From Qipengyuania aquimaris (lineage in GTDB: Bacteria; Pseudomonadota; Alphaproteobacteria; Sphingomonadales; Sphingomonadaceae), in the NCBI RefSeq assembly GCF_009827445.1, contig NZ_WTYI01000001.1, forward strand, positions 62,001-126,000: 64,000 nt of DNA, read 5' to 3'. Under the pieces are notes generated by a model that did no database searches, was not told the origin of the DNA, and saw only the letters and a list, made by a program, of their open reading frames with translations. Shown piece by piece: positions 1 through 64,000 of the stretch (position 1 is its first letter; each line of letters opens with the position of its first letter). Position numbers and translations under genes: made by a program.

Positions 1-3000
1 GGCGGATTGGAAAATACGAAAATCCAAACTGGCAAGCCGAGAGAGTAGCGCACGCACTCGTGACCTATCTGCCCAGAACAGCCACTTTCCTTTGTCAGCC
101 AGAAGAAACGTCCATAGATGGGGGTCTTCGGGCTTGACGGCATGTCGCTCCAATACGTCGAGCCACGCGTCGTAAGCCTGCTCCTCGCGTCCGATCAGCC
201 CATGAAAGATCGCGGAAAGAGGCGTGTAGTTTTCTTGAGGAACTATGCGCATCCCCCCGTAGGCGTGAAACAGTAGAGGGGAAGGCGCGGTCTTCTCTCT
301 CTTGTTTCGGCGTTCGTTTTCGGCGTCCCTCGCTAACCGCCGCTCGGTTTGATCGACAATCGCGTCGGGATCGTTCTCCAACCAACTTTCGAGCATTGCT
401 ACCGTATCATCCGGCAACCCCTTCAACGGATCGGCAAGTCGAGAAAGTGCCCAACTGGCGTGGGTCTTCCAAGTGCGCGACGAAAATCCCGCGCTCGAAA
501 GATCGTGGATCATTCCGAGCAGTTTACGAGGCGGGTAGATACCGTCTTTCGACAACTCGTCCAACAAATAGCCTGCCGCGTGCTCATGCTTCCCCGGGAC
601 AAATCGCGCCGCGATGCGGATTGCCCGCTCAGGGTTCTTTTTTCCAAACTCTGCGAAAGCGCGAGACAGTTCGACGACCCCCCCGTCCCGCGAAATGGGT
701 CGCCGATGTGACCGCTCTGACTCGTCGTGTATTTCGTCTAGCATGCGGAAGATGTCGTCATCTGCTGCCTTCTCCATGGCAGTTTCCGACATGGGTGACC
801 CGACAAACGTCCCCATCGACCCCCCACGTTTGCGCGGAATAGGCTGTCGCTTCCGCTCCCGCATCTCGGCAACCTGCCGTCTCCGGCGCGGAGGCAAGTT
901 TTTCTGTGGCAACCTCTCAAGCAATTCCATGCGGTTCTCATCAGACCATCGAAGCCGCATGCGTCTCAAGTCGGCAGTGTCCTCCTTACCGTGCCCAGCC
1001 TCATAGAGTGACCATCCCTCAATGCGGTCGCGAAGCGCCATCACCGGTTCGCCGGAAAGATGTTTACCAATCATTTCGACCAGTTCTTGGGATGACAAAC
1101 CGGCCTCGATTGATGACATGCCCGGCTCTACCGTGACATGCGCGTCGCCGATGTAGAAACGTCGCTCATCGGCAAGGATGTAACCTAGCGCTTCCTCGGC
1201 AAGCGACGCACCGCCTGCGACATAGGTTTGAGCAATCATATCCTGCAATTGGTCGATCTCGACAGAAGCTAGGCGCGTAATGAGCCGCGAGGCTAATTCT
1301 GGCTCAGTCTTTGCGACAGCGCTCATCGCTTCTTGAAGTGCGACAATGATGCTTCCGTGCTCACCCTCTACTTGCCAATCCCACGGAAGCGATTTGGATT
1401 TGGAGTATCGTTTGATACCGTCGCAATACGGATCGACTTGCTTCTCTGCCTGCTCAATCAACCACGGCAGAAGAGCCTCCGCGAACTCGGCAGGAGCCGC
1501 CTCGGCCAGCTTCTCGACGTCGTGCAATTGGGGACCGGTATGTTCATCGGCTTCGATTGTCCCCACCCAGATTGCAACGACGCGACACGCCTCCCCCAGT
1601 CTGCCATCCGTCCGCAAAGTGCTAACCAGATGGGATACGCTATATGGGTCGATAGCTGTCCGGCTGAGAATGGTGCGGATCAGCGTCTCCACGTCGTCAG
1701 TGATGACGCCAGATTGCTCGGCAATACGAAAAACCAGCTGGTCCTTTGAAGGGTCACTCCAATGCGAACGAACCAGCGAGACCATATTGTCCGGGTCTTC
1801 TCTGGCTTCCGCGGCAAGCCCCTGCACCGCCCGCCAATGAAAGTCCTCTTGCTGCATGAGTTGCGGTAGGCATTTCGACAAGTGGGGCCGCCACTTGGAC
1901 CAGTGCTCAACGATCTTCCCCAAGCCGCGATTTGCCAAGATTGGGTCGGTGCGGATGAGTGTTTCGATCCATGCAGCTTCCTGCTGAGTGGGGTCACCAA
2001 CCGTCGAGACCACATCTGTGACGAGGTGTCTGAGGTGACGCCGGGTTCGTCCGTCGCCGAGCAAAGCCGAAACCGCCCGTATGTAGGCGCCCTCGTCGGT
2101 CGCCCTAAGCCGTTGCAATGATCGCAGCACGGTTGCGCGCACGAACAGACTATCTTGGTTGCGCCACGCATAGTCAGCTAGGTCGCCGCCGGAGCGAAAA
2201 CTCTTCGCCTGAAAATCATCGAGCCAAGACTGGTGGCTGAACCCGATCTTCTGGCCACTACGGACGATCAAGCCACACGCTTCGCCTCTGGCCAAGGCTT
2301 CTTTGCTGTTCGCCTCATATACGTCGGCTGGACGCCACAGTGTCTCGGTTGCGAGCATTTCCGAGGCGAGGTTCTGCATTAATTCCAAAACCGCTTTGCG
2401 GGTCTGGTCGGGTCCAAGGTTAGCTGTAGCAAGCCAACGATCCAACAAGTCGCCTGCTTCTACCGAAGAAGGATCGACACCCCGCTGCACCAGTTGAACG
2501 AACAGCTTGAGGGCAAATGGCCTGCGGAGCGTCTCCTTCAACTCCTCAGAAATGCCAGCGCACTCAATTCCCAGATCGGCGAGAAGAACAAGCACGCTTT
2601 CAGTCGAGGGTAGCGCTAGATTGAACTCCTCAGCCTTGAGTTGTTGGAAACGCGCATCGTGTGCCGCCTCGAACGGGCGCGACGACACAACGACATGCAC
2701 ACGCAGCCTTTGATCTCGGATGTGCCTGACCATCCTGAGAAGAACTTTCATCCGGTCGGACGAACGGTCCATGACGTCGCTAACCGCGTCCAATTGGTCT
2801 ACAATTACAGTCACGGATGAGGATTGAGCGACCGCCGCAATCTCGGCCGCCAGCGGTCCTGACATTCCTAGGGCGCGCCCAATGTCATCGACGGTTTGGA
2901 TCGACACTGGGAGGGTGTCAGCCTTGATGCCGAAAACAACGTGACCACCCCCTTCCAACTCGTCGGTTAGCTTGGACATTAGGGCCGATTTCCCCGACCC

Positions 3001-3690
3001 CGCCTCGCCGATGAGGATCGACGTTCCACTAGGTTCCGCGAGAATGTGCCTCTTGAGGCGCTCCAGTTCCGGCCTCAGAATTTCATGCCCGGAGATGTCT
3101 CTCGGCCACTCTCGCAGTTCGTCCGATCCTGTTTTTGCGTCTCGCATAGCATCGTGCAAGTTGATCGCGGACGCTTCCTTTCCCTTCTCCTGCCGCTCCA
3201 TCATTGTTCGGATCGCCGTCACGTGACTGAGCGTTGCCTCGGTGGCGACGTAGTGACCGACTTCTCGCCAGTGCGTGGATTTGTTGAATTGAGACCGTAG
3301 TTCACGAATGATGGTCGCGAACGCGGCCACGAGATCGTCGCGCTCAGTTTGGAAGACGCGACGAAGGGCCTCGTCCGCAGTTTCATCCTTAGCAAAACGG
3401 TCGACAAACATTTGAACGAACCGCTTGGCCAATCCGTCCGAGTCGGGAAGGTTCGACGGATCGCTTATGATGGCTTCAAGAAAAGGAACGAATACCACTT
3501 TCACGAAGCTGACGGACCGAAGATCGTCCGCGAGCGCAGGAACAGTCTGTATCCCCGCTTCAATAGAGGCGGAGCCTATCTCGGCGATTTCCTTTTTGGC
3601 TTCGCCTGATTTGAGGAGATTGAAACCCTTGCTGGCTGCATAACCCAATGCGGCCTCGCCGATTACCCCAAGAATGACCTCAGCCAACAC
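1..3690 (-). CDS. Large STAND-type P-loop NTPase (partial; C-terminus beyond left edge)
   Basis: The reading frame is open for at least 1230 codons and runs off the window at position 1. A Walker A motif GEAGSGKS lies at residues 228-235 and a Walker B VIVDQLD at 295-301, followed by several hundred residues of helical, repeat-like sequence without recognisable motifs. That order (N-terminal region, NTPase, long superhelical sensor) is typical of STAND proteins, many of which act in antiphage defence. The N-terminal 200 residues show no nuclease, TIR or protease motif that I recognise. I chose the GTG at 3690 because a perfect AAGGAG lies nine bases upstream; an ATG at 3708 in the same frame has no ribosome site. 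Defence function is inference. Confidence 0.8.
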   Translation of the reverse strand, partial: MLAEVILGVIGEAALGYAASKGFNLLKSGEAKKEIAEIGSASIEAGIQTVPALADDLRSVSFVKVVFVPFLEAIISDPSNLPDSDGLAKRFVQMFVDRFAKDETADEALRRVFQTERDDLVAAFATIIRELRSQFNKSTHWREVGHYVATEATLSHVTAIRTMMERQEKGKEASAINLHDAMRDAKTGSDELREWPRDISGHEILRPELERLKRHILAEPSGTSILIGEAGSGKSALMSKLTDELEGGGHVVFGIKADTLPVSIQTVDDIGRALGMSGPLAAEIAAVAQSSSVTVIVDQLDAVSDVMDRSSDRMKVLLRMVRHIRDQRLRVHVVVSSRPFEAAHDARFQQLKAEEFNLALPSTESVLVLLADLGIECAGISEELKETLRRPFALKLFVQLVQRGVDPSSVEAGDLLDRWLATANLGPDQTRKAVLELMQNLASEMLATETLWRPADVYEANSKEALARGEACGLIVRSGQKIGFSHQSWLDDFQAKSFRSGGDLADYAWRNQDSLFVRATVLRSLQRLRATDEGAYIRAVSALLGDGRTRRHLRHLVTDVVSTVGDPTQQEAAWIETLIRTDPILANRGLGKIVEHWSKWRPHLSKCLPQLMQQEDFHWRAVQGLAAEAREDPDNMVSLVRSHWSDPSKDQLVFRIAEQSGVITDDVETLIRTILSRTAIDPYSVSHLVSTLRTDGRLGEACRVVAIWVGTIEADEHTGPQLHDVEKLAEAAPAEFAEALLPWLIEQAEKQVDPYCDGIKRYSKSKSLPWDWQVEGEHGSIIVALQEAMSAVAKTEPELASRLITRLASVEIDQLQDMIAQTYVAGGASLAEEALGYILADERRFYIGDAHVTVEPGMSSIEAGLSSQELVEMIGKHLSGEPVMALRDRIEGWSLYEAGHGKEDTADLRRMRLRWSDENRMELLERLPQKNLPPRRRRQVAEMRERKRQPIPRKRGGSMGTFVGSPMSETAMEKAADDDIFRMLDEIHDESERSHRRPISRDGGVVELSRAFAEFGKKNPERAIRIAARFVPGKHEHAAGYLLDELSKDGIYPPRKLLGMIHDLSSAGFSSRTWKTHASWALSRLADPLKGLPDDTVAMLESWLENDPDAIVDQTERRLARDAENERRNKREKTAPSPLLFHAYGGMRIVPQENYTPLSAIFHGLIGREEQAYDAWLDVLERHAVKPEDPHLWTFLLADKGKWLFWADRSRVRALLSRLASLDFRIFQSA

Positions 3691-3752
3691 GCCCCTTATC
3701 TCCTTCATGAAGAGCCAGATGAGGGCTTAACGTCTTTTAGGGCAAGGACGCA

Positions 3753-3872
3753 TCATCGATTTTTGTGGACCATCGTTGCCATCAAGATCGTCGACCGACG
3801 CTCAGGCTCGCCTATGATCTCGCACAGCCTTCCCCTATTTGGACACGTCCCGGCCACTAGGAGATGTCTCAC
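3753..3872 (-). CDS. Possible 39-residue ORF or frameshifted tail of the DUF5710 gene
   Basis: A minus-strand frame that begins inside the 3' part of the DUF5710 gene runs to a stop at 3753 with protein-like composition (for example NEIAFKKLEG and VRHLLVAGTC). It can be read as a separate small gene starting at the GTG at 3872, which has GAAGGA five bases upstream. It may instead be the original C-terminus of the upstream gene after a one-base frameshift, because the in-frame end of that gene (YATACPTRA) looks unlike natural protein. No function can be named. Confidence 0.3.
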   Translation of the reverse strand: MRHLLVAGTCPNRGRLCEIIGEPERRSTILMATMVHKNR

Positions 3873-3913
3873 ACGGCTTCCTTCTAGCTTTTTGAACGCA
3901 ATCTCATTGATCC

Positions 3914-4477
3914 TTAGGCTCTCGTTGGACAGGCTGTAGCATACGAAAGGAATCCCAGTTTTCGCGCCTGTTCCCTGACTGTCGCGGTAGCTTGACCCGG
4001 AAGCCACCAACTCTTTGATGTGGGGTCCCAGCGCGCTCCCAGCTTCTTGGCCTTGTCTTTGTCCGCGAAAGAGACTTTCAGTTCGATCCGATCCCGGGGC
4101 GGGTCTGATCGAGTTTTGCCTCGTTTTTTGTCTACGGCAGCAAGAGCATCTGCAATTCTCGGGTCGTCCAGTGGCCGCAGCTCGGCACCTTCCGCCCACG
4201 CTGGTGGCTCAATCTGTCGCCATGTCTTATAAGTTCCGGCCGTATCGAGAGAGGCGAGTTCCTCCCGCAAGTCACCTTTTAGGTTGTAGATGTCCATCAG
4301 GACCGACGGGTTGCCGTAATAGGGGGGCGGCTTTGTCGCTCTGCCCATAGCCACTATCCGGGCGCATGAGGCCTCCCAAGTCGTGCGCCGGACCCAGATG
4401 CCAGGACCATTGGCGTCGTCGAGCATTTGAAAAACATTTCGGCTATTGTCCTTCTTCCAACTCTCGTCACCCGCCAT
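3914..4477 (-). CDS. DUF5710 domain-containing protein
   Basis: This is a 187-residue soluble protein. Residues about 127-155 carry the DUF5710 signature: a short beta strand, a KDKAKKLGARWD segment and a SWWLP end. This domain is found in mobile-element proteins and next to helicase, primase or toprim modules, but its role is not known. I chose the ATG at 4477 because GGAGGAG lies eight bases upstream; two upstream ATGs in the same frame lack such a site. The gene is divergent from the serine recombinase and convergent with nothing. Its C-terminus may be frameshifted (see the ORF at 3753-3872). Confidence 0.65.
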   Translation of the reverse strand: MAGDESWKKDNSRNVFQMLDDANGPGIWVRRTTWEASCARIVAMGRATKPPPYYGNPSVLMDIYNLKGDLREELASLDTAGTYKTWRQIEPPAWAEGAELRPLDDPRIADALAAVDKKRGKTRSDPPRDRIELKVSFADKDKAKKLGARWDPTSKSWWLPGQATATVREQARKLGFLSYATACPTRA

Positions 4478-4627
4478 CACACAATCTCCTCCGGACATCA
4501 CATGCCTATCGAAAGATCGGTTTGTCAAAAGGCTGCGCTGAATGAACCAGCGTGAACTAATCGGGAATATTTCTGGCTCGCAAGAGGCCCCTTTGGGACG
4601 ACGAATGTCCTAGACCACACCCCGCAC

Positions 4628-4659
4628 TCCCCTAGGATTTCAGGGAGTTTTGCAGGGGA
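4628..4659. promoter_or_regulatory. Inverted repeat just upstream of the serine recombinase gene
   Basis: TCCCCT at 4628-4633 and AGGGGA at 4654-4659 form an inverted repeat separated by 20 bases, with a further CAGGGAG between them. The right arm is also the ribosome-binding site of the recombinase. It could be an operator or part of a recombination (res-like) site. The arms are short, so chance cannot be excluded. Confidence 0.25.
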
Positions 4660-4666
4660 TCATATC

Positions 4667-5230
4667 GTGAAGGTCGGCTACGCCAGAACATCCACCTTTG
4701 ACCAAATCGCCGGATTGGAAGCCCAGCATAGGCTTCTCGAAGAGACAGGCTGCACCCAGATTTTCTCGGAGCAAGTTTCGTCGGTTGGCGAGCGGGCACA
4801 ATTCCAGAACGCGCTGGACTTTGTCAGGCAAGGGGACGTGCTGATCGTCACACGCTTAGACAGGCTTGCGCGCTCAACCTCGGACCTTCTCGGCATCCTT
4901 GCCGTCTTGGAAGACAAGCAGACGGGCCTGCACATCCTCGATTTTGGCGGCTCAGAAATGGATACCCATTCGCCGACTGGGAAGTTGATGCTGACGATGT
5001 TCGGTGCACTAGCCCAGTTCGAGCGCGAACTAATGCTCGTTCGCCAGCGTGAGGGTATTGAGCGCGCCAAGGCAGCGGGAAAGTATCGTGGCAGAGTGCC
5101 CACAGCCCGGCGCAGACTTCCAGAGATGCTCGAACTTGCCCAAAAAGGTCTTACCCCTCCCGAGATAGCCAACCGCCTACAGGTCTCTCGTGCGAGCGTC
5201 TATCGGCTGTTGAAGGATGAACGGTCGTGA
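4667..5230 (+). CDS. Serine recombinase, resolvase/invertase family
   Basis: This 187-residue protein has the small resolvase/invertase layout. The N-terminal catalytic domain begins with YARTSTFDQ, in which Ser9 is the expected nucleophile, and continues with the conserved LDRLARS and GALAQFERE segments. A C-terminal helix-turn-helix (about 150-187: GLTPPEIANRLQVSRASVYRLL) binds the recombination site. The length matches Tn3-type resolvases. The start is a GTG with AGGGGA upstream. The stop overlaps the GTG of the next small gene (GTGA), so it heads a three-gene translationally coupled unit. It may resolve, invert or mobilise part of the island; no inverted segment is visible in the window. 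Confidence 0.9.
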   Translation: MKVGYARTSTFDQIAGLEAQHRLLEETGCTQIFSEQVSSVGERAQFQNALDFVRQGDVLIVTRLDRLARSTSDLLGILAVLEDKQTGLHILDFGGSEMDTHSPTGKLMLTMFGALAQFERELMLVRQREGIERAKAAGKYRGRVPTARRRLPEMLELAQKGLTPPEIANRLQVSRASVYRLLKDERS

Positions 5231-5421
5231 ACCAGTCAGGCGAAATCTTCGCGCGGATCATAGCTGAATTGGAAGACCTGCACTGTGTGGCGGTTGATGG
5301 CCAAGCCGCCGACCAGACGCCCGAAGCCATCGCGGTTCTTTCAATTGAGATTTGCAACGGGTTGCAACGCGTCGGCGATCTCTTCGCCGAGGTGCGTTGC
5401 ATTGCGAAGCCTCTGCCATGA
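5227..5421 (+). CDS. Small acidic protein of unknown function, coupled to recombinase
   Basis: This 64-residue protein is predominantly helical and acidic and has no recognisable domain. It starts at a GTG that overlaps the recombinase stop by four bases, and its own TGA overlaps the ATG of the HNH-like gene by four bases. The two overlaps are the main evidence that it is translated. The small size and position between a recombinase and a nuclease-like protein would fit an accessory or regulatory factor, but that is inference. Confidence 0.55.
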   Translation: MNQSGEIFARIIAELEDLHCVAVDGQAADQTPEAIAVLSIEICNGLQRVGDLFAEVRCIAKPLP

Positions 5422-5894
5422 GATGCCTAGCACAGGATGTGCTGCTGGATCACAAGGTAGAGGACTTGATCGCGGATGGCTGTTCATTGCCGCGCTGGGG
5501 GTTCGCCATTCCCGGGCCTTACAACGGTGCGACTGGCGAGGAACGTGTCTACGCTTGGCAGAAGAACCAGATCGCGTGGCGGCTCGGTTGGCTTCCGCGC
5601 AATCAGACCTGCTCGATCTGCGAGACAAGACCTGCCGATCAAGGTCATCAAGAGATATATATGCGCGCCTTTGCGCTAATGCCTGTTTGCAGGTCGTGCC
5701 ACGTCCGTTTGCATCGTAGGTTCGGTGATCCGGATCGCTGGCAGGCGTTCGTCGATCAGCTTTCGCCCGATAACTGGGCGAGGATGCTCCTGCCCGAGCA
5801 ATTGGATCGCGTCGATGCAATGAGGATAGCCGCAGAACTGGACTGGCTAAGCGCGCTTGCAGCTTTCTCGGAGGTTTGGCGAGCAGCGCGGTGA
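5418..5894 (+). CDS. HNH-like zinc-binding protein
   Basis: This 158-residue protein has two CxxC pairs (Cys65/Cys68 and Cys91/Cys94) followed directly by His95 and His99, with His77 between the pairs. That is the treble-clef arrangement of HNH endonucleases and related zinc proteins. The ATG at 5418 overlaps the preceding stop (ATGA), which decides the start over a longer upstream frame. It is the last gene of the recombinase unit. Whether it cuts DNA is not certain because the classical catalytic HNH triad is not cleanly formed; it could also be a structural DNA-binding zinc protein. Confidence 0.55.
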   Translation: MRCLAQDVLLDHKVEDLIADGCSLPRWGFAIPGPYNGATGEERVYAWQKNQIAWRLGWLPRNQTCSICETRPADQGHQEIYMRAFALMPVCRSCHVRLHRRFGDPDRWQAFVDQLSPDNWARMLLPEQLDRVDAMRIAAELDWLSALAAFSEVWRAAR

Positions 5895-5999
5895 CTGGCG
5901 CGTCAAGCGTCGGTCCCTCCGTCTACATATCTAGAAAACACGGTCTAAATTACTGATTTTCGGCTTGATTTTGCAAATTTTCGATCTTTTATTGTCCGA
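5895..5999 (+). promoter_or_regulatory. AT-rich leader upstream of the replication initiator
   Basis: The 105 bases before the initiator gene are clearly more AT-rich than their surroundings and contain runs such as TTTTGCAAATTTTCG and CTTTTATTG. A promoter or a DNA-unwinding element is plausible here. No clear -35/-10 pair and no good ribosome-binding site can be assigned. Confidence 0.3.
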
Positions 6000-7235
6000 A
6001 TGGCTAAGCACCCTTCATTGATCCAAAAGTATCAAATAATCGTCCGCGAGTGGATGCCCCACCTGTCGACGAACGAGTTCGCGGTCCTGATCCAGTTGGT
6101 CGACCGCACCATCGGCTGGGGCAAGACCCGTGCCACCTTCAGCCTGAACCGGGTGCTCGAAGGAGATAAGGCATACGGCGGCATAAAGATGTCGCGGCGC
6201 GGCTTGTTCTACGCGCTGTCGTCACTCGAAGAGAAGGGCATGATTGCGCGGCACAAGCACCCGCAAGGCAAGCAAATCCGTATGTATTCGGTCAATATGG
6301 GATGGACACCCGCCATGCCTATCGTGCCAAAGAGGCTTCAATATGGCCCCAAAACCAGTGCAGGGGATGCACCGGACCAGTGCAACAGTTGCACCGGCCC
6401 AGTGCATGAGGTGCACACGAGAGAAAGAAGTCTGGGAGAAGGAAGTCAGGAGAATGAAGAACAGGTAGCGGCACGTCCTGCGGACGACACCGCTACTGCG
6501 GTTAATCCGGACGATTTAATCCGGAAGGCCAAGGCCGACCTCCGGACGCTCCGCCGCCAGCCGCCGCGCAAGCTGACGACCCTGCCCCAGAAGATCGACG
6601 CCGCGCAGCGCGAATGGCGAGCCGCCATCGAAGAGAACCACCCAACTGGTGGGTGTCTCGCTTGGAACCAACGCGAGGTCGCCATGGTCAAGGCCAAGCT
6701 GCGTGGCTGGAACGACCGCCGCATCGAATTTCACAAATTCATTGGTTGGTGCGCGGCCAACTGGAGCCTCGTGCGCCGGAAGCAACTGGCGTGGATGACC
6801 AAGTCTAAGCCGCCCAAGACGCCCGAAATCGGTTTCCTTGTGTCGTTCATCACTCACTTCCACGAGGCGTGGGCAGACCGCGACCTAGGCAACTGGATGC
6901 ACGAAGATCAGACCCGCGACTACGATAAGCTGCGTGCCAAGGGCCTGTCGCACGACGAAGCCGTCCACCGCCTCGCCAAGGACGACGCCATCGCGGAGAC
7001 GCGAGACGAGAACCGCAAGGCCAAGCAGGACATCGCCATTCGCCGTGGCATGCTCAAGCGGCAGGAAGAACGGCTCAAAAACAAGACGAGCGCCGCTCCA
7101 CACCCACGCTCCGAGGCGGCCCGGGCTTCTAAGCGCCCGGCAGCCAAACCCGTCAAACGGCTGACCGGGCAAGAGTTGCAAGATTTCGAGTTCGACGACA
7201 CGCCGCTTGATCCAAATTGGGAGCCGCTAAATTGA
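6000..7235 (+). CDS. Phage-type replication initiator (O-like), winged helix N-terminus
   Basis: This 411-residue protein begins with a winged-helix-like domain at about residues 5-100 (segments such as LSTNEFAVLIQLVDRTIGWGK and SRRGLFYALSSLEEKGMI). Such a domain is found in phage replication protein O and replisome organisers, where it binds origin iterons. Residues 119-140 are a linker encoded by three 22-bp DNA repeats. The remaining part is basic and charged, with no ATPase motif, so a separate helicase loader or the host DnaB/DnaC system would be needed. It sits alone between an AT-rich leader and the integrase region. It may allow the excised element to replicate. The assignment rests on the N-terminal fold pattern and the iterons. 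Confidence 0.65.
   Translation: MAKHPSLIQKYQIIVREWMPHLSTNEFAVLIQLVDRTIGWGKTRATFSLNRVLEGDKAYGGIKMSRRGLFYALSSLEEKGMIARHKHPQGKQIRMYSVNMGWTPAMPIVPKRLQYGPKTSAGDAPDQCNSCTGPVHEVHTRERSLGEGSQENEEQVAARPADDTATAVNPDDLIRKAKADLRTLRRQPPRKLTTLPQKIDAAQREWRAAIEENHPTGGCLAWNQREVAMVKAKLRGWNDRRIEFHKFIGWCAANWSLVRRKQLAWMTKSKPPKTPEIGFLVSFITHFHEAWADRDLGNWMHEDQTRDYDKLRAKGLSHDEAVHRLAKDDAIAETRDENRKAKQDIAIRRGMLKRQEERLKNKTSAAPHPRSEAARASKRPAAKPVKRLTGQELQDFEFDDTPLDPNWEPLN
6354..6419 (+). repeat. Three tandem 22-bp palindromic iterons inside the initiator gene
   Basis: Units at 6354-6375, 6376-6397 and 6398-6419 each contain GTGCA-N5-TGCAC, flanked by ACCA (CCCA in unit 3) and CGG (ACG in unit 3). The palindromes start at 6358, 6380 and 6402, an exact period of 22 bases, about two helical turns. 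Twenty-two is not a multiple of three, so the repeats are read in different frames and encode unrelated peptides; the conservation is therefore at DNA level. This is what initiator-binding iterons look like. Confidence 0.85.
6418..6467 (+). other. Purine-rich tract next to the iterons (candidate unwinding element)
   Basis: Immediately after the third iteron about 50 bases are overwhelmingly A and G on the plus strand (only about eight pyrimidines). In the lambda origin the iterons in gene O are likewise followed by a purine-rich, easily melted segment. The resemblance is in arrangement only; the tract here is not especially AT-rich. Confidence 0.45.
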
Positions 7236-7326
7236 CTAAAAATGAAGACGTTTCTCTTTTTTTGTCAATAACTTACTCTTGATTTAATCAATAGATCGTT
7301 TAGATTTTCGGCTGAAAGGAAGCGCA

Positions 7327-7557
7327 ATGGCCATTTCTCGCCGAAAAGCCGTGAAATTATCATCCAGGCTACAGTCCCAAGGAGGTTCCAACTTCCGAAA
7401 GGTTGATTTGAAGCGTGCAATTGACGGGGCGCAGCGCGTTGGAATGGATATCGGTGCGGTCGAAATACGACCTGATGGAACGATCACTATTCGCGCTGCG
7501 GGAGAAGTTGCTTCTTCGTCAAATGAATTGTTTGAGCGATGGGAAGAACGTCTCTGA
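7327..7557 (+). CDS. Small protein upstream of and overlapping the integrase
   Basis: This 76-residue protein has a basic N-terminus (MAISRRKAVK) and a second half with alternating beta-like sequence (IGAVEIRPDGTITIRA). AAAGGAAG lies a few bases upstream of the ATG. Its 3' end overlaps the integrase gene by 19 bases, so the two are probably co-translated. Small genes of this kind often precede tyrosine integrases in alphaproteobacterial islands and could be an excisionase or an integrase partner, but no helix-turn-helix is evident. Confidence 0.6.
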   Translation: MAISRRKAVKLSSRLQSQGGSNFRKVDLKRAIDGAQRVGMDIGAVEIRPDGTITIRAAGEVASSSNELFERWEERL

Positions 7558-8663
7558 CGTCCTCGCCTCATATTGTCCGTAAACGCACGAGAAACGGCAT
7601 CGTGTGGTATGTCTACGCGTGGAGGGGCGGCCCGCAGGTTTCAAGGTTCGAGCAGGCTAAGCGACCAAAATTGCAATCTTCGGATTGGGTAAAAATTTAT
7701 CAGGCCGAAGAGGCCGCTCGGAATGATCGCACACGGCTTGTAGGCGGTGCTCTTACAGCTTTCAGGGGGTCAGCCTACTGGGCTGCACTTGCCAATAGCA
7801 CGCAAAAAACATGGGGGGCAGCGCTTGATAAAGTCGAAAAAAAATGGGGTCGGGTCCCACTAGTTCTCTTTGACGATCCGAGAATGAAAGCAAAGATCGT
7901 CGCATGGCGAAATACCATGGCGAGCACTCCTAGGACGGCCGACATTTCGGTTTCTGTGCTTTCAAGATTTCTGGAATGGGCAACCCTCGACGGTCTGCTT
8001 GCCATTAATGTTGCTAAGGGTGTGCCGACTATTCACCGCAGCGAGAGCCGCGCACCGATCATTTGGACGGGCGACGATCTCAATGCGTTGAAGACGGTTG
8101 CCCAACAGCCGCTGCGGGATGCTGTCGATCTGGCTGTTCTGACCGGATTGCGTCGTGCTGACTTGGTCGCGCTACGATGGGATGAAGTAAACGATCTAGC
8201 AATTCACAGGACCGCTGCGAAGCGCTCAAGACGTAAAAGATTTCGAGTTACCATCCCTAGGCTCCCCCAGCTGGATGATCTTCTTACAGCCCTTCGAGAG
8301 CGCGACCGGAGGCCGGGTGTTGAGACAGTTCTAGTGAATAGCTTCGGAAAATCTTGGACCGGGGATGGCCTGAACTCAAGTTTTTACGATGCACGAAAAA
8401 AGGCGAATAATGGGAAGGGCATTTGGCATCGGGAACGCGATCCTGTCACTGGCGAAGAACAACTCACTCAAAAGCGCCTTCATGACATGAGAGGAACATT
8501 CGCCACTCGGATCATGGCACACCCAAAGGCGAAGCTGACAAATCGAGAGGTGGCCGACATTATGGGTTGGTCGCCGGAACAGGTCGAGCAAATCCGGAAG
8601 AGATACGTTGACGATACCGCTATCGTGGTGTCAATCACCCGCCGCTTGGCAGGCGATCTGTAA
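7539..8663 (+). CDS. int: Tyrosine recombinase / integrase
   Basis: This 374-residue site-specific recombinase catalyses integration and excision of the island. The catalytic residues can be placed: Arg205 in TGLRRADL, a basic strand near 228-233 that holds the likely catalytic Lys, His315 and Arg318 in HDMRGTFA, and the nucleophile Tyr356 in KRYVDD. An N-terminal SAM-like core-binding domain occupies roughly residues 65-160. The gene overlaps the preceding small ORF and ends 47 bases before tRNA-Gly, the expected attachment site. The length is normal for the family and no key residue is missing, so it should be active. Confidence 0.93.
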   Translation: MGRTSLTSSPHIVRKRTRNGIVWYVYAWRGGPQVSRFEQAKRPKLQSSDWVKIYQAEEAARNDRTRLVGGALTAFRGSAYWAALANSTQKTWGAALDKVEKKWGRVPLVLFDDPRMKAKIVAWRNTMASTPRTADISVSVLSRFLEWATLDGLLAINVAKGVPTIHRSESRAPIIWTGDDLNALKTVAQQPLRDAVDLAVLTGLRRADLVALRWDEVNDLAIHRTAAKRSRRKRFRVTIPRLPQLDDLLTALRERDRRPGVETVLVNSFGKSWTGDGLNSSFYDARKKANNGKGIWHRERDPVTGEEQLTQKRLHDMRGTFATRIMAHPKAKLTNREVADIMGWSPEQVEQIRKRYVDDTAIVVSITRRLAGDL

Positions 8664-8710
8664 ACCGGATTGTAAACTGCCGGGTCTGTGGCATTTTAAG
8701 TCATTGAAAT

Positions 8711-8784
8711 GCGGGTGTAGCTCAATGGTAGAGCAGCAGCTTCCCAAGCTGACGACGAGGGTTCGATTCCCTTCACCCGCTCCA
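8711..8784 (+). tRNA. tRNA-Gly (anticodon CCC)
   Basis: A complete cloverleaf can be drawn. The 7-bp acceptor stem is GCGGGTG with CACCCGC, the D-arm is AGCTCAATGGTAGAGC, the anticodon loop is TTCCCAA giving anticodon CCC, the T-loop is TTCGATT, and TCCA follows the acceptor, so CCA is encoded. The outermost pair of the anticodon stem is G-A. The gene begins 47 bp after the integrase stop, so its promoter must lie in or be replaced by island DNA. It is the likely attachment target. Confidence 0.95.
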
Positions 8785-8790
8785 GCGAAC

Positions 8791-9585
8791 TCATTTCGGC
8801 GGCATGCGGATCGCGCCGTCCAGGCGGAACTGGTGGCCGTTGATGTAGCTGTTGCGGGCGATTTCGACGATCAGCGAGGCGAACTCCTCCGGATGGCCGA
8901 GGCGTTTGGGGAACGGCACGCTGGCGTTGAGCTGGTCCCACATCTGCGGGTTGCGATCCTTCATCCCCAGCATCAGCGGGGTCGCGAAGATGCCCGGCAT
9001 GACCGAATTTACGCGAATGCCTAGGTCCATGAGATCGCGGGCCATCGGCAGCACCAGCCCGTTCACGCCCGCCTTGCAGCTGCCGTAGATCACCTGGCCG
9101 ATCTGCCCGTCCTGCGCTGCGACGCTCGCGGTCAGGGTGATGGCGCCGCGCTCTCCGTCCTCGTTGAGCGGCTCGCTATTGGCCATACCGAGAGCGGAAT
9201 GGCTGGCGATGCGGTAGGATGAGACGAGAATGCCCTCCGCTCCGAATGCGTAGTCTTCTGTCGACAGGCGCTTGTAGCCGCCACTTTCCTTGTCCCAGCC
9301 TAGCGTCTTGCCCCGGCGGCTGGTCATGGCGCAATGGACCGTGACGCGCTCCTGGCCGTGGGCGGCGCGGGCGGAGGCAAAACCGTCGACCACCGATTGT
9401 TCATCGGTGATGTCGACCCGGGCAAAATGCCCGCCGATTTCTCTCGCGTGCGCTTCGCCCGCTTCCTCGTTCACGTCAAATATCGTCACCTTGAGTCCCG
9501 CCTCGGCCAACGCGCTCGCGCTCGCCTTGCCGAGACCTGATGCGCCGCCTGTGACGACTGCCGCCATTCCCGCTTTCAATTCCAT
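8791..9585 (-). CDS. SDR family NAD(P)-dependent oxidoreductase
   Basis: This 264-residue short-chain dehydrogenase has the nucleotide-binding TGGASGLG motif at residues 12-19 and an acidic residue after the second strand (FDVNEE), which favours NAD. The catalytic YGSCK (YxxxK) is preceded by a Ser in TASVAAQ. The overall pattern, including the Asp-Ile region and the RVNSVMPGIFATPL segment, is close to type-2 3-hydroxyacyl-CoA dehydrogenases (HSD17B10-like), so a role in fatty-acyl oxidation is likely but not proven. GGGAGGAAGG precedes the ATG. It is convergent with tRNA-Gly, with only six bases between them. Confidence 0.85.
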   Translation of the reverse strand: MELKAGMAAVVTGGASGLGKASASALAEAGLKVTIFDVNEEAGEAHAREIGGHFARVDITDEQSVVDGFASARAAHGQERVTVHCAMTSRRGKTLGWDKESGGYKRLSTEDYAFGAEGILVSSYRIASHSALGMANSEPLNEDGERGAITLTASVAAQDGQIGQVIYGSCKAGVNGLVLPMARDLMDLGIRVNSVMPGIFATPLMLGMKDRNPQMWDQLNASVPFPKRLGHPEEFASLIVEIARNSYINGHQFRLDGAIRMPPK

Positions 9586-9659
9586 ACCTTCCTCCCTGCT
9601 GTCATTTGGCTTTCACGCTGCTATCGCATGGCGAGGCCTCCGGGCCAATGGAGAGAGAA

Positions 9660-10979
9660 ATGACCACCCAGATGCAGCGCCGCCAGTTCCTGTCCACGAC
9701 CGCAACCGCCTTCGGTGCCCTGACGCTGAGCGGATGCATGACGCGCGGGGCGGATTTGACGGATGCGGGATACGGCCCGCTGGTCCGCGATCCGAACGGC
9801 TTGCTCGACCTGCCCGAAGGCTTCTCCTACCGCCTGCTGTCCAGCCTTGGCGATGCGATGAGCGATGGCGGGACGGTGCCGGACAAGGCCGATGGGATGG
9901 GCTGCCTGCCGCTGTCCGGCGGAGAGATCGCGCTGGTGCGCAATCATGAGCTCACGCCCTTCGACGAGGGCGGTGGGGCGATCGCCGACGGGTACGACAG
10001 GCTCGCGGGCAGAGCAGTGCTTCCGGGCGGCACCACGACGCTGGTGCTGGATGCGGCGACGCTGGAGAAGAAGCGTGAATATCGCTCGCTGGCCGGGACC
10101 ATCCGCAATTGCTCGGGCGGGGTGACGCCTTGGGGTAGCTGGCTGACCTGCGAGGAATATGTCACCGAGCCCGAGAATATTGCGCCCGACAAGCTGGGCC
10201 GCGACCATGGCTGGATCTTCGAAATCCCGGCCGATGCCGAAGGGCAGGTCGACCCGGTGCCGCTCAAGGCAATGGGCCGGTTCAACCACGAGGCTGCCTG
10301 CGTCGATCCGGAAACCGGCATCGTCTACCTGACCGAAGATCGCGGGGATTCCGTGCTTTATCGTTTCATTCCCAAGGTCCGCGGCAAACTGGCCGAAGGC
10401 GGCAGGCTGGAGGCGATGGTAATCGACGCCGTGCCCGACACCCGCAACCACGATGCGCCCCTGATGCCTGTCGAGAAAAGCTATACAGTGCGCTGGATCG
10501 CGTTGAACGATGTCGAGGCGCCGGAGGACGATTTGCGTGAACGTGCGGCGGCGCAGGGGGCATCCATCATCGCGCGCGGCGAGGGCATCCACATGGGCAC
10601 GGACGAGCTCTATGTGTGCTCTACCAGCGGTGGGGCTGCAAAATATGGCCAGGTGTTCAAGCTCGTGCCCGGACGCGGGGCCGGTCCCGACCGCTTCGAG
10701 CTTTTCTTCGAAAGCGAAAACGCGGCGCAGTTCAATTACGGCGACAATCTCACGGTCGGGCCTAACGGTCACCTGATCGTGTGCGAGGACCAGTACATGC
10801 CGATCGTCGACAACCGGCTTATCGGCATTACATCCGTTGGCGAGCCCTATGCCTTCGGTCGCCTGCGCATGCAGACCGAACTGGCAGGCGGGTGCTTCTC
10901 GCCCGACGGGAAATGGTTCTTCGTCAATGCCTATGCGCCGACGCGCACGATCGCGATTACCGGTCCGTGGAAGGTGTGA
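9660..10979 (+). CDS. PhoX-like (DUF839) exported protein with Tat signal
   Basis: This 439-residue protein starts with a twin-arginine signal (MQRRQFLSTTATAF) that ends in LSGC, so it is probably exported folded and may be lipidated. The rest matches the DUF839/PhoX beta-propeller family: GMGCLPLSGGEIALVRNHEL, NCSGGVTPWGSWLTCEE, GRFNHEAACVD and VYLTEDRGD are characteristic. PhoX enzymes are calcium/iron alkaline phosphatases, but many DUF839 paralogues have no tested activity. I chose the ATG at 9660, behind GGAGAGAG and ahead of the signal sequence. The next gene follows after 11 bases. Confidence 0.82.
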   Translation: MTTQMQRRQFLSTTATAFGALTLSGCMTRGADLTDAGYGPLVRDPNGLLDLPEGFSYRLLSSLGDAMSDGGTVPDKADGMGCLPLSGGEIALVRNHELTPFDEGGGAIADGYDRLAGRAVLPGGTTTLVLDAATLEKKREYRSLAGTIRNCSGGVTPWGSWLTCEEYVTEPENIAPDKLGRDHGWIFEIPADAEGQVDPVPLKAMGRFNHEAACVDPETGIVYLTEDRGDSVLYRFIPKVRGKLAEGGRLEAMVIDAVPDTRNHDAPLMPVEKSYTVRWIALNDVEAPEDDLRERAAAQGASIIARGEGIHMGTDELYVCSTSGGAAKYGQVFKLVPGRGAGPDRFELFFESENAAQFNYGDNLTVGPNGHLIVCEDQYMPIVDNRLIGITSVGEPYAFGRLRMQTELAGGCFSPDGKWFFVNAYAPTRTIAITGPWKV

Positions 10980-10990
10980 CGTCGCTTTAG

Positions 10991-11545
10991 ATGAGCGCGC
11001 TGCTGTTCGCCCTTGTCGCTGCCTTCGCGCTTTCGATCGGTGCGCGCGACCAGCTGCTCATCGCGGATCTGCGCGCCCGGCTGGGGCGATCTCCCGGCCT
11101 TATTGCGACGGGAATGGCTGTGGCGGCGGCAACGGGTGCACTGGCCGGCTGGGCCGGAGGCAGGTTCGCCGCCTTGCTGTCGATCAATACGGCGCAGATG
11201 TTCGTCGCGATGGCCCTGCTGCTGGCGGCGGTCGAACTTGCGTGGCCCAATCGCGGCAAGGCACCTGCGGAACCCACCCGTTCGCTCTTCGCTATCGGGC
11301 TCGCTCTGGCTTTGCGCCAGCTCACCGATGCGGCGCGCTTTGTTGTCTTCGCGATTGGTGCGGCGCTCGCATTCCCGCAGATGGCAGCGCTCGGCGGCGC
11401 ATTGGGGGGAGTGGCGGCGATTGCGACCGGCTATGAGCTTGGCGAGAGGCTTCGCTTGCTACCCCATCGAGCGATTCGACTGGGTTTGGCGGCCATCGTC
11501 TTCATCGCGGCGATAATAATCGGATTTTCCGTTCTTCTTGCGTGA
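10991..11545 (+). CDS. Small polytopic membrane protein, possibly GDT1/TMEM165-like
   Basis: This 184-residue, very hydrophobic protein has about six predicted membrane segments in two halves. The first helix ends FALSIGARDQ, at the position where GDT1/UPF0016 cation exchangers have E-x-G-D-K-T, and the second half carries IGLALALRQLTDAARF. If related, the acidic core residues have been lost in the first repeat, so cation exchange cannot be assumed. It probably forms an operon with the PhoX-like gene 11 bases upstream. Confidence 0.55.
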   Translation: MSALLFALVAAFALSIGARDQLLIADLRARLGRSPGLIATGMAVAAATGALAGWAGGRFAALLSINTAQMFVAMALLLAAVELAWPNRGKAPAEPTRSLFAIGLALALRQLTDAARFVVFAIGAALAFPQMAALGGALGGVAAIATGYELGERLRLLPHRAIRLGLAAIVFIAAIIIGFSVLLA

Positions 11546-11652
11546 GAAGGATCGTTTATTCCGATCTCTGCAACAGCCAAAGACCATGAAACCCTTTGTC
11601 CGTCTTCCCGTTGGTTGGGCAGACAGTTCATAATCCAAGAAGGGGATTTTCC

Positions 11653-12114
11653 ATGGCCGAACTCGGCAACAATTCGAAAGCCGGTCTCGTAACCGCGCTC
11701 AACGGCGCACTGGCCGACACGCTGGCGCTCTACATGAAGACCAAGAACTTTCACTGGCATGTTGCAGGCCCGCGCTTTCGCGACCTCCACGTCCTGTTCG
11801 ACGAGCAGGCCGCCCAGCTGATCGCCACTGTCGACGACCTGGGTGAGCGCGTCCGCAAGAACGACGAATACACGCTGACCTCGATCGGCTCGGTCGCCAG
11901 CGAAACGAAGATCGCCGACCAGGACGATGTCACGATCACCGCGGACGCGATGGTCAAGGAATTGCGCGACGACAACCGCAAGCTGCATGACCGCCTCGGC
12001 AAGGTGAAGGAAGAAGCCGAAACCGTTGGCGACAACGCGACCAGCGGCATCGTCGACGACTGGATCGACCAGTGCGAAGAGCGCATCTGGTTCCTCAACC
12101 AGACCAGCAAGTAA
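11653..12114 (+). CDS. dps: Dps family ferritin-like DNA-protection protein
   Basis: This 153-residue four-helix protein forms the Dps dodecamer, which oxidises and stores iron and protects DNA. The ferroxidase signature NFHWHVAGPRFRDLHVLFDEQ spans about residues 32-52, with the conserved His, Asp and Glu at the subunit interface. The C-terminal EERIWFLNQ helix is also typical. AGAAGGGGA precedes the ATG. It is a single-gene unit closed by a strong terminator. Stress or stationary-phase control is expected for the family; I could not identify a specific operator. Confidence 0.93.
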   Translation: MAELGNNSKAGLVTALNGALADTLALYMKTKNFHWHVAGPRFRDLHVLFDEQAAQLIATVDDLGERVRKNDEYTLTSIGSVASETKIADQDDVTITADAMVKELRDDNRKLHDRLGKVKEEAETVGDNATSGIVDDWIDQCEERIWFLNQTSK

Positions 12115-12140
12115 GCTTCGCAGAAAAATACCAATTCACA

Positions 12141-12175
12141 GCCCGTTCGCACCTTGGGTGCGGGCGGGTTTGTTG
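12141..12175 (+). terminator. Rho-independent terminator after dps
   Basis: CCCGTTCGCACC and GGTGCGGGCGGG pair over 12 positions (two G-T pairs) around a TTGG loop, followed by TTTGTTG. It lies 27 bases after the dps stop and just before the 6-phosphogluconolactonase gene. Confidence 0.75.
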
Positions 12176-12187
12176 TATGTGTGAGCC

Positions 12188-12808
12188 ATGGCAGACGTAA
12201 CGATCATCGAACGGGCAAGCGACGAAGCAATCGCCGACTGGCTCGCCGCACGACTTTCCGAGGCGCTGGAGGCAGGGGAAGGGCCGGTCACGATCACCGT
12301 CCCCGGCGGTTCGACGCCGTTCCCGATTATTGAGAAGCTGCTCGAACACGACCTCGATTTCTCGCGGCTGGTCGTGTGGCCGAATGACGATCGCATCGTT
12401 CCCGAAGATCACGAAGCGTCGAACACGGGCAAACTCAGGGCGCTGTTCGAACCGGCCGGTGCGGAAGTGGTGACGCTGACGATCATGGAAGCGGTCCCGC
12501 ATTTCGACCTCGCCTGGCTCGGCATGGGCGCGGACGGTCACATCGCTTCGCTGTTTCCCAACACCGATCCAAAGCTCGATGAAGAGCGGCGGATCATGCG
12601 CCTGACGCCCGATCCCCTGCCGTCGGAAGCGCCGTTCGACCGGATCAGCCTGACGCTGCCGTCATTGCTCGATTCCGCCCAGATCGCTTTCGTGATCCGC
12701 GGCTCCGACAAGCGCACGGTTTTCGACCATGCCGTGTCCGGCCAGAGCGACCTGCCTGTCGCACGGCTGCTCAAAGGTGCGAGCCAGCCCGTCACATGCT
12801 TCACCTGA
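12188..12808 (+). CDS. pgl: 6-phosphogluconolactonase
   Basis: This 206-residue protein of the NagB/6PGL fold hydrolyses 6-phosphogluconolactone in the pentose-phosphate and Entner-Doudoroff routes. The signature elements are VPGGSTP (residues about 38-44), the WPNDDRIVP strand-loop and the active-site segment LGMGADGHIASLFP. It is somewhat shorter than the usual 230-250 residues; the trimming is at the N-terminus. The stop overlaps the start of the Nudix gene by 13 bases, so the two are probably co-translated. Confidence 0.9.
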   Translation: MADVTIIERASDEAIADWLAARLSEALEAGEGPVTITVPGGSTPFPIIEKLLEHDLDFSRLVVWPNDDRIVPEDHEASNTGKLRALFEPAGAEVVTLTIMEAVPHFDLAWLGMGADGHIASLFPNTDPKLDEERRIMRLTPDPLPSEAPFDRISLTLPSLLDSAQIAFVIRGSDKRTVFDHAVSGQSDLPVARLLKGASQPVTCFT

Positions 12809-13266
12809 TCCCGGCGCCGCTGCACCGGCTCGCCCTTCGCATCGCTTACCGCTTGCGCGCCCGGCTTCGCAAATCCACCGGCACGACCCGCGACGGAGTG
12901 AGCGTGATCGTGCGTGACCTCGACGGGCAATTGCTACTTGTGCGCCACAGCTACGGTCCCAAAGGCTGGTTTTTCATCGGCGGCGGCATCGATCGCGGTG
13001 AGACGGCGGAACAGGCCGCGCGGCGCGAGATGCGCGAGGAAGTGGGCTGCGAAGCGACCGCGATCAGGCCAATCGGCACCATCGGAGAGGAATTGTCGGG
13101 CGCCGCGCATACGGCGCATATTTTTGCTGCGGTGATTGACGACCTGCCCAGACCCGATGGCCGCGAAATCGTGGAAGCGCGGTTCTTTCCCACCCACTCG
13201 CTGCCCGAGCCGCTGAGTCCGCGTACGCGCGAGCGGCTGGCCTTGTGGCGCGCCAACGCCGCCTAG
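12796..13266 (+). CDS. Nudix hydrolase
   Basis: This 156-residue protein has a perfect Nudix box: GGGIDRGE, then seven residues, then REMREEVGC, matching Gx5Ex7REUxEExGU. It hydrolyses a nucleoside-diphosphate-linked compound; the substrate cannot be told from sequence. A basic N-terminal extension (RIAYRLRARLRK) precedes the domain. It overlaps the lactonase gene by 13 bases, and its TAG stop shares the palindrome CTAG with the stop of convergent dinB. Confidence 0.92.
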   Translation: MLHLIPAPLHRLALRIAYRLRARLRKSTGTTRDGVSVIVRDLDGQLLLVRHSYGPKGWFFIGGGIDRGETAEQAARREMREEVGCEATAIRPIGTIGEELSGAAHTAHIFAAVIDDLPRPDGREIVEARFFPTHSLPEPLSPRTRERLALWRANAA

Positions 13267-14381
13267 AGCAGGCTCAGCTGCGCGTCGGGCCCCCGCTGTT
13301 CTTCCTTTTCGTCCTTTTCGAGCTTCGAAAGCGTTAGCCCCATCAGCCTGATCGGCATGGGGAGCGGTAGCACCTCTTCCAGCAGGATGCGGGACACGCT
13401 CGCGAATTCCTCCTTGTCGGCGATGGGGCGGGGCATGGACTTGGCGCGGCTGAAGATCTGGAAGTCGGTGTATTTCAGCTTGAGCGTGACGGTACGCCCG
13501 CTCGCCGCTGCGCGCTCGATCCGCTCCCAGACGATGTCGATGATGTTTTCCAGCGTCTCGCGCAGTTCCGACCCCGAGGAAATGTCGCGGCTGAAGGTGC
13601 GTTCTCCGCCCACAGATTTGCGGGTCCGGCTGGCGCGCACCGGACGCAGATCGATGCCGCGTGCGGCGCGATAGAGGTAATCGGCGAAGCTGCCGAAATG
13701 GGCGCGCAGCCACTCGATGTCCTTGGCCGCGAGGTCGGCGCCGGTCGCAATGCCGAGGCGGGTCATTTTCTCTTCGGCCTTGGGGCCGACGCCGTGGAAC
13801 CGCCTGACCGGCAGGGACTGGACGAAATCTGCGCCCTGGCCCGGGCGAATGACGCACAGTCCGTCGGGCTTGTTCTGGTCGCTGGCGAGCTTGGCGAGGA
13901 ACTTGTTGTAACTGACACCGGCGCTGGCGGTCAGCTTCGTCTTGGCGCGGATCTCCTGCCGGATCAGCTCGGCGATGCGGGTCGCGCTGCCTATGCCCAG
14001 CCGGTCTTCGGTCACATCGAGATAGGCCTCGTCGAGGCTAAGCGGTTCGACCAGTTCGGTGTGGTGGCGAAAAATGGCCCTGATCTGCTGCGACACCTCG
14101 CGGTACACGTCGAATCGGCTCTTGCAAAAGATGAGGTCCGGGCAGAGGCGCTTCGCCGTCACTGACGGCATGGCGCTGCGCACGCCGAACTTGCGCGCTT
14201 CGTAGCTGGCCGCGGCCACGACGCCGCGCCCGCTCGCCCCGCCGACTGCCACGGGCTTGCCGCGCAGGTCCGGATTGTCGCGCTGTTCGACGCTGGCGAA
14301 GAAGGCATCCATGTCGACATGGATGATCTTGCGCAGACCATCGGCCTCCTCGTCATCGTCCCTGTCCTGCGCTTCGCTCAT
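13263..14381 (-). CDS. dinB: DNA polymerase IV (Y-family translesion polymerase)
   Basis: This 372-residue polymerase has the N-terminal catalytic strand IIHVDMDAFFASVEQRD, the second metal site SLDEAYLDVT, the GVSYNKFLAKLASDQNKPDG palm/fingers segment, the helix-hairpin-helix thumb (VRRFHGVGPKAEEKM) and a little-finger domain. It copies past damaged bases. I chose the ATG at 14381 because GGAGAG lies directly upstream; the frame stays open further but with no protein-like sequence. The gene is divergent from the MFS transporter. No SOS box could be identified in the 65-base spacer. Confidence 0.95.
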   Translation of the reverse strand: MSEAQDRDDDEEADGLRKIIHVDMDAFFASVEQRDNPDLRGKPVAVGGASGRGVVAAASYEARKFGVRSAMPSVTAKRLCPDLIFCKSRFDVYREVSQQIRAIFRHHTELVEPLSLDEAYLDVTEDRLGIGSATRIAELIRQEIRAKTKLTASAGVSYNKFLAKLASDQNKPDGLCVIRPGQGADFVQSLPVRRFHGVGPKAEEKMTRLGIATGADLAAKDIEWLRAHFGSFADYLYRAARGIDLRPVRASRTRKSVGGERTFSRDISSGSELRETLENIIDIVWERIERAAASGRTVTLKLKYTDFQIFSRAKSMPRPIADKEEFASVSRILLEEVLPLPMPIRLMGLTLSKLEKDEKEEQRGPDAQLSLL

Positions 14382-14446
14382 GTCTCTCCAGATAGCGATA
14401 CAGGTTGCAAAGCGGAACCTTGTGCGGCACCCGCCATTTTGTGCAA

Positions 14447-15712
14447 ATGCGAAACGATCAACTTGCGACGGGCGAACGCCCACCTGCCGAGGCCGCGTCG
14501 CGCGCGCCCATCGGCGAGCGCGAGCTGATCTGGATGATGGCACTGCTGATGGCGCTCAACGCTTTCGGTATCGATGCCATCCTCCCCGCGCTCGATGTGC
14601 TGGCAACCGATCTCGGCGCGCAGGGCAACAATCGGCAATTCGTGGTTGGCGCCTACCTGCTCGCTGCCGGGATCGGTACGCTGGTGCCGGGTGCCTTCGC
14701 CGACCGCTACGGGCGAAGGCCCGTGCTGTTCGTGGCCCTGTTCCTCTACATCACGCTTTCCATCGCCTGCGCACTGGCCAGCACGTTCGACATGCTGGTG
14801 GCGCTGCGTGCAGCGCAGGGTTTCTTTGCTGCGGGCATCATCGCGCTTCCCCCTGCAATCATTCGCGACCGGGTCGGCGGGGACAAGATGGCCCGCATGA
14901 TGAGCCTTATCTTCGTGATCTTCCTGCTCGTTCCGGCAGTTGCGCCCAGCATCGGGCAGGGCGTGCTCGTCCTGATGGGCGACTGGCGCTGGATTTTCGC
15001 CAGCATGGCGGTGGCCGGCGTAGTCATGAGCGCGTGGGTCTATTTCCGCCTGCCGGAGACGCTTCACGAAGAGGACCGTCAGGAAATCCGCATCGGCCCC
15101 ATCGCCCGCAACATGAAAAGCGCGGTGACGTTGCGCGAGACCATCGGTTACACGCTCGGCAGCGCGCTGGTTTTCGGCGGTCTGTTCGGCTTCATCAATT
15201 CCTCGCAGCAGTTGATCGGCGAAGCCTTCGGCGCGGGTGACCGCTTCCCGCTGATCTTCGCCATCTGCGCAGGCTGCATGGCGCTGGCCAATTGGTCGAA
15301 CAGCCGGATCGTCGAACGTTTCGGCGCGCGCAAGGTCAGCCACGCGGCGTTGTTCGCCTTTATAGCGGTGGCGGCGGCGCAGCTCTATTTCGCCAACCAG
15401 CCCGACGAAACGCTGTGGACCTTCGTCCCGCTGATGGCGGCGAACATGAGCCTGCTCGGCTTCATCGGGGCGAATTTCGGCAGCATCGCCTTGCAGCCGT
15501 TCCGCCATATCGCCGGCGCGGCGTCTTCGGCGCAGGGGTTCCTGCGCATGACCAGCGGCGCCTTGCTGGGGGCCTTCATCGGCTATGCCTATGACGGCAC
15601 GGCCCGCCCGCTTGCGGCAGCGCTGCTCGTCACGGCCGTGCTGAGCCTTGCTTTCGTGCTGTTCTCCGAACGCGGGGAGCTGTTCGGCGAGAAAATGCCC
15701 GAAGACGCCTAG
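14447..15712 (+). CDS. MFS multidrug exporter, Bcr/CflA-like
   Basis: This 421-residue protein has 12 membrane segments. Motif A between helices 2 and 3 is present as GAFADRYGRRPVL, and the helix-1 segment ALNAFGIDAILPALDVLATDL is typical of the Bcr/CflA drug:proton antiporters. The N-terminal 30 residues are hydrophilic and cytoplasmic. The start is uncertain because no good ribosome site is seen; ATG 14447 is the first methionine before conserved sequence. The TAG stop is fused with the stop of the convergent carboxylase gene (CTAG). The substrate is unknown. Confidence 0.88.
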   Translation: MRNDQLATGERPPAEAASRAPIGERELIWMMALLMALNAFGIDAILPALDVLATDLGAQGNNRQFVVGAYLLAAGIGTLVPGAFADRYGRRPVLFVALFLYITLSIACALASTFDMLVALRAAQGFFAAGIIALPPAIIRDRVGGDKMARMMSLIFVIFLLVPAVAPSIGQGVLVLMGDWRWIFASMAVAGVVMSAWVYFRLPETLHEEDRQEIRIGPIARNMKSAVTLRETIGYTLGSALVFGGLFGFINSSQQLIGEAFGAGDRFPLIFAICAGCMALANWSNSRIVERFGARKVSHAALFAFIAVAAAQLYFANQPDETLWTFVPLMAANMSLLGFIGANFGSIALQPFRHIAGAASSAQGFLRMTSGALLGAFIGYAYDGTARPLAAALLVTAVLSLAFVLFSERGELFGEKMPEDA

Positions 15713-17259
15713 GCTTCGGCGTGCAAGCGTCGCCAGGCGAGGTCGGCAAATTCGCACAGCAAGGGCCGCGTATCGCGCGGGTCGATGATGTCCTCGACAT
15801 TGAAGCGTTCGGCGCTGCGGAAGGGCGATGTGACCTTGTCCAGCTGTTCGCGGATTGCAGCCAGTTCGGCTTCCGGGTCCTCCGCCGTCTCCAGTTCCGA
15901 CTTGTAGGCCACCTCCAGCCCGCCCGCGATGGGTAGCGAACCCCAATCGCCCGACGGCCAGCAGAACCGGTACTGGTACGTCTCCGCATTGCTCATCGCG
16001 CTGCCCGCAATGCCATAGGCGCGGCGCAGCACGACCGAGGCGAGCGGGACGCTGGCCTTGTAGATCGCGTTCATTGCATGCACGCCGTAACGGATCGTGC
16101 CCGCCATTTCCGCCTCGCGCCCGATCATGAAGCCGGGGTTGTCGACGAGATGGACGATCGGCAGGCGGAACTGGTCGGCCAGCTTCACGAAGCGTTCGAC
16201 CTTCTCTGATGTTTTCGCCTCCCACGATCCGCCGAGATAGGAGGGATCGCTGGCAAGGACCGCGACCGGCCAGCCGTCGAGCCGGGCGAGTGCGGTGATG
16301 CAGGCGCGGCCCCACATGCGGCCGATTTCGAACACGGTGCCCTGGTCGAACACCATCTCCATGCAGCGGCGCATGGAATAAACCTGCTTGTCCTCGCGCG
16401 GGACCAGGGAGAGCAGCGCTTCCTCGCGGCGGTAGACGGGGTCGGTGCAATTGGAGCGACGCGCGAACTGGCCGACGTGTTCGGGCATGAAGGAGAGGAA
16501 ATGGCGCGCACGGGCGAAGGCTTCGGCCTCGCTGGCCACCTCGTCGTCGATCACGCCGTTGCGGGTATGGATGCCGCTTCCGCCGAGATCTTCCTTCGCC
16601 TGGTTGTGGTCGGTCGATCCCTTGTAACTGTCGCCGAGGCCGTCGACCACGGCCGGGCCGGCGGCGAAGATCTGGCTGAGGCCCTTCACCATGATCGAAT
16701 AATGGCTCGCCACCGCGCGCGCCGCGCCTAGCCCTGCCGTGGGACCGAGGGCGAGCGCGACGACAGGCACGGTATCGAGGTTCTTCACCACGTCCGACCA
16801 GCCGGGGACCGCGGGGATGTAGGTCGCGCCGATCTGTTCGAGTGTCTTGACGCTGCCGCCGCCGCCGGTGCCGTCGATCATGCGGATGATGGGCAGCTTG
16901 AGCTCATGCGCCATCTTTTCCGCCTGCACCATCTTGCGGGAAATCCCGGCATCGGCCGCACCGCCGCGGATGGTGAAATCGTCTGCGGTGGCGACGACCG
17001 GGCGGCCTTCGATCAGCGCCTTGCCGAAAAGGAAGGGGGCGGGGAGGATACCGGCAAGGTCGCCGTTTTCATCATAGCTCGCCTTGCCCGCGATCTTGCC
17101 GATCTCGCGGAACGAGCCGTCGTCGACCAGCGCGGCGAGCCGGGCGCGGGCATCCATCTTGCCGCGCGCGTGCTGGCGCGAAACTTTTTCCTCGCCGCCC
17201 ATCTGTTCGGCGAGCGCTTCGCGTCGGCGCAATTCGTCGAGTTCGTCCTGCCAGCTCAT
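15709..17259 (-). CDS. Acyl-CoA carboxylase, carboxyltransferase (beta) subunit
   Basis: This 516-residue protein of the crotonase-fold carboxyltransferase family transfers CO2 from carboxybiotin to an acyl-CoA. Two ClpP/crotonase-like halves are visible. The first contains GKASYDENGDLAGILPAPFLFGK and GTGGGGSVKTLEQIG, the second contains VDNPGFMIGREAEMAGTIRYG with the oxyanion-hole glycines. It partners the biotin carboxylase/BCCP subunit 57 bases upstream. The length fits propionyl- or methylcrotonyl-CoA carboxylases; sequence alone does not settle the substrate. GAGAGAGGG precedes ATG 17259. Confidence 0.85.
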   Translation of the reverse strand: MSWQDELDELRRREALAEQMGGEEKVSRQHARGKMDARARLAALVDDGSFREIGKIAGKASYDENGDLAGILPAPFLFGKALIEGRPVVATADDFTIRGGAADAGISRKMVQAEKMAHELKLPIIRMIDGTGGGGSVKTLEQIGATYIPAVPGWSDVVKNLDTVPVVALALGPTAGLGAARAVASHYSIMVKGLSQIFAAGPAVVDGLGDSYKGSTDHNQAKEDLGGSGIHTRNGVIDDEVASEAEAFARARHFLSFMPEHVGQFARRSNCTDPVYRREEALLSLVPREDKQVYSMRRCMEMVFDQGTVFEIGRMWGRACITALARLDGWPVAVLASDPSYLGGSWEAKTSEKVERFVKLADQFRLPIVHLVDNPGFMIGREAEMAGTIRYGVHAMNAIYKASVPLASVVLRRAYGIAGSAMSNAETYQYRFCWPSGDWGSLPIAGGLEVAYKSELETAEDPEAELAAIREQLDKVTSPFRSAERFNVEDIIDPRDTRPLLCEFADLAWRRLHAEA

Positions 17260-17316
17260 GCGTGCCCTCTCTCCGTGGGCCCACACGCTTGCAAGGGTCG
17301 GAGCGAAAGGGAAGCC

Positions 17317-19188
17317 TTATTCTTCTTTCGGCTCGACAACCGCCAGCACGGCCTCGACCTGGACCTGCCCGCCTGTCGCAGCGGAAAGCTCGGTCACGGT
17401 CCCGTCGAAGGGCGCGGTGAGGGCGTGTTCCATCTTCATCGCCTCGAGCACCATCAGCCGCTGGCCAGCGGTGACCGCATCGCCCTCGGCCACATCGACC
17501 GCGATGACCTTGCCCGGCATGGGGGCGAGAATGGCACCGTCGCCCGCCCCAGCAGCGCCCGAGCCGCGAGACTGGCGTTCGAAGACGAAGCTCTGTCCGT
17601 CGGCGAAGACGACTGCACGCTCGGGGTCGACGAATCCTGTTGCCAGGCTGTCGACATGCGAGGCAGCCGCGTTGACCGTACGCGTCTCGCCCTTGTGCGT
17701 GAGCGTTGCATTGAGCCTGCCCGGCGCATTGAGGCGCAGGCCGATCGGCAGGTCCTCGTGCTCTTCCGTTTCGGCAAGCGCGATGAAGTCGGCAGCAGTC
17801 TGCCAGATATCGTCACCCGCCTCGTCTGCCGAGACCAGCGTGTCGAGCTTCGCTTCGATGAACCCGGTGTCGAGGTTCGCGTCTTCGAAATCCTCGTCGC
17901 GCAGGCAATTCGCTATAAATGCTCCATTGGTTTTCACCGGCCAGATTTCGACGCTTTCGGCGATGTCGGCGAGCTGGTCGATGGCCTCGGCGCGGGTCTC
18001 CCCCCAAACGACGAGCTTGGCGACCATCGGATCGTAGTACGGCGAGATCATATCGCCTTCTTCGACGCCCGTTTCGATCCGCCCTTCTACACCGAGATCG
18101 AAATGGTCGAGCCTGCCGGTCGAGGGCAGGAAACCACCTGCGGGGTCTTCGGCATAGAGGCGCGCCTCGATAGAATGGCCGTCGATGAAGAGATCGTCCT
18201 GCTTCAGCGGGATCGGCTCGCCGCTTGCCACACGCAGCTGCCATTCCACCAGGTCGACGCCGGTGATCTCCTCGGTCACCGGATGCTCGACCTGCAGGCG
18301 GGTGTTCATCTCCATGAAGAAGATGCGGTCGGCGCGCAGACCTTCGCTGGCGTCGGCGATGAATTCGATGGTGCCCGCGCCCTCGTAATCGACCGCCTTG
18401 GCCGCGCGCACGGCGGCGGCGCAGATGTCTTCACGCGTCGCCTCGTCCATGCCGGGGGCCGGGGCTTCCTCGATCACCTTCTGGTGGCGGCGCTGGAGCG
18501 AGCAGTCGCGTTCGAACAGGTGGACGACATTGCCGTGGCTGTCGCCGAAGACCTGCACCTCGATATGGCGGGGCGAGGTGATCCACTTTTCGAGCAGCAC
18601 CTCGTCATTGGAGAAGCTGGCCTTGGCCTCGCGCCGGCAGCTTTCCAGCGCGGCTTCGAAATCCGCCGCCGCATCGACCTTGCGCATGCCCTTGCCGCCG
18701 CCGCCTGCGACCGCCTTGATCAGCACGGGATAGCCGATGGCGTCGGCCTCTTGCTTCAGGCGCTCTACCGACTGGTCCTCGCCCTCATAGCCCGGCGTGA
18801 CCGGCACGCCTGCCTCGCGCATCAGCTTCTTGGCGGCATCCTTGAGCCCCATGGCATCGATGCTGGAGGGCTTGGGGCCAACCCAGATCAATCCTGCGTC
18901 GATCACGGCCTGCGCGAAGCCTGCGTTCTCCGACAGGAAGCCGTAACCGGGATGGATTGCCTCTGCGCCGGTCTGCTTGGCCGCAGCGATTATCTTCTCA
19001 CCCACCAAATAGCTTTCGGCGGCGGGCGAGGGGCCGATATGCACTGCCTCGTCGGCTTGCCGCACATGCAGCGCCTTGGCATCGGCGTCGGAATAGACCG
19101 CCACGGTGGCGATGCCCATTTCACGCGCGGTGCGAATGATGCGGCAGGCGATTTCGCCGCGATTGGCGATGAGGAGTTTCGAAATCAT
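17317..19188 (-). CDS. Acyl-CoA carboxylase, biotin carboxylase + biotin carrier (alpha) subunit
   Basis: This 623-residue protein has three parts. The biotin carboxylase domain spans residues 1-450, with the ATP-grasp glycine-rich loop GGGGKGM, HPGYGFLSENA and the catalytic EMNTRLQVEHPVTE. A linker or BT-like domain follows, then a C-terminal biotinyl domain in which the Lys of VLEAMKMEHAL is biotinylated. It carboxylates its own biotin for use by the adjacent beta subunit. It follows crtB by 52 bases on the same strand, so it may be read from the carotenoid promoter, although it has its own gap for a promoter. Confidence 0.9.
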   Translation of the reverse strand: MISKLLIANRGEIACRIIRTAREMGIATVAVYSDADAKALHVRQADEAVHIGPSPAAESYLVGEKIIAAAKQTGAEAIHPGYGFLSENAGFAQAVIDAGLIWVGPKPSSIDAMGLKDAAKKLMREAGVPVTPGYEGEDQSVERLKQEADAIGYPVLIKAVAGGGGKGMRKVDAAADFEAALESCRREAKASFSNDEVLLEKWITSPRHIEVQVFGDSHGNVVHLFERDCSLQRRHQKVIEEAPAPGMDEATREDICAAAVRAAKAVDYEGAGTIEFIADASEGLRADRIFFMEMNTRLQVEHPVTEEITGVDLVEWQLRVASGEPIPLKQDDLFIDGHSIEARLYAEDPAGGFLPSTGRLDHFDLGVEGRIETGVEEGDMISPYYDPMVAKLVVWGETRAEAIDQLADIAESVEIWPVKTNGAFIANCLRDEDFEDANLDTGFIEAKLDTLVSADEAGDDIWQTAADFIALAETEEHEDLPIGLRLNAPGRLNATLTHKGETRTVNAAASHVDSLATGFVDPERAVVFADGQSFVFERQSRGSGAAGAGDGAILAPMPGKVIAVDVAEGDAVTAGQRLMVLEAMKMEHALTAPFDGTVTELSAATGGQVQVEAVLAVVEPKEE

Positions 19189-19240
19189 ATGAATGCGCGC
19201 TAGCCGTAGCGGTCAGATCCATCAAGCGCCTCGCGTCAAG

Positions 19241-20260
19241 CTACCAACCGGCGACGGGCCTGAAATCGTGCCGCGACCAGATGATCGGTTCTTCCGGCCC
19301 GCTCGGCCGGTTCCACAGCGCTTCGAAAAAGGCGGTGGTCACGTGCCAGCTTTTCTCCAGCCCGCCGACGCGTACGCGCTTGTCCCAGGCCAGCTGGCCG
19401 CGATTGAGCACCTTGCGCCCGATCGCGCCGTAGATATTGGCCGCCGCAAGCACGGCCCAGCGCTGGCGGAAGCGCAGCTTCTTCGCGCCGAGCTTCGATG
19501 CCTCCTCGTGCTTTTCCATCAGCGCGATGAGGCGCGGCATCAGGCTGGCGAGCTTGAAGCGGTTTTCGGGAAGGGCATGTTCGCCCGCTTGCCAGTCCAG
19601 TTCGGCCAGCCACGTCGCGGGCAGGTAGCAGCGCCCGGCTTCCGCATCCTCGGTAATGTCGCGCGCGATGTTCGCAATTTGGAAGGCAAGGCCGAGGTCG
19701 CAGGCGCGGTCGAGCGTTTCGCCGTCGTCCTTGGGCACGCCCATGATCACCGCCATCATGATGCCGACCGATCCGGCTACGTGATAGCAATAGCGCATCA
19801 TGTCGGCCTCGGTACGCGGCTGCCAGCGGGTGGCGTCGAGCGCGAAGCCGCCGATCATGTCGTTCGCCATGTCCCAGTCGAGCCCGCACTCGTCTGCAAC
19901 GAGGCCGAAGGCATCGAACGCGAAGTCTGCCGTGGGCTGTTCGTCCAGCGCGCGCTTGGTCAGGACGCGGATCGCCTGGACGCGGTCTTCTGCGCTTTTC
20001 AAATCGCCTTGGTCCCCCAGCGGACCGCCCTTGTCCTGGTTGTCGGCGATATCGTCGCACCGGCGGCACCAGGCGTACAGAAGCCAGGAGCGTTCGCGGG
20101 TCGTGCGGTCGAACAGTTTCGACGCGGCGGCGAAGCTTTGCGAGCCTTCCGCAATCGCGTCGTGTGATTTCGCAACCAGCGCTGAACGTTCGCGGCCGCC
20201 GCCTGCCCGGGCAGGCGTTGCGCGCAGATTGCTCGTGGTAAGGGGACGCTGTGCGCTCAG
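19241..20260 (-). CDS. crtB: Phytoene synthase, apparently starting at a CTG codon
   Basis: This 339-residue protein condenses two geranylgeranyl-PP into phytoene. The first Asp-rich motif CRRCDDIADNQ lies at residues 65-75 and the second, DITEDAEAGRCYLP, near 200; SFAAASKLFDR and YAWCRR are family hallmarks. The only ATG/GTG/TTG in this frame is the TTG at 20002, which would remove the first Asp-rich motif and the substrate pocket. The frame is open upstream, and at 20260 a CTG overlaps the stop of the LOG gene as CTGA, where crtY/crtI and crtI/LOG are joined by ATGA. CTG is therefore the most likely start. GGAAG upstream is a weak ribosome site. Confidence 0.85.
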   Translation of the reverse strand: MSAQRPLTTSNLRATPARAGGGRERSALVAKSHDAIAEGSQSFAAASKLFDRTTRERSWLLYAWCRRCDDIADNQDKGGPLGDQGDLKSAEDRVQAIRVLTKRALDEQPTADFAFDAFGLVADECGLDWDMANDMIGGFALDATRWQPRTEADMMRYCYHVAGSVGIMMAVIMGVPKDDGETLDRACDLGLAFQIANIARDITEDAEAGRCYLPATWLAELDWQAGEHALPENRFKLASLMPRLIALMEKHEEASKLGAKKLRFRQRWAVLAAANIYGAIGRKVLNRGQLAWDKRVRVGGLEKSWHVTTAFFEALWNRPSGPEEPIIWSRHDFRPVAGW

Positions 20261-20838
20261 AGGTCTTCCGCCTTCATCTTGAAGATCGGGGTATGCGGGG
20301 AATAGCTTTCCATCTGCTGAAGCAGGCCGCTTAACGTAGTGTCGTGCACGAGAATGCCTTGGTGCGCAGCACGCACGAAGCCGACGTCCGCCATCTTGCG
20401 ATTGAAGGCGATGAGTTCGTCATAAAAGCCGAATGCGTTGAGCAGGCCGACCGGATTGGAGTGATAGCCGAGCTGCGCCCAGCTCATCGCTTCCCACAGC
20501 TCGTCCATGGTGCCGACGCCGCCCGGAATGGTGATGAACCCGTCGCTGAGATCGGTGAAGCGCTGCTTGCGCTCATGCATTCCGCCGACCGTGTGAAGTT
20601 CGGTGCAGTCGTGGTTTGCGACTTCCGAATTGGCGAGTGCTTCGGGAATGATCCCGATAACTTCACCGCCCGCTTCGAGTGCGCCGCGCGCAGTCGCACC
20701 CATCAGGCCAAGCCTGCCGCCGCCATAGACGACCCCGATGCCACGCTCGGCCAGGCCGGCGCCGACATCGGAGGCAAGCTGGATGTAACGTGGATCTTCG
20801 GGCGAAGCGGAACCGCAATAAACCGCTAGTCTCTTCAT
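20257..20838 (-). CDS. LOG family protein (TIGR00730, Rossmann fold nucleotide phosphoribohydrolase-like)
   Basis: This 193-residue protein has the LOG signature: N-terminal CGSASPED, GGGRLGLMGA, and PGGVGTMDELWEA for nucleotide binding. Characterised LOG enzymes cleave cytokinin riboside monophosphates or AMP; many bacterial members have no tested role. It sits inside the carotenoid operon, overlapping crtI by ATGA and crtB by CTGA, so its translation is coupled to both. Whether it has any link to isoprenoid metabolism (cytokinins carry an isopentenyl side chain) is open. Confidence 0.9.
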   Translation of the reverse strand: MKRLAVYCGSASPEDPRYIQLASDVGAGLAERGIGVVYGGGRLGLMGATARGALEAGGEVIGIIPEALANSEVANHDCTELHTVGGMHERKQRFTDLSDGFITIPGGVGTMDELWEAMSWAQLGYHSNPVGLLNAFGFYDELIAFNRKMADVGFVRAAHQGILVHDTTLSGLLQQMESYSPHTPIFKMKAEDL

Positions 20839-22376
20839 TTTTCGAGCAAATCCTCAACCATGAGCCCCGCGGTCGCCTTGGCGCTGCCGACCACGCCGGG
20901 GATGCCGGCGCCCGGGTGCGTGCCTGCGCCCACGAGGTAGAAATTATCGATCACGTCGTCGCGATTGTGCCCGCGGAACCATGCGCTCTGCGTCAGCACC
21001 GGTTCGAGGCTGAAGGCGCTGCCCATGTGGGCATTGAGGTCCATCGCGAAATCGCGCGGTGCGTAGTGGAACTTGGTCTTGATCCGGCCATGAAGGTCCG
21101 GGATCAGGCGGCGCTCGACCTCGTCGAGGATGCGCTTTTCCAGGATCGGGCCCATCTCTTCCCAGTCGACCGACAGCTTGCCCATGTGGGCGACGGGGAC
21201 GAGCGCGTAAAAGGTGCTCATGCCTTCGGGCGCCATGCCGGGATCGGTCACGCTGGGGTGGTGCAGGTAGATCGAGAAATCCTGCGGCAGGACGCCGTGA
21301 TCGTAAATGTCTTCCAGCAGGCCCTTATAGCGCGGGCCGAACAGGATCATGTGATGCGGGATGCCCGGCCAGGTGCCCTCGATGCCGAAATGGACGACGA
21401 ACAGGCCCGGCGAAAAGCTCTTGCGCGACAGCGACTTGGCGTAGCTTTTCCCGCGCTTGGTCTCGCCCAGCAGGTCCTTGTAGCTGTGCATGATGTCGGC
21501 ATTGCTGGCGACCGCGTCGAAGCGCTGCTTCCAGCCAGAATGGGTTTCCACCTCGCTCGCCCGGTTGCCCAGCGTGTGCACCTGGACCACCGGATCGTGG
21601 AGGCGCACGGTGCCGCCGATCCGCTCGAAATGCTTCACCATGGCGGCGATCAGCCGGTTGGTGCCGCCCTTGGCCCACCAGACGCCGCCGTCCTTTTCCA
21701 GCTTGTGGATGAGGGCGTAGATGCTGCTGGTCTTCATCGGATTGCCGCCGACAAGCAGGGTATGGAAGCTCAGCGCCTCGCGCAGCTTCTCGTTTTCGAC
21801 ATAGCTCGACACCATGGAATAAACGCTGCGCCACGCCTGCTTCTTGGCCAGCGCGGGAGCAGCCTTCAGCATCGACTTGAAGTCGAGGAAGGGTTTGTGG
21901 CCCAGCTTGACGTAGCCTTCTTCGTAGACGCCTGCCGAATATTCGAGGAAGCGCTGGTACCCGGCGACGTCCGCAGGATTGAGCTGCGCGATCTCGCCGA
22001 ACAATTGCTCTTCGTCGTTCGAATAATCGAAGTTCGTGCCGTCGGGCCAGTTGAGCCGGTAGAAGGGCATGACCGGCATGATCTCGATGTCTTCGGCCAT
22101 GTCATGCCCGCTCAGCGCCCACAATTCACGCAGGCAGTCGGGATCGGTGATGACGGTGGGACCGGCGTCGAAGGTGAAACCGTCCTTTTCCCAGTAATAT
22201 GCGCGGCCGCCCGGCTTGTCGCGCGCCTCGATTACCGTGGTTGCAATGCCTGCCGACTGGAGGCGGATGGCGAGCGCGAGGCCGCCGAAACCCGAACCGA
22301 TGACACAGGCTGTGCGGCCCGTATGCGGTATCTCGGTAGCGTCGGAAGGGGCGGGAGGTGTGGTCTCGGCGTTCAT
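20835..22376 (-). CDS. crtI: Phytoene desaturase
   Basis: This 513-residue FAD enzyme of the CrtI family introduces double bases' worth of desaturation into phytoene, up to lycopene. The N-terminal dinucleotide-binding fold is CVIGSGFGGLALAIRL with the following GGRAYYW, and the C-terminal CrtI signature GAGTHPGAGIPGVVGSAKATAGLM is complete. The length matches other alphaproteobacterial CrtI. The ATG overlaps the crtY stop as ATGA, and the stop overlaps the LOG start in the same way. Confidence 0.95.
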   Translation of the reverse strand: MNAETTPPAPSDATEIPHTGRTACVIGSGFGGLALAIRLQSAGIATTVIEARDKPGGRAYYWEKDGFTFDAGPTVITDPDCLRELWALSGHDMAEDIEIMPVMPFYRLNWPDGTNFDYSNDEEQLFGEIAQLNPADVAGYQRFLEYSAGVYEEGYVKLGHKPFLDFKSMLKAAPALAKKQAWRSVYSMVSSYVENEKLREALSFHTLLVGGNPMKTSSIYALIHKLEKDGGVWWAKGGTNRLIAAMVKHFERIGGTVRLHDPVVQVHTLGNRASEVETHSGWKQRFDAVASNADIMHSYKDLLGETKRGKSYAKSLSRKSFSPGLFVVHFGIEGTWPGIPHHMILFGPRYKGLLEDIYDHGVLPQDFSIYLHHPSVTDPGMAPEGMSTFYALVPVAHMGKLSVDWEEMGPILEKRILDEVERRLIPDLHGRIKTKFHYAPRDFAMDLNAHMGSAFSLEPVLTQSAWFRGHNRDDVIDNFYLVGAGTHPGAGIPGVVGSAKATAGLMVEDLLEK

Positions 22377-23557
22377 CGATGGCTCTCATGGACGAGCGGT
22401 GCGCCCTTGCCAAGCAAGGCCGTGACCGCGCGGGAAATTGGAACGGGCGGCTTGCCCGAGAGGATGCGCAGCTTGTCGAAGCGGGTCGAGCGTGCGGCAT
22501 AGAACCGCTCGATCAAAGGCTCCGGCAGTCGATAGAAGCGCTCGAACACACGGTATCGTTCCTCCGGAATGGCCGCATCGAACAGCATTTTTCCCAGAAG
22601 GCGGTAAAAGCGCGTCCTGCGCCAGTGTTCCTGCGCGCGTTTCTCTACGAAATCCGACAGCTCTGTGCCGGGTAGGTGTGCGGCCCCGGCAATCGCCAGC
22701 GCGTTGGCAGCGGCGACCGGCATGGTGTAGCTGGTGAGCGGATGGACGAAGCCGCCGCGAGCGCCCGACAGCGCCACGCCGGGCTGCTGGAGTGAAGCGC
22801 GGTAAGCGGTAAAATTGCCGCCGGTAATGACGGGAAGGACGCCGGTTTCCTCGTGCAGCACCTCGGCACTCCAGCCCTTGGCCTTGGCGTAATCTTCGAT
22901 CCGCCGCGCCAGCATTTCCCGGTCGAGAACCGGACTGTCGGCATAATAGGTGTCCTCGACGAAAATCTCGTTCGCGCCCAGTGGCAGCAGGTAGATGAAC
23001 CGGTAGGCACCGGGCTGGTTCACCGTGGCATCCATGATAACGGGGCGCTCGATCCCGTGCGGAGCGCGGGTGCGAAGGTGCTGGCCGAGGAAAACCTGCC
23101 AGCCACCGGCAAGATGCTCGCTCGGCACAGCATCGCGGCAATCGATCACTGCGCGCGCCTTGATATCCGGGCCGCCACCGATCTCGACCCGGTCCGCCCT
23201 GAGGCTGGCGGCGCGCATTCCGGTGAGAATTGCATCCTGTGGCAATTGGCGGCGCAGGTGCGCATCGAAATCGCGGCTGTCGAGAGAACAATAATTAGCC
23301 GCCAGCTTGCGCCGGTGAGCCGGGAAGCGGACTTCGTTGCCGCCCGTCCAACTCGTCGCCGTAAAGCCGGAAAGCAGGTCCGTCGCCTCCGGTCCGAGGT
23401 CATGCTCGAACCAGCTCCAGCGGTGATTGCCGCCGAAACTCTCGCCCGCTTCGACCAGTGCGATACGGATGGCGGGGTGCGCGCGGTGGATGGCGAGCGC
23501 GGTAAGGCCCCCGGCCAGTCCGCCGCCGACAACGGCAATATCGTATTCGCGCCCCAT
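22373..23557 (-). CDS. crtY: Lycopene beta-cyclase
   Basis: This 394-residue protein closes the ends of lycopene to beta-carotene. The FAD-binding motif is AVVGGGLAGGL at residues 8-18, followed by the family segments SFGGNHRWSWFEHDL, FIYLLPLG and SGARGGFVHPLTSYTMPVAA. It is the first gene of the crtY-crtI-LOG-crtB unit and is divergent from the MipA-like gene. Two starts are possible: ATG 23557, used here, and GTG 23566 nine bases earlier; neither has a strong ribosome site. Confidence 0.94.
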   Translation of the reverse strand: MGREYDIAVVGGGLAGGLTALAIHRAHPAIRIALVEAGESFGGNHRWSWFEHDLGPEATDLLSGFTATSWTGGNEVRFPAHRRKLAANYCSLDSRDFDAHLRRQLPQDAILTGMRAASLRADRVEIGGGPDIKARAVIDCRDAVPSEHLAGGWQVFLGQHLRTRAPHGIERPVIMDATVNQPGAYRFIYLLPLGANEIFVEDTYYADSPVLDREMLARRIEDYAKAKGWSAEVLHEETGVLPVITGGNFTAYRASLQQPGVALSGARGGFVHPLTSYTMPVAAANALAIAGAAHLPGTELSDFVEKRAQEHWRRTRFYRLLGKMLFDAAIPEERYRVFERFYRLPEPLIERFYAARSTRFDKLRILSGKPPVPISRAVTALLGKGAPLVHESHR

Positions 23558-23624
23558 GGGGAACACCGCTTACGTCCCGTGGCCGTGCGCGGCAATCGGT
23601 TTCACCCGACACGGCATTCTTCGT

Positions 23625-23649
23625 GGAACGCCTGCGGGACACGGTCGTT
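23625..23649 (+). promoter_or_regulatory. Candidate EcfG-type (general stress) promoter for the MipA-like gene
   Basis: GGAAC at 23625-23629 and CGTT at 23646-23649 are separated by 16 bases and lie 33 bases before the ATG at 23682. In alphaproteobacteria the general stress sigma factor EcfG recognises GGAAC-N16/17-CGTT. The match is complete at the core positions, but it is a short pattern. Confidence 0.45.
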
Positions 23650-23681
23650 GGGCGGACAAGGGCAATTCGAGGGAAATTCCA

Positions 23682-24566
23682 ATGAAATACGTCGCAATCC
23701 TTGGCGCAGCAGGTCTGGGCCTGTGTGCTGCCGCACCGCTCGCAGCACAGGACTATGCCGAGGTCGAAGGTGCGCGCAGCGGGCCGCCATCCACCGTTTT
23801 CGACGGCGATTTCCTGAGCGTGGGCGTGGGTGTCGGCTACAATGCGAGCTATTCCGGCAGCGACGATTACAACGTAAATATCCTGCCGATCGTGCAGGGT
23901 TCGGTCTGGGGCATAGACATCAATCCGCGCCCGGCTGGCCTCGCACTCGACCTCATTCCCGATGCCGACGATGCGACGGTCAATTTCTCCGCCGGACCCA
24001 TGTTCCGCCTGCGTAGCGACCGCGTCGATGCAGAGGATATCAACGACGATATCGTCGCTTTTTATGGCGAGCTCGATCGCGCGGTCGAAATTGGTGGCAG
24101 CATCGGCGTGTCTTTTCCCAAGCTGCTCAACCCGTTCGACAGCCTGAGCGTCAATGTGGATGCGACGTGGGACGTCGCGGGCGCTCACAATGGCATGACG
24201 GTCAGCCCCTCGGTCACTTACTTTACTCCGCTCAGCCGCGCGACGGCCGCCTCGCTGACGCTGAGCACCAGCTTCATCGACGACGATTTCGCGGACTATT
24301 ATTATTCGGTGCCTCCGGTGAACGCGCTACTGGCTGAAGAGGCTTTGCTGCCCGGCTTCCAGGCTGAAGGCGGTATGCAAAGCTATGGGGTCAACCTGTT
24401 CCTGGCCCATGACCTGAGCGGCGACGCTACCGATGGCGGACTTTCGATAATCGGGATCGGCGGCTGGTCGAAACTGGTCAATGACGCTGCCGATACGCCC
24501 TTCACGAGCATTCGCGGCGATAACGACCAGTATTTCGTAGCGCTCGGGGTGGGCTACACCTTCTAG
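23682..24566 (+). CDS. MipA/OmpV family outer membrane protein
   Basis: This 294-residue protein has a cleavable signal peptide (MKYVAILGAAGLGLCAAAPLAAQ, cut near residue 23). The mature part consists of alternating beta strands and ends in an aromatic residue (GVGYTF), the signature of outer-membrane barrels. The segments DGDFLSVGVGVGYNASYSGSDDYN and the later GVNLFLAHDLSGDA fit MipA/OmpV. Homologues bind the murein transglycosylase scaffold or act as porin-like channels. I chose ATG 23682 for the signal peptide; an EcfG-type promoter lies upstream. The stop is shared as CTAG with the convergent membrane-protein gene. Confidence 0.83.
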   Translation: MKYVAILGAAGLGLCAAAPLAAQDYAEVEGARSGPPSTVFDGDFLSVGVGVGYNASYSGSDDYNVNILPIVQGSVWGIDINPRPAGLALDLIPDADDATVNFSAGPMFRLRSDRVDAEDINDDIVAFYGELDRAVEIGGSIGVSFPKLLNPFDSLSVNVDATWDVAGAHNGMTVSPSVTYFTPLSRATAASLTLSTSFIDDDFADYYYSVPPVNALLAEEALLPGFQAEGGMQSYGVNLFLAHDLSGDATDGGLSIIGIGGWSKLVNDAADTPFTSIRGDNDQYFVALGVGYTF

Positions 24567-25084
24567 GATCTACGCTCTGCAGTAAGGCGGTTATGCTTTT
24601 CGGCGAGCGCCTGTGCGCGCTCTATCCGCTCGCGGAACTTGCCTTCGAAGGGATCGCCTGCGGAGATCGGTTTAGTCCGCACGCCCGCCAGGTCGAGGCC
24701 ATAGAGCTTGTCGTTGGAGCCCATATAGGCCTTGGCCGGCACGCCTTCGCCACCCAGGTCGTCCAGCAGGTGTTCGATGCCGGAAGTGCTGACGCTCACC
24801 ATCCACTCGGCATAGCTGGTCGCAAATATAAGATAGACGCTGCCATCGTCTCCGGTCGGGGTATGAAACAGCCGCGCGGTGCCCTTGCGCTCTCGTCCGC
24901 CCGCATAGGCGCGCCTGCGCTGAATACCCAGCCAGATGTTGTAGATGCCGGCCCAGACCAGGATCGCCCCGAAGAGGACGAAGATTACGGCGAGGAAAGT
25001 CGGGATTTCCTCAAGGTCGGGAAACATTCCGAGACCGGCCGCGATCATGGCCAGTCCGATGACGACGGTCAGTAATCCGATCAT
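24563..25084 (-). CDS. Membrane-anchored protein of unknown function
   Basis: This 173-residue protein has two N-terminal membrane segments (MIGLLTVVIGLAMIAAGLGMF and AVIFVLFGAILVWAGIYNIWLGI), then a soluble domain of about 110 residues with mixed alpha/beta sequence (SVYLIFATSYAEWMVSVS). I do not recognise the family. ATG 25084 is chosen because CGGAG lies ten bases upstream; a TTG six codons earlier is an alternative. Its stop overlaps that of the MipA-like gene. Confidence 0.6.
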   Translation of the reverse strand: MIGLLTVVIGLAMIAAGLGMFPDLEEIPTFLAVIFVLFGAILVWAGIYNIWLGIQRRRAYAGGRERKGTARLFHTPTGDDGSVYLIFATSYAEWMVSVSTSGIEHLLDDLGGEGVPAKAYMGSNDKLYGLDLAGVRTKPISAGDPFEGKFRERIERAQALAEKHNRLTAERRS

Positions 25085-25157
25085 GGCCTGCCAACTCCGC
25101 AACTTGGAATTGGCAGGCCATTAGCACGATCGGGTTAAGGCTTTCGCCTTTTTTCCG

Positions 25158-27218
25158 TCAGTCGCCCTTCGACGCGGTGCCGACAGTGCCGTCGGCAAGC
25201 TCGGGACGGCTGTCGGGCATGGCCGCGTCGCGGTCGCCCGTCTTCAGGTAGGTATCGAACCAGCGCATCATGCGCAGGTTGTAGTCGTAGCGTGCGGCTG
25301 CCTTGCGGTTGCCGTGGCCTTCACCCGGATACAGCACGAGACGTACGGGCACATCGGGCTTGCGAACCTTCATCGAGCGATAGAGCTCGTAGCTCTGGCT
25401 GGGCGCGACGCGCGTGTCTTCCGCGCCATGCATGATCAGCAGCGGGGTATTGGCCTTGTCGACGTGATAGATCGGCGAGACTTCAAGCATCTTCTGCCAG
25501 TCGTCCCACGGCCAGGCGCGGCTGTGAACATTGTACATCTCGTACGGAATGTCGGTCGTGCCGAACTTCGAGATCTGGTTCGAAATGCCTACGAACATCA
25601 CGCCAGCCACGAACTCGTCGCTGAAGTAGGTCGACGTCCATGCGGTCGCATAACCGCCATAGGAACCGCCGGTCACACCGACGCGGTCGGCATCGGCCAC
25701 GCCCGCTTCGACAAGCGCGCGCTTTGCATCGACGAGATCGGTGAACTCGGGGTCCGTATAGCGGCCCTGGTGCTGCTTGGAGAAGGCCGTGCCGTAACCG
25801 GTGGAACCGCGATAGTTCGGCAGGAAGACCGCATAGCCCTGGCCTGCGGCGACCTGGCCCGGCTTGGAGTAGGCGGTCTGCCAGCCATTGCTGTCATGCG
25901 CTTCGGGGCCGCCGTGGACATTGAGGATCAGCGGAGCGCCACCGCGAGGTGCGCCGCCGACCGGCTCGATCAGGACGCCTTCGACCTCCTGGCCGTCACG
26001 CGCGGTGAAGGTGAATGCCCGCTGTTCGCCGAAATCGATTTCGGACAGCCAGCTGTTGTGCTGTGTCCAGCGCTGGAATGCGCCGTTGTTCCACACGAAC
26101 AGTTCGGTCGGGTGCTTCGGGCTGCTCGCCTCGACGGCGATGACATTGCCGCCGGCTTCAACGCTGCTGAGGATCAGCGCGCCGCCATCGTGTTCCTCGG
26201 CGACGGAGCCATCGGCATTGTAGACGCGCAGCGAAGACTGCACGCCCGTATGGATGACTGCGGCAAGGCGGCCGTCGGCAAGCCATTCGGCATCGACGGC
26301 TGCTTCTGCGGCACCGGCGTTGAGCGCGCGGTAATCACCCGTTGCCACGTCGACGAGGTGCAGCGTGGTGTCGGCGGGATCGTTCATGTCGACACCCGCG
26401 ATCATGGACAGCTGCGTGCCGTCGGGCGAAATCTCGATATCGCCGAGCTTGCCCGGCGTTTCGACCACATTGAGCACCTTGCCGCTGGTAAGGTCGATGA
26501 TGTGCGCACGCTTCGAGGTATATTCGTCGTCGATCTGCGGCGTGGGCGCGCTTTCGACGACGCCGGTGGTGCCGTTCGGCGCGACGTGGAAGCCGCTGAC
26601 ATAGCCCGGGATGGTCAGTTCGGTCGGCTCTGCATCGACTTCACCGCCGACCTTGGCTGCGAACAGGCGGTTGAGGCGAGCCTCTTCTTCATACACGATC
26701 GCATTGAAGCCTGCCTTGGACTGCTTTTCGCGGTCCTTGTCGTCTTCGGCGGAAGCCAGCATCCAGATGGCCGAGCCGTCCGGAGCCCAGGCATAGGAGC
26801 GCACGCTCGCGTCCTTTACCGCGGCGAGCTTGCGGTGCGCGCCGCCGTCTACCGGAATGCCCCAGACCGCGCGGTCCTCGTCCTCGTCTGCCCAGACGAA
26901 GCTGATCATGCGGCCGTCGGGCGAAAAGGCGATGCCCGACACGCTCATGTCTTCGGGCAGGAATTCGCGCGCGTTTGCAGGGCCAAAGGCGACGTTCAGC
27001 TGCTGCGTGGTCGAACCGTTTTCCTCGCCTTCGGTCACGTCGGGCAGGCTGGCGGTGGTGTAGGCAATGCGGCTGCCATCGGGCGAAACGGCGACCGTGC
27101 CGACGCTTTCGAGCGCGGCGACGTCTTCGGGCGTCATCGGGCGCGCCTGCGCCTGTGCGGAAATGGAAGCTGTGGCAAGCAGGCCGGTGGCAACTGCAAG
27201 GCGACGAAGGGTAATCAA
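25158..27218 (-). CDS. Exported S9 family (prolyl oligopeptidase-type) peptidase
   Basis: This 686-residue protein begins with a signal peptide (ITLRRLAVATGLLATASISAQAQA). Residues about 40-420 form a TolB/WD-like beta-propeller (repeated SPDG and SPDGTQL motifs). The C-terminal alpha/beta-hydrolase has the nucleophile in GGSYGGY (near residue 519), Asp in MHGAEDTRV (near 598) and His in YPGEGHGNR (near 635). Such enzymes cut short peptides in the periplasm. The start is a TTG at 27218 with AGGAGAG six bases upstream; no ATG fits the signal peptide. It is divergent from an exported amidohydrolase. Confidence 0.9.
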   Translation of the reverse strand: MITLRRLAVATGLLATASISAQAQARPMTPEDVAALESVGTVAVSPDGSRIAYTTASLPDVTEGEENGSTTQQLNVAFGPANAREFLPEDMSVSGIAFSPDGRMISFVWADEDEDRAVWGIPVDGGAHRKLAAVKDASVRSYAWAPDGSAIWMLASAEDDKDREKQSKAGFNAIVYEEEARLNRLFAAKVGGEVDAEPTELTIPGYVSGFHVAPNGTTGVVESAPTPQIDDEYTSKRAHIIDLTSGKVLNVVETPGKLGDIEISPDGTQLSMIAGVDMNDPADTTLHLVDVATGDYRALNAGAAEAAVDAEWLADGRLAAVIHTGVQSSLRVYNADGSVAEEHDGGALILSSVEAGGNVIAVEASSPKHPTELFVWNNGAFQRWTQHNSWLSEIDFGEQRAFTFTARDGQEVEGVLIEPVGGAPRGGAPLILNVHGGPEAHDSNGWQTAYSKPGQVAAGQGYAVFLPNYRGSTGYGTAFSKQHQGRYTDPEFTDLVDAKRALVEAGVADADRVGVTGGSYGGYATAWTSTYFSDEFVAGVMFVGISNQISKFGTTDIPYEMYNVHSRAWPWDDWQKMLEVSPIYHVDKANTPLLIMHGAEDTRVAPSQSYELYRSMKVRKPDVPVRLVLYPGEGHGNRKAAARYDYNLRMMRWFDTYLKTGDRDAAMPDSRPELADGTVGTASKGD

Positions 27219-27340
27219 GATGTTCTCTCCTGCAAGAATCTTCTGCCCGGCTACATAGCGATAGCGCGGCGAAGGGCAAACCGGGGCTTGTCGGCGGCGG
27301 GTCGTGCAGGCATCACGGGCCAGCAAGAGGAGAGGAATTC

Positions 27341-28615
27341 ATGCGCAAACTAATCACGGGCCTTGCTGCAAGCGTGCTGGCGGCTGCAACGCCGCTCGCT
27401 GCCCAGACCACCGTCATCCATGCCGACGGAGTGGTGACCGATGCCGACAGCGCTCCGCTGGGGCGTTCAACAGTGACCGTGACCGACGGCCGGATCGTCA
27501 GCATCGTGGATGGCTGGCAGGCCGTGCCCGAAGGCGCCGAGATGGTCCATCTGGAAGGCAAGACGCTGGTTCCGGGCCTGATCGACTTGCACACCCACCT
27601 GTCCGGCGATCCGAGCGGGGAGTTCTGGCGCGCAGCGGTCCAGCCGCCCGAATGGTATTCGCTGGTGGCGGCCAAGAATGCGCGCGTTACCGCCAAGGCC
27701 GGTTTCACGACCGTTCGCGATCTTGGCGCGCGGAGCGACCAGGTCATGCAATCGCTGCGCCGCGCGACAGCTGAGGGAATGCTTCCCGGGCCGCGCATCG
27801 TCACGTCCGCACGCACCATCGCGATCGTCGGGGGGCATGGCGACATCAACGGCTTCCGCCGTGAAGTGAACGACGCGCTGGGTACATCCTTCGCCTGCAC
27901 CGGCGCGACCGAGTGCGCGGAGAAGGTACGGCTGGCATCGAAATACGGGGCCGACCTGATCAAGATCACCGCGACCGGCGGCGTGCTGAGCCAGCAGGGC
28001 CGCGGGCTCGAAGCGCATTTTACCTTCGACGAGATGAAGACCATCGTCGATACGGCGCACTCGCTGGGCCTCAAGACCGCAGCGCACGCACATGGTGCGC
28101 GCGGCATCGAACTGGCGGCACGCGCCGGGGTCCAGACGATCGAGCACGGCACCTATATCGATGAACAGGCGGCCAAGGTGATGCGCGAGAACGGCACCAT
28201 CCTCGTCCCGACCCTCATGGCTTTCCAAGGCATCAAGGAGAACCTTGGCAAGGGCTTCTACACACCGGTAGTCGAAGACAAGATCCGCGCCGTCAGCGCC
28301 TATGCCGAGACAATCGTCGAACGTGCGCGCAAATGGGGCGTGACCATGGCGTTCGGCACCGATGCCGGCGTGTTCCCGCATGGCGATAATGCCGGCGAAC
28401 TCGCGCTGATGCGCAAGGGCGGGATGAGCGATGCGCAGGTGCTCGCCAGCGCCACCACGGGCGCAGCAAAGGTGCTCGGCATGGAAAACGAAATCGGCCG
28501 TATCGCACCGGGCTTTTCCGCCGACATGGTCGCGGTTGACGGAAACCCGCTCGACGATGTGAGCGTGCTCGAGGACACCGGCTGGGTCATGGTCCGCGGC
28601 CGCGTCATCGAGTGA
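27341..28615 (+). CDS. Exported metal-dependent amidohydrolase
   Basis: This 424-residue amidohydrolase-superfamily protein has a signal peptide (MRKLITGLAASVLAAATPLAAQ). Metal ligands can be placed: HTH in DLHTHLSG near residue 83, a Lys in LIKITATGG that is carbamylated in relatives, His in AAHAHG and IEHGTY, and Asp in AFGTDAG. The pattern matches the imidazolonepropionase-like/Xaa-Pro dipeptidase branch, which hydrolyses dipeptides or their derivatives. AGAGGAG lies a few bases upstream of the ATG. It neighbours the S9 peptidase and two DUF885 proteins, so a joint role in peptide degradation is likely. Confidence 0.88.
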   Translation: MRKLITGLAASVLAAATPLAAQTTVIHADGVVTDADSAPLGRSTVTVTDGRIVSIVDGWQAVPEGAEMVHLEGKTLVPGLIDLHTHLSGDPSGEFWRAAVQPPEWYSLVAAKNARVTAKAGFTTVRDLGARSDQVMQSLRRATAEGMLPGPRIVTSARTIAIVGGHGDINGFRREVNDALGTSFACTGATECAEKVRLASKYGADLIKITATGGVLSQQGRGLEAHFTFDEMKTIVDTAHSLGLKTAAHAHGARGIELAARAGVQTIEHGTYIDEQAAKVMRENGTILVPTLMAFQGIKENLGKGFYTPVVEDKIRAVSAYAETIVERARKWGVTMAFGTDAGVFPHGDNAGELALMRKGGMSDAQVLASATTGAAKVLGMENEIGRIAPGFSADMVAVDGNPLDDVSVLEDTGWVMVRGRVIE

Positions 28616-28736
28616 GGGGCCGCCCTCGACGCTCGTCCCTGATCGACCAACTTCGGCTGCCGGTCCGTTTGTCGCTTGTCGCGGCGGCCCGGCAGGCATA
28701 GGCCGCTGCCAGATTCAAGACAGGGACATTCTCGCC

Positions 28737-30557
28737 ATGCATTTGCTTCGTTCTGCGCTTGTCGGCGCATCCGCTGTGACACTCGCAGCCTGTGCCAGTG
28801 TGCCAGGGGATACACAGGCGCCAACTGCGGCAGTCGCCGACGAGGCCCGCGAGCACGATCGGCTGTTCGCCTTGTTTGCAGATGCGGACGAGCGAGAGCT
28901 TGCTCTAAATCCCCTGTCGGCGCTGTTTCGCGGAGATACGCGCTATGCGGACAGGATCGGGGATTACTACACCGACGCCTACAATGATGCCTCGCGCGCG
29001 GATGCGCAGCTCAACCTTGCAAAGCTGGCCGAAATCGATCGCAGCAAGCTGTCGGACACCGACCGGATCGCTTACGATGTCTTCGCATACAACCAGCGCG
29101 AGGCGCTGGCCGGGCTGACCCCTCAAATCCTTGCCGTGACCCAGGTACGACCGGTCAACCATTTCACCGGGTTCCACACCTTCTATCCCAGCTTCGCCAG
29201 CGGGCAGAGCGCCGCGCCGTTCGCGACCCTCGAGGACTACGAAAACAATCTCAAGCGGCACGCCGACTATGCCGAGCTGACCGATCGCATGATCGCGCGT
29301 TTTCGCGAAGGGATGGACAGCGGTGTCCTGGAAACGCAGCTGACTATCGGAAACGTGATCAGCCAGCTCGACACGCAACTGGCCCACGATATCGAGGAAT
29401 CGCCCTTCTGGATGCCGGTGACGAACTTTCCGGAAGAATTCTCGCAGGCCGACAGGACCCGTCTGGAAGGGGAGTATCGCACCAGCATCGAACAGGTTTA
29501 CGCCGCACACGAGCGCCTGCGCGATTTCCTCCGCGACGAATATTACGCTGCCGCCCGTGAAAGTGTGGGCTTATCGCAGATGAAAGGCGGTGAAGCCCTT
29601 TATCGCCAGCTGGTCGAGGAAACGACCACGCTGCCGCTGGAGCCCGATTACCTCCATGATCTCGGCCTGTCGGAAGTCGCCCGGATCAAGACCGAACTTG
29701 AAAAGGTGAAGGCTGAGGTCGGCTTTACGGGCACGCTGAATGAATTCTTCGACTATGTGCGCACCGATCCCAAGTTCCAGCCGGAAAGCCGCGCAGCGCT
29801 GACGCAGACCTATTACGATATCGGCGCCCAGGTGGATGCAAAGATCCCCGAGTATTTCTCGCTCACGCCCAAGACCCCGCTCGAGATCAAGCCCTACGAG
29901 GAATATCGCGAGAAGTTCGAGGCCGGCGGTTCGTATCAGAGCGGTGCCGCGGACGGATCGCGCCCGGGCACGTTCTATTTCAACGCCTATGATCTCCCCA
30001 GCCGCCTGACGACCGGCAATATGACGCTGTACCTGCACGAAGGCGCCCCGGGGCATCACTTCCAGATCAGCCTGGCGCAGGAAAACGAAGCGCTGCCGGC
30101 GTTTATGCGCTTCGGCGGGACGACGGCCTATATCGAAGGCTGGGCGCTCTATGCCGAGACCCTCGGTTACGAGATGGGCTTCTTCGACGACCCGTGGAAC
30201 CGGTACGGCACGCTTCAGGACGAACAGCTTCGCGCCATGCGGCTGGTGGTCGATACGGGGCTTCACGCGAAGGGCTGGAGCCGGGAGCAGGCCATCGACT
30301 TCATGCTGGAAAATTCCGGCATGACGCGCACGGAAGTGGTGGCAGAGGTGGAACGCTACATCGCCATTCCCAGCCAGGCGCTCGCCTACAAGGTCGGTGC
30401 GCTGAAAATCCAGGAATTGCGGACCAAGGCAGAAAGCGCGCTGGGCGACGCTTTCGACATTCGCACATTCCATGCGCAGGTGCTCGATAGCGGCGGCCTG
30501 CCGTTGCCGGTGCTGGAAGCAAAGATCGACCGCTGGATCGCGGATGGCGGCAAGTAA
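28737..30557 (+). CDS. DUF885 family lipoprotein, first of a tandem pair
   Basis: This 606-residue protein has a lipoprotein signal ending LAAC (residue about 19) and is therefore probably anchored in the outer or inner membrane. The DUF885 family has a metallopeptidase-like core; the signature here is LHEGAPGHHF near residue 432, with EGWALYAETLGYEMG downstream. The catalytic activity of the family is little studied. The next gene is a paralogue 22 bases downstream, so they form an operon. The length is normal. Confidence 0.85.
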   Translation: MHLLRSALVGASAVTLAACASVPGDTQAPTAAVADEAREHDRLFALFADADERELALNPLSALFRGDTRYADRIGDYYTDAYNDASRADAQLNLAKLAEIDRSKLSDTDRIAYDVFAYNQREALAGLTPQILAVTQVRPVNHFTGFHTFYPSFASGQSAAPFATLEDYENNLKRHADYAELTDRMIARFREGMDSGVLETQLTIGNVISQLDTQLAHDIEESPFWMPVTNFPEEFSQADRTRLEGEYRTSIEQVYAAHERLRDFLRDEYYAAARESVGLSQMKGGEALYRQLVEETTTLPLEPDYLHDLGLSEVARIKTELEKVKAEVGFTGTLNEFFDYVRTDPKFQPESRAALTQTYYDIGAQVDAKIPEYFSLTPKTPLEIKPYEEYREKFEAGGSYQSGAADGSRPGTFYFNAYDLPSRLTTGNMTLYLHEGAPGHHFQISLAQENEALPAFMRFGGTTAYIEGWALYAETLGYEMGFFDDPWNRYGTLQDEQLRAMRLVVDTGLHAKGWSREQAIDFMLENSGMTRTEVVAEVERYIAIPSQALAYKVGALKIQELRTKAESALGDAFDIRTFHAQVLDSGGLPLPVLEAKIDRWIADGGK

Positions 30558-30579
30558 GAACGAATACAGGAGAGGTTCA

Positions 30580-32376
30580 ATGAAACTGACTGCAACGCGC
30601 ACTGCGCTGGCCCTGGTGATGGTATCGGGCCTTGGCGCCTGCACTGCCGTATCCGGCGGAGTAGAGACCGCGGCGCAGGCCGTGAGCGACGGTGCATCGC
30701 AAGCTGTCGCGGCGGCGGCGCTGGACGAATTGCTGGTTCGCAGCGAAGCGGCCTATCTCGATCGCAATCCGGTTGCGGCATTTTTCAGGAATGACTTCTC
30801 AGATGCCGACAAGCTCGGCGATTTCTCGCCTGCTTCTCTAGCGAGCGAGCGCGCTGCCGCTCAGGCCGATCTTGCTGCCTTGCGCCTGATCGATCGGTCA
30901 GCGCTGAGCGAGACCGACCAGATTGTCTACGATACATTCGAGTACACGATGCAGCGCCGCATCGCGCAGACGGAATCGGATATCCTGCCGACCATGCTGG
31001 CTACACCGATCGACCATTTCCGCGGCTTTCACGTGTTTTATCCGCGCCTCTCCGCTCCGGGCGCCCTGATGCCCTTCGAAACGGTCAAGGATTTCGAGGA
31101 TAATTTGTCACGCCATCGTGATGCAGCGCGCGGGATTGACCAGATGATCGCCCGCATGAGGACTGGGGCCGCGCGAGGTATCACACTGCCGAGCCTGACG
31201 GTCGAGATCATGATCAAGCAGTTCGATACGCAGCTCGACGCTCCGGACGACAAGAACCCCTATTACGCTCCGCTGGCAGCATTCCCGAGCACCTTCGCAG
31301 ACGAAGAGAAGCGGGGCCTTACCAAGGCCTATCGTGAGACGGTGCAGGACGTGCTCTTCCCCGCAATGAAGCGTATGCGCGATTTTCTCGCGGAGGAATA
31401 CCTGCCCGTCGCGCGCGAGACGATTGCGGCAACCGCCAATCCGGACGGTGATGATTATTACAGCTACCGCATTCACGAAATGACGACGCTGCCGCTGACG
31501 GCCGAGGAAATCCACCAGACCGGCCTATCCGAAGTGGCGCGAATCAATGCAGCGATTGCCGAGGCGAAAGCCGAAGCAGGCGATCGAACGGCGCCGACTT
31601 ACACCACCAAGGCCGAATTGCAGGAGGCTTGGTACGAAGTCGGCAAGCAAGTCGATCCCTTGATGGATCGCCTGTTCCTGAACCAGCCCAGGACGCCGCT
31701 GCGCATCGAGCCGTATGAGGAATATCGCGAGGCCTTCAATCTTGCCGCATCCTATATGGCAGGCAAGCCCGACGGGACGCGTCCGGGGACCTTTTATTTC
31801 AGCGGCTACAATGTGGCGGAGCGCAAGCTCGGTACGTCGATCAACCTCTACATGCACGAAGGCAACCCGGGGCATCACTTCCAGACGATGCTCGCCTTCG
31901 AGAACGAGGAACTGCCCGATTTCATGCGCTATGGCGGCTTCACCGCTTTCAGCGAGGGTTGGGGCCTCTACGCCGAGAGCCTGGGCTACGAACTGGGTCT
32001 TTATGACGATCCGCTGCACCGCCTGGCGGCGTTGCAGGGCGGGGAGTTGCTGCGCGCAGTGCGTCTCGTCGTCGACACCGGGATGCACGCCAAGGGGTGG
32101 AGCCGGGAGCAAGCGATCGAATACATGGTCGAGAACGGCCAGCCGCGCGATTTCGCCGAAAGCGAAACGGCCCGCTACATTGTGATGCCGGCCCAGGCGT
32201 TGGCTTACAAAACCGGCGAATTGAAAATCAAGCAACTGCGGGCCAAGGCCGAAGCGGCATTGGGCGACGATTTCGACGTGCGCCGGTTCCATGACCAGGT
32301 GCTGGCAACGGGCGACATCCCGCTCGAAGTGCTCGAAGCGAAGATCGACGACTGGATCGCGAGCGGCGGACGGTAG
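30580..32376 (+). CDS. DUF885 family lipoprotein, second of a tandem pair
   Basis: This 598-residue paralogue of the preceding protein has a lipoprotein signal ending in GAC (MKLTATRTALALVMVSGLGAC), the core MHEGNPGHHF near residue 425, and EGWGLYAESLGYELG. Large parts align by eye, including the VVDTGxHAKGWSREQAI segment shared by both. The gene has a perfect AGGAGAGG ribosome site. The pair therefore arose by an ancient tandem duplication with considerable divergence; the two may have different peptide preferences. Confidence 0.85.
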   Translation: MKLTATRTALALVMVSGLGACTAVSGGVETAAQAVSDGASQAVAAAALDELLVRSEAAYLDRNPVAAFFRNDFSDADKLGDFSPASLASERAAAQADLAALRLIDRSALSETDQIVYDTFEYTMQRRIAQTESDILPTMLATPIDHFRGFHVFYPRLSAPGALMPFETVKDFEDNLSRHRDAARGIDQMIARMRTGAARGITLPSLTVEIMIKQFDTQLDAPDDKNPYYAPLAAFPSTFADEEKRGLTKAYRETVQDVLFPAMKRMRDFLAEEYLPVARETIAATANPDGDDYYSYRIHEMTTLPLTAEEIHQTGLSEVARINAAIAEAKAEAGDRTAPTYTTKAELQEAWYEVGKQVDPLMDRLFLNQPRTPLRIEPYEEYREAFNLAASYMAGKPDGTRPGTFYFSGYNVAERKLGTSINLYMHEGNPGHHFQTMLAFENEELPDFMRYGGFTAFSEGWGLYAESLGYELGLYDDPLHRLAALQGGELLRAVRLVVDTGMHAKGWSREQAIEYMVENGQPRDFAESETARYIVMPAQALAYKTGELKIKQLRAKAEAALGDDFDVRRFHDQVLATGDIPLEVLEAKIDDWIASGGR

Positions 32377-32426
32377 GGCCTTGGTCCCGTTTTGGGACAA
32401 GCCCCTGCCATCACGGCAAGAATTCG

Positions 32427-32452
32427 GGAACCGGATCGCGGACTAAGGGGTT
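32427..32452 (+). promoter_or_regulatory. Weak EcfG-like promoter before the 49-residue gene
   Basis: GGAAC at 32427-32431 is followed after 17 bases by GGTT (consensus CGTT), 44 bases before the ATG of the small gene. One of the four -10 core bases deviates, so the call is tentative. Confidence 0.25.
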
Positions 32453-32495
32453 TTACGCGGCAGGACGGTGGGAAAGTATTTCATGGAGGTAACCC

Positions 32496-32645
32496 ATGTC
32501 GAGCTTGTCCTTCCATAGCAGCCGCCCCGATGGGTGGGTTCAGCCCAAGGCCTATAGCGACGCGTCCCTGCGCTATAAGCACCACGGCAAGATCCTCCCG
32601 ATGGAAAAGCCGGGCTTTTTCGCCCGCCTGTTCGGGGCTCGCTGA
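32496..32645 (+). CDS. Small 49-residue protein of unknown function
   Basis: An ATG at 32496 preceded by a perfect GGAGG six bases upstream opens a frame of 49 residues that begins MSSLSFHSSRPDG and contains KHHGKILPMEKPGFF, ending in FARLFGAR. The composition (aromatic and basic, with a PME-x-PGFFxRLF end) looks like a real conserved small protein. It has its own spacer upstream and a strong terminator 35 bases downstream. No function is known to me. It is too short for many gene finders. Confidence 0.7.
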   Translation: MSSLSFHSSRPDGWVQPKAYSDASLRYKHHGKILPMEKPGFFARLFGAR

Positions 32646-32679
32646 GCGGTTCAGTCAAAAGGACGCCCGTAAAAGGGAA

Positions 32680-32717
32680 GGGGCCGGAGGTCGAAAGACC
32701 CCCGGCCCCTGATTTTT
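32680..32717. terminator. Bidirectional terminator between the small gene and the AGCS transporter
   Basis: GGGGCCGG-A-GGTC pairs with GACC-C-CCGGCCCC around a GAAA tetraloop and is followed by ATTTTTA on the plus strand. Read from the minus strand it is followed by TTCCCTTTT, so it can also end the transporter gene. Confidence 0.85.
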
Positions 32718-32741
32718 ATGCCTTCGGAAGATTGGAAGAGG

Positions 32742-34265
32742 TCAGTACTCTTCCGGTTCTTCCGGCGTTTCGGCCGTGTGCGTGGGACCGGCATCCTTCT
32801 CGCCCCGGGCCAGCTTGAACACCACGCCGCTCAGCAAGGCGAGGGCAAGCAGGTTGGGCAGCGCCATCGCGGCATTGGAAATGTCGCCCAGGCGCCAGAC
32901 CAGTTCGGACGGCTGTGCCGCGCCGAGGAAGATCACGACGCACCACAACACGCGCCATGCCATGTGCAGCTTCTTCTCGCCCGAGCGGGTAGAGCCCTTC
33001 ATCCGGTCGTAGAGGAAGGTGATCGCGCGTTCGCCGTAGTAGGACCACGTCAGCAGCGTGGTGAAAACGAACAGGATCAGCGCGATCGATGCGATCAGCG
33101 TACCGATCGGAATGCCTGCCAGCGTGAACGGGAAGGCGGCGGCAAAGGCACCGCTCGTCATCTCGAAGCCGACCCGGTCGGATTGCCAAGCATGGAGCAC
33201 TGCCTCGCCGCCTGCGGTAAAGTCGCCGCGCACGGTCAGGATGACCAGTGCGGTCATGGTGCAGATCACGATCGTGTCGATGAACGTGCCGAGCATGGCC
33301 ATCCGGCCCTGCGATTCGGGATCGTTCGTCTGCGCAACGGCGTGGGCGATGGCGGTCGAACCCTGGCCAGCCTCGTTGGAGAACAGGCCGCGCGCGACAC
33401 CGGCGCGTATGGCGATGATGATCGCCGCGCCGACGAAGCCGCCGCTGGCCGCCTGCGGGTTGAACGCCCCGTGGAAGATCAGTGCGAAGGTTTCGCCCAG
33501 GTCACCGAAGTTCAGGATCAGCGCGATCACGGCCATGACGATGTAGGCAGCCGCCATGAATGGCACGACTTTCTCGGCCACGTTGCCGATCGACTTGATG
33601 CCGCCGATGATGACGATGAACACCAGGATCGCGACGATCAGGCCGCCGAGCCACTCCTCGATGCCGAACAGTTCGTTGAGGCCGTCGGCCACGGCATTCG
33701 CCTGGATAGAGTTACCGGTGACGAGTGCGGAGAACAGCGTGCCGAGGCAGAACACCACGGCCAGCCAGGTCCATTTCTTGCCCAGGCCCATCATGATGTA
33801 GGTCATCGGACCGCCGCGCAGCACGCCATCGCTGGTGCGTTCGCGATAGCGGATCGCCAGAGAACCTTCGGCGAAGGCCAGGGCCATGCCGAACAGGGCG
33901 GTGATCCACATCCAGAAAATCGCCCCGGGACCGCCCAGCGCGATGGCGGTCGCCACACCCGCAAGGTTACCCGTGCCAACCTGCCCGGAAAGCGCGGTCG
34001 AGAGCGCCGCGAAAGGCGAAATTTCACCATCGCCCTGGCTCTTGCGACCTGCGAACAGGCCCTTGAAGGCGCTGCCGAGCTTGATAATCGGGTAGAACCG
34101 CAGGCCGATCATAATCCACAGGCCGATGCCCAGCAGGATGATGGTCATCGGCGGGAAGGGGAGGACTTCCACCCCGTTCCACGTACCTACCCAGATGAAA
34201 TCGGATACATTGGTAACCGGCTCGACCAGCCGATCGCCAAGACTTGGTGCCTGGCTTGTTGCCAT
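32742..34265 (-). CDS. Alanine/glycine:cation symporter (AGCS family)
   Basis: This 507-residue protein has about 11 membrane segments. The AGCS family signature is clear: SPFAALSTALSGQVGTGNLAGVATAIALGGPGAIFWMW, then GPMTYIMMGLGKKW and GLFSNEAGQGSTAIAHA. These proteins take up alanine or glycine with sodium or protons. The C-terminal tail is acidic (TPEEPEEY). It is a single gene, divergent from secE, and ends at the shared terminator. Confidence 0.92.
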   Translation of the reverse strand: MATSQAPSLGDRLVEPVTNVSDFIWVGTWNGVEVLPFPPMTIILLGIGLWIMIGLRFYPIIKLGSAFKGLFAGRKSQGDGEISPFAALSTALSGQVGTGNLAGVATAIALGGPGAIFWMWITALFGMALAFAEGSLAIRYRERTSDGVLRGGPMTYIMMGLGKKWTWLAVVFCLGTLFSALVTGNSIQANAVADGLNELFGIEEWLGGLIVAILVFIVIIGGIKSIGNVAEKVVPFMAAAYIVMAVIALILNFGDLGETFALIFHGAFNPQAASGGFVGAAIIIAIRAGVARGLFSNEAGQGSTAIAHAVAQTNDPESQGRMAMLGTFIDTIVICTMTALVILTVRGDFTAGGEAVLHAWQSDRVGFEMTSGAFAAAFPFTLAGIPIGTLIASIALILFVFTTLLTWSYYGERAITFLYDRMKGSTRSGEKKLHMAWRVLWCVVIFLGAAQPSELVWRLGDISNAAMALPNLLALALLSGVVFKLARGEKDAGPTHTAETPEEPEEY

Positions 34266-34362
34266 GGTTAGGAAACCCCTCTCGCGTCCCTTGAAATCAA
34301 GTGGCGCACGCTAGAGATGCTTGGTCGCCTTGGAAAGACGCAAATGCGCGCCTCTCCCCCGC

Positions 34363-34391
34363 TTGCGTTTTGCGCGGGTGGAGCCTACATG
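34363..34391 (+). promoter_or_regulatory. Candidate promoter for secE-nusG
   Basis: TTGCGT at 34363-34368 and TACATG at 34386-34391 are separated by exactly 17 bases, a fair sigma-70-type match. It would give a leader of about 110 bases before secE. The leader contains CCCGG-ACTTGAA-CCGGG near 34431-34447, a small hairpin that on the minus strand looks like a tRNA T-arm, although no tRNA surrounds it. Confidence 0.4.
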
Positions 34392-34504
34392 GCTTGTCGT
34401 CTTCCGACATCGATGATGGATACAGCCCCTCCCGGACTTGAACCGGGGCGGCGAAACCCCCATCCCGGAAGGCACGAGCAGTTCAAGTGCGAGAGTGACA
34501 GGCC

Positions 34505-34711
34505 ATGGCCGACAAAGGAAACAAGACTTCCCCCGCCGAATTCATCCGGCAGGTGCAGACCGAAGGCCGCAAGGTCGTTTGGCCGACGCGCGAAGAGACG
34601 ATCCGTATCTCGATCTTCGTTTTCATCATGATGGTGATCCTCTCGCTCTTCTTCCTCGGCGTGGATTCGGTTTTCAGCGCAGTCGTGCGCTGGCTCATGA
34701 CTCTCGCCTGA
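34505..34711 (+). CDS. secE: Preprotein translocase subunit SecE
   Basis: This 68-residue protein is the essential small subunit of the SecYEG channel. The amphipathic helix with the conserved EGRKVVWPTREET motif (residues about 20-33) precedes one membrane segment (SIFVFIMMVILSLFFLGV). The length is the short, single-helix form usual outside the enterobacteria. It is followed after 49 bases by nusG, as in most bacteria. Confidence 0.95.
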   Translation: MADKGNKTSPAEFIRQVQTEGRKVVWPTREETIRISIFVFIMMVILSLFFLGVDSVFSAVVRWLMTLA

Positions 34712-34760
34712 CGGGCATAACGGCCCGACAAGACCCTCCGACAGGATAAAAGATTAGATC

Positions 34761-35297
34761 ATGGCACGCTGGTACATCATCCACGCCTACTCCGGCTTCG
34801 AGAACAAGGTTCGCGATTCGATCATCGCCGAAGCAGAGCGCCTGGGCCTTTCCGAAGGCGTCGAAGAAGTCGAAGTCCCGACCGAAACCGTTACCGAAGT
34901 GAAGCGCGGCAAGAAGGTCCAGGTCGAGCGCAAGTTCATGCCGGGCTACGTTCTGGCCAAGCTGAACATGACCGACGACGTGTACCACCTTGTGAAGAAC
35001 ACGCCGAAGGTTACCGGTTTCCTTGGCAACAACAACAAGCCGCAGGCGATCTCCGAAAAGGAAGCCGCGCGCTATTTCGGCGGTGTCGAAGAAGCCAAGT
35101 CCGCTCCCAAGAAGCAGGTCAGCGTCGATTACGAAATCGGCGACCAGGTCAAGGTCCTCGACGGCCCCTTCGCCAGCTTCAACGGCCTTGTCGAGGAACT
35201 CGATTTCGACAAGCAGAAGGTCAAGGTTTCGGTGTCGATTTTCGGCCGCGCAACGCCGGTCGAGCTGGAATTCGAACAGGTCGAACTGGTCAAGTAA
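34761..35297 (+). CDS. nusG: Transcription termination/antitermination factor NusG
   Basis: This 178-residue protein has the NGN domain (WYIIHAYSGFENKV at the N-terminus, PGYVLAKLNM) and the C-terminal KOW domain (IGDQVKVLDGPFASFNGLVEEL). It links RNA polymerase to Rho and the ribosome. It forms the secE-nusG unit, which is closed by a terminator 27 bases after the stop. Confidence 0.96.
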   Translation: MARWYIIHAYSGFENKVRDSIIAEAERLGLSEGVEEVEVPTETVTEVKRGKKVQVERKFMPGYVLAKLNMTDDVYHLVKNTPKVTGFLGNNNKPQAISEKEAARYFGGVEEAKSAPKKQVSVDYEIGDQVKVLDGPFASFNGLVEELDFDKQKVKVSVSIFGRATPVELEFEQVELVK

Positions 35298-35320
35298 CCG
35301 CAAGACATCAGCGATTCGAA

Positions 35321-35360
35321 AAAAGGGGCGCTCCTCGCAAGAGAGGGGCGCCCCTTTTCG
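35321..35360. terminator. Bidirectional terminator between nusG and the CPBP protease gene
   Basis: AAAAGGGGCGC pairs with GCGCCCCTTTT, and the inner bases (CTC with GAG around GCAA) extend the hairpin. The A-tract on one side and T-tract on the other let it work in both directions for the two convergent genes. Confidence 0.88.
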
Positions 35361-35377
35361 TATCTGCTTGAAGGCCC

Positions 35378-36160
35378 TCAGCTGGTGCCGAGCATGCCCA
35401 GGCTGTTGGCGTAGGCGAGGCTCATCATGATCGTGTCGACCGCGGCGTGGGCGAGGATGCAGGCCCACAGATTGCCGCCGCACTTGACGCGCAGATATCC
35501 AAGCCCGGCGCCGACGACGCCGGTGATCAGGACGCCGCCCAATCCCTGGTAGAGATGCGGGAAGCTGAACAGCACCGCCTGGATCAGGATCACCAGCCAT
35601 ATCTTGTCGCCGATGCCGCGCAGGCGCTGCAGCCGGTCCATCAGGAAGCCGCGATAGAGCAACTCTTCCCCGAAGCCGGCGGCGAACCAGGCGACGAAGA
35701 CGATCCACATGACGAAGCTCGTCGGGCTTTCGGTCACGAAGTCCATCACCGCCACGACATTGGGCGTATCGATGCCCAGCTGGCTGACCAGCCACGAGCC
35801 CGCCTGGAACCACGCGATGATGAGCACGGTGGCGAGCGAGGCGAGGGCGAAGGTATTGCCCCAGCTCTTGGGCGCCCGAAGGTTCCACGCAGCGGCCAAG
35901 TGGCCATCGCGGCTCAGCCAGAACCAGCACAGCAGGAGCGCGGCGGCCATGCTGCCCACCACCGATCCGATCAGCCCTTCGGATGTCATGCCCAGCATGA
36001 GCACCGCTGGTACCGATGCGGCGAAGAACACGATGGTTACAGTCACGAACTGGAGGATGAAGCGTCCCCAGCCGAGCGTGCCGGGCACAGCCGCCGCTTG
36101 CGAAACGGCCGAATTCTCGACCCCGGTCAGGCTGTTCTCAGTGGTCGCGGTGCCGGTCAT
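35378..36160 (-). CDS. CPBP family intramembrane metalloprotease
   Basis: This 260-residue protein has seven to eight membrane segments. The CPBP/Abi (CAAX protease-like) signature is present: FGEELLYRGFLMDRLQ holds the EExxxR motif, and the later LFSFPHL and ILAHAAVDTIMM supply the conserved His residues. Substrates are unknown. It lies with pspA on the opposite strand between nusG and rplK. An envelope-related role together with PspA is possible but not shown. Confidence 0.88.
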   Translation of the reverse strand: MTGTATTENSLTGVENSAVSQAAAVPGTLGWGRFILQFVTVTIVFFAASVPAVLMLGMTSEGLIGSVVGSMAAALLLCWFWLSRDGHLAAAWNLRAPKSWGNTFALASLATVLIIAWFQAGSWLVSQLGIDTPNVVAVMDFVTESPTSFVMWIVFVAWFAAGFGEELLYRGFLMDRLQRLRGIGDKIWLVILIQAVLFSFPHLYQGLGGVLITGVVGAGLGYLRVKCGGNLWACILAHAAVDTIMMSLAYANSLGMLGTS

Positions 36161-36273
36161 TCCTACCCATCCCCTGCTGGTGTCCCGGATGCATCCCGCA
36201 CCGGGCGCGCCGCATCAAGTCGGGGCGGGGGTAAATCCCCAGCCTAGCGCCGGTTCGGGCCTTGCGGGGATTG

Positions 36274-36930
36274 TCAGGCGGAGGTGCCGGAGCTGGCGCG
36301 CAGCGCGGCCAGCTCGTCATCGACCGCGCTCTCGCGGCGCATATCCTCCAGTTCGCGGTCGACGGCGGCCTTGCGGGCAGCCGCCTGCGAACCGTCGAGA
36401 GCATAACCGGTGCGCTTCTCGAGCGCCTCGATATGGCCGAGCCGGCGATCCACCGGGCTTTCGCGCGGAGCGGACCCGCTCGCGACCGGCGCGAGGCGAT
36501 CAGCCGCCAGCTGGTCGGCAAGCCGCATCCGCACATCGTCGCGCTTGGCTTCGAGCTGTAGTTCGACCTCTTGCATGTCGATAAGGCTTGCCTCGATGGC
36601 GGCGATCTCTTCCTCGATCTTGCTGAAGGAAAGCCGGGTATCCTCGCGGGCGATCAGCGCTTGTCGGGCAAGGTCCTCGCGGCCCTTGTTCATCGCCGAC
36701 TTCGCCTTGTCCTGCCATTCGTCGATCTGTCCGCGGGTATCTTCGAGGCGGGCCTCCAGCCGCACCTTGTAGCGGCGGGCCTTGCTCATATCGCCGGTCA
36801 GGCCGACCAGCGCTTCCTCGATCTCGCGCTGCAGGCGCAGCAGCAGCTTGGCCGGATCAAACGCCTTGTCCAGCGCGCTCGACACATTGCTCGAGATGAG
36901 ATCCCTCACTTCGATTGCAATACGAAACAT
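36274..36930 (-). CDS. pspA: PspA/IM30 family membrane-stress protein
   Basis: This 218-residue protein is almost entirely coiled coil. It begins MFRIAIEVRDLISSNVSSALDK, followed by the DPAKLLLRLQREIEEALV segment typical of PspA/IM30 proteins, which polymerise on damaged membrane. ATG 36930 is chosen because GAGGGG lies eight bases upstream. No pspF or pspBC is nearby and no sigma-54 promoter (TGGCAC-N5-TTGC) was found, so control must differ from the enterobacterial psp operon. It is 113 bases upstream of the CPBP gene on the same strand. Confidence 0.83.
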   Translation of the reverse strand: MFRIAIEVRDLISSNVSSALDKAFDPAKLLLRLQREIEEALVGLTGDMSKARRYKVRLEARLEDTRGQIDEWQDKAKSAMNKGREDLARQALIAREDTRLSFSKIEEEIAAIEASLIDMQEVELQLEAKRDDVRMRLADQLAADRLAPVASGSAPRESPVDRRLGHIEALEKRTGYALDGSQAAARKAAVDRELEDMRRESAVDDELAALRASSGTSA

Positions 36931-37373
36931 TTCCACCACCCCTCAGTAAAAGTACCGGCGTATTCTATATTCGAGTCCTTAACAGAACCTCTTGTTCAGG
37001 AAAGGGAAGAATTTACCGTATCTGTAGATGACGGTTTCCTACAATTACAAGCGGCAGGTAAATTGCCTGGGATGCAAGAGCCCCTCAATTCCGATATAGT
37101 TGCTGTCGCAAGCCGCTGCCATCTCCGCTGGAAAGTTATGCTCCAGGACCCTGTTCCACATGTTCCACTCTGTAGGGCAGTGCGCGGGCAAGTCCAAATG
37201 GCGTCCAACACGGCGCTTCAGGCTTGCAATCGGGCGCAGAATCGCTATGTGCGCGCCTTCCCAAGCCCATGGCTAGGATACCCACGCGGGAGGTCTGCTT
37301 CGCGGACCGCTCGACCGCTTAACATGAGGCTGCCTTCGCAAGAGCGCGGCCGACAGTGTGAAAGGAGGCCGTA
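36931..37373. other. Non-coding region between pspA and rplK
   Basis: No gene is visible in these 443 bases. They hold the divergent upstream regions of pspA and rplK, an imperfect palindrome GAAC-CTCTT-GTTC near 36985-36998, a direct repeat TGTTCCACA at 37152-37160 followed by TGTTCCAC at 37161-37168, and a candidate rplK promoter. I see no tRNA. Confidence 0.6.
37224..37251 (+). promoter_or_regulatory. Candidate promoter for rplK-rplA
   Basis: TTGCAA at 37224-37229 and TATGTG at 37246-37251 are separated by 16 bases. The site leaves a leader of about 115 bases before the strong AGGAGG ribosome site of rplK. The match to the consensus is moderate. Confidence 0.35.
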
Positions 37374-37805
37374 ATGGCCAAGAAGATCGAAGGCTATATC
37401 AAGCTGCAGGTGCCCGCGGGCACTGCAAACCCGTCACCCCCGATCGGCCCGGCACTGGGTCAGCGCGGCGTGAACATCATGGAATTCTGCAAGGCTTTCA
37501 ACGCCGCTACGCAGGACCTCGAAAAGAACGCTCCGATCCCGACGGTCATCACCGTCTATGCCGACCGTTCGTTCAGCTTCACCACCAAGACGCCGCCGGC
37601 TTCCTTCTACCTGAAGAAGGCCGCGAAGCTTAAGTCGGGTTCGAAGGAGCCGGGCAAGGTTTCCGCCGGAACCATCAAGCAGAGCGCGGTGAAGGAAATC
37701 GCAGAAGCCAAGATGGCTGACCTCAATGCGAACGACATCGACCAGGCAATGAAGATCATCGAAGGCTCCGCGCGTTCGATGGGCCTCGAAGTGGTGGAGG
37801 GCTAA
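37374..37805 (+). CDS. rplK: 50S ribosomal protein L11
   Basis: This 143-residue protein has the L11 pattern: [40 protein letters not shown] at the N-terminus, [10 protein letters not shown] and a C-terminal rRNA-binding domain ending [10 protein letters not shown]. It shapes the GTPase-associated centre of the large subunit. AAAGGAGG precedes the ATG. rplA follows after four bases. Confidence 0.97.
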
Positions 37806-37809
37806 GACC

Positions 37810-38502
37810 ATGGCAAAGCAGACCAAGAACCAGCAGGTTCGTGCCAAGCTCGACGGCGAAAAACTGTACACCGTCGACGAAGCAATCGCCACGCTGCGCG
37901 AGCACAAGGCGAAGTTTGACGAAACCGTCGAAGTTGCAATGAACCTGGGTGTCGACCCGCGTCACGCCGACCAGATGGTCCGCGGCATGGTTTCGCTTCC
38001 GAGCGGCACCGGCAAGGACGTCAAGGTCGCCGTCTTCGCGCGCGGTGACAATGCCGAGAAGGCCACTGCCGCCGGCGCCGACAAGGTCGGTGCGGAAGAC
38101 CTCATGGAAGACATGCAGAACGGCAATCTCGACTATGACCGCGTGATCGCCACGCCGGACATGATGGGCGTGGTCGGCCGCCTCGGTAAGGTGCTTGGTC
38201 CCAAGGGCCTGATGCCGAACCCGAAGCTGGGCACCGTGACCCCGAACGTGGAGCAGGCCGTCAAGGACGCCAAGGGCGGCCAGGTCGAATTCCGCGTCGA
38301 GAAGCAGGGCATCATCCACTCCGGTATCGGCAAGCTGTCGTTCAAGGACGAGGACCTGAAGACCAACTTCAAGGCGCTGACCGATGCAATCGTCAAGGCG
38401 AAGCCGACCGGTGCCAAGGGCAAGTACGTCAAGAAGGTCACGCTGACCTCCTCGATGGGCCCGGGTCTCAAGGTCGACCTCGGCGAGGTGGAGGGAGCGT
38501 AA
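37810..38502 (+). CDS. rplA: 50S ribosomal protein L1
   Basis: This 230-residue protein has the L1 segments [48 protein letters not shown] and the C-terminal [17 protein letters not shown]1 binds 23S rRNA and in many bacteria represses its own operon. The unit ends here at a terminator; rplJ and rplL do not follow, unlike the common rplKAJL order. Confidence 0.97.
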
Positions 38503-38530
38503 GGCTCTTTCCTACTCGGACAGAACGAGA

Positions 38531-38561
38531 CTATCGCCGCGCTCATGCAGCGAGGCGATAG
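38531..38561 (+). other. Hairpin directly after rplA
   Basis: CTATCGCC at 38531-38538 pairs perfectly with GGCGATAG at 38554-38561 across a 15-base loop. It lies between the rplA stop and the main terminator. It could be an RNA-processing or attenuation structure, or a first weak terminator. Confidence 0.4.
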
Positions 38562-38573
38562 CGCAAAAGAAAC

Positions 38574-38607
38574 GGGCCGGGGGGGAAACCTCCGGCCCTT
38601 TCTCTTT
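38574..38607. terminator. Terminator after rplA, also usable by the DUF2339 gene
   Basis: GGGCCGG-G-GG pairs with CC-T-CCGGCCC around GGGAAA-type loop bases, followed by TTTCTCTTT. On the minus strand the same hairpin is followed by GTTTCTTTTG, so it probably also ends the convergent gene. Confidence 0.8.
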
Positions 38608-38619
38608 GGTGCATGCGCT

Positions 38620-41550
38620 TCAGTCCTGCGGGGCGGCGCGCAATTGGCGTTTGTAGAACCAGCCGATCCCGATCAGGCTGGCACCCAGCGCCAGGAAGCT
38701 CGCCACCTGCAGCAGGCCTTCCAGCCCTGCGGCATCGAAGCCGAAGACCTTGATGACGGTGCCGGTCATCAGGACCAGAGAACCGATCCTCCAGCTGCGT
38801 TCGCCGCGGCGGCTGCCGATCATGAGGAAAGCGATGCCGAGCAGGATACCGAGGAGCGAGCGCAGGAGGTCCTCGGTCTGGGTCATCGGGGTCTCGACCA
38901 GATAGCTGCCCGCGAACACCTGTCGCAGCAGGGCGATCGCACCGACACTCACGACCAGCATGATCGCTGCGTCGATGGCACTGCGGAAACGCGGCACCCA
39001 CAGGCGCAGCGACAGCAGGATCGCGGCGGCGACCACTGTCATGGCGAGGGCAAGATTGGCGATCGGAACCGGCCCTACCGCCTGCATGGCGAAGAGTGGA
39101 TTGTGCCAGAACCCGGTAAAGAGCGTGAAGTGAGCCAGCGCGGTGACGGCCAGCAGGCTCGCGACAAGCGGACTGGCTCGCAAGCTGGCGATGCCCTTGG
39201 CAGCCAGCCATGCAGCGCCGAGCAACAGCAGTTCGAACAGGATGCGCTCTGCCAGACCCGTAAGCTCGAATGCGGGTAGCGTTTCGATCGCAAAGACCTG
39301 CTTGAAGAGGACATGCGCGGTGATGAACGACGGGACCAACGCCGCCCAGAACAGCGGGACTGGCTGCTCGAGAATGCGGCCTTCGGTAATCCGCGCCATG
39401 GCGAGGGCGATGGCGAAGGGAAGGATAAAGCTGAGGGTTTGCCGGATGGTCGGCAAATCGGTCAGCATGAAGGGATCGCCAAACAATGCGCCGCCTGCAC
39501 CTTCGAGCCAGATGGTGAGCGGTTCTGCAGCCCAGGCAATCGTGGCGAGGACAAGCCCCAGCACTGCCCATTCGCGCTGCTGTTGTTTCCAGCGCAGGAG
39601 GATGGCCATGGCAGCGGCCAGCCAGACCGACGCGATAGGCGGAAGGACCTGCAGCGCTGCGCCGAACACGACCAGGGCGGCGAGGAATTCCGCCACGCTG
39701 CGCGGCAGCTTGTCCTTTACGAAATAGCCGAGCGCCAGCAGCGGCAAGGCGGCCCCAAGCCACCGCAGAAGGCCGAGCCAGTAGGGAGACTGCGCGCTTC
39801 CTGTCAGCGCGTCCATCTCGGCCATCCCGGCAGTGGTGCCCGGCAGGCTCAGGATGGTGGCGAAGGCGAATGCGGACGCGGTAGCCAGGAAAGCGGGATG
39901 TTCGGCCAACCGGTTACGCAATGTCCACACGATCGCAGCGCCGATTGCGCCAAGCGCGATAGGCAGGGTCCATTCGGGAAGCAGGCTGTTCGCGGCAAGT
40001 CCCGCAAGCAAACCGGCGGACGCAAGGTTGAGCGCGAGGGAAATACTGTCAGCGCGGCTCCAGAGGGCCTTTGCCCCGGCGACGGGCAGGGCGGCGAGCG
40101 CAATGCAGGACATGCCAGCCAGCAAGCTCGAAGAAGTATCGAGCGTCAGTGAGGTGGTGAGACCAAGCCCCGCTGGAACAGCTGCTAGCATGACGCGGTC
40201 GACCAGCTGGTCCTTGTCCTTCAGCACATGGAACAGCGGAACGCCCGCAAACATGACCGCAAGCGCGATGAGAATCGCGATGAACGAGCCGGTTGCAGGA
40301 TCGCTCCAGAAGGCGAGCAACAAGATGCTGATGGCTGCGGCCACGGCATTGGCAGGGCGCATTGGCGGCTTCTGCCAACCGAAGAACGCAAGCGACGCGC
40401 CGAGCAGGAGGTAAAGCCCCCATGCCAAGGGCGAATAGCCGCCCTCGTCAACCAGAACCGCCAGCTGGAGACTGGCGATGGCGGCGGCGGCCAGCCGGAG
40501 CGGTTGTTCGAATTTCTCGCTGGCGAGGAACGACGGAAGGACCGCGCCGAGCAGCACGAAGAACAGGCCGAGCGCGACGACATCGGTCGCTGAGAAGCCC
40601 GTTCCGGTGAGTAGCAATCCGCCCCATCCGAGGCCGCCGATCAGGGCCGCCATGCCGAGCCACGGGCGACGCTGGCGATTGCCGGTCTGGGTGAGACCGC
40701 CCGTCACCAGTGCGAGGTACAGGGCGAGCAGCGGCAGGTTCGCCTCTTCGCTGCCCACCAGCGCAGGCGCGGCGAAGCCGCCTACAAGGCCCAGGACTGC
40801 GCTTGGCAGGCCGAACCGATACGACAGGGCAATCGCGAGGGCAGTGACGGCCGCAAGGCCAAGGAAGGCGAAGGTCTGTCCGATCAGCCCGTACTGCGTG
40901 CCGGCAAGATAGAAGCCGGCGTAAAGCGTGGCGAGGCCTGCGCCTGCGAGGGCCTGGCAAACGCGTTCGTCGCCCACTTTATCGGCATTACGGTATGCTG
41001 CCTCGGCCCCGCCGAGGAGGCCGATGCCGAACAGGAAGGACAGGGCCACCCGAACGCTGGAGGTCAGCAGGCCTGCCTCGATCGAATACCGGACCAGCAA
41101 CACGCCCGCGACTGCAAGGGTGACGCCGCCCATCCAGATGAACAGGTTCCGCCCGAAGATCTCCTCGAAATCAAAGGAGAAGCGCTCGAAAAAGCCCGGC
41201 TTGACGGCTTCGGTGACATCGGGAGTCTCACCGGGCTGGCCCGACGCGTCGTCACGCGCTTGAGCCGGCATATCTTCCGGAGCGCCAACGAGCTTGACCG
41301 ATTTGGGTACGGAAACGGAGCGCGCAGCAGCGGGTTCAGGCGTGTCGCGGACCTCATCTTCAACGGGTTCTGCTGCAGCGGGCGCCTCCTCCCGCTCGGG
41401 CGCCGTGGCCCTCGCGCCTTCTCTCAGGAGCGTGTGCAAATGATCAAGCGACCCCTCGAGCCCTTCGAGGCGCTGCTGAAGGGCGCGCAGATGCGTGCGC
41501 TGGTAGAATGCGACCCCGAAGAGGACCAGGATAAGAAACCAGTCCATCAA
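38620..41550 (-). CDS. DUF2339 giant polytopic membrane protein
   Basis: This 976-residue protein starts with a membrane anchor ([16 protein letters not shown]), then a coiled-coil stretch ([22 protein letters not shown]) and an acidic proline/alanine-rich linker to about residue 115. After [37 protein letters not shown] come more than 25 membrane helices. This order defines DUF2339 proteins, whose function is not known; they are widespread in Gram-negative bacteria. It is a single gene with its own 53-base gap from the CinA-like gene. Confidence 0.85.
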
Positions 41551-41603
41551 ACCCCCTTGTCTGCAATCAGGCTAGCGCGAGGGCCGCCCAAGGCAAGTGG
41601 CGA

Positions 41604-42359
41604 TCAGATTCCGCCGGGGGTAAATTCGAACCCTTCTTCGGTCAGGCGCTCGCACAATTCGGCCATGCAGGCATCTAGTGCGGCGCGATCGGTCGAGCGG
41701 ATGACGAAATTGGACCCGACCTTGCCCTCGCGGAAAAAGGGATAGCTGCCGATCTGGCATTCGGAATGTGCCTTCTCCACGTCGCGCAGCTGAGTGGAGA
41801 TTTCGCTCTCGGGAATAAAGCCGCCGACCGTCTCGCTGAGCAGGGGTTCCCCGCCTTCGAGCGTTCCGGTTAGCGCGTCGAGCATGCCTGCGGTGATATG
41901 CGGGACACCCGCCATGAGGTGCAGATTGCCGACCTTGATGCCGGGGGCGCCGGACATCCTGTTCGGGATCAGCTCCCCGCCTTCGGGCACGCGCGCCATG
42001 CGCAGGCGGCCCTCGTTCAGCCCGCCCTTGTCTTCGTAATAGCGTTCGAGGATCGCGCGTGCTTCGGGATGGATGACGACATCGACACCCAGCGCCTTTG
42101 CCACTGCATCGACAGTAATGTCGTCATGTGTCGGACCGATGCCGCCGGTGGTGAACAAATAATCGTAGCTTTCGCGCAGGGCGTTCACTGCCCCGACGAT
42201 GGTGTCGATCACATCGGGGACCACGCGCACCTCGGCGAGCCTGATATTCTGGACCTGCAGCCAGCTCGCCACCTGGGCGATGTTCTTGTCGTGCGTGCGA
42301 CCGGAAAGGATCTCGTCCCCGATAACGACGAGCCCGGCGGTGTAGATGCGTTTGGTCAT
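41604..42359 (-). CDS. CinA-like molybdopterin-binding domain protein
   Basis: This 251-residue protein matches the N-terminal MoaB/Mog-like domain of CinA. It has AGLVVIGDEILSGRTHDKN at residues 8-26, FTTGGIGPTHDDITVDAVAKALG and a C-terminal KOW-like extension. The C-terminal nicotinamide-nucleotide deamidase domain of full CinA is absent. Some short members are ADP-ribose pyrophosphatases or act in cofactor damage repair, but the role cannot be set by sequence. The monooxygenase gene ends 33 bases downstream of its start on the same strand. Confidence 0.85.
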   Translation of the reverse strand: MTKRIYTAGLVVIGDEILSGRTHDKNIAQVASWLQVQNIRLAEVRVVPDVIDTIVGAVNALRESYDYLFTTGGIGPTHDDITVDAVAKALGVDVVIHPEARAILERYYEDKGGLNEGRLRMARVPEGGELIPNRMSGAPGIKVGNLHLMAGVPHITAGMLDALTGTLEGGEPLLSETVGGFIPESEISTQLRDVEKAHSECQIGSYPFFREGKVGSNFVIRSTDRAALDACMAELCERLTEEGFEFTPGGI

Positions 42360-42392
42360 GCGGACAGACGTAGTGTCGCTTGCTGCGGAAAG

Positions 42393-43895
42393 CTACTCCG
42401 CAGCTTCGAGAGTTTCATCGGGCGACTTGGAATTCGCGCCCTTGCGCCTGAAAGCGAGGATCCCGTCGTCGATCGGCTCTTCGCGCATCCGCTTGCGATC
42501 CTGCACATATTCCTGGTTGAGGCGCCAGGGATAGCCGACCGCGTTCTTCGGCATGATGGCCTTGCCGCGCTGGATGTAGCCCGAGGAGAAGTCGAAGATA
42601 TCGTCCTCCTCCAGATCGTGGTTCTCCGGGAGTACCGGCACGGCCACGTCGACGCCGACCGCATCCATCTCGTTCAGGACGCGGCATATGTAGTCGGAGT
42701 TGATATCCGCACGCAGGGTCCAGCTGGCATTGAGGTATCCGAACACTACCGCAAGGTTCGGCACGTTCGAGAACATGCAGCCCTTGTAGTAGAAATGGTC
42801 TGCCAGATCGACCTTCTCGCCTTCGAGCGACAAGTCGATCTTGCCCGCCACGGCCAGCTTGAGACCGGTCGCGGTCACGACGATATCGGCGGGCAGGAAA
42901 GTATCGTCCTGTAGCCGCACGCCGCCTTTTTCGAAGGCTTTGATGTGACCGGTGACCACCTCCGCCTTGCCGCTCTTCAGCGCTTCGAAAAGATCGTCGT
43001 CGGGGACGAGGCAGAGGCGCTGGTCCCAAGGATCGTAGGGCGGGGTGAACGGCGTGAGGTCGTAGTCCTTGCCCATGGACTTGCGGATGCGTTTGTGGAG
43101 GCCGTCTTTCACCTTCTGCGGCTTGTTGCGCGCCATCTTGAAGCTGAAATCCTGCATCTTGATGTTTTTCCAGCGCGTGATGCGGTAGGCCGTCTCTTCT
43201 GGCAGAACCTTGCGCAGGAAGTTTGCTAGTGCGTCCTTGGCAGGGCGCGAGAACATCCAGGTCGGCGTGCGCTGGAGCATGGTGACCTTGGCCGCCTTGT
43301 CGGCCATCGACGGGACGATTGTGACGGCGGTCGCCCCGGACCCGATCACGACGACCTGCTTGTCGGTATAGTCGAGATCTTCGGGCCAGAATTGCGGGTG
43401 GATCACCTGGCCTTCGAATTCGCCGAAGTCGAAGCCCGGGTCGTAGGGCTCGTCGTAATCGTAATAGCCGGAACCGAGATACAGCCAGTTGGCGGTCAGG
43501 TGCTTGCGCTCTCCATCCTCGCCTTCGACGGTGACATGCCAGCGCGCATCTGCGCCGCGCCAGTCGGCTGCGATGACCTTGTGCCCAAAGCGGATGTGCT
43601 TGCGAATGCCGCGCTCGTCGGCGATCGTTTCGAGGTAGTCGAGAATGGCCGGACCATCGGCAATCGACTTTTCGTGTTTCCACGGCTCGAAGTCGAAACC
43701 AAGCGTGTGCATATCGCTGTCGGAGCGGATGCCGGGATAGCGAAACAGGTCCCAGGTGCCGCCGAGATTTTCGCGCCGTTCGAGAATCGCATAGCTGCGA
43801 TTCGGCGATTTTGCCGTCATGTGCGCTGCCATGCCGATGCCGGAAATACCGGCACCTACGATCAAAACATCGAAATCAGTGGCGCGGTCGCTCAT
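42393..43895 (-). CDS. Flavin-containing / Baeyer-Villiger-type monooxygenase
   Basis: This 500-residue flavoenzyme has the FAD motif VLIVGAGISGIG at residues 9-20, the BVMO/FMO fingerprint FEGQVIHPQFWP (FxGxxxHxxxWP) and the NADPH motif VVVIGSGATAVTI. It should insert one oxygen atom into a ketone or oxidise N/S atoms. The long C-terminus (about residues 340-500) resembles the EthA-like group. ATG 43895 is chosen because GGGAG lies eight bases upstream; an upstream in-frame start lacks a site. A perfect palindrome lies 58 bases upstream and may bind a regulator. Confidence 0.87.
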   Translation of the reverse strand: MSDRATDFDVLIVGAGISGIGMAAHMTAKSPNRSYAILERRENLGGTWDLFRYPGIRSDSDMHTLGFDFEPWKHEKSIADGPAILDYLETIADERGIRKHIRFGHKVIAADWRGADARWHVTVEGEDGERKHLTANWLYLGSGYYDYDEPYDPGFDFGEFEGQVIHPQFWPEDLDYTDKQVVVIGSGATAVTIVPSMADKAAKVTMLQRTPTWMFSRPAKDALANFLRKVLPEETAYRITRWKNIKMQDFSFKMARNKPQKVKDGLHKRIRKSMGKDYDLTPFTPPYDPWDQRLCLVPDDDLFEALKSGKAEVVTGHIKAFEKGGVRLQDDTFLPADIVVTATGLKLAVAGKIDLSLEGEKVDLADHFYYKGCMFSNVPNLAVVFGYLNASWTLRADINSDYICRVLNEMDAVGVDVAVPVLPENHDLEEDDIFDFSSGYIQRGKAIMPKNAVGYPWRLNQEYVQDRKRMREEPIDDGILAFRRKGANSKSPDETLEAAE

Positions 43896-43952
43896 TGGTC
43901 TGTCTCCCATGACAGACAAGCTAACCCATCATCAAAGGAAGCGCCAGTCTCG

Positions 43953-43967
43953 GTTGCTTAAAGCAAC
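43953..43967. promoter_or_regulatory. Perfect palindrome upstream of the monooxygenase gene
   Basis: GTTGCTT-A-AAGCAAC is a 15-base perfect inverted repeat, 58-72 bases upstream of ATG 43895 and 15 bases below the Wzy-like stop. It lacks a T-tract, so it is more likely a repressor operator (TetR/MarR style) than a terminator. Confidence 0.4.
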
Positions 43968-43981
43968 TTGATTCTCGCGTG

Positions 43982-45400
43982 CTAGATTTCCGGCCGCTGT
44001 TCGTGATGGGGAGATTGTGCGGCGAGTATCTTCCGCCTTTCTCCGGGCGATTGAGCGAGGAATTCAGCTATAGGTCCTTGGCTGTCCACAAACCGGTCGA
44101 GCTCTGGCTTTGTGAAGAACCGCTTTAATACGAGGACCAGCAGAAATGGACCCACGTAGAAAGGCATCTGGCGGGCCAGCGTGACCAGCGTCCCGTCACG
44201 AAACACATGGATCGCCGTCGCTGCGATCAAGGCGTAAAGGATCTGGCGGGCAGGCGTGGCCCTGCGGCCCAGTAGCAGCAAACAGACAGTCGAATAGAGC
44301 AACGCAAAAAACAGCGCCTGAATTGCCACGCCGACATAGCCGAGCGCCATCCAGCCCTGGCCGGGCAGCGATCCGGTCATCCCGATCGGAGTGCCGTAAT
44401 CCCAGAGACTGAAGAACTGGACTGGGGACCCGACCGGCTTGTCCTTCCAGATGACGCGCGGAACGGGTTCTGTGAAAATCTGCAGGTTGCTGGCGAAATA
44501 GTCGTAGGTGCCCGTGCGCTGCGGGACAGCGTAAACAATATACTCGAAATATTCGAGATTGGCGAAATCCATCCCTTCGAATGGGCTTAGGTCGTAATTG
44601 TTCGCGTAGTCTGCCTCTCCAGCCTGCCCGGCAAGGCCGCGCAAGGATGCACCTCGGTCCAGAACGATCTGGTTGAACGCCAGCACGGCTAGCAATGCGA
44701 GTGATGCCGCTCGCCAGTCGACCCAGCGTTTGCGGTATTCCAGCAAGGCCAGGATACCGATTGCAATCGCTGTGTAGATGATCGGTCCGCGAGTACCCCC
44801 ACCGCCTTGGAGCACCACGAATACTGCGAAGAACGCCCAGCTCCACCACCGGTATCGGGCAAGCCAGACGAGGAGGACGGTAATCGGCGCAAGGATGAGC
44901 GCTGCATCGGTGAACCAGCCGATCGCATCGGTATTGATCGCCGCACCGGTCGACAGGTCGCGAACCATGGAGCCGTAATTGTCGGCCTGCCGCTGCCAAT
45001 TGCCGAGCTGCGACCAGATGGCGAGCGGCGCAACAATGGCGCAGACCATCAGGATAGGACGCTTCATTGCGGCGCGCGCGCTTTCGAAGAGGCTCTCCTC
45101 CAGAGCGACGGGCAATCTGGGCGCGACGTATAGCGATGTGGCCACGAACACCACCATCGCCAGATTCGTCGCAAGGATCACGGTGATCTTGTCACTCATC
45201 GAAGGCTGGAAATCGTACACTCGATAAACGAAGCTGAAATCGTAGGCGCGGGCGATGAGTGGCCGGAACACGAAGACCAGGCCATGAAAAGCCAGGTAGA
45301 AGGTCGCCGGGTGCATGATGCAGGCTGCCGGATGGCGCAGGTAGACGGCGCTCACAACAAGGAACGTCAGAAACGATGCGAGGAGCAGCAAGTCGTACAC
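43982..45400 (-). CDS. O-antigen/oligosaccharide polymerase (Wzy-like)
   Basis: This 472-residue protein has about ten to eleven membrane segments and one long periplasmic loop (about residues 255-340: GEADYANNYDLSPFEGMDF to IFTEPVPRVIWKDKPVGSP). That topology and the PRVIWKDKP segment are typical of Wzy-type polymerases that join oligosaccharide repeat units in the periplasm. Sequence identity in this family is low, so the call rests on topology and on the flippase-like gene upstream on the same strand (45 bases). Confidence 0.7.
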   Translation of the reverse strand: MYDLLLLASFLTFLVVSAVYLRHPAACIMHPATFYLAFHGLVFVFRPLIARAYDFSFVYRVYDFQPSMSDKITVILATNLAMVVFVATSLYVAPRLPVALEESLFESARAAMKRPILMVCAIVAPLAIWSQLGNWQRQADNYGSMVRDLSTGAAINTDAIGWFTDAALILAPITVLLVWLARYRWWSWAFFAVFVVLQGGGGTRGPIIYTAIAIGILALLEYRKRWVDWRAASLALLAVLAFNQIVLDRGASLRGLAGQAGEADYANNYDLSPFEGMDFANLEYFEYIVYAVPQRTGTYDYFASNLQIFTEPVPRVIWKDKPVGSPVQFFSLWDYGTPIGMTGSLPGQGWMALGYVGVAIQALFFALLYSTVCLLLLGRRATPARQILYALIAATAIHVFRDGTLVTLARQMPFYVGPFLLVLVLKRFFTKPELDRFVDSQGPIAEFLAQSPGERRKILAAQSPHHEQRPEI

Positions 45401-45445
45401 TTCAGGGCGGAGAGTAGGCCTTCACCCTGCTGCCGGGCAAGGCAC

Positions 45446-46816
45446 TCAGCGATTTCTCCGCAATTCCCTCATGGCCCACGCAACGTCGCCAATCCTGTCG
45501 CGCGAGAACAGACTTGCGATAAATTCGCCCACGCCAAGGTTGGACATCCGCAACGCGCCCCTGAAAGCAGGGACGAGCTGGAACAGTTCGGCCAAGACGA
45601 TCGGCGCCAGGACCAGTGGCAGGGCAAAGCCCCGTTCGGCGAGGCTTGCAGCCAGGATCAGGCCTGCCAGCGAGGCGATGAAATACCACGTGACTGTCGT
45701 GCTTTGACGATTGGCAGCTGCTATCATTGCAAAGGGAGCTGAGGCCAGTGCGCGCAGCCCAGCGGCAAGGAGGAGGACCGAGGCAACTCCCGGGTCGAAT
45801 GGCGCCTGCGCGCGGGTGAAGATGCGCTGCGCCAGATCGCCGAAGACGAGCAGGGCGGCAGAGAAAACAACCGCAATGCACGCCGCCAGAATGGTCATGA
45901 CCGCAAGGAGGCGTCTCCTCGTTTCCAGGTCTTCCGGATCGAGGTGCGTGCTCTCATAGAACTGCATCGAAAAGCTGAAGCTGGTGAACAGATCGAGTAG
46001 CCGGGTCAGTGTGCGGGTCGCGACGAAACCCGCCAGAATGACTGCGCCGGAAGATAGGCCGATCACCATCACGTAACCTTGCAGATTGATGCCGTGCACA
46101 AGGGGCAGCAGCATCAGGGCAAGCGATGGGAGCATCAGCGTCCGCGTAGAATCTCCCAGTCGGCTCGATGGACCGTGAAACATCGTGGGCGCTGTTCTGC
46201 GTGCCAGCGAAGCGATCCAGATTGCGGCCGTGATGCGCGTTGCCGCCAGTGCCGCGGCAAGGGTTGCGATGTTGTCAGAGAGCGTCACGCACACGGCGAT
46301 GACCACGATTTCGGCCAGGATACTGACGGAATTCAAAGCGATGTGGTCGGCATACCGACCGACAGCGCGAAAGGGTATCTCAAGCGCAGCGACCTGGCTG
46401 GTGGCCACGATATAGATCGTAAGAGCGATCAGCGTTTGGTTCAGTATGTCCTGCGGCATCGAGCGGAGTGCGGCGACGGCTTCTCCGGCCTGTGCCACCG
46501 CCAAGGGGAAGAGTGCTGCCAAGACAAGGGTAGCCGCAGAAGCGATGATCCAGGACGATCTGAAGTGCGCCCTGCTTTGCGCCGCGTCCCCCTTTCCATG
46601 CGCGACCACTGCCGCCGTACCGCCCGCTCCGGAAAAGCCTGCTGAGACGAAACCGAAATAGGCGGGTAGGGCAAACAGCAACAGCCAGGCGCCAACGCGC
46701 TCTGCGTCCCAGCTTGAAAACAGGATCGGCAGGGTGAGGAATTGCGCCGCGATCCGGGTTGCCAGCGAACCGAAGTTTGCGGCTGCCCCGCGCAGGATAC
46801 GCTGCCGGGCACTCAC
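45446..46816 (-). CDS. Polysaccharide flippase-like membrane protein (MOP superfamily, Wzx-like)
   Basis: This 456-residue protein has 12 predicted membrane helices arranged as in oligosaccharide flippases of the MOP superfamily. The N-terminal segment ARQRILRGAAANFGSLATRIAAQFLTLPIL is characteristic, as is the internal AGFVATRTLTRLLDLF. It would move lipid-linked repeat units across the inner membrane for the Wzy-like protein that follows. No glycosyltransferase genes lie nearby, so the rest of the pathway must be elsewhere. Confidence 0.75.
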   Translation of the reverse strand: MSARQRILRGAAANFGSLATRIAAQFLTLPILFSSWDAERVGAWLLLFALPAYFGFVSAGFSGAGGTAAVVAHGKGDAAQSRAHFRSSWIIASAATLVLAALFPLAVAQAGEAVAALRSMPQDILNQTLIALTIYIVATSQVAALEIPFRAVGRYADHIALNSVSILAEIVVIAVCVTLSDNIATLAAALAATRITAAIWIASLARRTAPTMFHGPSSRLGDSTRTLMLPSLALMLLPLVHGINLQGYVMVIGLSSGAVILAGFVATRTLTRLLDLFTSFSFSMQFYESTHLDPEDLETRRRLLAVMTILAACIAVVFSAALLVFGDLAQRIFTRAQAPFDPGVASVLLLAAGLRALASAPFAMIAAANRQSTTVTWYFIASLAGLILAASLAERGFALPLVLAPIVLAELFQLVPAFRGALRMSNLGVGEFIASLFSRDRIGDVAWAMRELRRNR

Positions 46817-46892
46817 GGACGATTACCAATCATGATGCGGCCTATTTGCTCGGATCTCTCGCGTTGCAATCCCAAGCGGGAAAGGGCGGCGT

Positions 46893-47192
46893 TCAGCCGC
46901 CGTCCTGCGACATGAATTCGACAACGTGCCCAAGCACGGCTTCGTGAAGTGGTTGGTCGAATTCGGCGCCTACAAGACTGCCTTCGCGCCAGCGGACATG
47001 GGCGTGCAGTGGGCCGATATTGCCAAGTTTGAGCGATACTTCCGTACCCACCTTGAGCACCGAAAACTTGTCGAAGAACCGGCAGCCAGTCGCTGAGACA
47101 TCCTTGATCCAGACATCGCGAGAGCCCCCCTGTCGTTCCCGATACGCACCGGCAACGCGTACGAAATGTCGATTTCCGCGCCTGTTTTCCAT
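46893..47192 (-). CDS. PilZ domain protein
   Basis: This 99-residue protein is a single PilZ domain, the most common c-di-GMP receptor. The N-terminal RxxxR-type element reads MENRRGNRHFVRV (with RHFVRV), and the second motif (D/N)xSxxG is present as VSATGCRFF preceded by KD. Both parts slightly deviate from consensus (RGNRH in place of RRxxR), so c-di-GMP binding is likely but not assured. GGGGGC lies a few bases upstream of the ATG. It is upstream of the Wzx/Wzy-like pair on the same strand, 76 bases away, and could link c-di-GMP to polysaccharide output. Confidence 0.8.
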   Translation of the reverse strand: MENRRGNRHFVRVAGAYRERQGGSRDVWIKDVSATGCRFFDKFSVLKVGTEVSLKLGNIGPLHAHVRWREGSLVGAEFDQPLHEAVLGHVVEFMSQDGG

Positions 47193-47316
47193 TCGCCCCC
47201 TTTCAAATACGGGCTATTCATCCCACGAGGCTTGAAATGGTGCAAGGGCGGGGCGGCTTTACTCGACGCGTCTTTCCACTAGCTATAAAGGGGCGCCGAG
47301 GGAGCGAACGAGAGGT

Positions 47317-48336
47317 ATGACGACAAACAAGCCGCACCGTGTGACGTCGATCGATGTCGCGGAGAAGGCCGGCGTAAGCCAGTCGACGGTCAGCCGAGCC
47401 CTCTCGGGTTCGGAAACGATTACCGAAGCGACGCGTCGCCGCGTCGAACAGGCAGCCGCGGAACTGGGCTATCATGTGAACATGCGTGCTGCCGGCCTGC
47501 GCAAAGGCGAAACCGGCAGCATCGCCATCGTTGTAATCGGTCGCGAAGGGCAGGGTCCCGCGGCGATCAATCCGTTCTACTACAGCCTTCTTGGAAGCAC
47601 TTGCGCTGCGGCAGCAGAGCGCGGATACGAGGCGCTGGTGTCGTTCCAGGCGCAGGAAGACGAATTTTTCGGTCACTATGTCGCCCGGCGCCAGGCCGAT
47701 GGCGTGGTCGTGATCGGTACGGCCACCAATGGGCCGGCCTGGGATTATTTCCGGACCGTGGCCGAGGAAAGCTCGTCCATCGCTTTCTGGGGCTCGCCCT
47801 TCGATGATGCCGTGTGGGTCCGGTCGGACAATATGGCCGGCGGGTGCCTCGCCGTCGAACGGCTGGTCAAGGGCGGTGCGAAGGACATCGTCTTCGTCGG
47901 CGATCCCAATTCTTCGCAAAAGCAGTTCCGCGAACGGTTCGAGGGTTACCAGGCGGGAATGAAAGCGGCGGGCCTCGAAGCGCGACCGGCATTCGTCTCG
48001 GTCGGGTCGGACCGGGTTTCCCAAGGGCGCAATGCGATTATCCGCCTGACCGAGAGCGGCACGGATTTCGACGGCCTGTTTTTCGCTTGTGACGCCATGG
48101 CGCTTGGCGCCCTTGAGGAGCTGGCCTTGCGCGATCTCAACGTCCCCGTCGACGTCGGCGTGGTCGGCTTCGATGGTCTCGGGTCCGGCGAATTCAGCAA
48201 TCCGCCACTGACCACGGTCGAGCCGGATTTTGCAGAGGCGGGCAGATTGCTCGTCGAAACCGCGTTGGCAGGCGAGGGAGAGCAAGGCGTCAGGCGCGTG
48301 CCGGTCAAGCTCGTCGAACGAGCGAGCGTTTCGTGA
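47317..48336 (+). CDS. LacI family transcriptional regulator
   Basis: This 339-residue repressor has the N-terminal LacI helix-turn-helix and hinge (TSIDVAEKAGVSQSTVSRALSG, residues 10-31), followed by a periplasmic-binding-protein-like effector domain (GVVVIGTATNG, VGVVGFDGLGSGEF). The effector is unknown; LacI members usually sense sugars or nucleosides. The next gene on the same strand is a beta-propeller/amidohydrolase 85 bases away, and a 13-base palindrome lies in the gap, so it may control that gene. Confidence 0.92.
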   Translation: MTTNKPHRVTSIDVAEKAGVSQSTVSRALSGSETITEATRRRVEQAAAELGYHVNMRAAGLRKGETGSIAIVVIGREGQGPAAINPFYYSLLGSTCAAAAERGYEALVSFQAQEDEFFGHYVARRQADGVVVIGTATNGPAWDYFRTVAEESSSIAFWGSPFDDAVWVRSDNMAGGCLAVERLVKGGAKDIVFVGDPNSSQKQFRERFEGYQAGMKAAGLEARPAFVSVGSDRVSQGRNAIIRLTESGTDFDGLFFACDAMALGALEELALRDLNVPVDVGVVGFDGLGSGEFSNPPLTTVEPDFAEAGRLLVETALAGEGEQGVRRVPVKLVERASVS

Positions 48337-48344
48337 ATTCAGGT

Positions 48345-48357
48345 CGTTCGTCGAACG
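48345..48357. promoter_or_regulatory. Palindrome between the LacI gene and the propeller-amidohydrolase gene
   Basis: CGTTCG-T-CGAACG is a perfect 13-base inverted repeat located eight bases after the LacI-gene stop and 65 bases before the next ATG. LacI proteins bind short palindromes with a central CG, which this is not exactly, so the link is tentative. Confidence 0.3.
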
Positions 48358-48421
48358 TCCGTTTGCAAAGCGCATCGCCCACGGTCTAAGTCGCTCGCCT
48401 GTTCCCGGGAGAGAGACCGTT

Positions 48422-51400
48422 ATGAAATCGAGTATTGCCTCCACCCTCGCGCTGGTCCTTTGCGCGACTGCCGCCCACGCGCAGGATTCCGAGCCGAGCC
48501 CCAATCCGGTCGAGGAGCAGGAGGTCGATGCCTCGCAGGACGCATTGCCGCCTGACGGTAGCGGCGAGGTTGTGGATGCAGCGCCGGCTACGGTGCCGAT
48601 TGCGGGTCAGGATACCAGTTCCGAAAAGTGGGACGTTATGGCGCCGGCGGGCACGGTGCTGAAGGAAGTACCCATTCGCACCGACGAGGGTACGTGGATC
48701 GATGTCGACGTCTCGCCCGATGGCCGGACGCTCGCATTTGCGCTGCTTGGCGATATCTACACAATGCCGATTACAGGCGGCACTCCGACCCGCATCGCAG
48801 AAGGCCTCGCATGGGAGGTCCAGCCTCGCTTCTCTCCCGACGGCGCCCGGATTGCCTTCACCTCCGACCGCGGGGGCGGCGACAACATCTGGATCATGAA
48901 CCGCGACGGTTCGGACAAACGGCAGGTCACGAAAGAGGACTTCCGCCTGATCAACCAGCCAAGCTGGTCGCCCGACGGTCGCTATATCGTCGCAAAGAAG
49001 CATTTCACCACGCAGCGCAGCTTGGGCACAGGCGAAATCTGGCTCTACCACGTCTCGGGCGGCGGCGGCGTCCAGCTGGTGAAGCGGGCCAGCGAGGCCC
49101 TGCAGAAAGAGCTGGGCGAACCGATCTACGCACCTGACGGTAATGCGATCTATTACACCCGCAATGTCACGGGCGGACCGATCTTCGAATACGCACAGGA
49201 CAGCACGCAGGGCATCTTCAATGTCGAACGTTACGACATCGATACGGGCGAAGTAACGACCGCAGTCGGCGGGTTCGGCGGTTCGGTCCGTCCGACGCCT
49301 TCACCCGATGGCAAGAGCATCGCTTTCGTGCGCCGCGACAAGGACCAGTCCCAGCTGTGGGTGAAGGACATCGCCAGCGGCCGCGAGCGGATGGTATACG
49401 GCAAGCTCGATCTCGACATGCAGGAAACCTGGGCGGTCTACGGCGTCTATCCGATGATGGACTGGACGCCCGACAGCGCGTCCATCGTGACCTGGGCGGG
49501 CGGCAAGCTCTGGCGCGTCGCTGCCGACGGTTCGGGGGCGAGCGATATTCCCTTCCGCATCGACGATACGCGCGCCGTGGCCGATGCGCCGCACCCCGTC
49601 ATCGAAGTGGCACCCGATAGCTTCACCGCCAAGATCCCGCGCTTCGCCACCGTCTCGCCCGACGGGCGGACCATCGTCTTTGAGAGCCTTGGCAAGCTTT
49701 ACACCAAGCCGGTGGGTGGCAACGCCGCCCCGCAGCGTCTGACGTCCGGTAATAAGGATACGCTGGAACTGTGGCCGACGTGGTCGCGCGACGGTTCGCG
49801 CATCGCCTTCGTTCGCTGGAGCGACGAAGGCCTTGGCCAGATCGTTACGGTGGATTCCCGTGGTCGCGGCGAGCGTACGGTGACCCGCCAGCGCGGACAT
49901 TACGCGGTGCCGCAATTCTCGCCGGACGGAAGCATGATCGCCTTTGAGAAACGAGGAGGGGGGTATCTTACCTCGCCCGACTTCTCCGAGAACGAGGGGG
50001 TCTACGTGGTGGCGGCCGGTGGCGGCGATGCGCGACTGGTTACCCGCAATGGTTCCACGCCGCAGTTCGGCGACGACGACGACCGTCTCTTCATGCTCGC
50101 CAGCGCGGACGGCAAATTGCAGCTGATCTCCAGCGATCTCGATGGCGAAGCCCGGCGCGTTCACGCGCAGGGCGAGCTGGCCAATGACTTCCGCGTAAGC
50201 CCGCGCGGCGATTACGTGGCTTTCAGGCAGAACTACGAGGTCTTCGCCATGCCGCTGCTTCCCGGCGGGCAGGCTGTGACAGTGGGCGAAAAGGCCAGTT
50301 CTCTTCCCGTCACCAAGGTGAGCACGGGCGGGGCGGATTACATCGGCTGGACCGAGAACGGCTCGACCCTGCACTGGTCGATGGGGCCAACGCTCTACAG
50401 GGCCAGCACATCGGCGCTGACACCTGGCGCGCCGCAAGCTGAAGACGCGCCCAAGTTCTCGCCGCCGGACACTGGTACGTCGATGGCGCGCACGATCGCG
50501 GCCGACAAGTCGAGCGGCATGGTGGCCATCACCGGAGCGCGCGTGCACACCATGGCCGGGGATGGTGCCGGAACCATCGAGAACGCGACGATCCTCATCG
50601 ATGGCGACCGAATTGCGGCGATTGGTCCTGCATCGCAAGTAAGCGTGCCAAACGGCGCTGTCCGTATCGACGCGAGCGGCAAGACCATAATTCCGGGTCT
50701 TGTCGATGCCCATGCGCACGGGCCGCAGGGGACGGGCGACCTCATCCCGCAGCAGAACTGGTCGCTGGTCCAGAACCTCGCCCTAGGGACGACCACGATC
50801 CACGATCCCTCGTCGTCGGCCAGTATGATCTTTGCTGCGGCTGAACGCCAGCAGGCCGGAACACTGCTTGCCCCGCGCATCTTTTCGACCGGGGAGATCA
50901 TCTACGGAGCCAAGGCGCCCAGCGTTTATGCGCGCGTCGATAGCTATGAAGATGCGCTCGCCCATGTCCGCCGGATCAAGGCGCAGGGCGGTATGTCGGT
51001 GAAGAACTACAACCAGCCGCGCCGCGAACAGCGCCAGCAGGTTGCCGCCGCTGCGCGCGCGGAGAACATGCTGGTCGTGGCTGAAGGCGGTTCGCTGTTC
51101 GGCATGGACATGAACCTAATTGCGGACGGCAACTCCACCCTGGAGCACAATATCCCGCTCGACGTGATGTACGAGGACGTGCTGCAGATGTTTGCGCAGT
51201 CGGACACGAACTACACGCCCACGCTCACGGTCACCTACGGCGGTCTCGCCGGGGATCCCTATTGGCGCCAGGCCACCGACGTCTATGACAACCCCCTTCT
51301 GGTTCACACGCCGCCTAAGCTGCTGCTTGCCAGCACCGCACGGCGGACGAAGGCGCCGGAATGGGCTTTCGTCGATGACAATTCGGCGCGTGAAGCCCGA

Positions 51401-51751
51401 AAGCTGGCCCAGCGCGGGGTCAAGGTCAGCATCGGTGCCCACGGCCAGCAGCCCGGCATTGCCGCGCACTGGGAATTGTGGAGCTTCGCACGCGGCGGCA
51501 TGAGCGCTGTCGAGGCCTTGCGTGCCGGCACGATCGAACCGGCCCGGTCCTTGGGCATGGAGCGCGATGTCGGCAGCCTCGAAGTGGGCAAGCTGGCCGA
51601 TCTGGTGGTCCTGAACGACGATCCCGCCACGGATATCCGCAATTCGGACAATATCGACCAGGTCATGCTGGGCGGCCGCCTCTACGACGCGCGCACCATG
51701 AACGAAGTGGAAACCGGCAGCGCCAAGCGCATGCCCTATTGGTGGGAGTGA
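48422..51751 (+). CDS. Exported TolB-like beta-propeller fused to amidohydrolase
   Basis: This 1109-residue protein has a signal peptide (MKSSIASTLALVLCATAAHA), a low-complexity linker, a long TolB/PD40 propeller region at about residues 75-680 (repeated WSPDG/FSPDG motifs), and a C-terminal amidohydrolase at about 700-1100. The metal-site segments are VDAHAHGPQG, SVKNYNQPRR and STLEHNIPL. Where related enzymes have an Asp, KVSIGAHGQQPG is found instead, so the metal site may be altered. The arrangement is that of large secreted dipeptidase-like proteins in Sphingomonadales. It may be controlled by the LacI gene upstream. Confidence 0.85.
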   Translation: MKSSIASTLALVLCATAAHAQDSEPSPNPVEEQEVDASQDALPPDGSGEVVDAAPATVPIAGQDTSSEKWDVMAPAGTVLKEVPIRTDEGTWIDVDVSPDGRTLAFALLGDIYTMPITGGTPTRIAEGLAWEVQPRFSPDGARIAFTSDRGGGDNIWIMNRDGSDKRQVTKEDFRLINQPSWSPDGRYIVAKKHFTTQRSLGTGEIWLYHVSGGGGVQLVKRASEALQKELGEPIYAPDGNAIYYTRNVTGGPIFEYAQDSTQGIFNVERYDIDTGEVTTAVGGFGGSVRPTPSPDGKSIAFVRRDKDQSQLWVKDIASGRERMVYGKLDLDMQETWAVYGVYPMMDWTPDSASIVTWAGGKLWRVAADGSGASDIPFRIDDTRAVADAPHPVIEVAPDSFTAKIPRFATVSPDGRTIVFESLGKLYTKPVGGNAAPQRLTSGNKDTLELWPTWSRDGSRIAFVRWSDEGLGQIVTVDSRGRGERTVTRQRGHYAVPQFSPDGSMIAFEKRGGGYLTSPDFSENEGVYVVAAGGGDARLVTRNGSTPQFGDDDDRLFMLASADGKLQLISSDLDGEARRVHAQGELANDFRVSPRGDYVAFRQNYEVFAMPLLPGGQAVTVGEKASSLPVTKVSTGGADYIGWTENGSTLHWSMGPTLYRASTSALTPGAPQAEDAPKFSPPDTGTSMARTIAADKSSGMVAITGARVHTMAGDGAGTIENATILIDGDRIAAIGPASQVSVPNGAVRIDASGKTIIPGLVDAHAHGPQGTGDLIPQQNWSLVQNLALGTTTIHDPSSSASMIFAAAERQQAGTLLAPRIFSTGEIIYGAKAPSVYARVDSYEDALAHVRRIKAQGGMSVKNYNQPRREQRQQVAAAARAENMLVVAEGGSLFGMDMNLIADGNSTLEHNIPLDVMYEDVLQMFAQSDTNYTPTLTVTYGGLAGDPYWRQATDVYDNPLLVHTPPKLLLASTARRTKAPEWAFVDDNSAREARKLAQRGVKVSIGAHGQQPGIAAHWELWSFARGGMSAVEALRAGTIEPARSLGMERDVGSLEVGKLADLVVLNDDPATDIRNSDNIDQVMLGGRLYDARTMNEVETGSAKRMPYWWE

Positions 51752-51757
51752 GAAGGA

Positions 51758-51778
51758 TCGCGGGGGCAGCCCCCGCGA
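51758..51778. terminator. Hairpin between convergent propeller-amidohydrolase and MCP genes
   Basis: TCGCGGGGG pairs with CCCCCGCGA around CAG, nine perfect pairs, in the 34-base gap between the two stops. No T-tract of note follows; the very stable stem could end transcription from both sides. Confidence 0.6.
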
Positions 51779-51785
51779 CCTGTCT

Positions 51786-53132
51786 TCAGCCTGCGCGGAC
51801 GTTGACGAGGAAATTGTCGACGCGGCTGCGCAGGGTCGAAGCCTGACCCTCAAGATCGTTGGCCGAGGCGAGCACCTGGCTTGCCGAGGCCCCGGTCGCC
51901 AGATTGGTGTCGCGCATCGTGCCAATATGGGTTGCCACATCGTCCGTACCGCGAGCGGCGAGGTCGATGCTGCGAGCGAGGTCCTGACCGGCCACCGATT
52001 GTTGATCGACCGCACTCGCGATGGAAATGGCGGTCGTTTCCAGCTGCTTGATCTGGTCACCGATCGAACGCAGCGCATTCACGCTGGCGCCGGTCGAGTT
52101 CTGCATGGTGCGGATCTGCTCGGCGACTTCCTCGGTTGCGCGGCTCGTTTGCGTGGCCAGTTCCTTGACCTCGCTTGCAACCACAGCGAAACCGCGGCCC
52201 GCTTCACCGCCACGCGCGGCCTCGATCGACGCATTAAGCGCGAGCAGGTTGGTGCGTTTCGCGATGGACTGGATCAGTTCTACGATCTGGCCGACCTGTT
52301 CGGCCGAAGAGGCGAGGGCCGAGATCGTCTGGTCGGCATCGCCTGCATCATCGGCAGCCTTGCGTGCCAATTCGGCAGAATGCGCCGCCTGACGGCTGAT
52401 TTCGCCAATCGACATGGCAAATTCGTCCGACGCAGCAGCAGCTGCGGTGACGCCGCTCGACGCCTGTTCCATCGCTCCACTGACTTCGGAAGCCTTTACC
52501 GCGGCCAGTTCGGCCGTGGCCGCCATTTCTTCGGCGGTGCGGTGAAGCTGGCTGGAAGCAGCGGCGACGCCAGAGACGACCTCGCCGATTTCGTGCTCGA
52601 ACGATCCCGCCAGCTTCGCGATGTCGCGTTTGCGGCGTTCGGCGGCATCCTTTCGGCCTGCGAAAAGCTCGTCGAGCTTGTGACCCGACTTAAGGAATAC
52701 CTCCAAAGCACGGGCAAGGTCGCCGATTTCATCGGTGCGAGATGTGCCAGTGACGGAGAGGTCGCGCTCGCCCTTGGCGAGGGCATTCATCCCGGTGGCG
52801 ACCGCTCTCAGAGGACGGATCGTATCGAGGATCATGCGACGGGTTGCAAGATATCCCACCACGAGGCAGATAACCGCGGCGAGGATGATCAACCCGCTCA
52901 TGAATGGCTGGGCGGCATCGCTGCTGAACCCGATATAGGCGAACACCGAGATCAGGAACGTGCCGATCATGGGTGCAAGCACGGCGAGTTTCATCTTGTT
53001 GGCGACTGTTTGGGAATTGAACCACCTCGCCAGCCAGTAGCGGTATTCTTCCACTTCCGGCGCCTCGTTCGAGAGGCTGACACTCGCGATCTCGTCGGAT
53101 AGATCTTTGTCGAAATTGCTGATGGCGTTCAT
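51786..53132 (-). CDS. Methyl-accepting chemotaxis protein with minimal periplasmic part
   Basis: This 448-residue receptor has two membrane segments (about residues 48-67 and 78-97) separated by only about ten residues, so there is no periplasmic sensor domain. A HAMP domain follows and then the MCP signalling domain with the hairpin tip region ([40 protein letters not shown]). The cytoplasmic N-terminal 45 residues could hold a signal input. ATG 53132 is chosen for AGAGGGG upstream. It is the last gene of the che cluster. The start is covered by a hairpin (see 53133-53165). Confidence 0.9.
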
Positions 53133-53165
53133 GGTTACCCCTCTGCGGAACATCTCGTGGTAACC
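53133..53165 (-). promoter_or_regulatory. Leader hairpin over the MCP ribosome site
   Basis: In the mRNA, TGGTTACC at its upstream arm pairs with GGTAACCA at the downstream arm. The last A is the A of the ATG and the arm takes two G of the AGAGGGG ribosome site. The loop is 19 bases. Melting of this 8-bp stem would be needed for translation, so it could act as a temperature or protein-sensitive switch. Confidence 0.35.
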
Positions 53166-53238
53166 AGACAGGCTTTAGATATGGTAAACGCAGAATTCTT
53201 CGCGCCGGCCCTTTTTTAAGACGGGGCGTTAGGCTTGG

Positions 53239-54804
53239 TCAGGCGGCGTTGGCCTTGCCGCCCTCGATCGCGGGAGCGATCGCAATCGGCCGATCAAGGT
53301 GCTGCTCGATTTCTTCGGCAGGCATAGCCTTGAAATAGAGCCAGCCCTGGATCTGGTCGCAACCTGCAGCGCGCACCATGTCGGCCTGTTCTTCGGTCTC
53401 CACGCCTTCGGCAGTGACGCCCATTTGCATGGCGCGGGCCACCGTGATGCTCGACAGCATCATTGCCCGGCTGGCATCGTCCTCGCCTGCCTGGACGACA
53501 AGGCTGCGATCCAGCTTGAGCTTTTCGAACCGGAACTGGCGAAGGAAACCGATCGAGGCATAGCCGGTGCCGAAATCGTCGAGCGCTACGCGCACCCCGA
53601 AGCCGCGGATCACGGCCAGGCTGCGTTCCGCCACGATCGGGTCGAGCACGAGGCAAGTCTCGGTAATCTCTAGCTCCAGGCGCTCCGGATCGAAGCCGGT
53701 TTCTTCAAGAATATGGCCGAGCTGGATCGGGAATTCGGGGTTGCGCAGCTGCGCAGCCGAAATGTTGACCGACAGAGTGATGTCGTCCCACGCCAGCGCA
53801 TCCTGACATGCCTTGCGAAGAACCCACAGGCCGATCGGATTGATAAGGCCGGATTCCTCGGCGACCGGGATGAAGATATTCGGACCGACGCGTTTGCCGT
53901 CTGGACGCTCCCAGCGCATCAGGCACTCGACTGCGACCACCTTGCGGGTCTGGCTGTCCACCAGCGGCTGGTAGTTCAGCCGGAACTCATCGTTGGCGAG
54001 TGCGAAACGCAGCTCGTCGTCCAGTTCCTTGAGCTGTTCGCGGCTCTGGTCGAACGCTTCGGAGAACCAGGTGCAGCGCATTTTGCCGCCACGCTTGGAG
54101 GCATACATGGCAACGTCGGCACGGCGCAGCAGTTCGCTGGAAGTGAGGCTGTCGCGCGGGATGCGGCGAACGAGGCCGATGCTGGCGCCGAGCGTCAGGC
54201 GCCGGTCCTCCACGGCCACCGGCTTCGCGAGGCGTTCGATGATGCGGCGGCAGATCCCTTCGAGCAGTGTGCCTGCGAGGTTGCCTGACATCATGATGGC
54301 GTATTCGTCCCCACCGAGCCTGTGGACCAAGGCATTGCCGTCGCACACTTCATCGAGAATGCGCCCGACCTCCTTGATCGCAGCGTCACCCACGAAATGA
54401 CCATAGTGGTCGTTGAGAAGCTTGAAACCATCGAGATCGATCATCGCCAGGGCGACTTCCTGATCGTTGCGGATTTCGCGCTGAATGCTGAGGTGCAGGG
54501 CCCGACGATTGGGCAATAGCGTCAGGCTGTCGGTATTGCTGAGCGTCTCCAGGTTCTTCATGTGGCGTGCGCCCATGAGCCCGAAGACCGCCGTCGCGAC
54601 CGTATAGGCGGCTGTTCCGGCGAGGAAGACGAGCGGGATGACCTCAAGCGAATTGTACATCGCCATCGTCGCGCCGATGGCGGTTGCACACACGATACCA
54701 GCGAGCACCACCATCGGTGCGAACAGCAAGAATTGCGTGCGGTGACTGGTCTTGTCACTCAGCTTTGCCACGCGGTTCGCCCCCTGAATAAGCGTTGATT
54801 CCAA
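53239..54804 (-). CDS. Membrane GGDEF-EAL protein, cyclic-di-GMP turnover
   Basis: This 521-residue protein has two N-terminal membrane segments (LLFAPMVVLAGIVCATAIGA and IPLVFLAGTAAYTVATAVFGLMG), a GGDEF domain (residues about 90-245, active-site loop RLGGDEYAIM) and an EAL domain (about 260-510). The EAL motif is ECL, but the other metal and catalytic segments (LEITE, DDFGTGYAS, GVETEEQ) are intact. No RxxD inhibitory site precedes GGDEY. It could therefore be a diguanylate cyclase, a phosphodiesterase, or both. It lies after cheR in the chemosensory cluster and before the MCP. Confidence 0.88.
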   Translation of the reverse strand: MESTLIQGANRVAKLSDKTSHRTQFLLFAPMVVLAGIVCATAIGATMAMYNSLEVIPLVFLAGTAAYTVATAVFGLMGARHMKNLETLSNTDSLTLLPNRRALHLSIQREIRNDQEVALAMIDLDGFKLLNDHYGHFVGDAAIKEVGRILDEVCDGNALVHRLGGDEYAIMMSGNLAGTLLEGICRRIIERLAKPVAVEDRRLTLGASIGLVRRIPRDSLTSSELLRRADVAMYASKRGGKMRCTWFSEAFDQSREQLKELDDELRFALANDEFRLNYQPLVDSQTRKVVAVECLMRWERPDGKRVGPNIFIPVAEESGLINPIGLWVLRKACQDALAWDDITLSVNISAAQLRNPEFPIQLGHILEETGFDPERLELEITETCLVLDPIVAERSLAVIRGFGVRVALDDFGTGYASIGFLRQFRFEKLKLDRSLVVQAGEDDASRAMMLSSITVARAMQMGVTAEGVETEEQADMVRAAGCDQIQGWLYFKAMPAEEIEQHLDRPIAIAPAIEGGKANAA

Positions 54805-54841
54805 ATCAAGTCCTCAAGGCTTAGAGCGCAATGCCTAAGGA

Positions 54842-54864
54842 AGGGTAAAACAGGTGTTTACCCT
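54842..54864 (-). other. Inverted repeat between cheR and the GGDEF-EAL gene
   Basis: AGGGTAAA and TTTACCCT form eight perfect pairs around a 7-base loop, between the cheR stop (54895) and the start of the GGDEF-EAL gene (54804). It may be a weak terminator or an operator. A related GGTAAAC occurs upstream of the MCP gene. Confidence 0.35.
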
Positions 54865-54894
54865 GCAGGCGAACCAGGCTTTCCACGTGAGTTC

Positions 54895-55773
54895 TCAGCC
54901 TGTGGCGGCAGCGGGCCGCAAGATACTTTCGATCGACTTCCTCGCCGTCGCTTGCCCGATCTTCGGGCAATAGAGGGCAGAGCCATGACCCGAAGGTTCA
55001 AAACGATCGGTTTGGCCGACAACCGTCTCTCCCGCCCCCAACATCAACAACCCGTCCGACGCCAGCCCGCTGGCTAGCTTGTCGAAAGCCGACCTGCGTG
55101 TTTCCGGTGCAAAATACAGCAGGACGTTGCGGCACAGCACCAAGTCGAATCTCCCCGGCTTGGGCGGGAAATCGAGAATATTCTGGCGCTCGAAGCGCGT
55201 CATGGCCTTGATCTTGTCGCAGACCTTCCAGCCGCCCTGCGCTTCGCTGAAGAAGTTGAGCATCTGGGCGACGGAAATGCCGCGCTGGATTTCGAACTGC
55301 GAGTACACGCCGCTTTGCGCCTGCTCGATTGCCTTGCCCGAAATATCCGTGCCGACGATCTCGATCGTCCAGTCCTGCCACCGGCCTGCTTGCTCGGCGA
55401 ACAGCATGGCGAGGCTCAGGACTTCCTGACCGGTTGAGCAGCCTGCCGACCATATCGTCAGCTTGCGGCTAGAGGCGCGCTTTTCGGCCAGTTCGGGCAG
55501 AACCGTGTTTGCCAGTGTGTTGAAGTAGACGTGATCGCGGAAGAAGTAGGTCTCGTTATTCAAGAGCGCTTCGACAACACGCGTCGCGAGCCGATATTCG
55601 CCTGGCCGTTCGAGCATGCAGGCGAGCTGGTCGACATTCTCGATCCCGATTTCACGGAATAATCCAGAAAGAGCTGTCGATACCCGCCACCGGCGGTTCT
55701 CGGTCAGTTGCTGCCCGGTTCGGGAGGCAAGAAGGTCGGCGATGATACGATGGGAGGCATCGTCTATCGCCAT
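54895..55773 (-). CDS. cheR: Chemotaxis protein methyltransferase CheR
   Basis: This 292-residue S-adenosylmethionine-dependent enzyme methylates glutamates on chemoreceptors. The N-terminal helical domain (NNETYFFRD) and the methyltransferase fold (WSAGCSTGQEVLSLAM, GTDISGKAIEQA) are complete; the C-terminus lacks a receptor-pentapeptide-binding extension. The ATG overlaps the end of cheB by 10 bases, so expression is coupled. The frame is open upstream but without protein-like sequence. Confidence 0.94.
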   Translation of the reverse strand: MAIDDASHRIIADLLASRTGQQLTENRRWRVSTALSGLFREIGIENVDQLACMLERPGEYRLATRVVEALLNNETYFFRDHVYFNTLANTVLPELAEKRASSRKLTIWSAGCSTGQEVLSLAMLFAEQAGRWQDWTIEIVGTDISGKAIEQAQSGVYSQFEIQRGISVAQMLNFFSEAQGGWKVCDKIKAMTRFERQNILDFPPKPGRFDLVLCRNVLLYFAPETRRSAFDKLASGLASDGLLMLGAGETVVGQTDRFEPSGHGSALYCPKIGQATARKSIESILRPAAATG

Positions 55774-56855
55774 GCTTGCGCTCCTGCCTTTTCGAGGATC
55801 GATTGCGCGAGCTCCTCGGGGGGAAGGCAGGCAGTAGCGAGGCCCATTTCCGTGACGGCGCGGGGCATGCCCCAAACGGCACAACTCTGTGCATCCTGCG
55901 CGTAGATCGAACCTCCGGCCTTGACGATGATCTCTGCCCCTTCGGTTCCGTCCCGGCCCATGCCGGATAGCAGCACGCCCGTCACTTCGCCGTCATACGC
56001 TTCGGCAAGGCTTTCGAACATCGGATCGACAGACGGAGTGCAGCCGCTCTTGACCGGATGGTAAGCAAGTCCGGTCTCGTAACGCGTGCCCCTGCGCCGA
56101 ACGACCATGTGGCCATGTCCGGGCGCAATGATCAGCTTGCCGCGTTCGATTTCCACGCCCTCATCGGCAAGGATCGCCTGGCGGCCGGAAGCAACTTCCA
56201 TTTGCCGTGCGAACACCGGGATGAAGCTGCTTGGCAGGTGCTGGGTGATCAGCACCGGCAGCATGAAATCTTTCGGCAACTTGCGCAGGAAGAGATTAAG
56301 CGCGTGAATGCCGCCCGTGGAAGCGCCGATGGCGATGACCTGCGGCTGTTTACCTGCGCGGCGGGACACCGGCCGGGCACAAGCGCGCTTGGCAACTTCG
56401 GCAGGCAGGCCCTTCAGCGCACGGATCTTGTCCATGAGCTGGTCGCGATAGTCGTCGTCGAAACCTCCGGGGCGGGGCTTCAGCATCGTGTCGGCAGCGC
56501 CCATGCGCAGTGCTTCGACAGTATGCTCTGCCCCTTCCGCGGTAAGCGAGGAGATGACCAGGACCTTCGTCGAAGGCGACATCTCCAGGATCTTGGGAAG
56601 GGCCTCAAGGCCGCCCATGCCCGGCATTTCGAGGTCGAGCATTACGACATCGACAGTTTGTGAGCGCAGTTCGTCGAGACCGCGTTCGGCTGTGCTGGCC
56701 GTGGCGACGACGTTGAAATCGGCTTCCTTCGCGAGCATGCGCGAGAAGACGGTCCGCACGGTCAGCGAATCGTCCACGAGCATGATTTTCACCCGCTTGT
56801 CTTCGGTGACCTCAACGGGTTCTTCGGCGGTATCCCGGCGCAGAGCGGCGACCAT
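55764..56855 (-). CDS. cheB: Chemotaxis protein-glutamate methylesterase/deamidase CheB
   Basis: This 363-residue protein has an N-terminal receiver domain (phosphoacceptor Asp in VVMLDLEMPGMGG) and a C-terminal methylesterase with the catalytic triad in AIGASTGGIHAL (Ser), ITQHLPSSF (His) and GMGRDGTEGA (Asp). Phosphorylation by CheA activates removal of methyl groups from the receptor. The N-terminus has an extra acidic segment (TAEEPVEVTEDKRVK). It follows cheY by 14 bases and overlaps cheR. Confidence 0.95.
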   Translation of the reverse strand: MVAALRRDTAEEPVEVTEDKRVKIMLVDDSLTVRTVFSRMLAKEADFNVVATASTAERGLDELRSQTVDVVMLDLEMPGMGGLEALPKILEMSPSTKVLVISSLTAEGAEHTVEALRMGAADTMLKPRPGGFDDDYRDQLMDKIRALKGLPAEVAKRACARPVSRRAGKQPQVIAIGASTGGIHALNLFLRKLPKDFMLPVLITQHLPSSFIPVFARQMEVASGRQAILADEGVEIERGKLIIAPGHGHMVVRRRGTRYETGLAYHPVKSGCTPSVDPMFESLAEAYDGEVTGVLLSGMGRDGTEGAEIIVKAGGSIYAQDAQSCAVWGMPRAVTEMGLATACLPPEELAQSILEKAGAQAWR

Positions 56856-56869
56856 TTTGCAGTTCCCGA

Positions 56870-57235
56870 TTAAGCCATGCCAACAAGCTGGAGCTTGATC
56901 TGCAGCGTTTCGTGATCGAACGGTTTCATGACGTATTCGTCCGCGCCGGCGCTGATTGCTTCGCGAATGTGAGCGACATCATTTTCCGTGGTGCAGAACA
57001 CCACCTTTGGCTTGTCACCACCCTCGCGCTGGCGCAGTTGGGTGATGAACTCGATGCCGGTCATCACGGGCATGTTCCAGTCGAGCAGGATGACATCAGG
57101 CATGCTTTCGGCACACTTGTCGAGGCCCTCCTTGCCGTTCTCGGCTTCTTCCACGGAGAATTCCAGCGACTCCAAAATGTGGCGCGAAACCTTCCGGATC
57201 ACCCGTGAATCGTCGACGATAAGGCAGCTTTTCAT
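56870..57235 (-). CDS. cheY: Chemotaxis response regulator CheY
   Basis: This 121-residue single receiver domain has the acidic pair in LIVDDSRV, the phosphoacceptor Asp in VILLDWNMPVMTG, the Thr in FCTTEND and the Lys in YVMKPF. No output domain is attached, so it acts by protein contact. The target could be a flagellar motor or another effector; no flagellar genes are in the window. The start at 57235 directly precedes the receiver; a longer frame upstream is not protein-like. Confidence 0.94.
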   Translation of the reverse strand: MKSCLIVDDSRVIRKVSRHILESLEFSVEEAENGKEGLDKCAESMPDVILLDWNMPVMTGIEFITQLRQREGGDKPKVVFCTTENDVAHIREAISAGADEYVMKPFDHETLQIKLQLVGMA

Positions 57236-57290
57236 GTTTACGTCCCTTGAATTTCGAGCTGCATCATAAACACAGTCGGTAACCAATCGC

Positions 57291-57725
57291 TTAAGCAGCG
57301 AGCGCGGGTGGTCCCGCTATGATCTTTTCGATATCGACCAGCACAACCGGCCCGGTTTCGGTTTCGACCATGCCGAGCCCGGCTCGTTGCCATCCGTCGC
57401 CAAGTCCGCCCGGAATGGCGACGAGATCGCTCCGCGCCTCGGACACGTCCTGTGCGGAATCGACCATCAATGCGTAGAGATGCCCATCGACTTCGACCAC
57501 GGCAGCGCGGCGGTCGGGAGAGGAGCATGGTTCGTCGAAACCGAGCGCCAGCGCGCAGTCGACTACGGTCAGCGCCTGGCTGCGGAGCGGCGTCAGACCA
57601 CAGATGAAGTCCGGCGTCCCGGGGATCGGCGTGATATCGTCGATTTCAAGGACTGTCTGGACTCGCAGCGCAGGGATCGCGGCATCGCGCCCGGCGATCG
57701 TGCACATAAGAAGCAAATCGTTCAT
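57291..57725 (-). CDS. cheW: Chemotaxis adaptor CheW
   Basis: This 144-residue CheW-domain protein couples receptors to CheA. The pattern with IPALRVQTVLEID, ITPIPGTPDFICGLTPLRSQALTVVD and LMVDSAQDV is clear. It overlaps the cheA stop by four bases (ATGA). The length is normal. Confidence 0.93.
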   Translation of the reverse strand: MNDLLLMCTIAGRDAAIPALRVQTVLEIDDITPIPGTPDFICGLTPLRSQALTVVDCALALGFDEPCSSPDRRAAVVEVDGHLYALMVDSAQDVSEARSDLVAIPGGLGDGWQRAGLGMVETETGPVVLVDIEKIIAGPPALAA

Positions 57726-60094
57726 GCCGCCCTCCCGGTGCGCACGCGCTTGAGTTCTGCCAGCAGGCTTTCACGGTCGTAACGATAGATCGAGCCGTCT
57801 CCTGCATCTTCGGGATCGGGGCGCAGGCGGATGGTTTCCTTTGCAGGGCCATGCGGAGCTGCGTTCCCGGCGATCTCGATGGCGAGATCGGCGTCGTCGT
57901 CATCCTCGTGCGCGATCCGGTAACCGGCCGCCTCGACGAGAGGTTCGAGTATCGTGCGGGCCCAGTCGCTGTCCTGCGGAATACGGCACTTGAGCGGGTG
58001 GTCGATCCGCTTCGGCGCCGAATGCTTGAAGAACAGCGTATGGCCATCGACGAGCGGCACGGGTTTGCCTTCCACCAGGGTGACGCCTTCGATCGATGCA
58101 TCGTTTGCCGAGACAACCAGTTCTTCGGTCATCTCTGCCGCGTCGAGCACCTCGGACACAGTATATACCAGTTCGCTATCGCCATCGCTCAGACGAAGCA
58201 GACGGCAGCGACCTTCGGGCAGGGTGCCGTGTTCCAGACCGGCAAGCGGAAGGATGCGGCCATCGATGACTGCCTGCGCGCGCTCGCCGTCGATGTCGAA
58301 CGCTTCGCAAGACACCGTGTCGATGCGCTTGACGAGTTCCAGTCTGACCGCACGGCGGCGTCCGTCGAGGCCCCGGAATAGCATCAGCGGAACGCCATCC
58401 TTGCTCTTCTTGCGGGATTGTTCCTCGGCAAGTGCAGGCTTGGAGCGCATTTCGCCGACCAGTCCGCGCATCTGTGCGATGCTTGGCAAGTCGATCAGCA
58501 TCATGGGTGTGCCGTCGTCGAGGAGTGTCGTGCCGGCATAGAGCTTGGTCTGCATGATCGCCGGTGCGATCGGTTTGACCACGACATCTTCGTGGTCGTG
58601 AACGCGATCGACGGCGAGAGCGAATACGTCATCGCTTGCCAGGCGAACGAGGACGAGAGTCTTGGTTTCCCATTCGCACCGCTCGTTGTCTTCTGTGCCA
58701 AGCACGTCGGCGAGCGAGAGGCAGGGCACGCGGCGACCACGGAAGGTGATGAGGCGGCGGGCACCCGCCTGGGCGAATTCGACGCTGTTGGCGCTGCCGA
58801 AAACGATTTCTTCGATGTAGCTGCGCGGGATGGCGTAATTCTGCCCGCCGCTGGAAACCGTCAGCGTTGCGATAATCGAAAGGGTGAGAGGCAGGTGCAG
58901 ATGGAAGCTCGTGCCTTCACCGGGCTTGCTCGAAACCGTGATGGAACCGCCCACGCGCTCGAGGTTCGCGCGCACGACGTCCATGCCGACCCCGCGACCG
59001 GAGACGGCGCTGACTTCATCCGCGGTCGAGAGACCGGGTTCGAAGATCAGCTGGTGCTTTTGCGCATCGGACATGCGCTCGATTTCGGACTGGGAGTAGA
59101 TACCGGCCGCGACTGCTTTCTGGCCAAGCCGCTCCGTATCGATCCCGCCACCATCGTCGCTAATGAGCAGGCTGATCTGGTTGCCCGACTGGCGAGCCGC
59201 AAAACGGAGCAGGCCAATTTCGCGCTTGCCCTTCTTCAGTCGCTCCGCCGGTGTTTCCACTCCGTGGTCAATGGCGTTGCGGATGATGTGGGTGAGCGGA
59301 TCGCGGATCATCTCGATCATCTCTCGGTCGAGTTCCACCTCGCCGCCTTCGAAATCCACCATGACCTGCTTGCCCAATTCGCTGGACAGGTCGCGCACCA
59401 GGCGAGGCAGGGAGGTGAAGAGGTGTTCCAGCCGCTGCATTCGCATGCGTGTGATCGAGGTGCGAACATCGGCAAGGATGGCGGAAAGGCGCTCGAACGG
59501 GCCGTCGATCGTCGGCTGCTCGCCTGCTTCGCGCAAGCGCCGGGCCAGATCGTTGCGGGCCAGGACCATGTCGGAGACGCCCTTCATGACCTCGTCAAGG
59601 AGATCGACTGGCAGGCGGATTGAGCGCTGTACCGTATTGCGCTTCGCAGCTGTCGGTGCCGCGTCGTCCTGTTCGTCGGAAACGGGTTCGACGGGAGAGA
59701 CATCGCTCTGCACTTCAATGGCGGCATCGGTCTCGAGAGCAGCGATAAGCGCTATGTCGTTCTGGTCTTCGACCAGGTCTTCACCCGCTTCGATCATGTC
59801 GGCAAGCTCGCCGATACGGTCGATGATCGCGAGGACAGCAGTTACAAGGGCGGGATCTGCTTCACGGCGGCCGGCCCTGCATTCTGCAAGGGCGTCCTCG
59901 GCTGCGTGGCTCAGCTTTTCGAGCAGGGGAAAGTCGAAGAAGCCGCAATTGCCCTTAACAGTATGGACGAAACGGAAGATCGTATCGATGCGCGCCGTGT
60001 CGGAAGGATCGGCCTCCCACGCGACGAGCTCTGTGCCGCTCTGTTCGAGCATTTCGCGTGTTTCGGCGACGAAATCGGCCAGCAACTCATCCAT
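57722..60094 (-). CDS. cheA: Chemotaxis histidine kinase CheA with extra C-terminal domains
   Basis: This 790-residue protein has an Hpt domain with phospho-His44 (FVHTVKGNCGF), a dimerisation domain, a HATPase (NAIDHGVETPAERLKKGK; ISDDGGGID; GRGVGMDVV) and a CheW-like domain (about residues 385-540). It then has a second CheW-like domain (about 560-690) and a C-terminal stretch (LEPLVEAAGYRIAHEDDDDADLAIEI, ending YDRESLLAELKRV) that looks like a receiver domain without its phosphoacceptor. The extra two domains are not in standard CheA. It starts the che unit; 72 bases separate it from the MATE gene. Confidence 0.92.
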   Translation of the reverse strand: MDELLADFVAETREMLEQSGTELVAWEADPSDTARIDTIFRFVHTVKGNCGFFDFPLLEKLSHAAEDALAECRAGRREADPALVTAVLAIIDRIGELADMIEAGEDLVEDQNDIALIAALETDAAIEVQSDVSPVEPVSDEQDDAAPTAAKRNTVQRSIRLPVDLLDEVMKGVSDMVLARNDLARRLREAGEQPTIDGPFERLSAILADVRTSITRMRMQRLEHLFTSLPRLVRDLSSELGKQVMVDFEGGEVELDREMIEMIRDPLTHIIRNAIDHGVETPAERLKKGKREIGLLRFAARQSGNQISLLISDDGGGIDTERLGQKAVAAGIYSQSEIERMSDAQKHQLIFEPGLSTADEVSAVSGRGVGMDVVRANLERVGGSITVSSKPGEGTSFHLHLPLTLSIIATLTVSSGGQNYAIPRSYIEEIVFGSANSVEFAQAGARRLITFRGRRVPCLSLADVLGTEDNERCEWETKTLVLVRLASDDVFALAVDRVHDHEDVVVKPIAPAIMQTKLYAGTTLLDDGTPMMLIDLPSIAQMRGLVGEMRSKPALAEEQSRKKSKDGVPLMLFRGLDGRRRAVRLELVKRIDTVSCEAFDIDGERAQAVIDGRILPLAGLEHGTLPEGRCRLLRLSDGDSELVYTVSEVLDAAEMTEELVVSANDASIEGVTLVEGKPVPLVDGHTLFFKHSAPKRIDHPLKCRIPQDSDWARTILEPLVEAAGYRIAHEDDDDADLAIEIAGNAAPHGPAKETIRLRPDPEDAGDGSIYRYDRESLLAELKRVRTGRAA

Positions 60095-60166
60095 GACGTC
60101 AACGGATCCCCTGATATTCCGCAGACGCTATGGACGATGATGGTTAACGTTTGGTTGGGATTGCTC

Positions 60167-61510
60167 TCAATTCTCGGGACCGCTTCTCAGGACACGCCAG
60201 ACGATCAGGGATGCCAGAATGCCTCCAGCGATATTGGCAACCAGTTCCGCTCCGTAGATCGCTTCGGCACCGAGCGCGGATCGCAGCAGCCAGCCGAAGG
60301 GCAACATCACGAGGAACACGCGCGCTGCGCTCTGGGTCAGCGCTAGCCCCGCTCGGTCTACTGCGTTGAGCGCGCCATTCGCCACGATCAGCAGGCCGAA
60401 GCCGGCATATCCCCAGACCGCGATTTCCAGATAGCTTTCGAATTCGGCGACCACGGCAGGATCGTCGGTAAAGAATTGCGCGAACCAGCCGCCCGTCAAG
60501 TAAAGCAGGATCGCCGTCGCCAATCCGTACACCACGCAGAAGACCGCGGAATAAAGCATGGCGGTGCGGGAGCGGTCGGGCTGGCGTGCACCCCAGTTCT
60601 GGCCGACGATCGCGCCGATCGATCCGGACAGGGCCAGCAGGGGAACCGTCGCAAAACTCTGGAGCCTGCCTGCGGCACCGAAGCCTGCAACCGCGGCTTC
60701 GCCCTGGCTGGCGAGCAAGGCTGTGAGCACCGACAGGCCGATCGGGTTGATGGCGTTGGAAAAGGCGGCTGGTCCGGCAACGCTAATGATCGCGCGGCTG
60801 CTCTCGCCAACGTTGCAGCGTCGGATCGAAGTCGGGTTGATATGCAATTGCGCGCTTTTGATCAGGTAGAGCGCGACCAGGATGGCGATGCCGAACCCGG
60901 CGATCGAGGCGTAGGCGGCCCCTGCTATGCCGAAACCGGCAAATCCGAAAGCCCCGGTAATCAGGATCGGGTCGAGGATCCAGTTCGCGACCGAGTAGGT
61001 GATCGAGACGTAGCTCGTCTTGCGGGCTTCGCCCTGTCCGCGCAGCACCCCGTTAAGGCCCATTTGGAGCAGCAATACCGGAAGCCCCAGCGAATAGGGC
61101 TGCATGTAATCGCGGATCAGCGGCAGGAGCCCATCGCTCGCCTGCATCAGCCGGAAAAGCGGATCGAGCAGCACGAATAGCGCCAGCCCCATCACCACGC
61201 CCACGACGAGCGCAAAGACCGCGCCGAAATTGGCACGCCGTTCCGCACGCTCGACATCGCCTTCGCCCAGCGCGCGGGCGATCACGGAATTGATCCCGAC
61301 CATCACCCCGACGCCGAGGCTGGAGAGCGCAATGGTGATCGGGAAGATGAAGCTGACCGCGGCGAGTTCCTGCGATCCCAGCTGGCCGATGAAATAGGCA
61401 TCGATGAGGCCGACCGACATGATCGCGGCCACGCCAATGATCATCGGCGCCGTCTGCCCGACGAGATGGCCCGCTATGCTTCCGCGCGTCAGTTTGGCCG
61501 TCTCGCTCAT
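60167..61510 (-). CDS. MATE family multidrug/sodium antiporter
   Basis: This 447-residue protein has 12 membrane segments in two related halves, each opening with a conserved SxG/AAxTVxGxYD-like pattern, here seen as IMSVGLIDAYFIGQLG and FGAVFALVVGVVMGLALF. The SIAGHLVGQTAPMIIGVA start and the FSNAINPIGLSVLTALLASQGEAAVAGFG segment are typical of MATE exporters. Substrates are unknown. It is upstream of cheA on the same strand but separated by 72 bases, so a shared promoter is doubtful. Confidence 0.88.
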   Translation of the reverse strand: MSETAKLTRGSIAGHLVGQTAPMIIGVAAIMSVGLIDAYFIGQLGSQELAAVSFIFPITIALSSLGVGVMVGINSVIARALGEGDVERAERRANFGAVFALVVGVVMGLALFVLLDPLFRLMQASDGLLPLIRDYMQPYSLGLPVLLLQMGLNGVLRGQGEARKTSYVSITYSVANWILDPILITGAFGFAGFGIAGAAYASIAGFGIAILVALYLIKSAQLHINPTSIRRCNVGESSRAIISVAGPAAFSNAINPIGLSVLTALLASQGEAAVAGFGAAGRLQSFATVPLLALSGSIGAIVGQNWGARQPDRSRTAMLYSAVFCVVYGLATAILLYLTGGWFAQFFTDDPAVVAEFESYLEIAVWGYAGFGLLIVANGALNAVDRAGLALTQSAARVFLVMLPFGWLLRSALGAEAIYGAELVANIAGGILASLIVWRVLRSGPEN

Positions 61511-61632
61511 TACCGGGCAGCGCTAGCGGGGCGGGGCGCGCAAGGGAAGCGCTCAATTGCTCAGCATAGCTTGCCCGGAAGGGGGGCACCATGCGATAGA
61601 GGTTGCAATAAGAGACCCAAGGAGAGCACGCC

Positions 61633-62397
61633 ATGGCAACGCAGATGAAGCCTAAGTTCGAATGCAGCGAAGCGGAATGGAAGGTCCGGCAGGATTTGGC
61701 GGCCTGCTATCGCATCTTCGACCACCTCGGCTGGGGCGAGAGCATCTACAACCACATCTCCGTTGCCGTGCCGGGCGAGAAGGACACGTTCCTCATCAAT
61801 CCCTTCGGCCTGCTCTACGATGAAGTGACCGCCTCGAACCTCGTCAAGATCGACGTCGAGGGCAACAATGTCGGCCAGTCGCAATACATGGTGAACAAGG
61901 CCGGCTTCACGCAGCACGCCCACTTCCACAAGCACCTTGGCGAAAAAGCGACGGCGATCTGCCATGTTCATACGACTGCGACCATGGCGGTGTGCAGTCA
62001 CAAGGACGGCCTGGTGCCGACCAATTTCTACGCCTGCAATTTCCAGGGCCAGATCGGCTATCACGACTTCGAGGGCGTGACCGTGCGCGCCGAAGAGGGT
62101 GACCGCCTGGTCGAGAACCTCGGCAACCACTCGATCCTGATGCTGCGCAACCACGGCCCCGTGGTGATGGACAAGACCATCCCCGGGATGTTCGTGAAGA
62201 TGTGGGCGCTCCAGCGTGCCTGCGAAATCCAGGTCGCGACCCTTTCGCAGGGTGAGGCCAACGTGATTTCGCAAGAGGTGGTCGACGTTCACCAGCGCGA
62301 CCTTGCCGTGATGGCCAGCCAGGGCGGCGCAGGCGTCCTCGATTTCGAGGCGTGGAAGCGCCGCGTGTCCAAGATCGACGACAGCTGGCAGAGCTGA
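61633..62397 (+). CDS. Class II aldolase/adducin family protein
   Basis: This 254-residue protein of the class II aldolase/adducin fold has the metal-binding His residues in CHVHTTATMAV and LRNHGPVVMDKTIP, and an acidic residue in the GWGESIYNHISV segment. These enzymes cleave or isomerise sugar phosphates (e.g. fuculose- or ribulose-phosphate), but adducin-type relatives have no known reaction. A good AAGGAGAG lies upstream of the ATG. The next gene begins at its stop (TGATG), so they are co-translated. Confidence 0.88.
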   Translation: MATQMKPKFECSEAEWKVRQDLAACYRIFDHLGWGESIYNHISVAVPGEKDTFLINPFGLLYDEVTASNLVKIDVEGNNVGQSQYMVNKAGFTQHAHFHKHLGEKATAICHVHTTATMAVCSHKDGLVPTNFYACNFQGQIGYHDFEGVTVRAEEGDRLVENLGNHSILMLRNHGPVVMDKTIPGMFVKMWALQRACEIQVATLSQGEANVISQEVVDVHQRDLAVMASQGGAGVLDFEAWKRRVSKIDDSWQS

Positions 62398-62609
62398 TGG
62401 CGGCAGGGAAGACCTGCCCGAAATGCGAAGGGCGGATGGAAGAGGGCTTCACGGTCGATCGCGGTTACGGAGAGGCCCACGTGCCCGGCTGGCACAAGGG
62501 CGCCCCTGACAAGAGATGGTGGGGGCTCAAGGTCGACAAGAAGAGCCTGCTCGCTATTGAGAGCTGGCGCTGCAATCGTTGCGGCTATCTCGAACACTAC
62601 GCCCGATAG
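62397..62609 (+). CDS. Small zinc-ribbon protein
   Basis: This 70-residue protein has two CxxC knuckles, CPKCEGRMEEG at the N-terminus and CNRCGYLEHYA at the C-terminus, which together make a DUF6487-like zinc ribbon. The ATG overlaps the TGA of the aldolase-family gene as TGATG. The small size and strong coupling point to a partner or regulator for that gene, but no function is known. Confidence 0.75.
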   Translation: MAAGKTCPKCEGRMEEGFTVDRGYGEAHVPGWHKGAPDKRWWGLKVDKKSLLAIESWRCNRCGYLEHYAR

Positions 62610-62621
62610 GTCCCGCCACCC

Positions 62622-63194
62622 ATGTCACGCATGACTGTGAACGATCGTCCGGTCGAATTCCTGATGGACGACGATACGCCCCTCCTGTGGGCCTTGCGTG
62701 ACGCCGCCAACCTCACCGGCACCAAATACGGATGCGGCACGGGCGATTGCGGATCGTGCATGGTCCATATCGACGGCGAACCGCTGCGCTCCTGTCTCGT
62801 GACCATCGGAGAAGCGGAGGGACGCTTCGTCACGACGATCGAGGGGCTGAGCGGCGACCGCTCGCACCCCGTCCAGCAGGCACTGGTAGCGGAACAGGCA
62901 ATCCAGTGCGGGTTCTGCACGCCGGGCATCGTCATGGCGGCGGCTGCCCTCATCAACCGCAATCCCGGCGCGTCGGAAGCCGACATCAAGGCTGCCGTGC
63001 CAAACCTATGCCGCTGCGGCGTCTATCCCCGACTGGTGAGTGCCATCCAGCGAGCGGGGCGCGTCGCGCGGAGGCAGGAGCGGATCAGCGCGGCACCTGC
63101 GCCGGGCATCAGCAGCGAGGACGCTGCGCGCGAAGTGCCTGCGCTTGCCGCGCCCCCGGAAGAAAGCGGGCGACCAGAGCCTGAAGACAGGTGA
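62622..63194 (+). CDS. [2Fe-2S] iron-sulfur subunit of a molybdenum-hydroxylase-type enzyme
   Basis: This 190-residue protein has the plant-ferredoxin fold cluster (GCGTGDCGSCMVHIDG, residues about 37-52) and the second helical cluster with QCGFCTPGIVMAA and LCRCGVYPRLV, the arrangement of IorA and CoxS-type subunits. Such subunits pass electrons from a molybdopterin subunit; neither that subunit nor a FAD subunit is within the window. The last 45 residues are a disordered Pro/Glu-rich tail. It follows the zinc-ribbon gene after 12 bases and ends at a terminator. Confidence 0.9.
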   Translation: MSRMTVNDRPVEFLMDDDTPLLWALRDAANLTGTKYGCGTGDCGSCMVHIDGEPLRSCLVTIGEAEGRFVTTIEGLSGDRSHPVQQALVAEQAIQCGFCTPGIVMAAAALINRNPGASEADIKAAVPNLCRCGVYPRLVSAIQRAGRVARRQERISAAPAPGISSEDAAREVPALAAPPEESGRPEPEDR

Positions 63195-63195
63195 C

Positions 63196-63218
63196 AAAGG
63201 CGACACCGTGTCGCCTTT
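63196..63218. terminator. Terminator after the [2Fe-2S] subunit gene
   Basis: AAAGGCGACA pairs perfectly with TGTCGCCTTT around CCG, one base after the stop. The stem itself ends in A/T pairs, so it can work in either direction; no long T-tract follows. Confidence 0.65.
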
Positions 63219-63323
63219 GGGCGGTCATCTCAACATATTGAAATAGATGAAAAAAAGCCTGCGTATCCCCGTCCCGGGACAGGGTGACACCTCGTTCCGC
63301 AAACGCTTGATCGACCTGGAGAA

Positions 63324-63372
63324 AGAGCGACTTTCCCTCTGCGCAATAACGCGCGTGTAGGAAAGTCGCTCT
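63324..63372 (-). terminator. Long-loop hairpin after the TonB receptor gene
   Basis: AGAGCGACTTTCC at 63324-63336 and GGAAAGTCGCTCT at 63360-63372 pair perfectly over 13 bases, with a 23-base loop that itself holds the small palindrome GCGC-AATAAC-GCGC. It lies 16 bases after the TonB stop on the minus strand and is followed by TTTCTCC, so termination is the likely role. The unusual length of loop and stem could also mean a stable RNA structure. Confidence 0.55.
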
Positions 63373-63388
63373 CTATGCAGGCATTGCC

Positions 63389-64000
63389 CTAGATTTCGAA
63401 GCGGACGCCGATACGCGCGCTGAAGGGATCGGCCGGCTGGATATTGTTGTTGCCGTGCGCGCTCGGATAAAAATCCTCGTCGAACAGGTTCTCGATGTTG
63501 AGCTGCACGCTCAGCCTGTCGCTGACGGTGTAGTACGCAGCGGCATCGACGCGCCAGTAGCTGGGCAGGACCACCGTATTGGAGAAGCTTGCGAACTGGT
63601 CCGACTGATGGATACCGCCGAAGCCGAAGCCCAGCTGTTCGGTCACGTCGAAGCGGTTCCATGCGCTAATCGAGTGCTTGGGAAGCTGCTGCAGGCGCTG
63701 GCCGGCATCGCCGAAAGCGTTGTCGTTCAGCAATTCGCCCTCGAGATAGGTGTAGCCGAGATTGGCTTTCCAGAAATCGGCAATCTCGCCGACCGCGCTG
63801 AATTCGAAACCTTCGATACGGCTCTCGCCGGCAAGGACAGTGAGCGTCGGATCGGTGGGCGAGGGCGCCTGGATATTGGTCCGCTCGAGACGGAAGAGCG
63901 CCGCGCTCAGGAGGACCTTGTCGAGCGGTGCCCACTTTGCGCCGAGTTCGTAATTGGTGAACTTTTCCGGCTCGAACTGCGCATCGCCCTGCGACAGGAT
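63389..64000 (-). CDS. TonB-dependent siderophore receptor, C-terminal part only
   Basis: The 204 visible residues are the end of an outer-membrane TonB-dependent receptor; the gene begins beyond the right edge. Alternating strands, with family segments EPEKFTNYELGAKW, LGYTYLEGELLND, YYTVSDRLSVQLNIENLFDEDFYPS and the closing SARIGVRFEI with a C-terminal Phe/Ile, are typical of ferric-siderophore (FhuE/FpvA-like) barrels. The substrate cannot be told from this part. A long-loop hairpin follows the stop. Confidence 0.9.
   Translation of the reverse strand: MLSQGDAQFEPEKFTNYELGAKWAPLDKVLLSAALFRLERTNIQAPSPTDPTLTVLAGESRIEGFEFSAVGEIADFWKANLGYTYLEGELLNDNAFGDAGQRLQQLPKHSISAWNRFDVTEQLGFGFGGIHQSDQFASFSNTVVLPSYWRVDAAAYYTVSDRLSVQLNIENLFDEDFYPSAHGNNNIQPADPFSARIGVRFEI

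Follow-up and report, generated by a model that had tools for sequence, protein, structure and literature searches.

An element integrated at tRNA-Gly(CCC)

The window, a 64,000 bp stretch of the Qipengyuania aquimaris genome, contains the greater part of an integrated element that begins to its left. The element is 9,573 bp (C1:61138-70710) and is flanked by identical 39 bp repeats of the 5' half of tRNA-Gly(CCC). The attR core lies at 8711-8749 (+ strand) of the window, where 8711 corresponds to C1:70711, within the tRNA-Gly(CCC) gene at 8711-8784, and is identical to attL at C1:61138-61176, left of the window. Three genomes of the same genus (G220, G138 and G205) have empty sites; their collinearity with the host genome, small gaps apart, extends to C1:61176 and resumes at C1:70711, with a 39 bp overlap between the two blocks. 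The att repeats and the three empty sites bear out the initial annotation, which had described an integrase-bearing integrated island. Integration into a tRNA gene usually rebuilds its 3' half. Here, integration is in the 5' half of the gene with the integrase on the 5' side, and the rebuilt tRNA gene receives its 5' half and upstream sequence from the element.

The leftmost gene (window 1-3708, whole C1:61293-65708, - strand) encodes a 1471 aa NACHT/STAND-like NTPase that matches Pfam NACHT with E=2e-5, at 24.9 bits and under the cut-off of 26.7, and PADLOC PDC-M54A with E=4.5e-9. It is a likely candidate for defence cargo. It is followed by genes for a DUF5710 protein (3914-4528, - strand; Pfam E=7.6e-13), a serine resolvase/invertase (4667-5230, + strand; Pfam Resolvase 5.3e-37, PHROG 125) and an HNH-endonuclease-like protein (5352-5894, + strand), which matches PHROG 2340 endonuclease (E=0.0013), has no Pfam match and has a homologue in the Croceibacterium element described below. 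To the right of the initiator gene (6000-7235), a tyrosine integrase gene at 7539-8663 (+ strand; PHROG 1 integrase E=5.3e-28, Pfam Phage_integrase 7.5e-7) is preceded by a 76 aa ORF at 7327-7557 (+ strand). The small ORF matches neither a Pfam nor a PHROG family at E<0.06 and by eye resembles the small pre-integrase ORFs of loci L071 and L074; that it encodes an excision factor is a possible guess. All of the named ORFs are open. Among the element's ORFs of at least 100 aa, no packaging or capsid gene was recognised by eye and no P-like helicase loader gene or helicase gene was recognised, nor was a loader recognised in the 76 aa ORF. The initial annotation had likewise seen no loader gene.

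The predicted initiator gene and its relatives

The 411 aa product of the gene at 6000-7235 (+ strand) is predicted to be an O-like replication initiator from a PHROG 678 match, tblastn matches to phage proteins encoded in replication operons, and an AlphaFold2 model searched with Foldseek. The model, which was built from an alignment of 4 sequences and has low overall confidence (pLDDT 60.6, pTM 0.31), comprises a winged helix at approximately aa 7-98, an unordered linker at aa 109-170 and a helical C-terminal part at approximately aa 195-364. PHROG 678, 'replication initiation O-like', matched the window protein with E=1.5e-5, lambda O with 1.7e-35 and the homologues in phages L338C (4.6e-7) and HJ05 (5.8e-4), while those in Croceibacterium, genome G874 and plasmid p7 returned no PHROG match at E<=0.01. 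As PHROG 678 also has matches in 8 of 14 control genomes, the profile is weak alone and was not relied upon. The 28.7 bit cut-off of Pfam Phage_rep_O was not reached by the window initiator (12.9 bits) and likewise not by the proteins of HJ05 (24.0 bits) and L338C (16.8 bits). The profile evidence for an O-like initiator is modest; the tblastn matches to phages are stronger.

Five phage records, two of them from Rhizobium phage vB_RleS_L338C (L338C) and one each from Rhizobium phages P11VFA and RHph_I4 and from Aeromonas phage HJ05, match 81-85% of the initiator at 24-26% identity, and the C-terminal part is common to the window protein and the phage proteins. A homologue in the Rhizobium bangladeshense plasmid p7 covers only 37% of the initiator, at 28% identity. 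In L338C, RHph_I4 and p7, genes for a protein of 183-186 aa, a DnaB-like helicase and a DNA polymerase come next after the initiator homologue; the genes around the HJ05 homologue are annotated as hypothetical. The 109 kb p7 (NZ_CP071625.1; 28245-38724, L007) carries a block with a phage-type initiator, a DnaB-like helicase and a polymerase, and is possibly a phage-plasmid.

When the initiator model was compared with the PDB using Foldseek, no match at E<=0.001 was returned and the closest folds were MarR/CodY-like; a profile search of PDB sequences returned only SlyA/MarR (E 0.098 and 0.77). A viral library gave 24 models at E<=0.001, whose TM-scores are low (about 0.3 at the highest), including 'lambda, GpO, N-terminal' (E=1.1e-6, low TM-score) and two named replisome organizer. 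The best of the viral-library matches, V9QJ92, is not independent, as it has the same length as a phage protein already in the model's alignment.

A search of 397 genomes of the family found six with any match: the host genome, a close relative in G876, distant ones in G144 and G874, and two doubtful ones. Among 396 genomes of the order, the window protein matched its own genome, G144 and, doubtfully, G363. Profile A1 found only the window in 385 genomes of the class, and no relative was returned when other genome and viral sets were scanned with the protein itself. Three weak matches (L003, L033 and L034), by eye in other genes or short frames, were dropped as homologues.

Palindromic repeats within the predicted initiator gene

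Three units with the structure GTGCA-N5-TGCAC lie within the initiator gene: GTGCAGGGGATGCAC at 6358-6372 (GTGCA-GGGGA-TGCAC), GTGCAACAGTTGCAC at 6380-6394 (GTGCA-ACAGT-TGCAC) and GTGCATGAGGTGCAC at 6402-6416 (GTGCA-TGAGG-TGCAC). Each is a 5-N5-5 dyad, and the starts at 6358, 6380 and 6402 are 22 and 22 bp apart, confirming both the coordinates and the perfect 22 bp register given in the initial annotation. As a period of 22 is not divisible by three, the units lie in three different codon phases and encode different peptides, again as first described. The array, at about aa 120-139, falls within the linker at aa 109-170 of the low-confidence model, which agrees with the original placement in the linker of a winged-helix initiator.

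The pattern GTGCA-N5-TGCAC occurs three times in the window against 0.10 expected (sd 0.30), a count reached in 0 of 100 shuffles. The entire 2.66 Mb genome contains four such sites, three of which are the array, and two copies of a reversed control pattern. When the codons of the gene were shuffled synonymously, preserving the peptide, three equal dyads arose in 1 of 2000 shuffles (P=0.001). Every unit is an inverted repeat with all arm pairs intact (15/15), which has P=0.0007 with peptide and register fixed, and a looser, unsupervised dyad-pair test gave P=0.04 for the same gene.

The 60 bp behind the last unit (6417-6476) are 78% purine, placing them in the top 1.4% of the 60 nt windows of the gene, and the purine tract noted initially is therefore present. 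Their A+T content of 50%, against a gene mean of 39%, is in the top 5.1% (top 6.5% with 40 nt windows). The tract is thus strongly purine-rich with only moderate A+T enrichment, and is a candidate DNA-unwinding element.

The related element in Croceibacterium

The closest homologue of the initiator, 55% identical, was found in Croceibacterium selenioxidans LX-88 (taken as G876; Erythrobacteraceae). It is part of an element in which genes for an NTPase (73% identical to that in the window), a resolvase, an HNH-like protein, the initiator and an integrase occur in the same order as in the window, with other genes between them, and tRNA-Gly(CCC) again lies behind the integrase. The linkers of the two initiators align without gaps over the array. 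The Croceibacterium units are GTGCC-GCTGT-GACAC, GTGTC-AGGCT-GGCAC and GTGCC-ACAGT-GGCAC, with the 22 bp register, N5 spacer and purine tract retained, and 38 of the first 45 positions after the array are kept.

The half-site differs, being GTGCA in the window and GTGYC in Croceibacterium, and the changes are mostly complementary. In all three units, the fifth and eleventh bases have gone from A:T to C:G; two further arm changes are uncompensated, leaving 13 of 15 arm pairs intact and two of the three dyads imperfect. Eight random arm changes would leave at least 13 pairs with P=0.0009. Between the two elements, 22 of 30 arm positions are conserved, against 6 of 15 spacer positions (Fisher P=0.05). 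Synonymous shuffling of the Croceibacterium gene itself gave no significant result (P=0.073 with fixed register, P=0.39 unsupervised), as the dyads are imperfect and many bases are already fixed by the peptide. The retained units and register fit the initial proposal of selection on the DNA, for which these two P values make the support less strong than first suggested.

Dyads in more distant homologues

The same linker contains dyads in the proteins of L338C, RHph_I4 and HJ05 (annotated as hypothetical), which differ from the window in dyad letters and have spacings of 33 or 23. HJ05 has GGACAC-TG-GTGTCC twice, 23 apart; G874 has GTCCG-N5-CGGAC twice, 33 apart; G144 has GTCTC-N5-GAGAC twice, 63 apart; and p7 and the viral contig L043 have CCGCC-N5-GGCGG three times, 42 and 22 apart. 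The G144 gene (L002 1456-2154) is behind a resolvase gene and an HNH-like gene, and encodes a 232 aa initiator that has two perfect dyads and is without the C-terminal part. In RHph_I4 the dyads are imperfect (P=0.66 unsupervised, P=0.077 with fixed register).

In the unsupervised test, dyads with related half-sites were paired over the whole of a gene, with mismatches tolerated and a largest pair distance of 120, and the best pair was compared with those in 300 synonymous shuffles. It was applied to nine homologues, to lambda O and to ten control genes, and for G874 the start of the frame was a position chosen by the analyst. Significance (P<0.05) was reached by seven of the nine homologues and lambda O and by none of the controls, the two misses being the Croceibacterium and RHph_I4 genes. 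As the nine include close pairs (L338C and RHph_I4; p7 and L043), they represent about seven lineages. A spacer of 5 bases was chosen in six of the seven significant homologues and in lambda, that in HJ05 being 4 (two counting the longer arms). In six of the seven, the start of the best pair lies at 0.29-0.34 of the gene length, compared with 0.39 in lambda and 0.60 in the short ORF of G144. A strict statistic requiring equal arms was significant in six of the nine homologues and missed lambda O (P=0.99); because it is blind to lambda O, the mismatch-tolerant statistic was adopted, after the first result was known.

The A+T content of the 60 nt behind the last dyad ranks within the top 5.1% in 10 of 10 genes, including lambda O, where the position of the last dyad in RHph_I4 was set by the register. 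With 40 nt windows the ranks are weaker, the worst being the top 11.7% (G144).

Most homologues thus keep palindromes in the linker despite differing letters and peptide, as the initial annotation anticipated; two viral proteins (L041 and L042), whose relatedness is N-terminal only (42 and 34 residues), contain no repeated dyad with spacers of 2, 4 or 5. They were excluded from the nine and, if true homologues, count against the plan. A wider check took 25 ORFs that match PHROG 678 in Alphaproteobacteria (L090-L114 of 30 loci, leaving out L115, the window's own, and the weaker L116-L119), with a largest pair distance of 100 and 150 shuffles. Eight of the 25 had P<=0.05 against 1.25 expected, and in all eight the pair lies at nt 326-513 of the open frame, the spacer being 5 bases in four of them and 4 or 6 in two each. 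The remaining 17 had no significant dyad pair (P>0.05), so the plan is either widespread and non-universal or sometimes beyond the detection of the test. Given the mixed spacers, 5-N5-5 is no rule outside the nearer family.

Comparison with known origins

In lambdoid phages the origin lies inside the initiator gene (PMC7466680). Like the window gene, lambda gene O has palindromic repeats in the part encoding the initiator's linker, followed by an A-rich tract that in the window is only moderately enriched in A+T. Both proteins match PHROG 678. The geometry also corresponds to the lambda plan, since a 5-N5-5 dyad (CCCTC-AAAAC-GAGGG) is what the unsupervised test selects in lambda O. The initial annotation had proposed that the plan of the lambda origin is repeated here, and the dyad geometry and, less clearly, the A-rich tract behind the repeats agree with this. 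The two differ in that lambda has four units with other letters, spaced 20, 24 and 23 in the annotated record, against three units in a perfect 22 bp register in the window. Nor was a P-like loader gene recognised among the window element's ORFs of at least 100 aa or in its 76 aa ORF, and the vehicle, unlike lambda, is a non-phage integrative element. To the extent that sequence can tell, the arrangement appears to be a lambda-like origin.

In SPP1, oriL is in gene 38, with origin repeats within the initiator gene and an AT-rich unwinding element (PMC6316719). Unlike those in the window, the SPP1 repeats are described as direct, and the phage encodes the loader gp39 and helicase gp40. The two Rhizobium phages also encode their own helicase, for which no gene was recognised among the window element's ORFs of at least 100 aa. 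The Croceibacterium element differs from that in the window in its GTGYC half-site, two imperfect dyads and additional genes.

Integrated islands that have their own initiator and iterons and can replicate include the PICIs (PMC6092414) and SGI1 (PMC7826253). In these, the origin lies at the 3' end of rep or past it, the initiators are primase-like or RepA, and a phage or plasmid helper is involved, in all of which they differ from the window. No paper on this element or these initiators was found in the literature covered, which takes in few subscription journals. As origins within initiator genes are already known from lambda and SPP1, the arrangement is a variant on a known mechanism. Its vehicle is less familiar, being an island of non-phage type that encodes a defence-like NTPase and in which neither a loader gene nor a helicase gene was recognised.

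A candidate origin and the alternatives

We consider it probable that the palindromes are iterons bound by the initiator that the very same gene encodes, and that they and the purine/A-rich tract next to them constitute the replication origin of the 9.6 kb element. This reading, drawn from sequence comparison, suggests that the island may replicate after leaving the chromosome. The tyrosine integrase would excise the element between the two 39 bp tRNA-Gly repeats, and the winged-helix N-terminal domain of the initiator would bind each palindrome as a dimer, occupying three in-register sites 22 bp, or about two helix turns, apart. The A-rich tract would then open, and the helical C-terminal part would recruit the host replicative helicase, either directly or via a host loader.

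Alternatively, the element could be a decayed remnant, with a phage-derived origin module that is now out of use. The initiator stands without the neighbouring gene of about 185 aa and the DnaB-like gene of its phage relatives, and is rare, with any match in only 6 of 397 family genomes even when the host genome and two doubtful matches are included. We regard decay as unlikely, since the named ORFs are all open, the 39 bp att repeats are identical, and the same five genes in the same order, with a 73% identical NTPase and the iteron geometry kept, are found at the same tRNA gene in another genus.

A further explanation is that the repeats are an operator, at which the winged-helix protein represses transcription of its own gene or its neighbours, replication being uninvolved. 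The closest solved folds are those of MarR/CodY-like regulators, which bind palindromes, and dyads in series might serve as a roadblock. This function would be at odds with the position of the array, some 360 bp inside the coding region and not at a promoter, and with the A+T-rich tract behind it. The phage homologues, which share the C-terminal part, are moreover in replication operons with helicase and polymerase genes, and regulation alone seems to us quite improbable.

The repeats might instead form hairpins in the mRNA that govern attenuation or decay. The fold computed for RNA from 6345-6430 has an energy of -31 kcal/mol, which none of 200 dinucleotide shuffles equalled (z=-3.1), with unit 2 nested within a helix formed by units 1 and 3. 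As equal DNA palindromes always give such an RNA fold, the fold does not discriminate, and with units numbering 2 or 3 at variable spacing in the homologues, and an A+T-rich tract and replication neighbours that fit an origin, control by hairpins is very unlikely. Least probable of all is that the repeats reflect selection on the peptide or a chance tandem duplication: two of the three units have largely similar flanks (82% identity over 22 nt) and synonymous shuffles of the window gene, many of whose bases are peptide-fixed, retain a mean of 10.6 of 15 arm pairs, but the units encode different peptides at a period that is not a multiple of three, and the preferential conservation of arms over spacers and the pairing retained in Croceibacterium argue against both.

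Elements sharing the integrase

A related integrase (E<=1e-30) was found at 23 places in 21 of the 397 family genomes. We retrieved 19 of the 23 places, three of them as short stretches, in addition to those of the host genome and G876; two fragments were left out. Among the 19, a tRNA-Gly gene is beside the integrase in 12 and a tRNA-Met gene in two, and none was found in five. The O-like profile matches at two of 22 loci, the window and Croceibacterium, both of which are contained in the profile. The resolvase and HNH-like pair is present at four of the 22, namely these two and those in G173 and G139. In G173 and G139, an ORF of 480-500 aa occupies the slot of the initiator (L071 2213-3661 and L074 2498-4003, both - strand). 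The products have no Pfam or PHROG match at E<=0.1, and are possibly unrecognised replication initiators. In G145 (L072 4029-6091), a primase/AAA_25 helicase pair is present instead of an O-like initiator, and the stretch contains neither the resolvase gene nor the HNH-like gene. A different element occupies the same tRNA-Gly site in G402 (L027 7242-18388); its integrase is 73% identical to that of the window, and an initiator of this kind is absent. By eye, the G402 element carries genes for a Vsr-like nuclease, a DNA methyltransferase and a GHKL-ATPase-like protein.

The G402 element and other loci show that the integrase module also occurs without this initiator, and the loci of G173, G139, G145 and G402 favour an exchangeable replication slot. 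A bolder reading, which we think rather unlikely, is that the island belongs to a modular family of tRNA-Gly-integrated 'replicating defence islands' with such a slot, spread within the bacterial family of the window's host, in which the O-like initiator would load host DnaB without a loader and iteron specificity would shift while the 5-N5-5, 22 bp geometry stays. If true, specificity shifts at constant geometry would make such islands mutually compatible replicons.

Implications

The plan of the lambda origin, in which the repeats are part of the linker-coding stretch of the initiator gene, is not confined to enterobacterial phages, being present in a small non-phage island. Other O-like initiator genes have it with other letters, in a geometry that is similar without being identical. 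The window and Croceibacterium elements, in which the half-site has changed in all three units and the register is the same, amount to a natural experiment on change in initiator-iteron specificity. The apparent absence of a loader opens a direct test of how a helicase may be loaded by an O-like initiator without a P-like gene.
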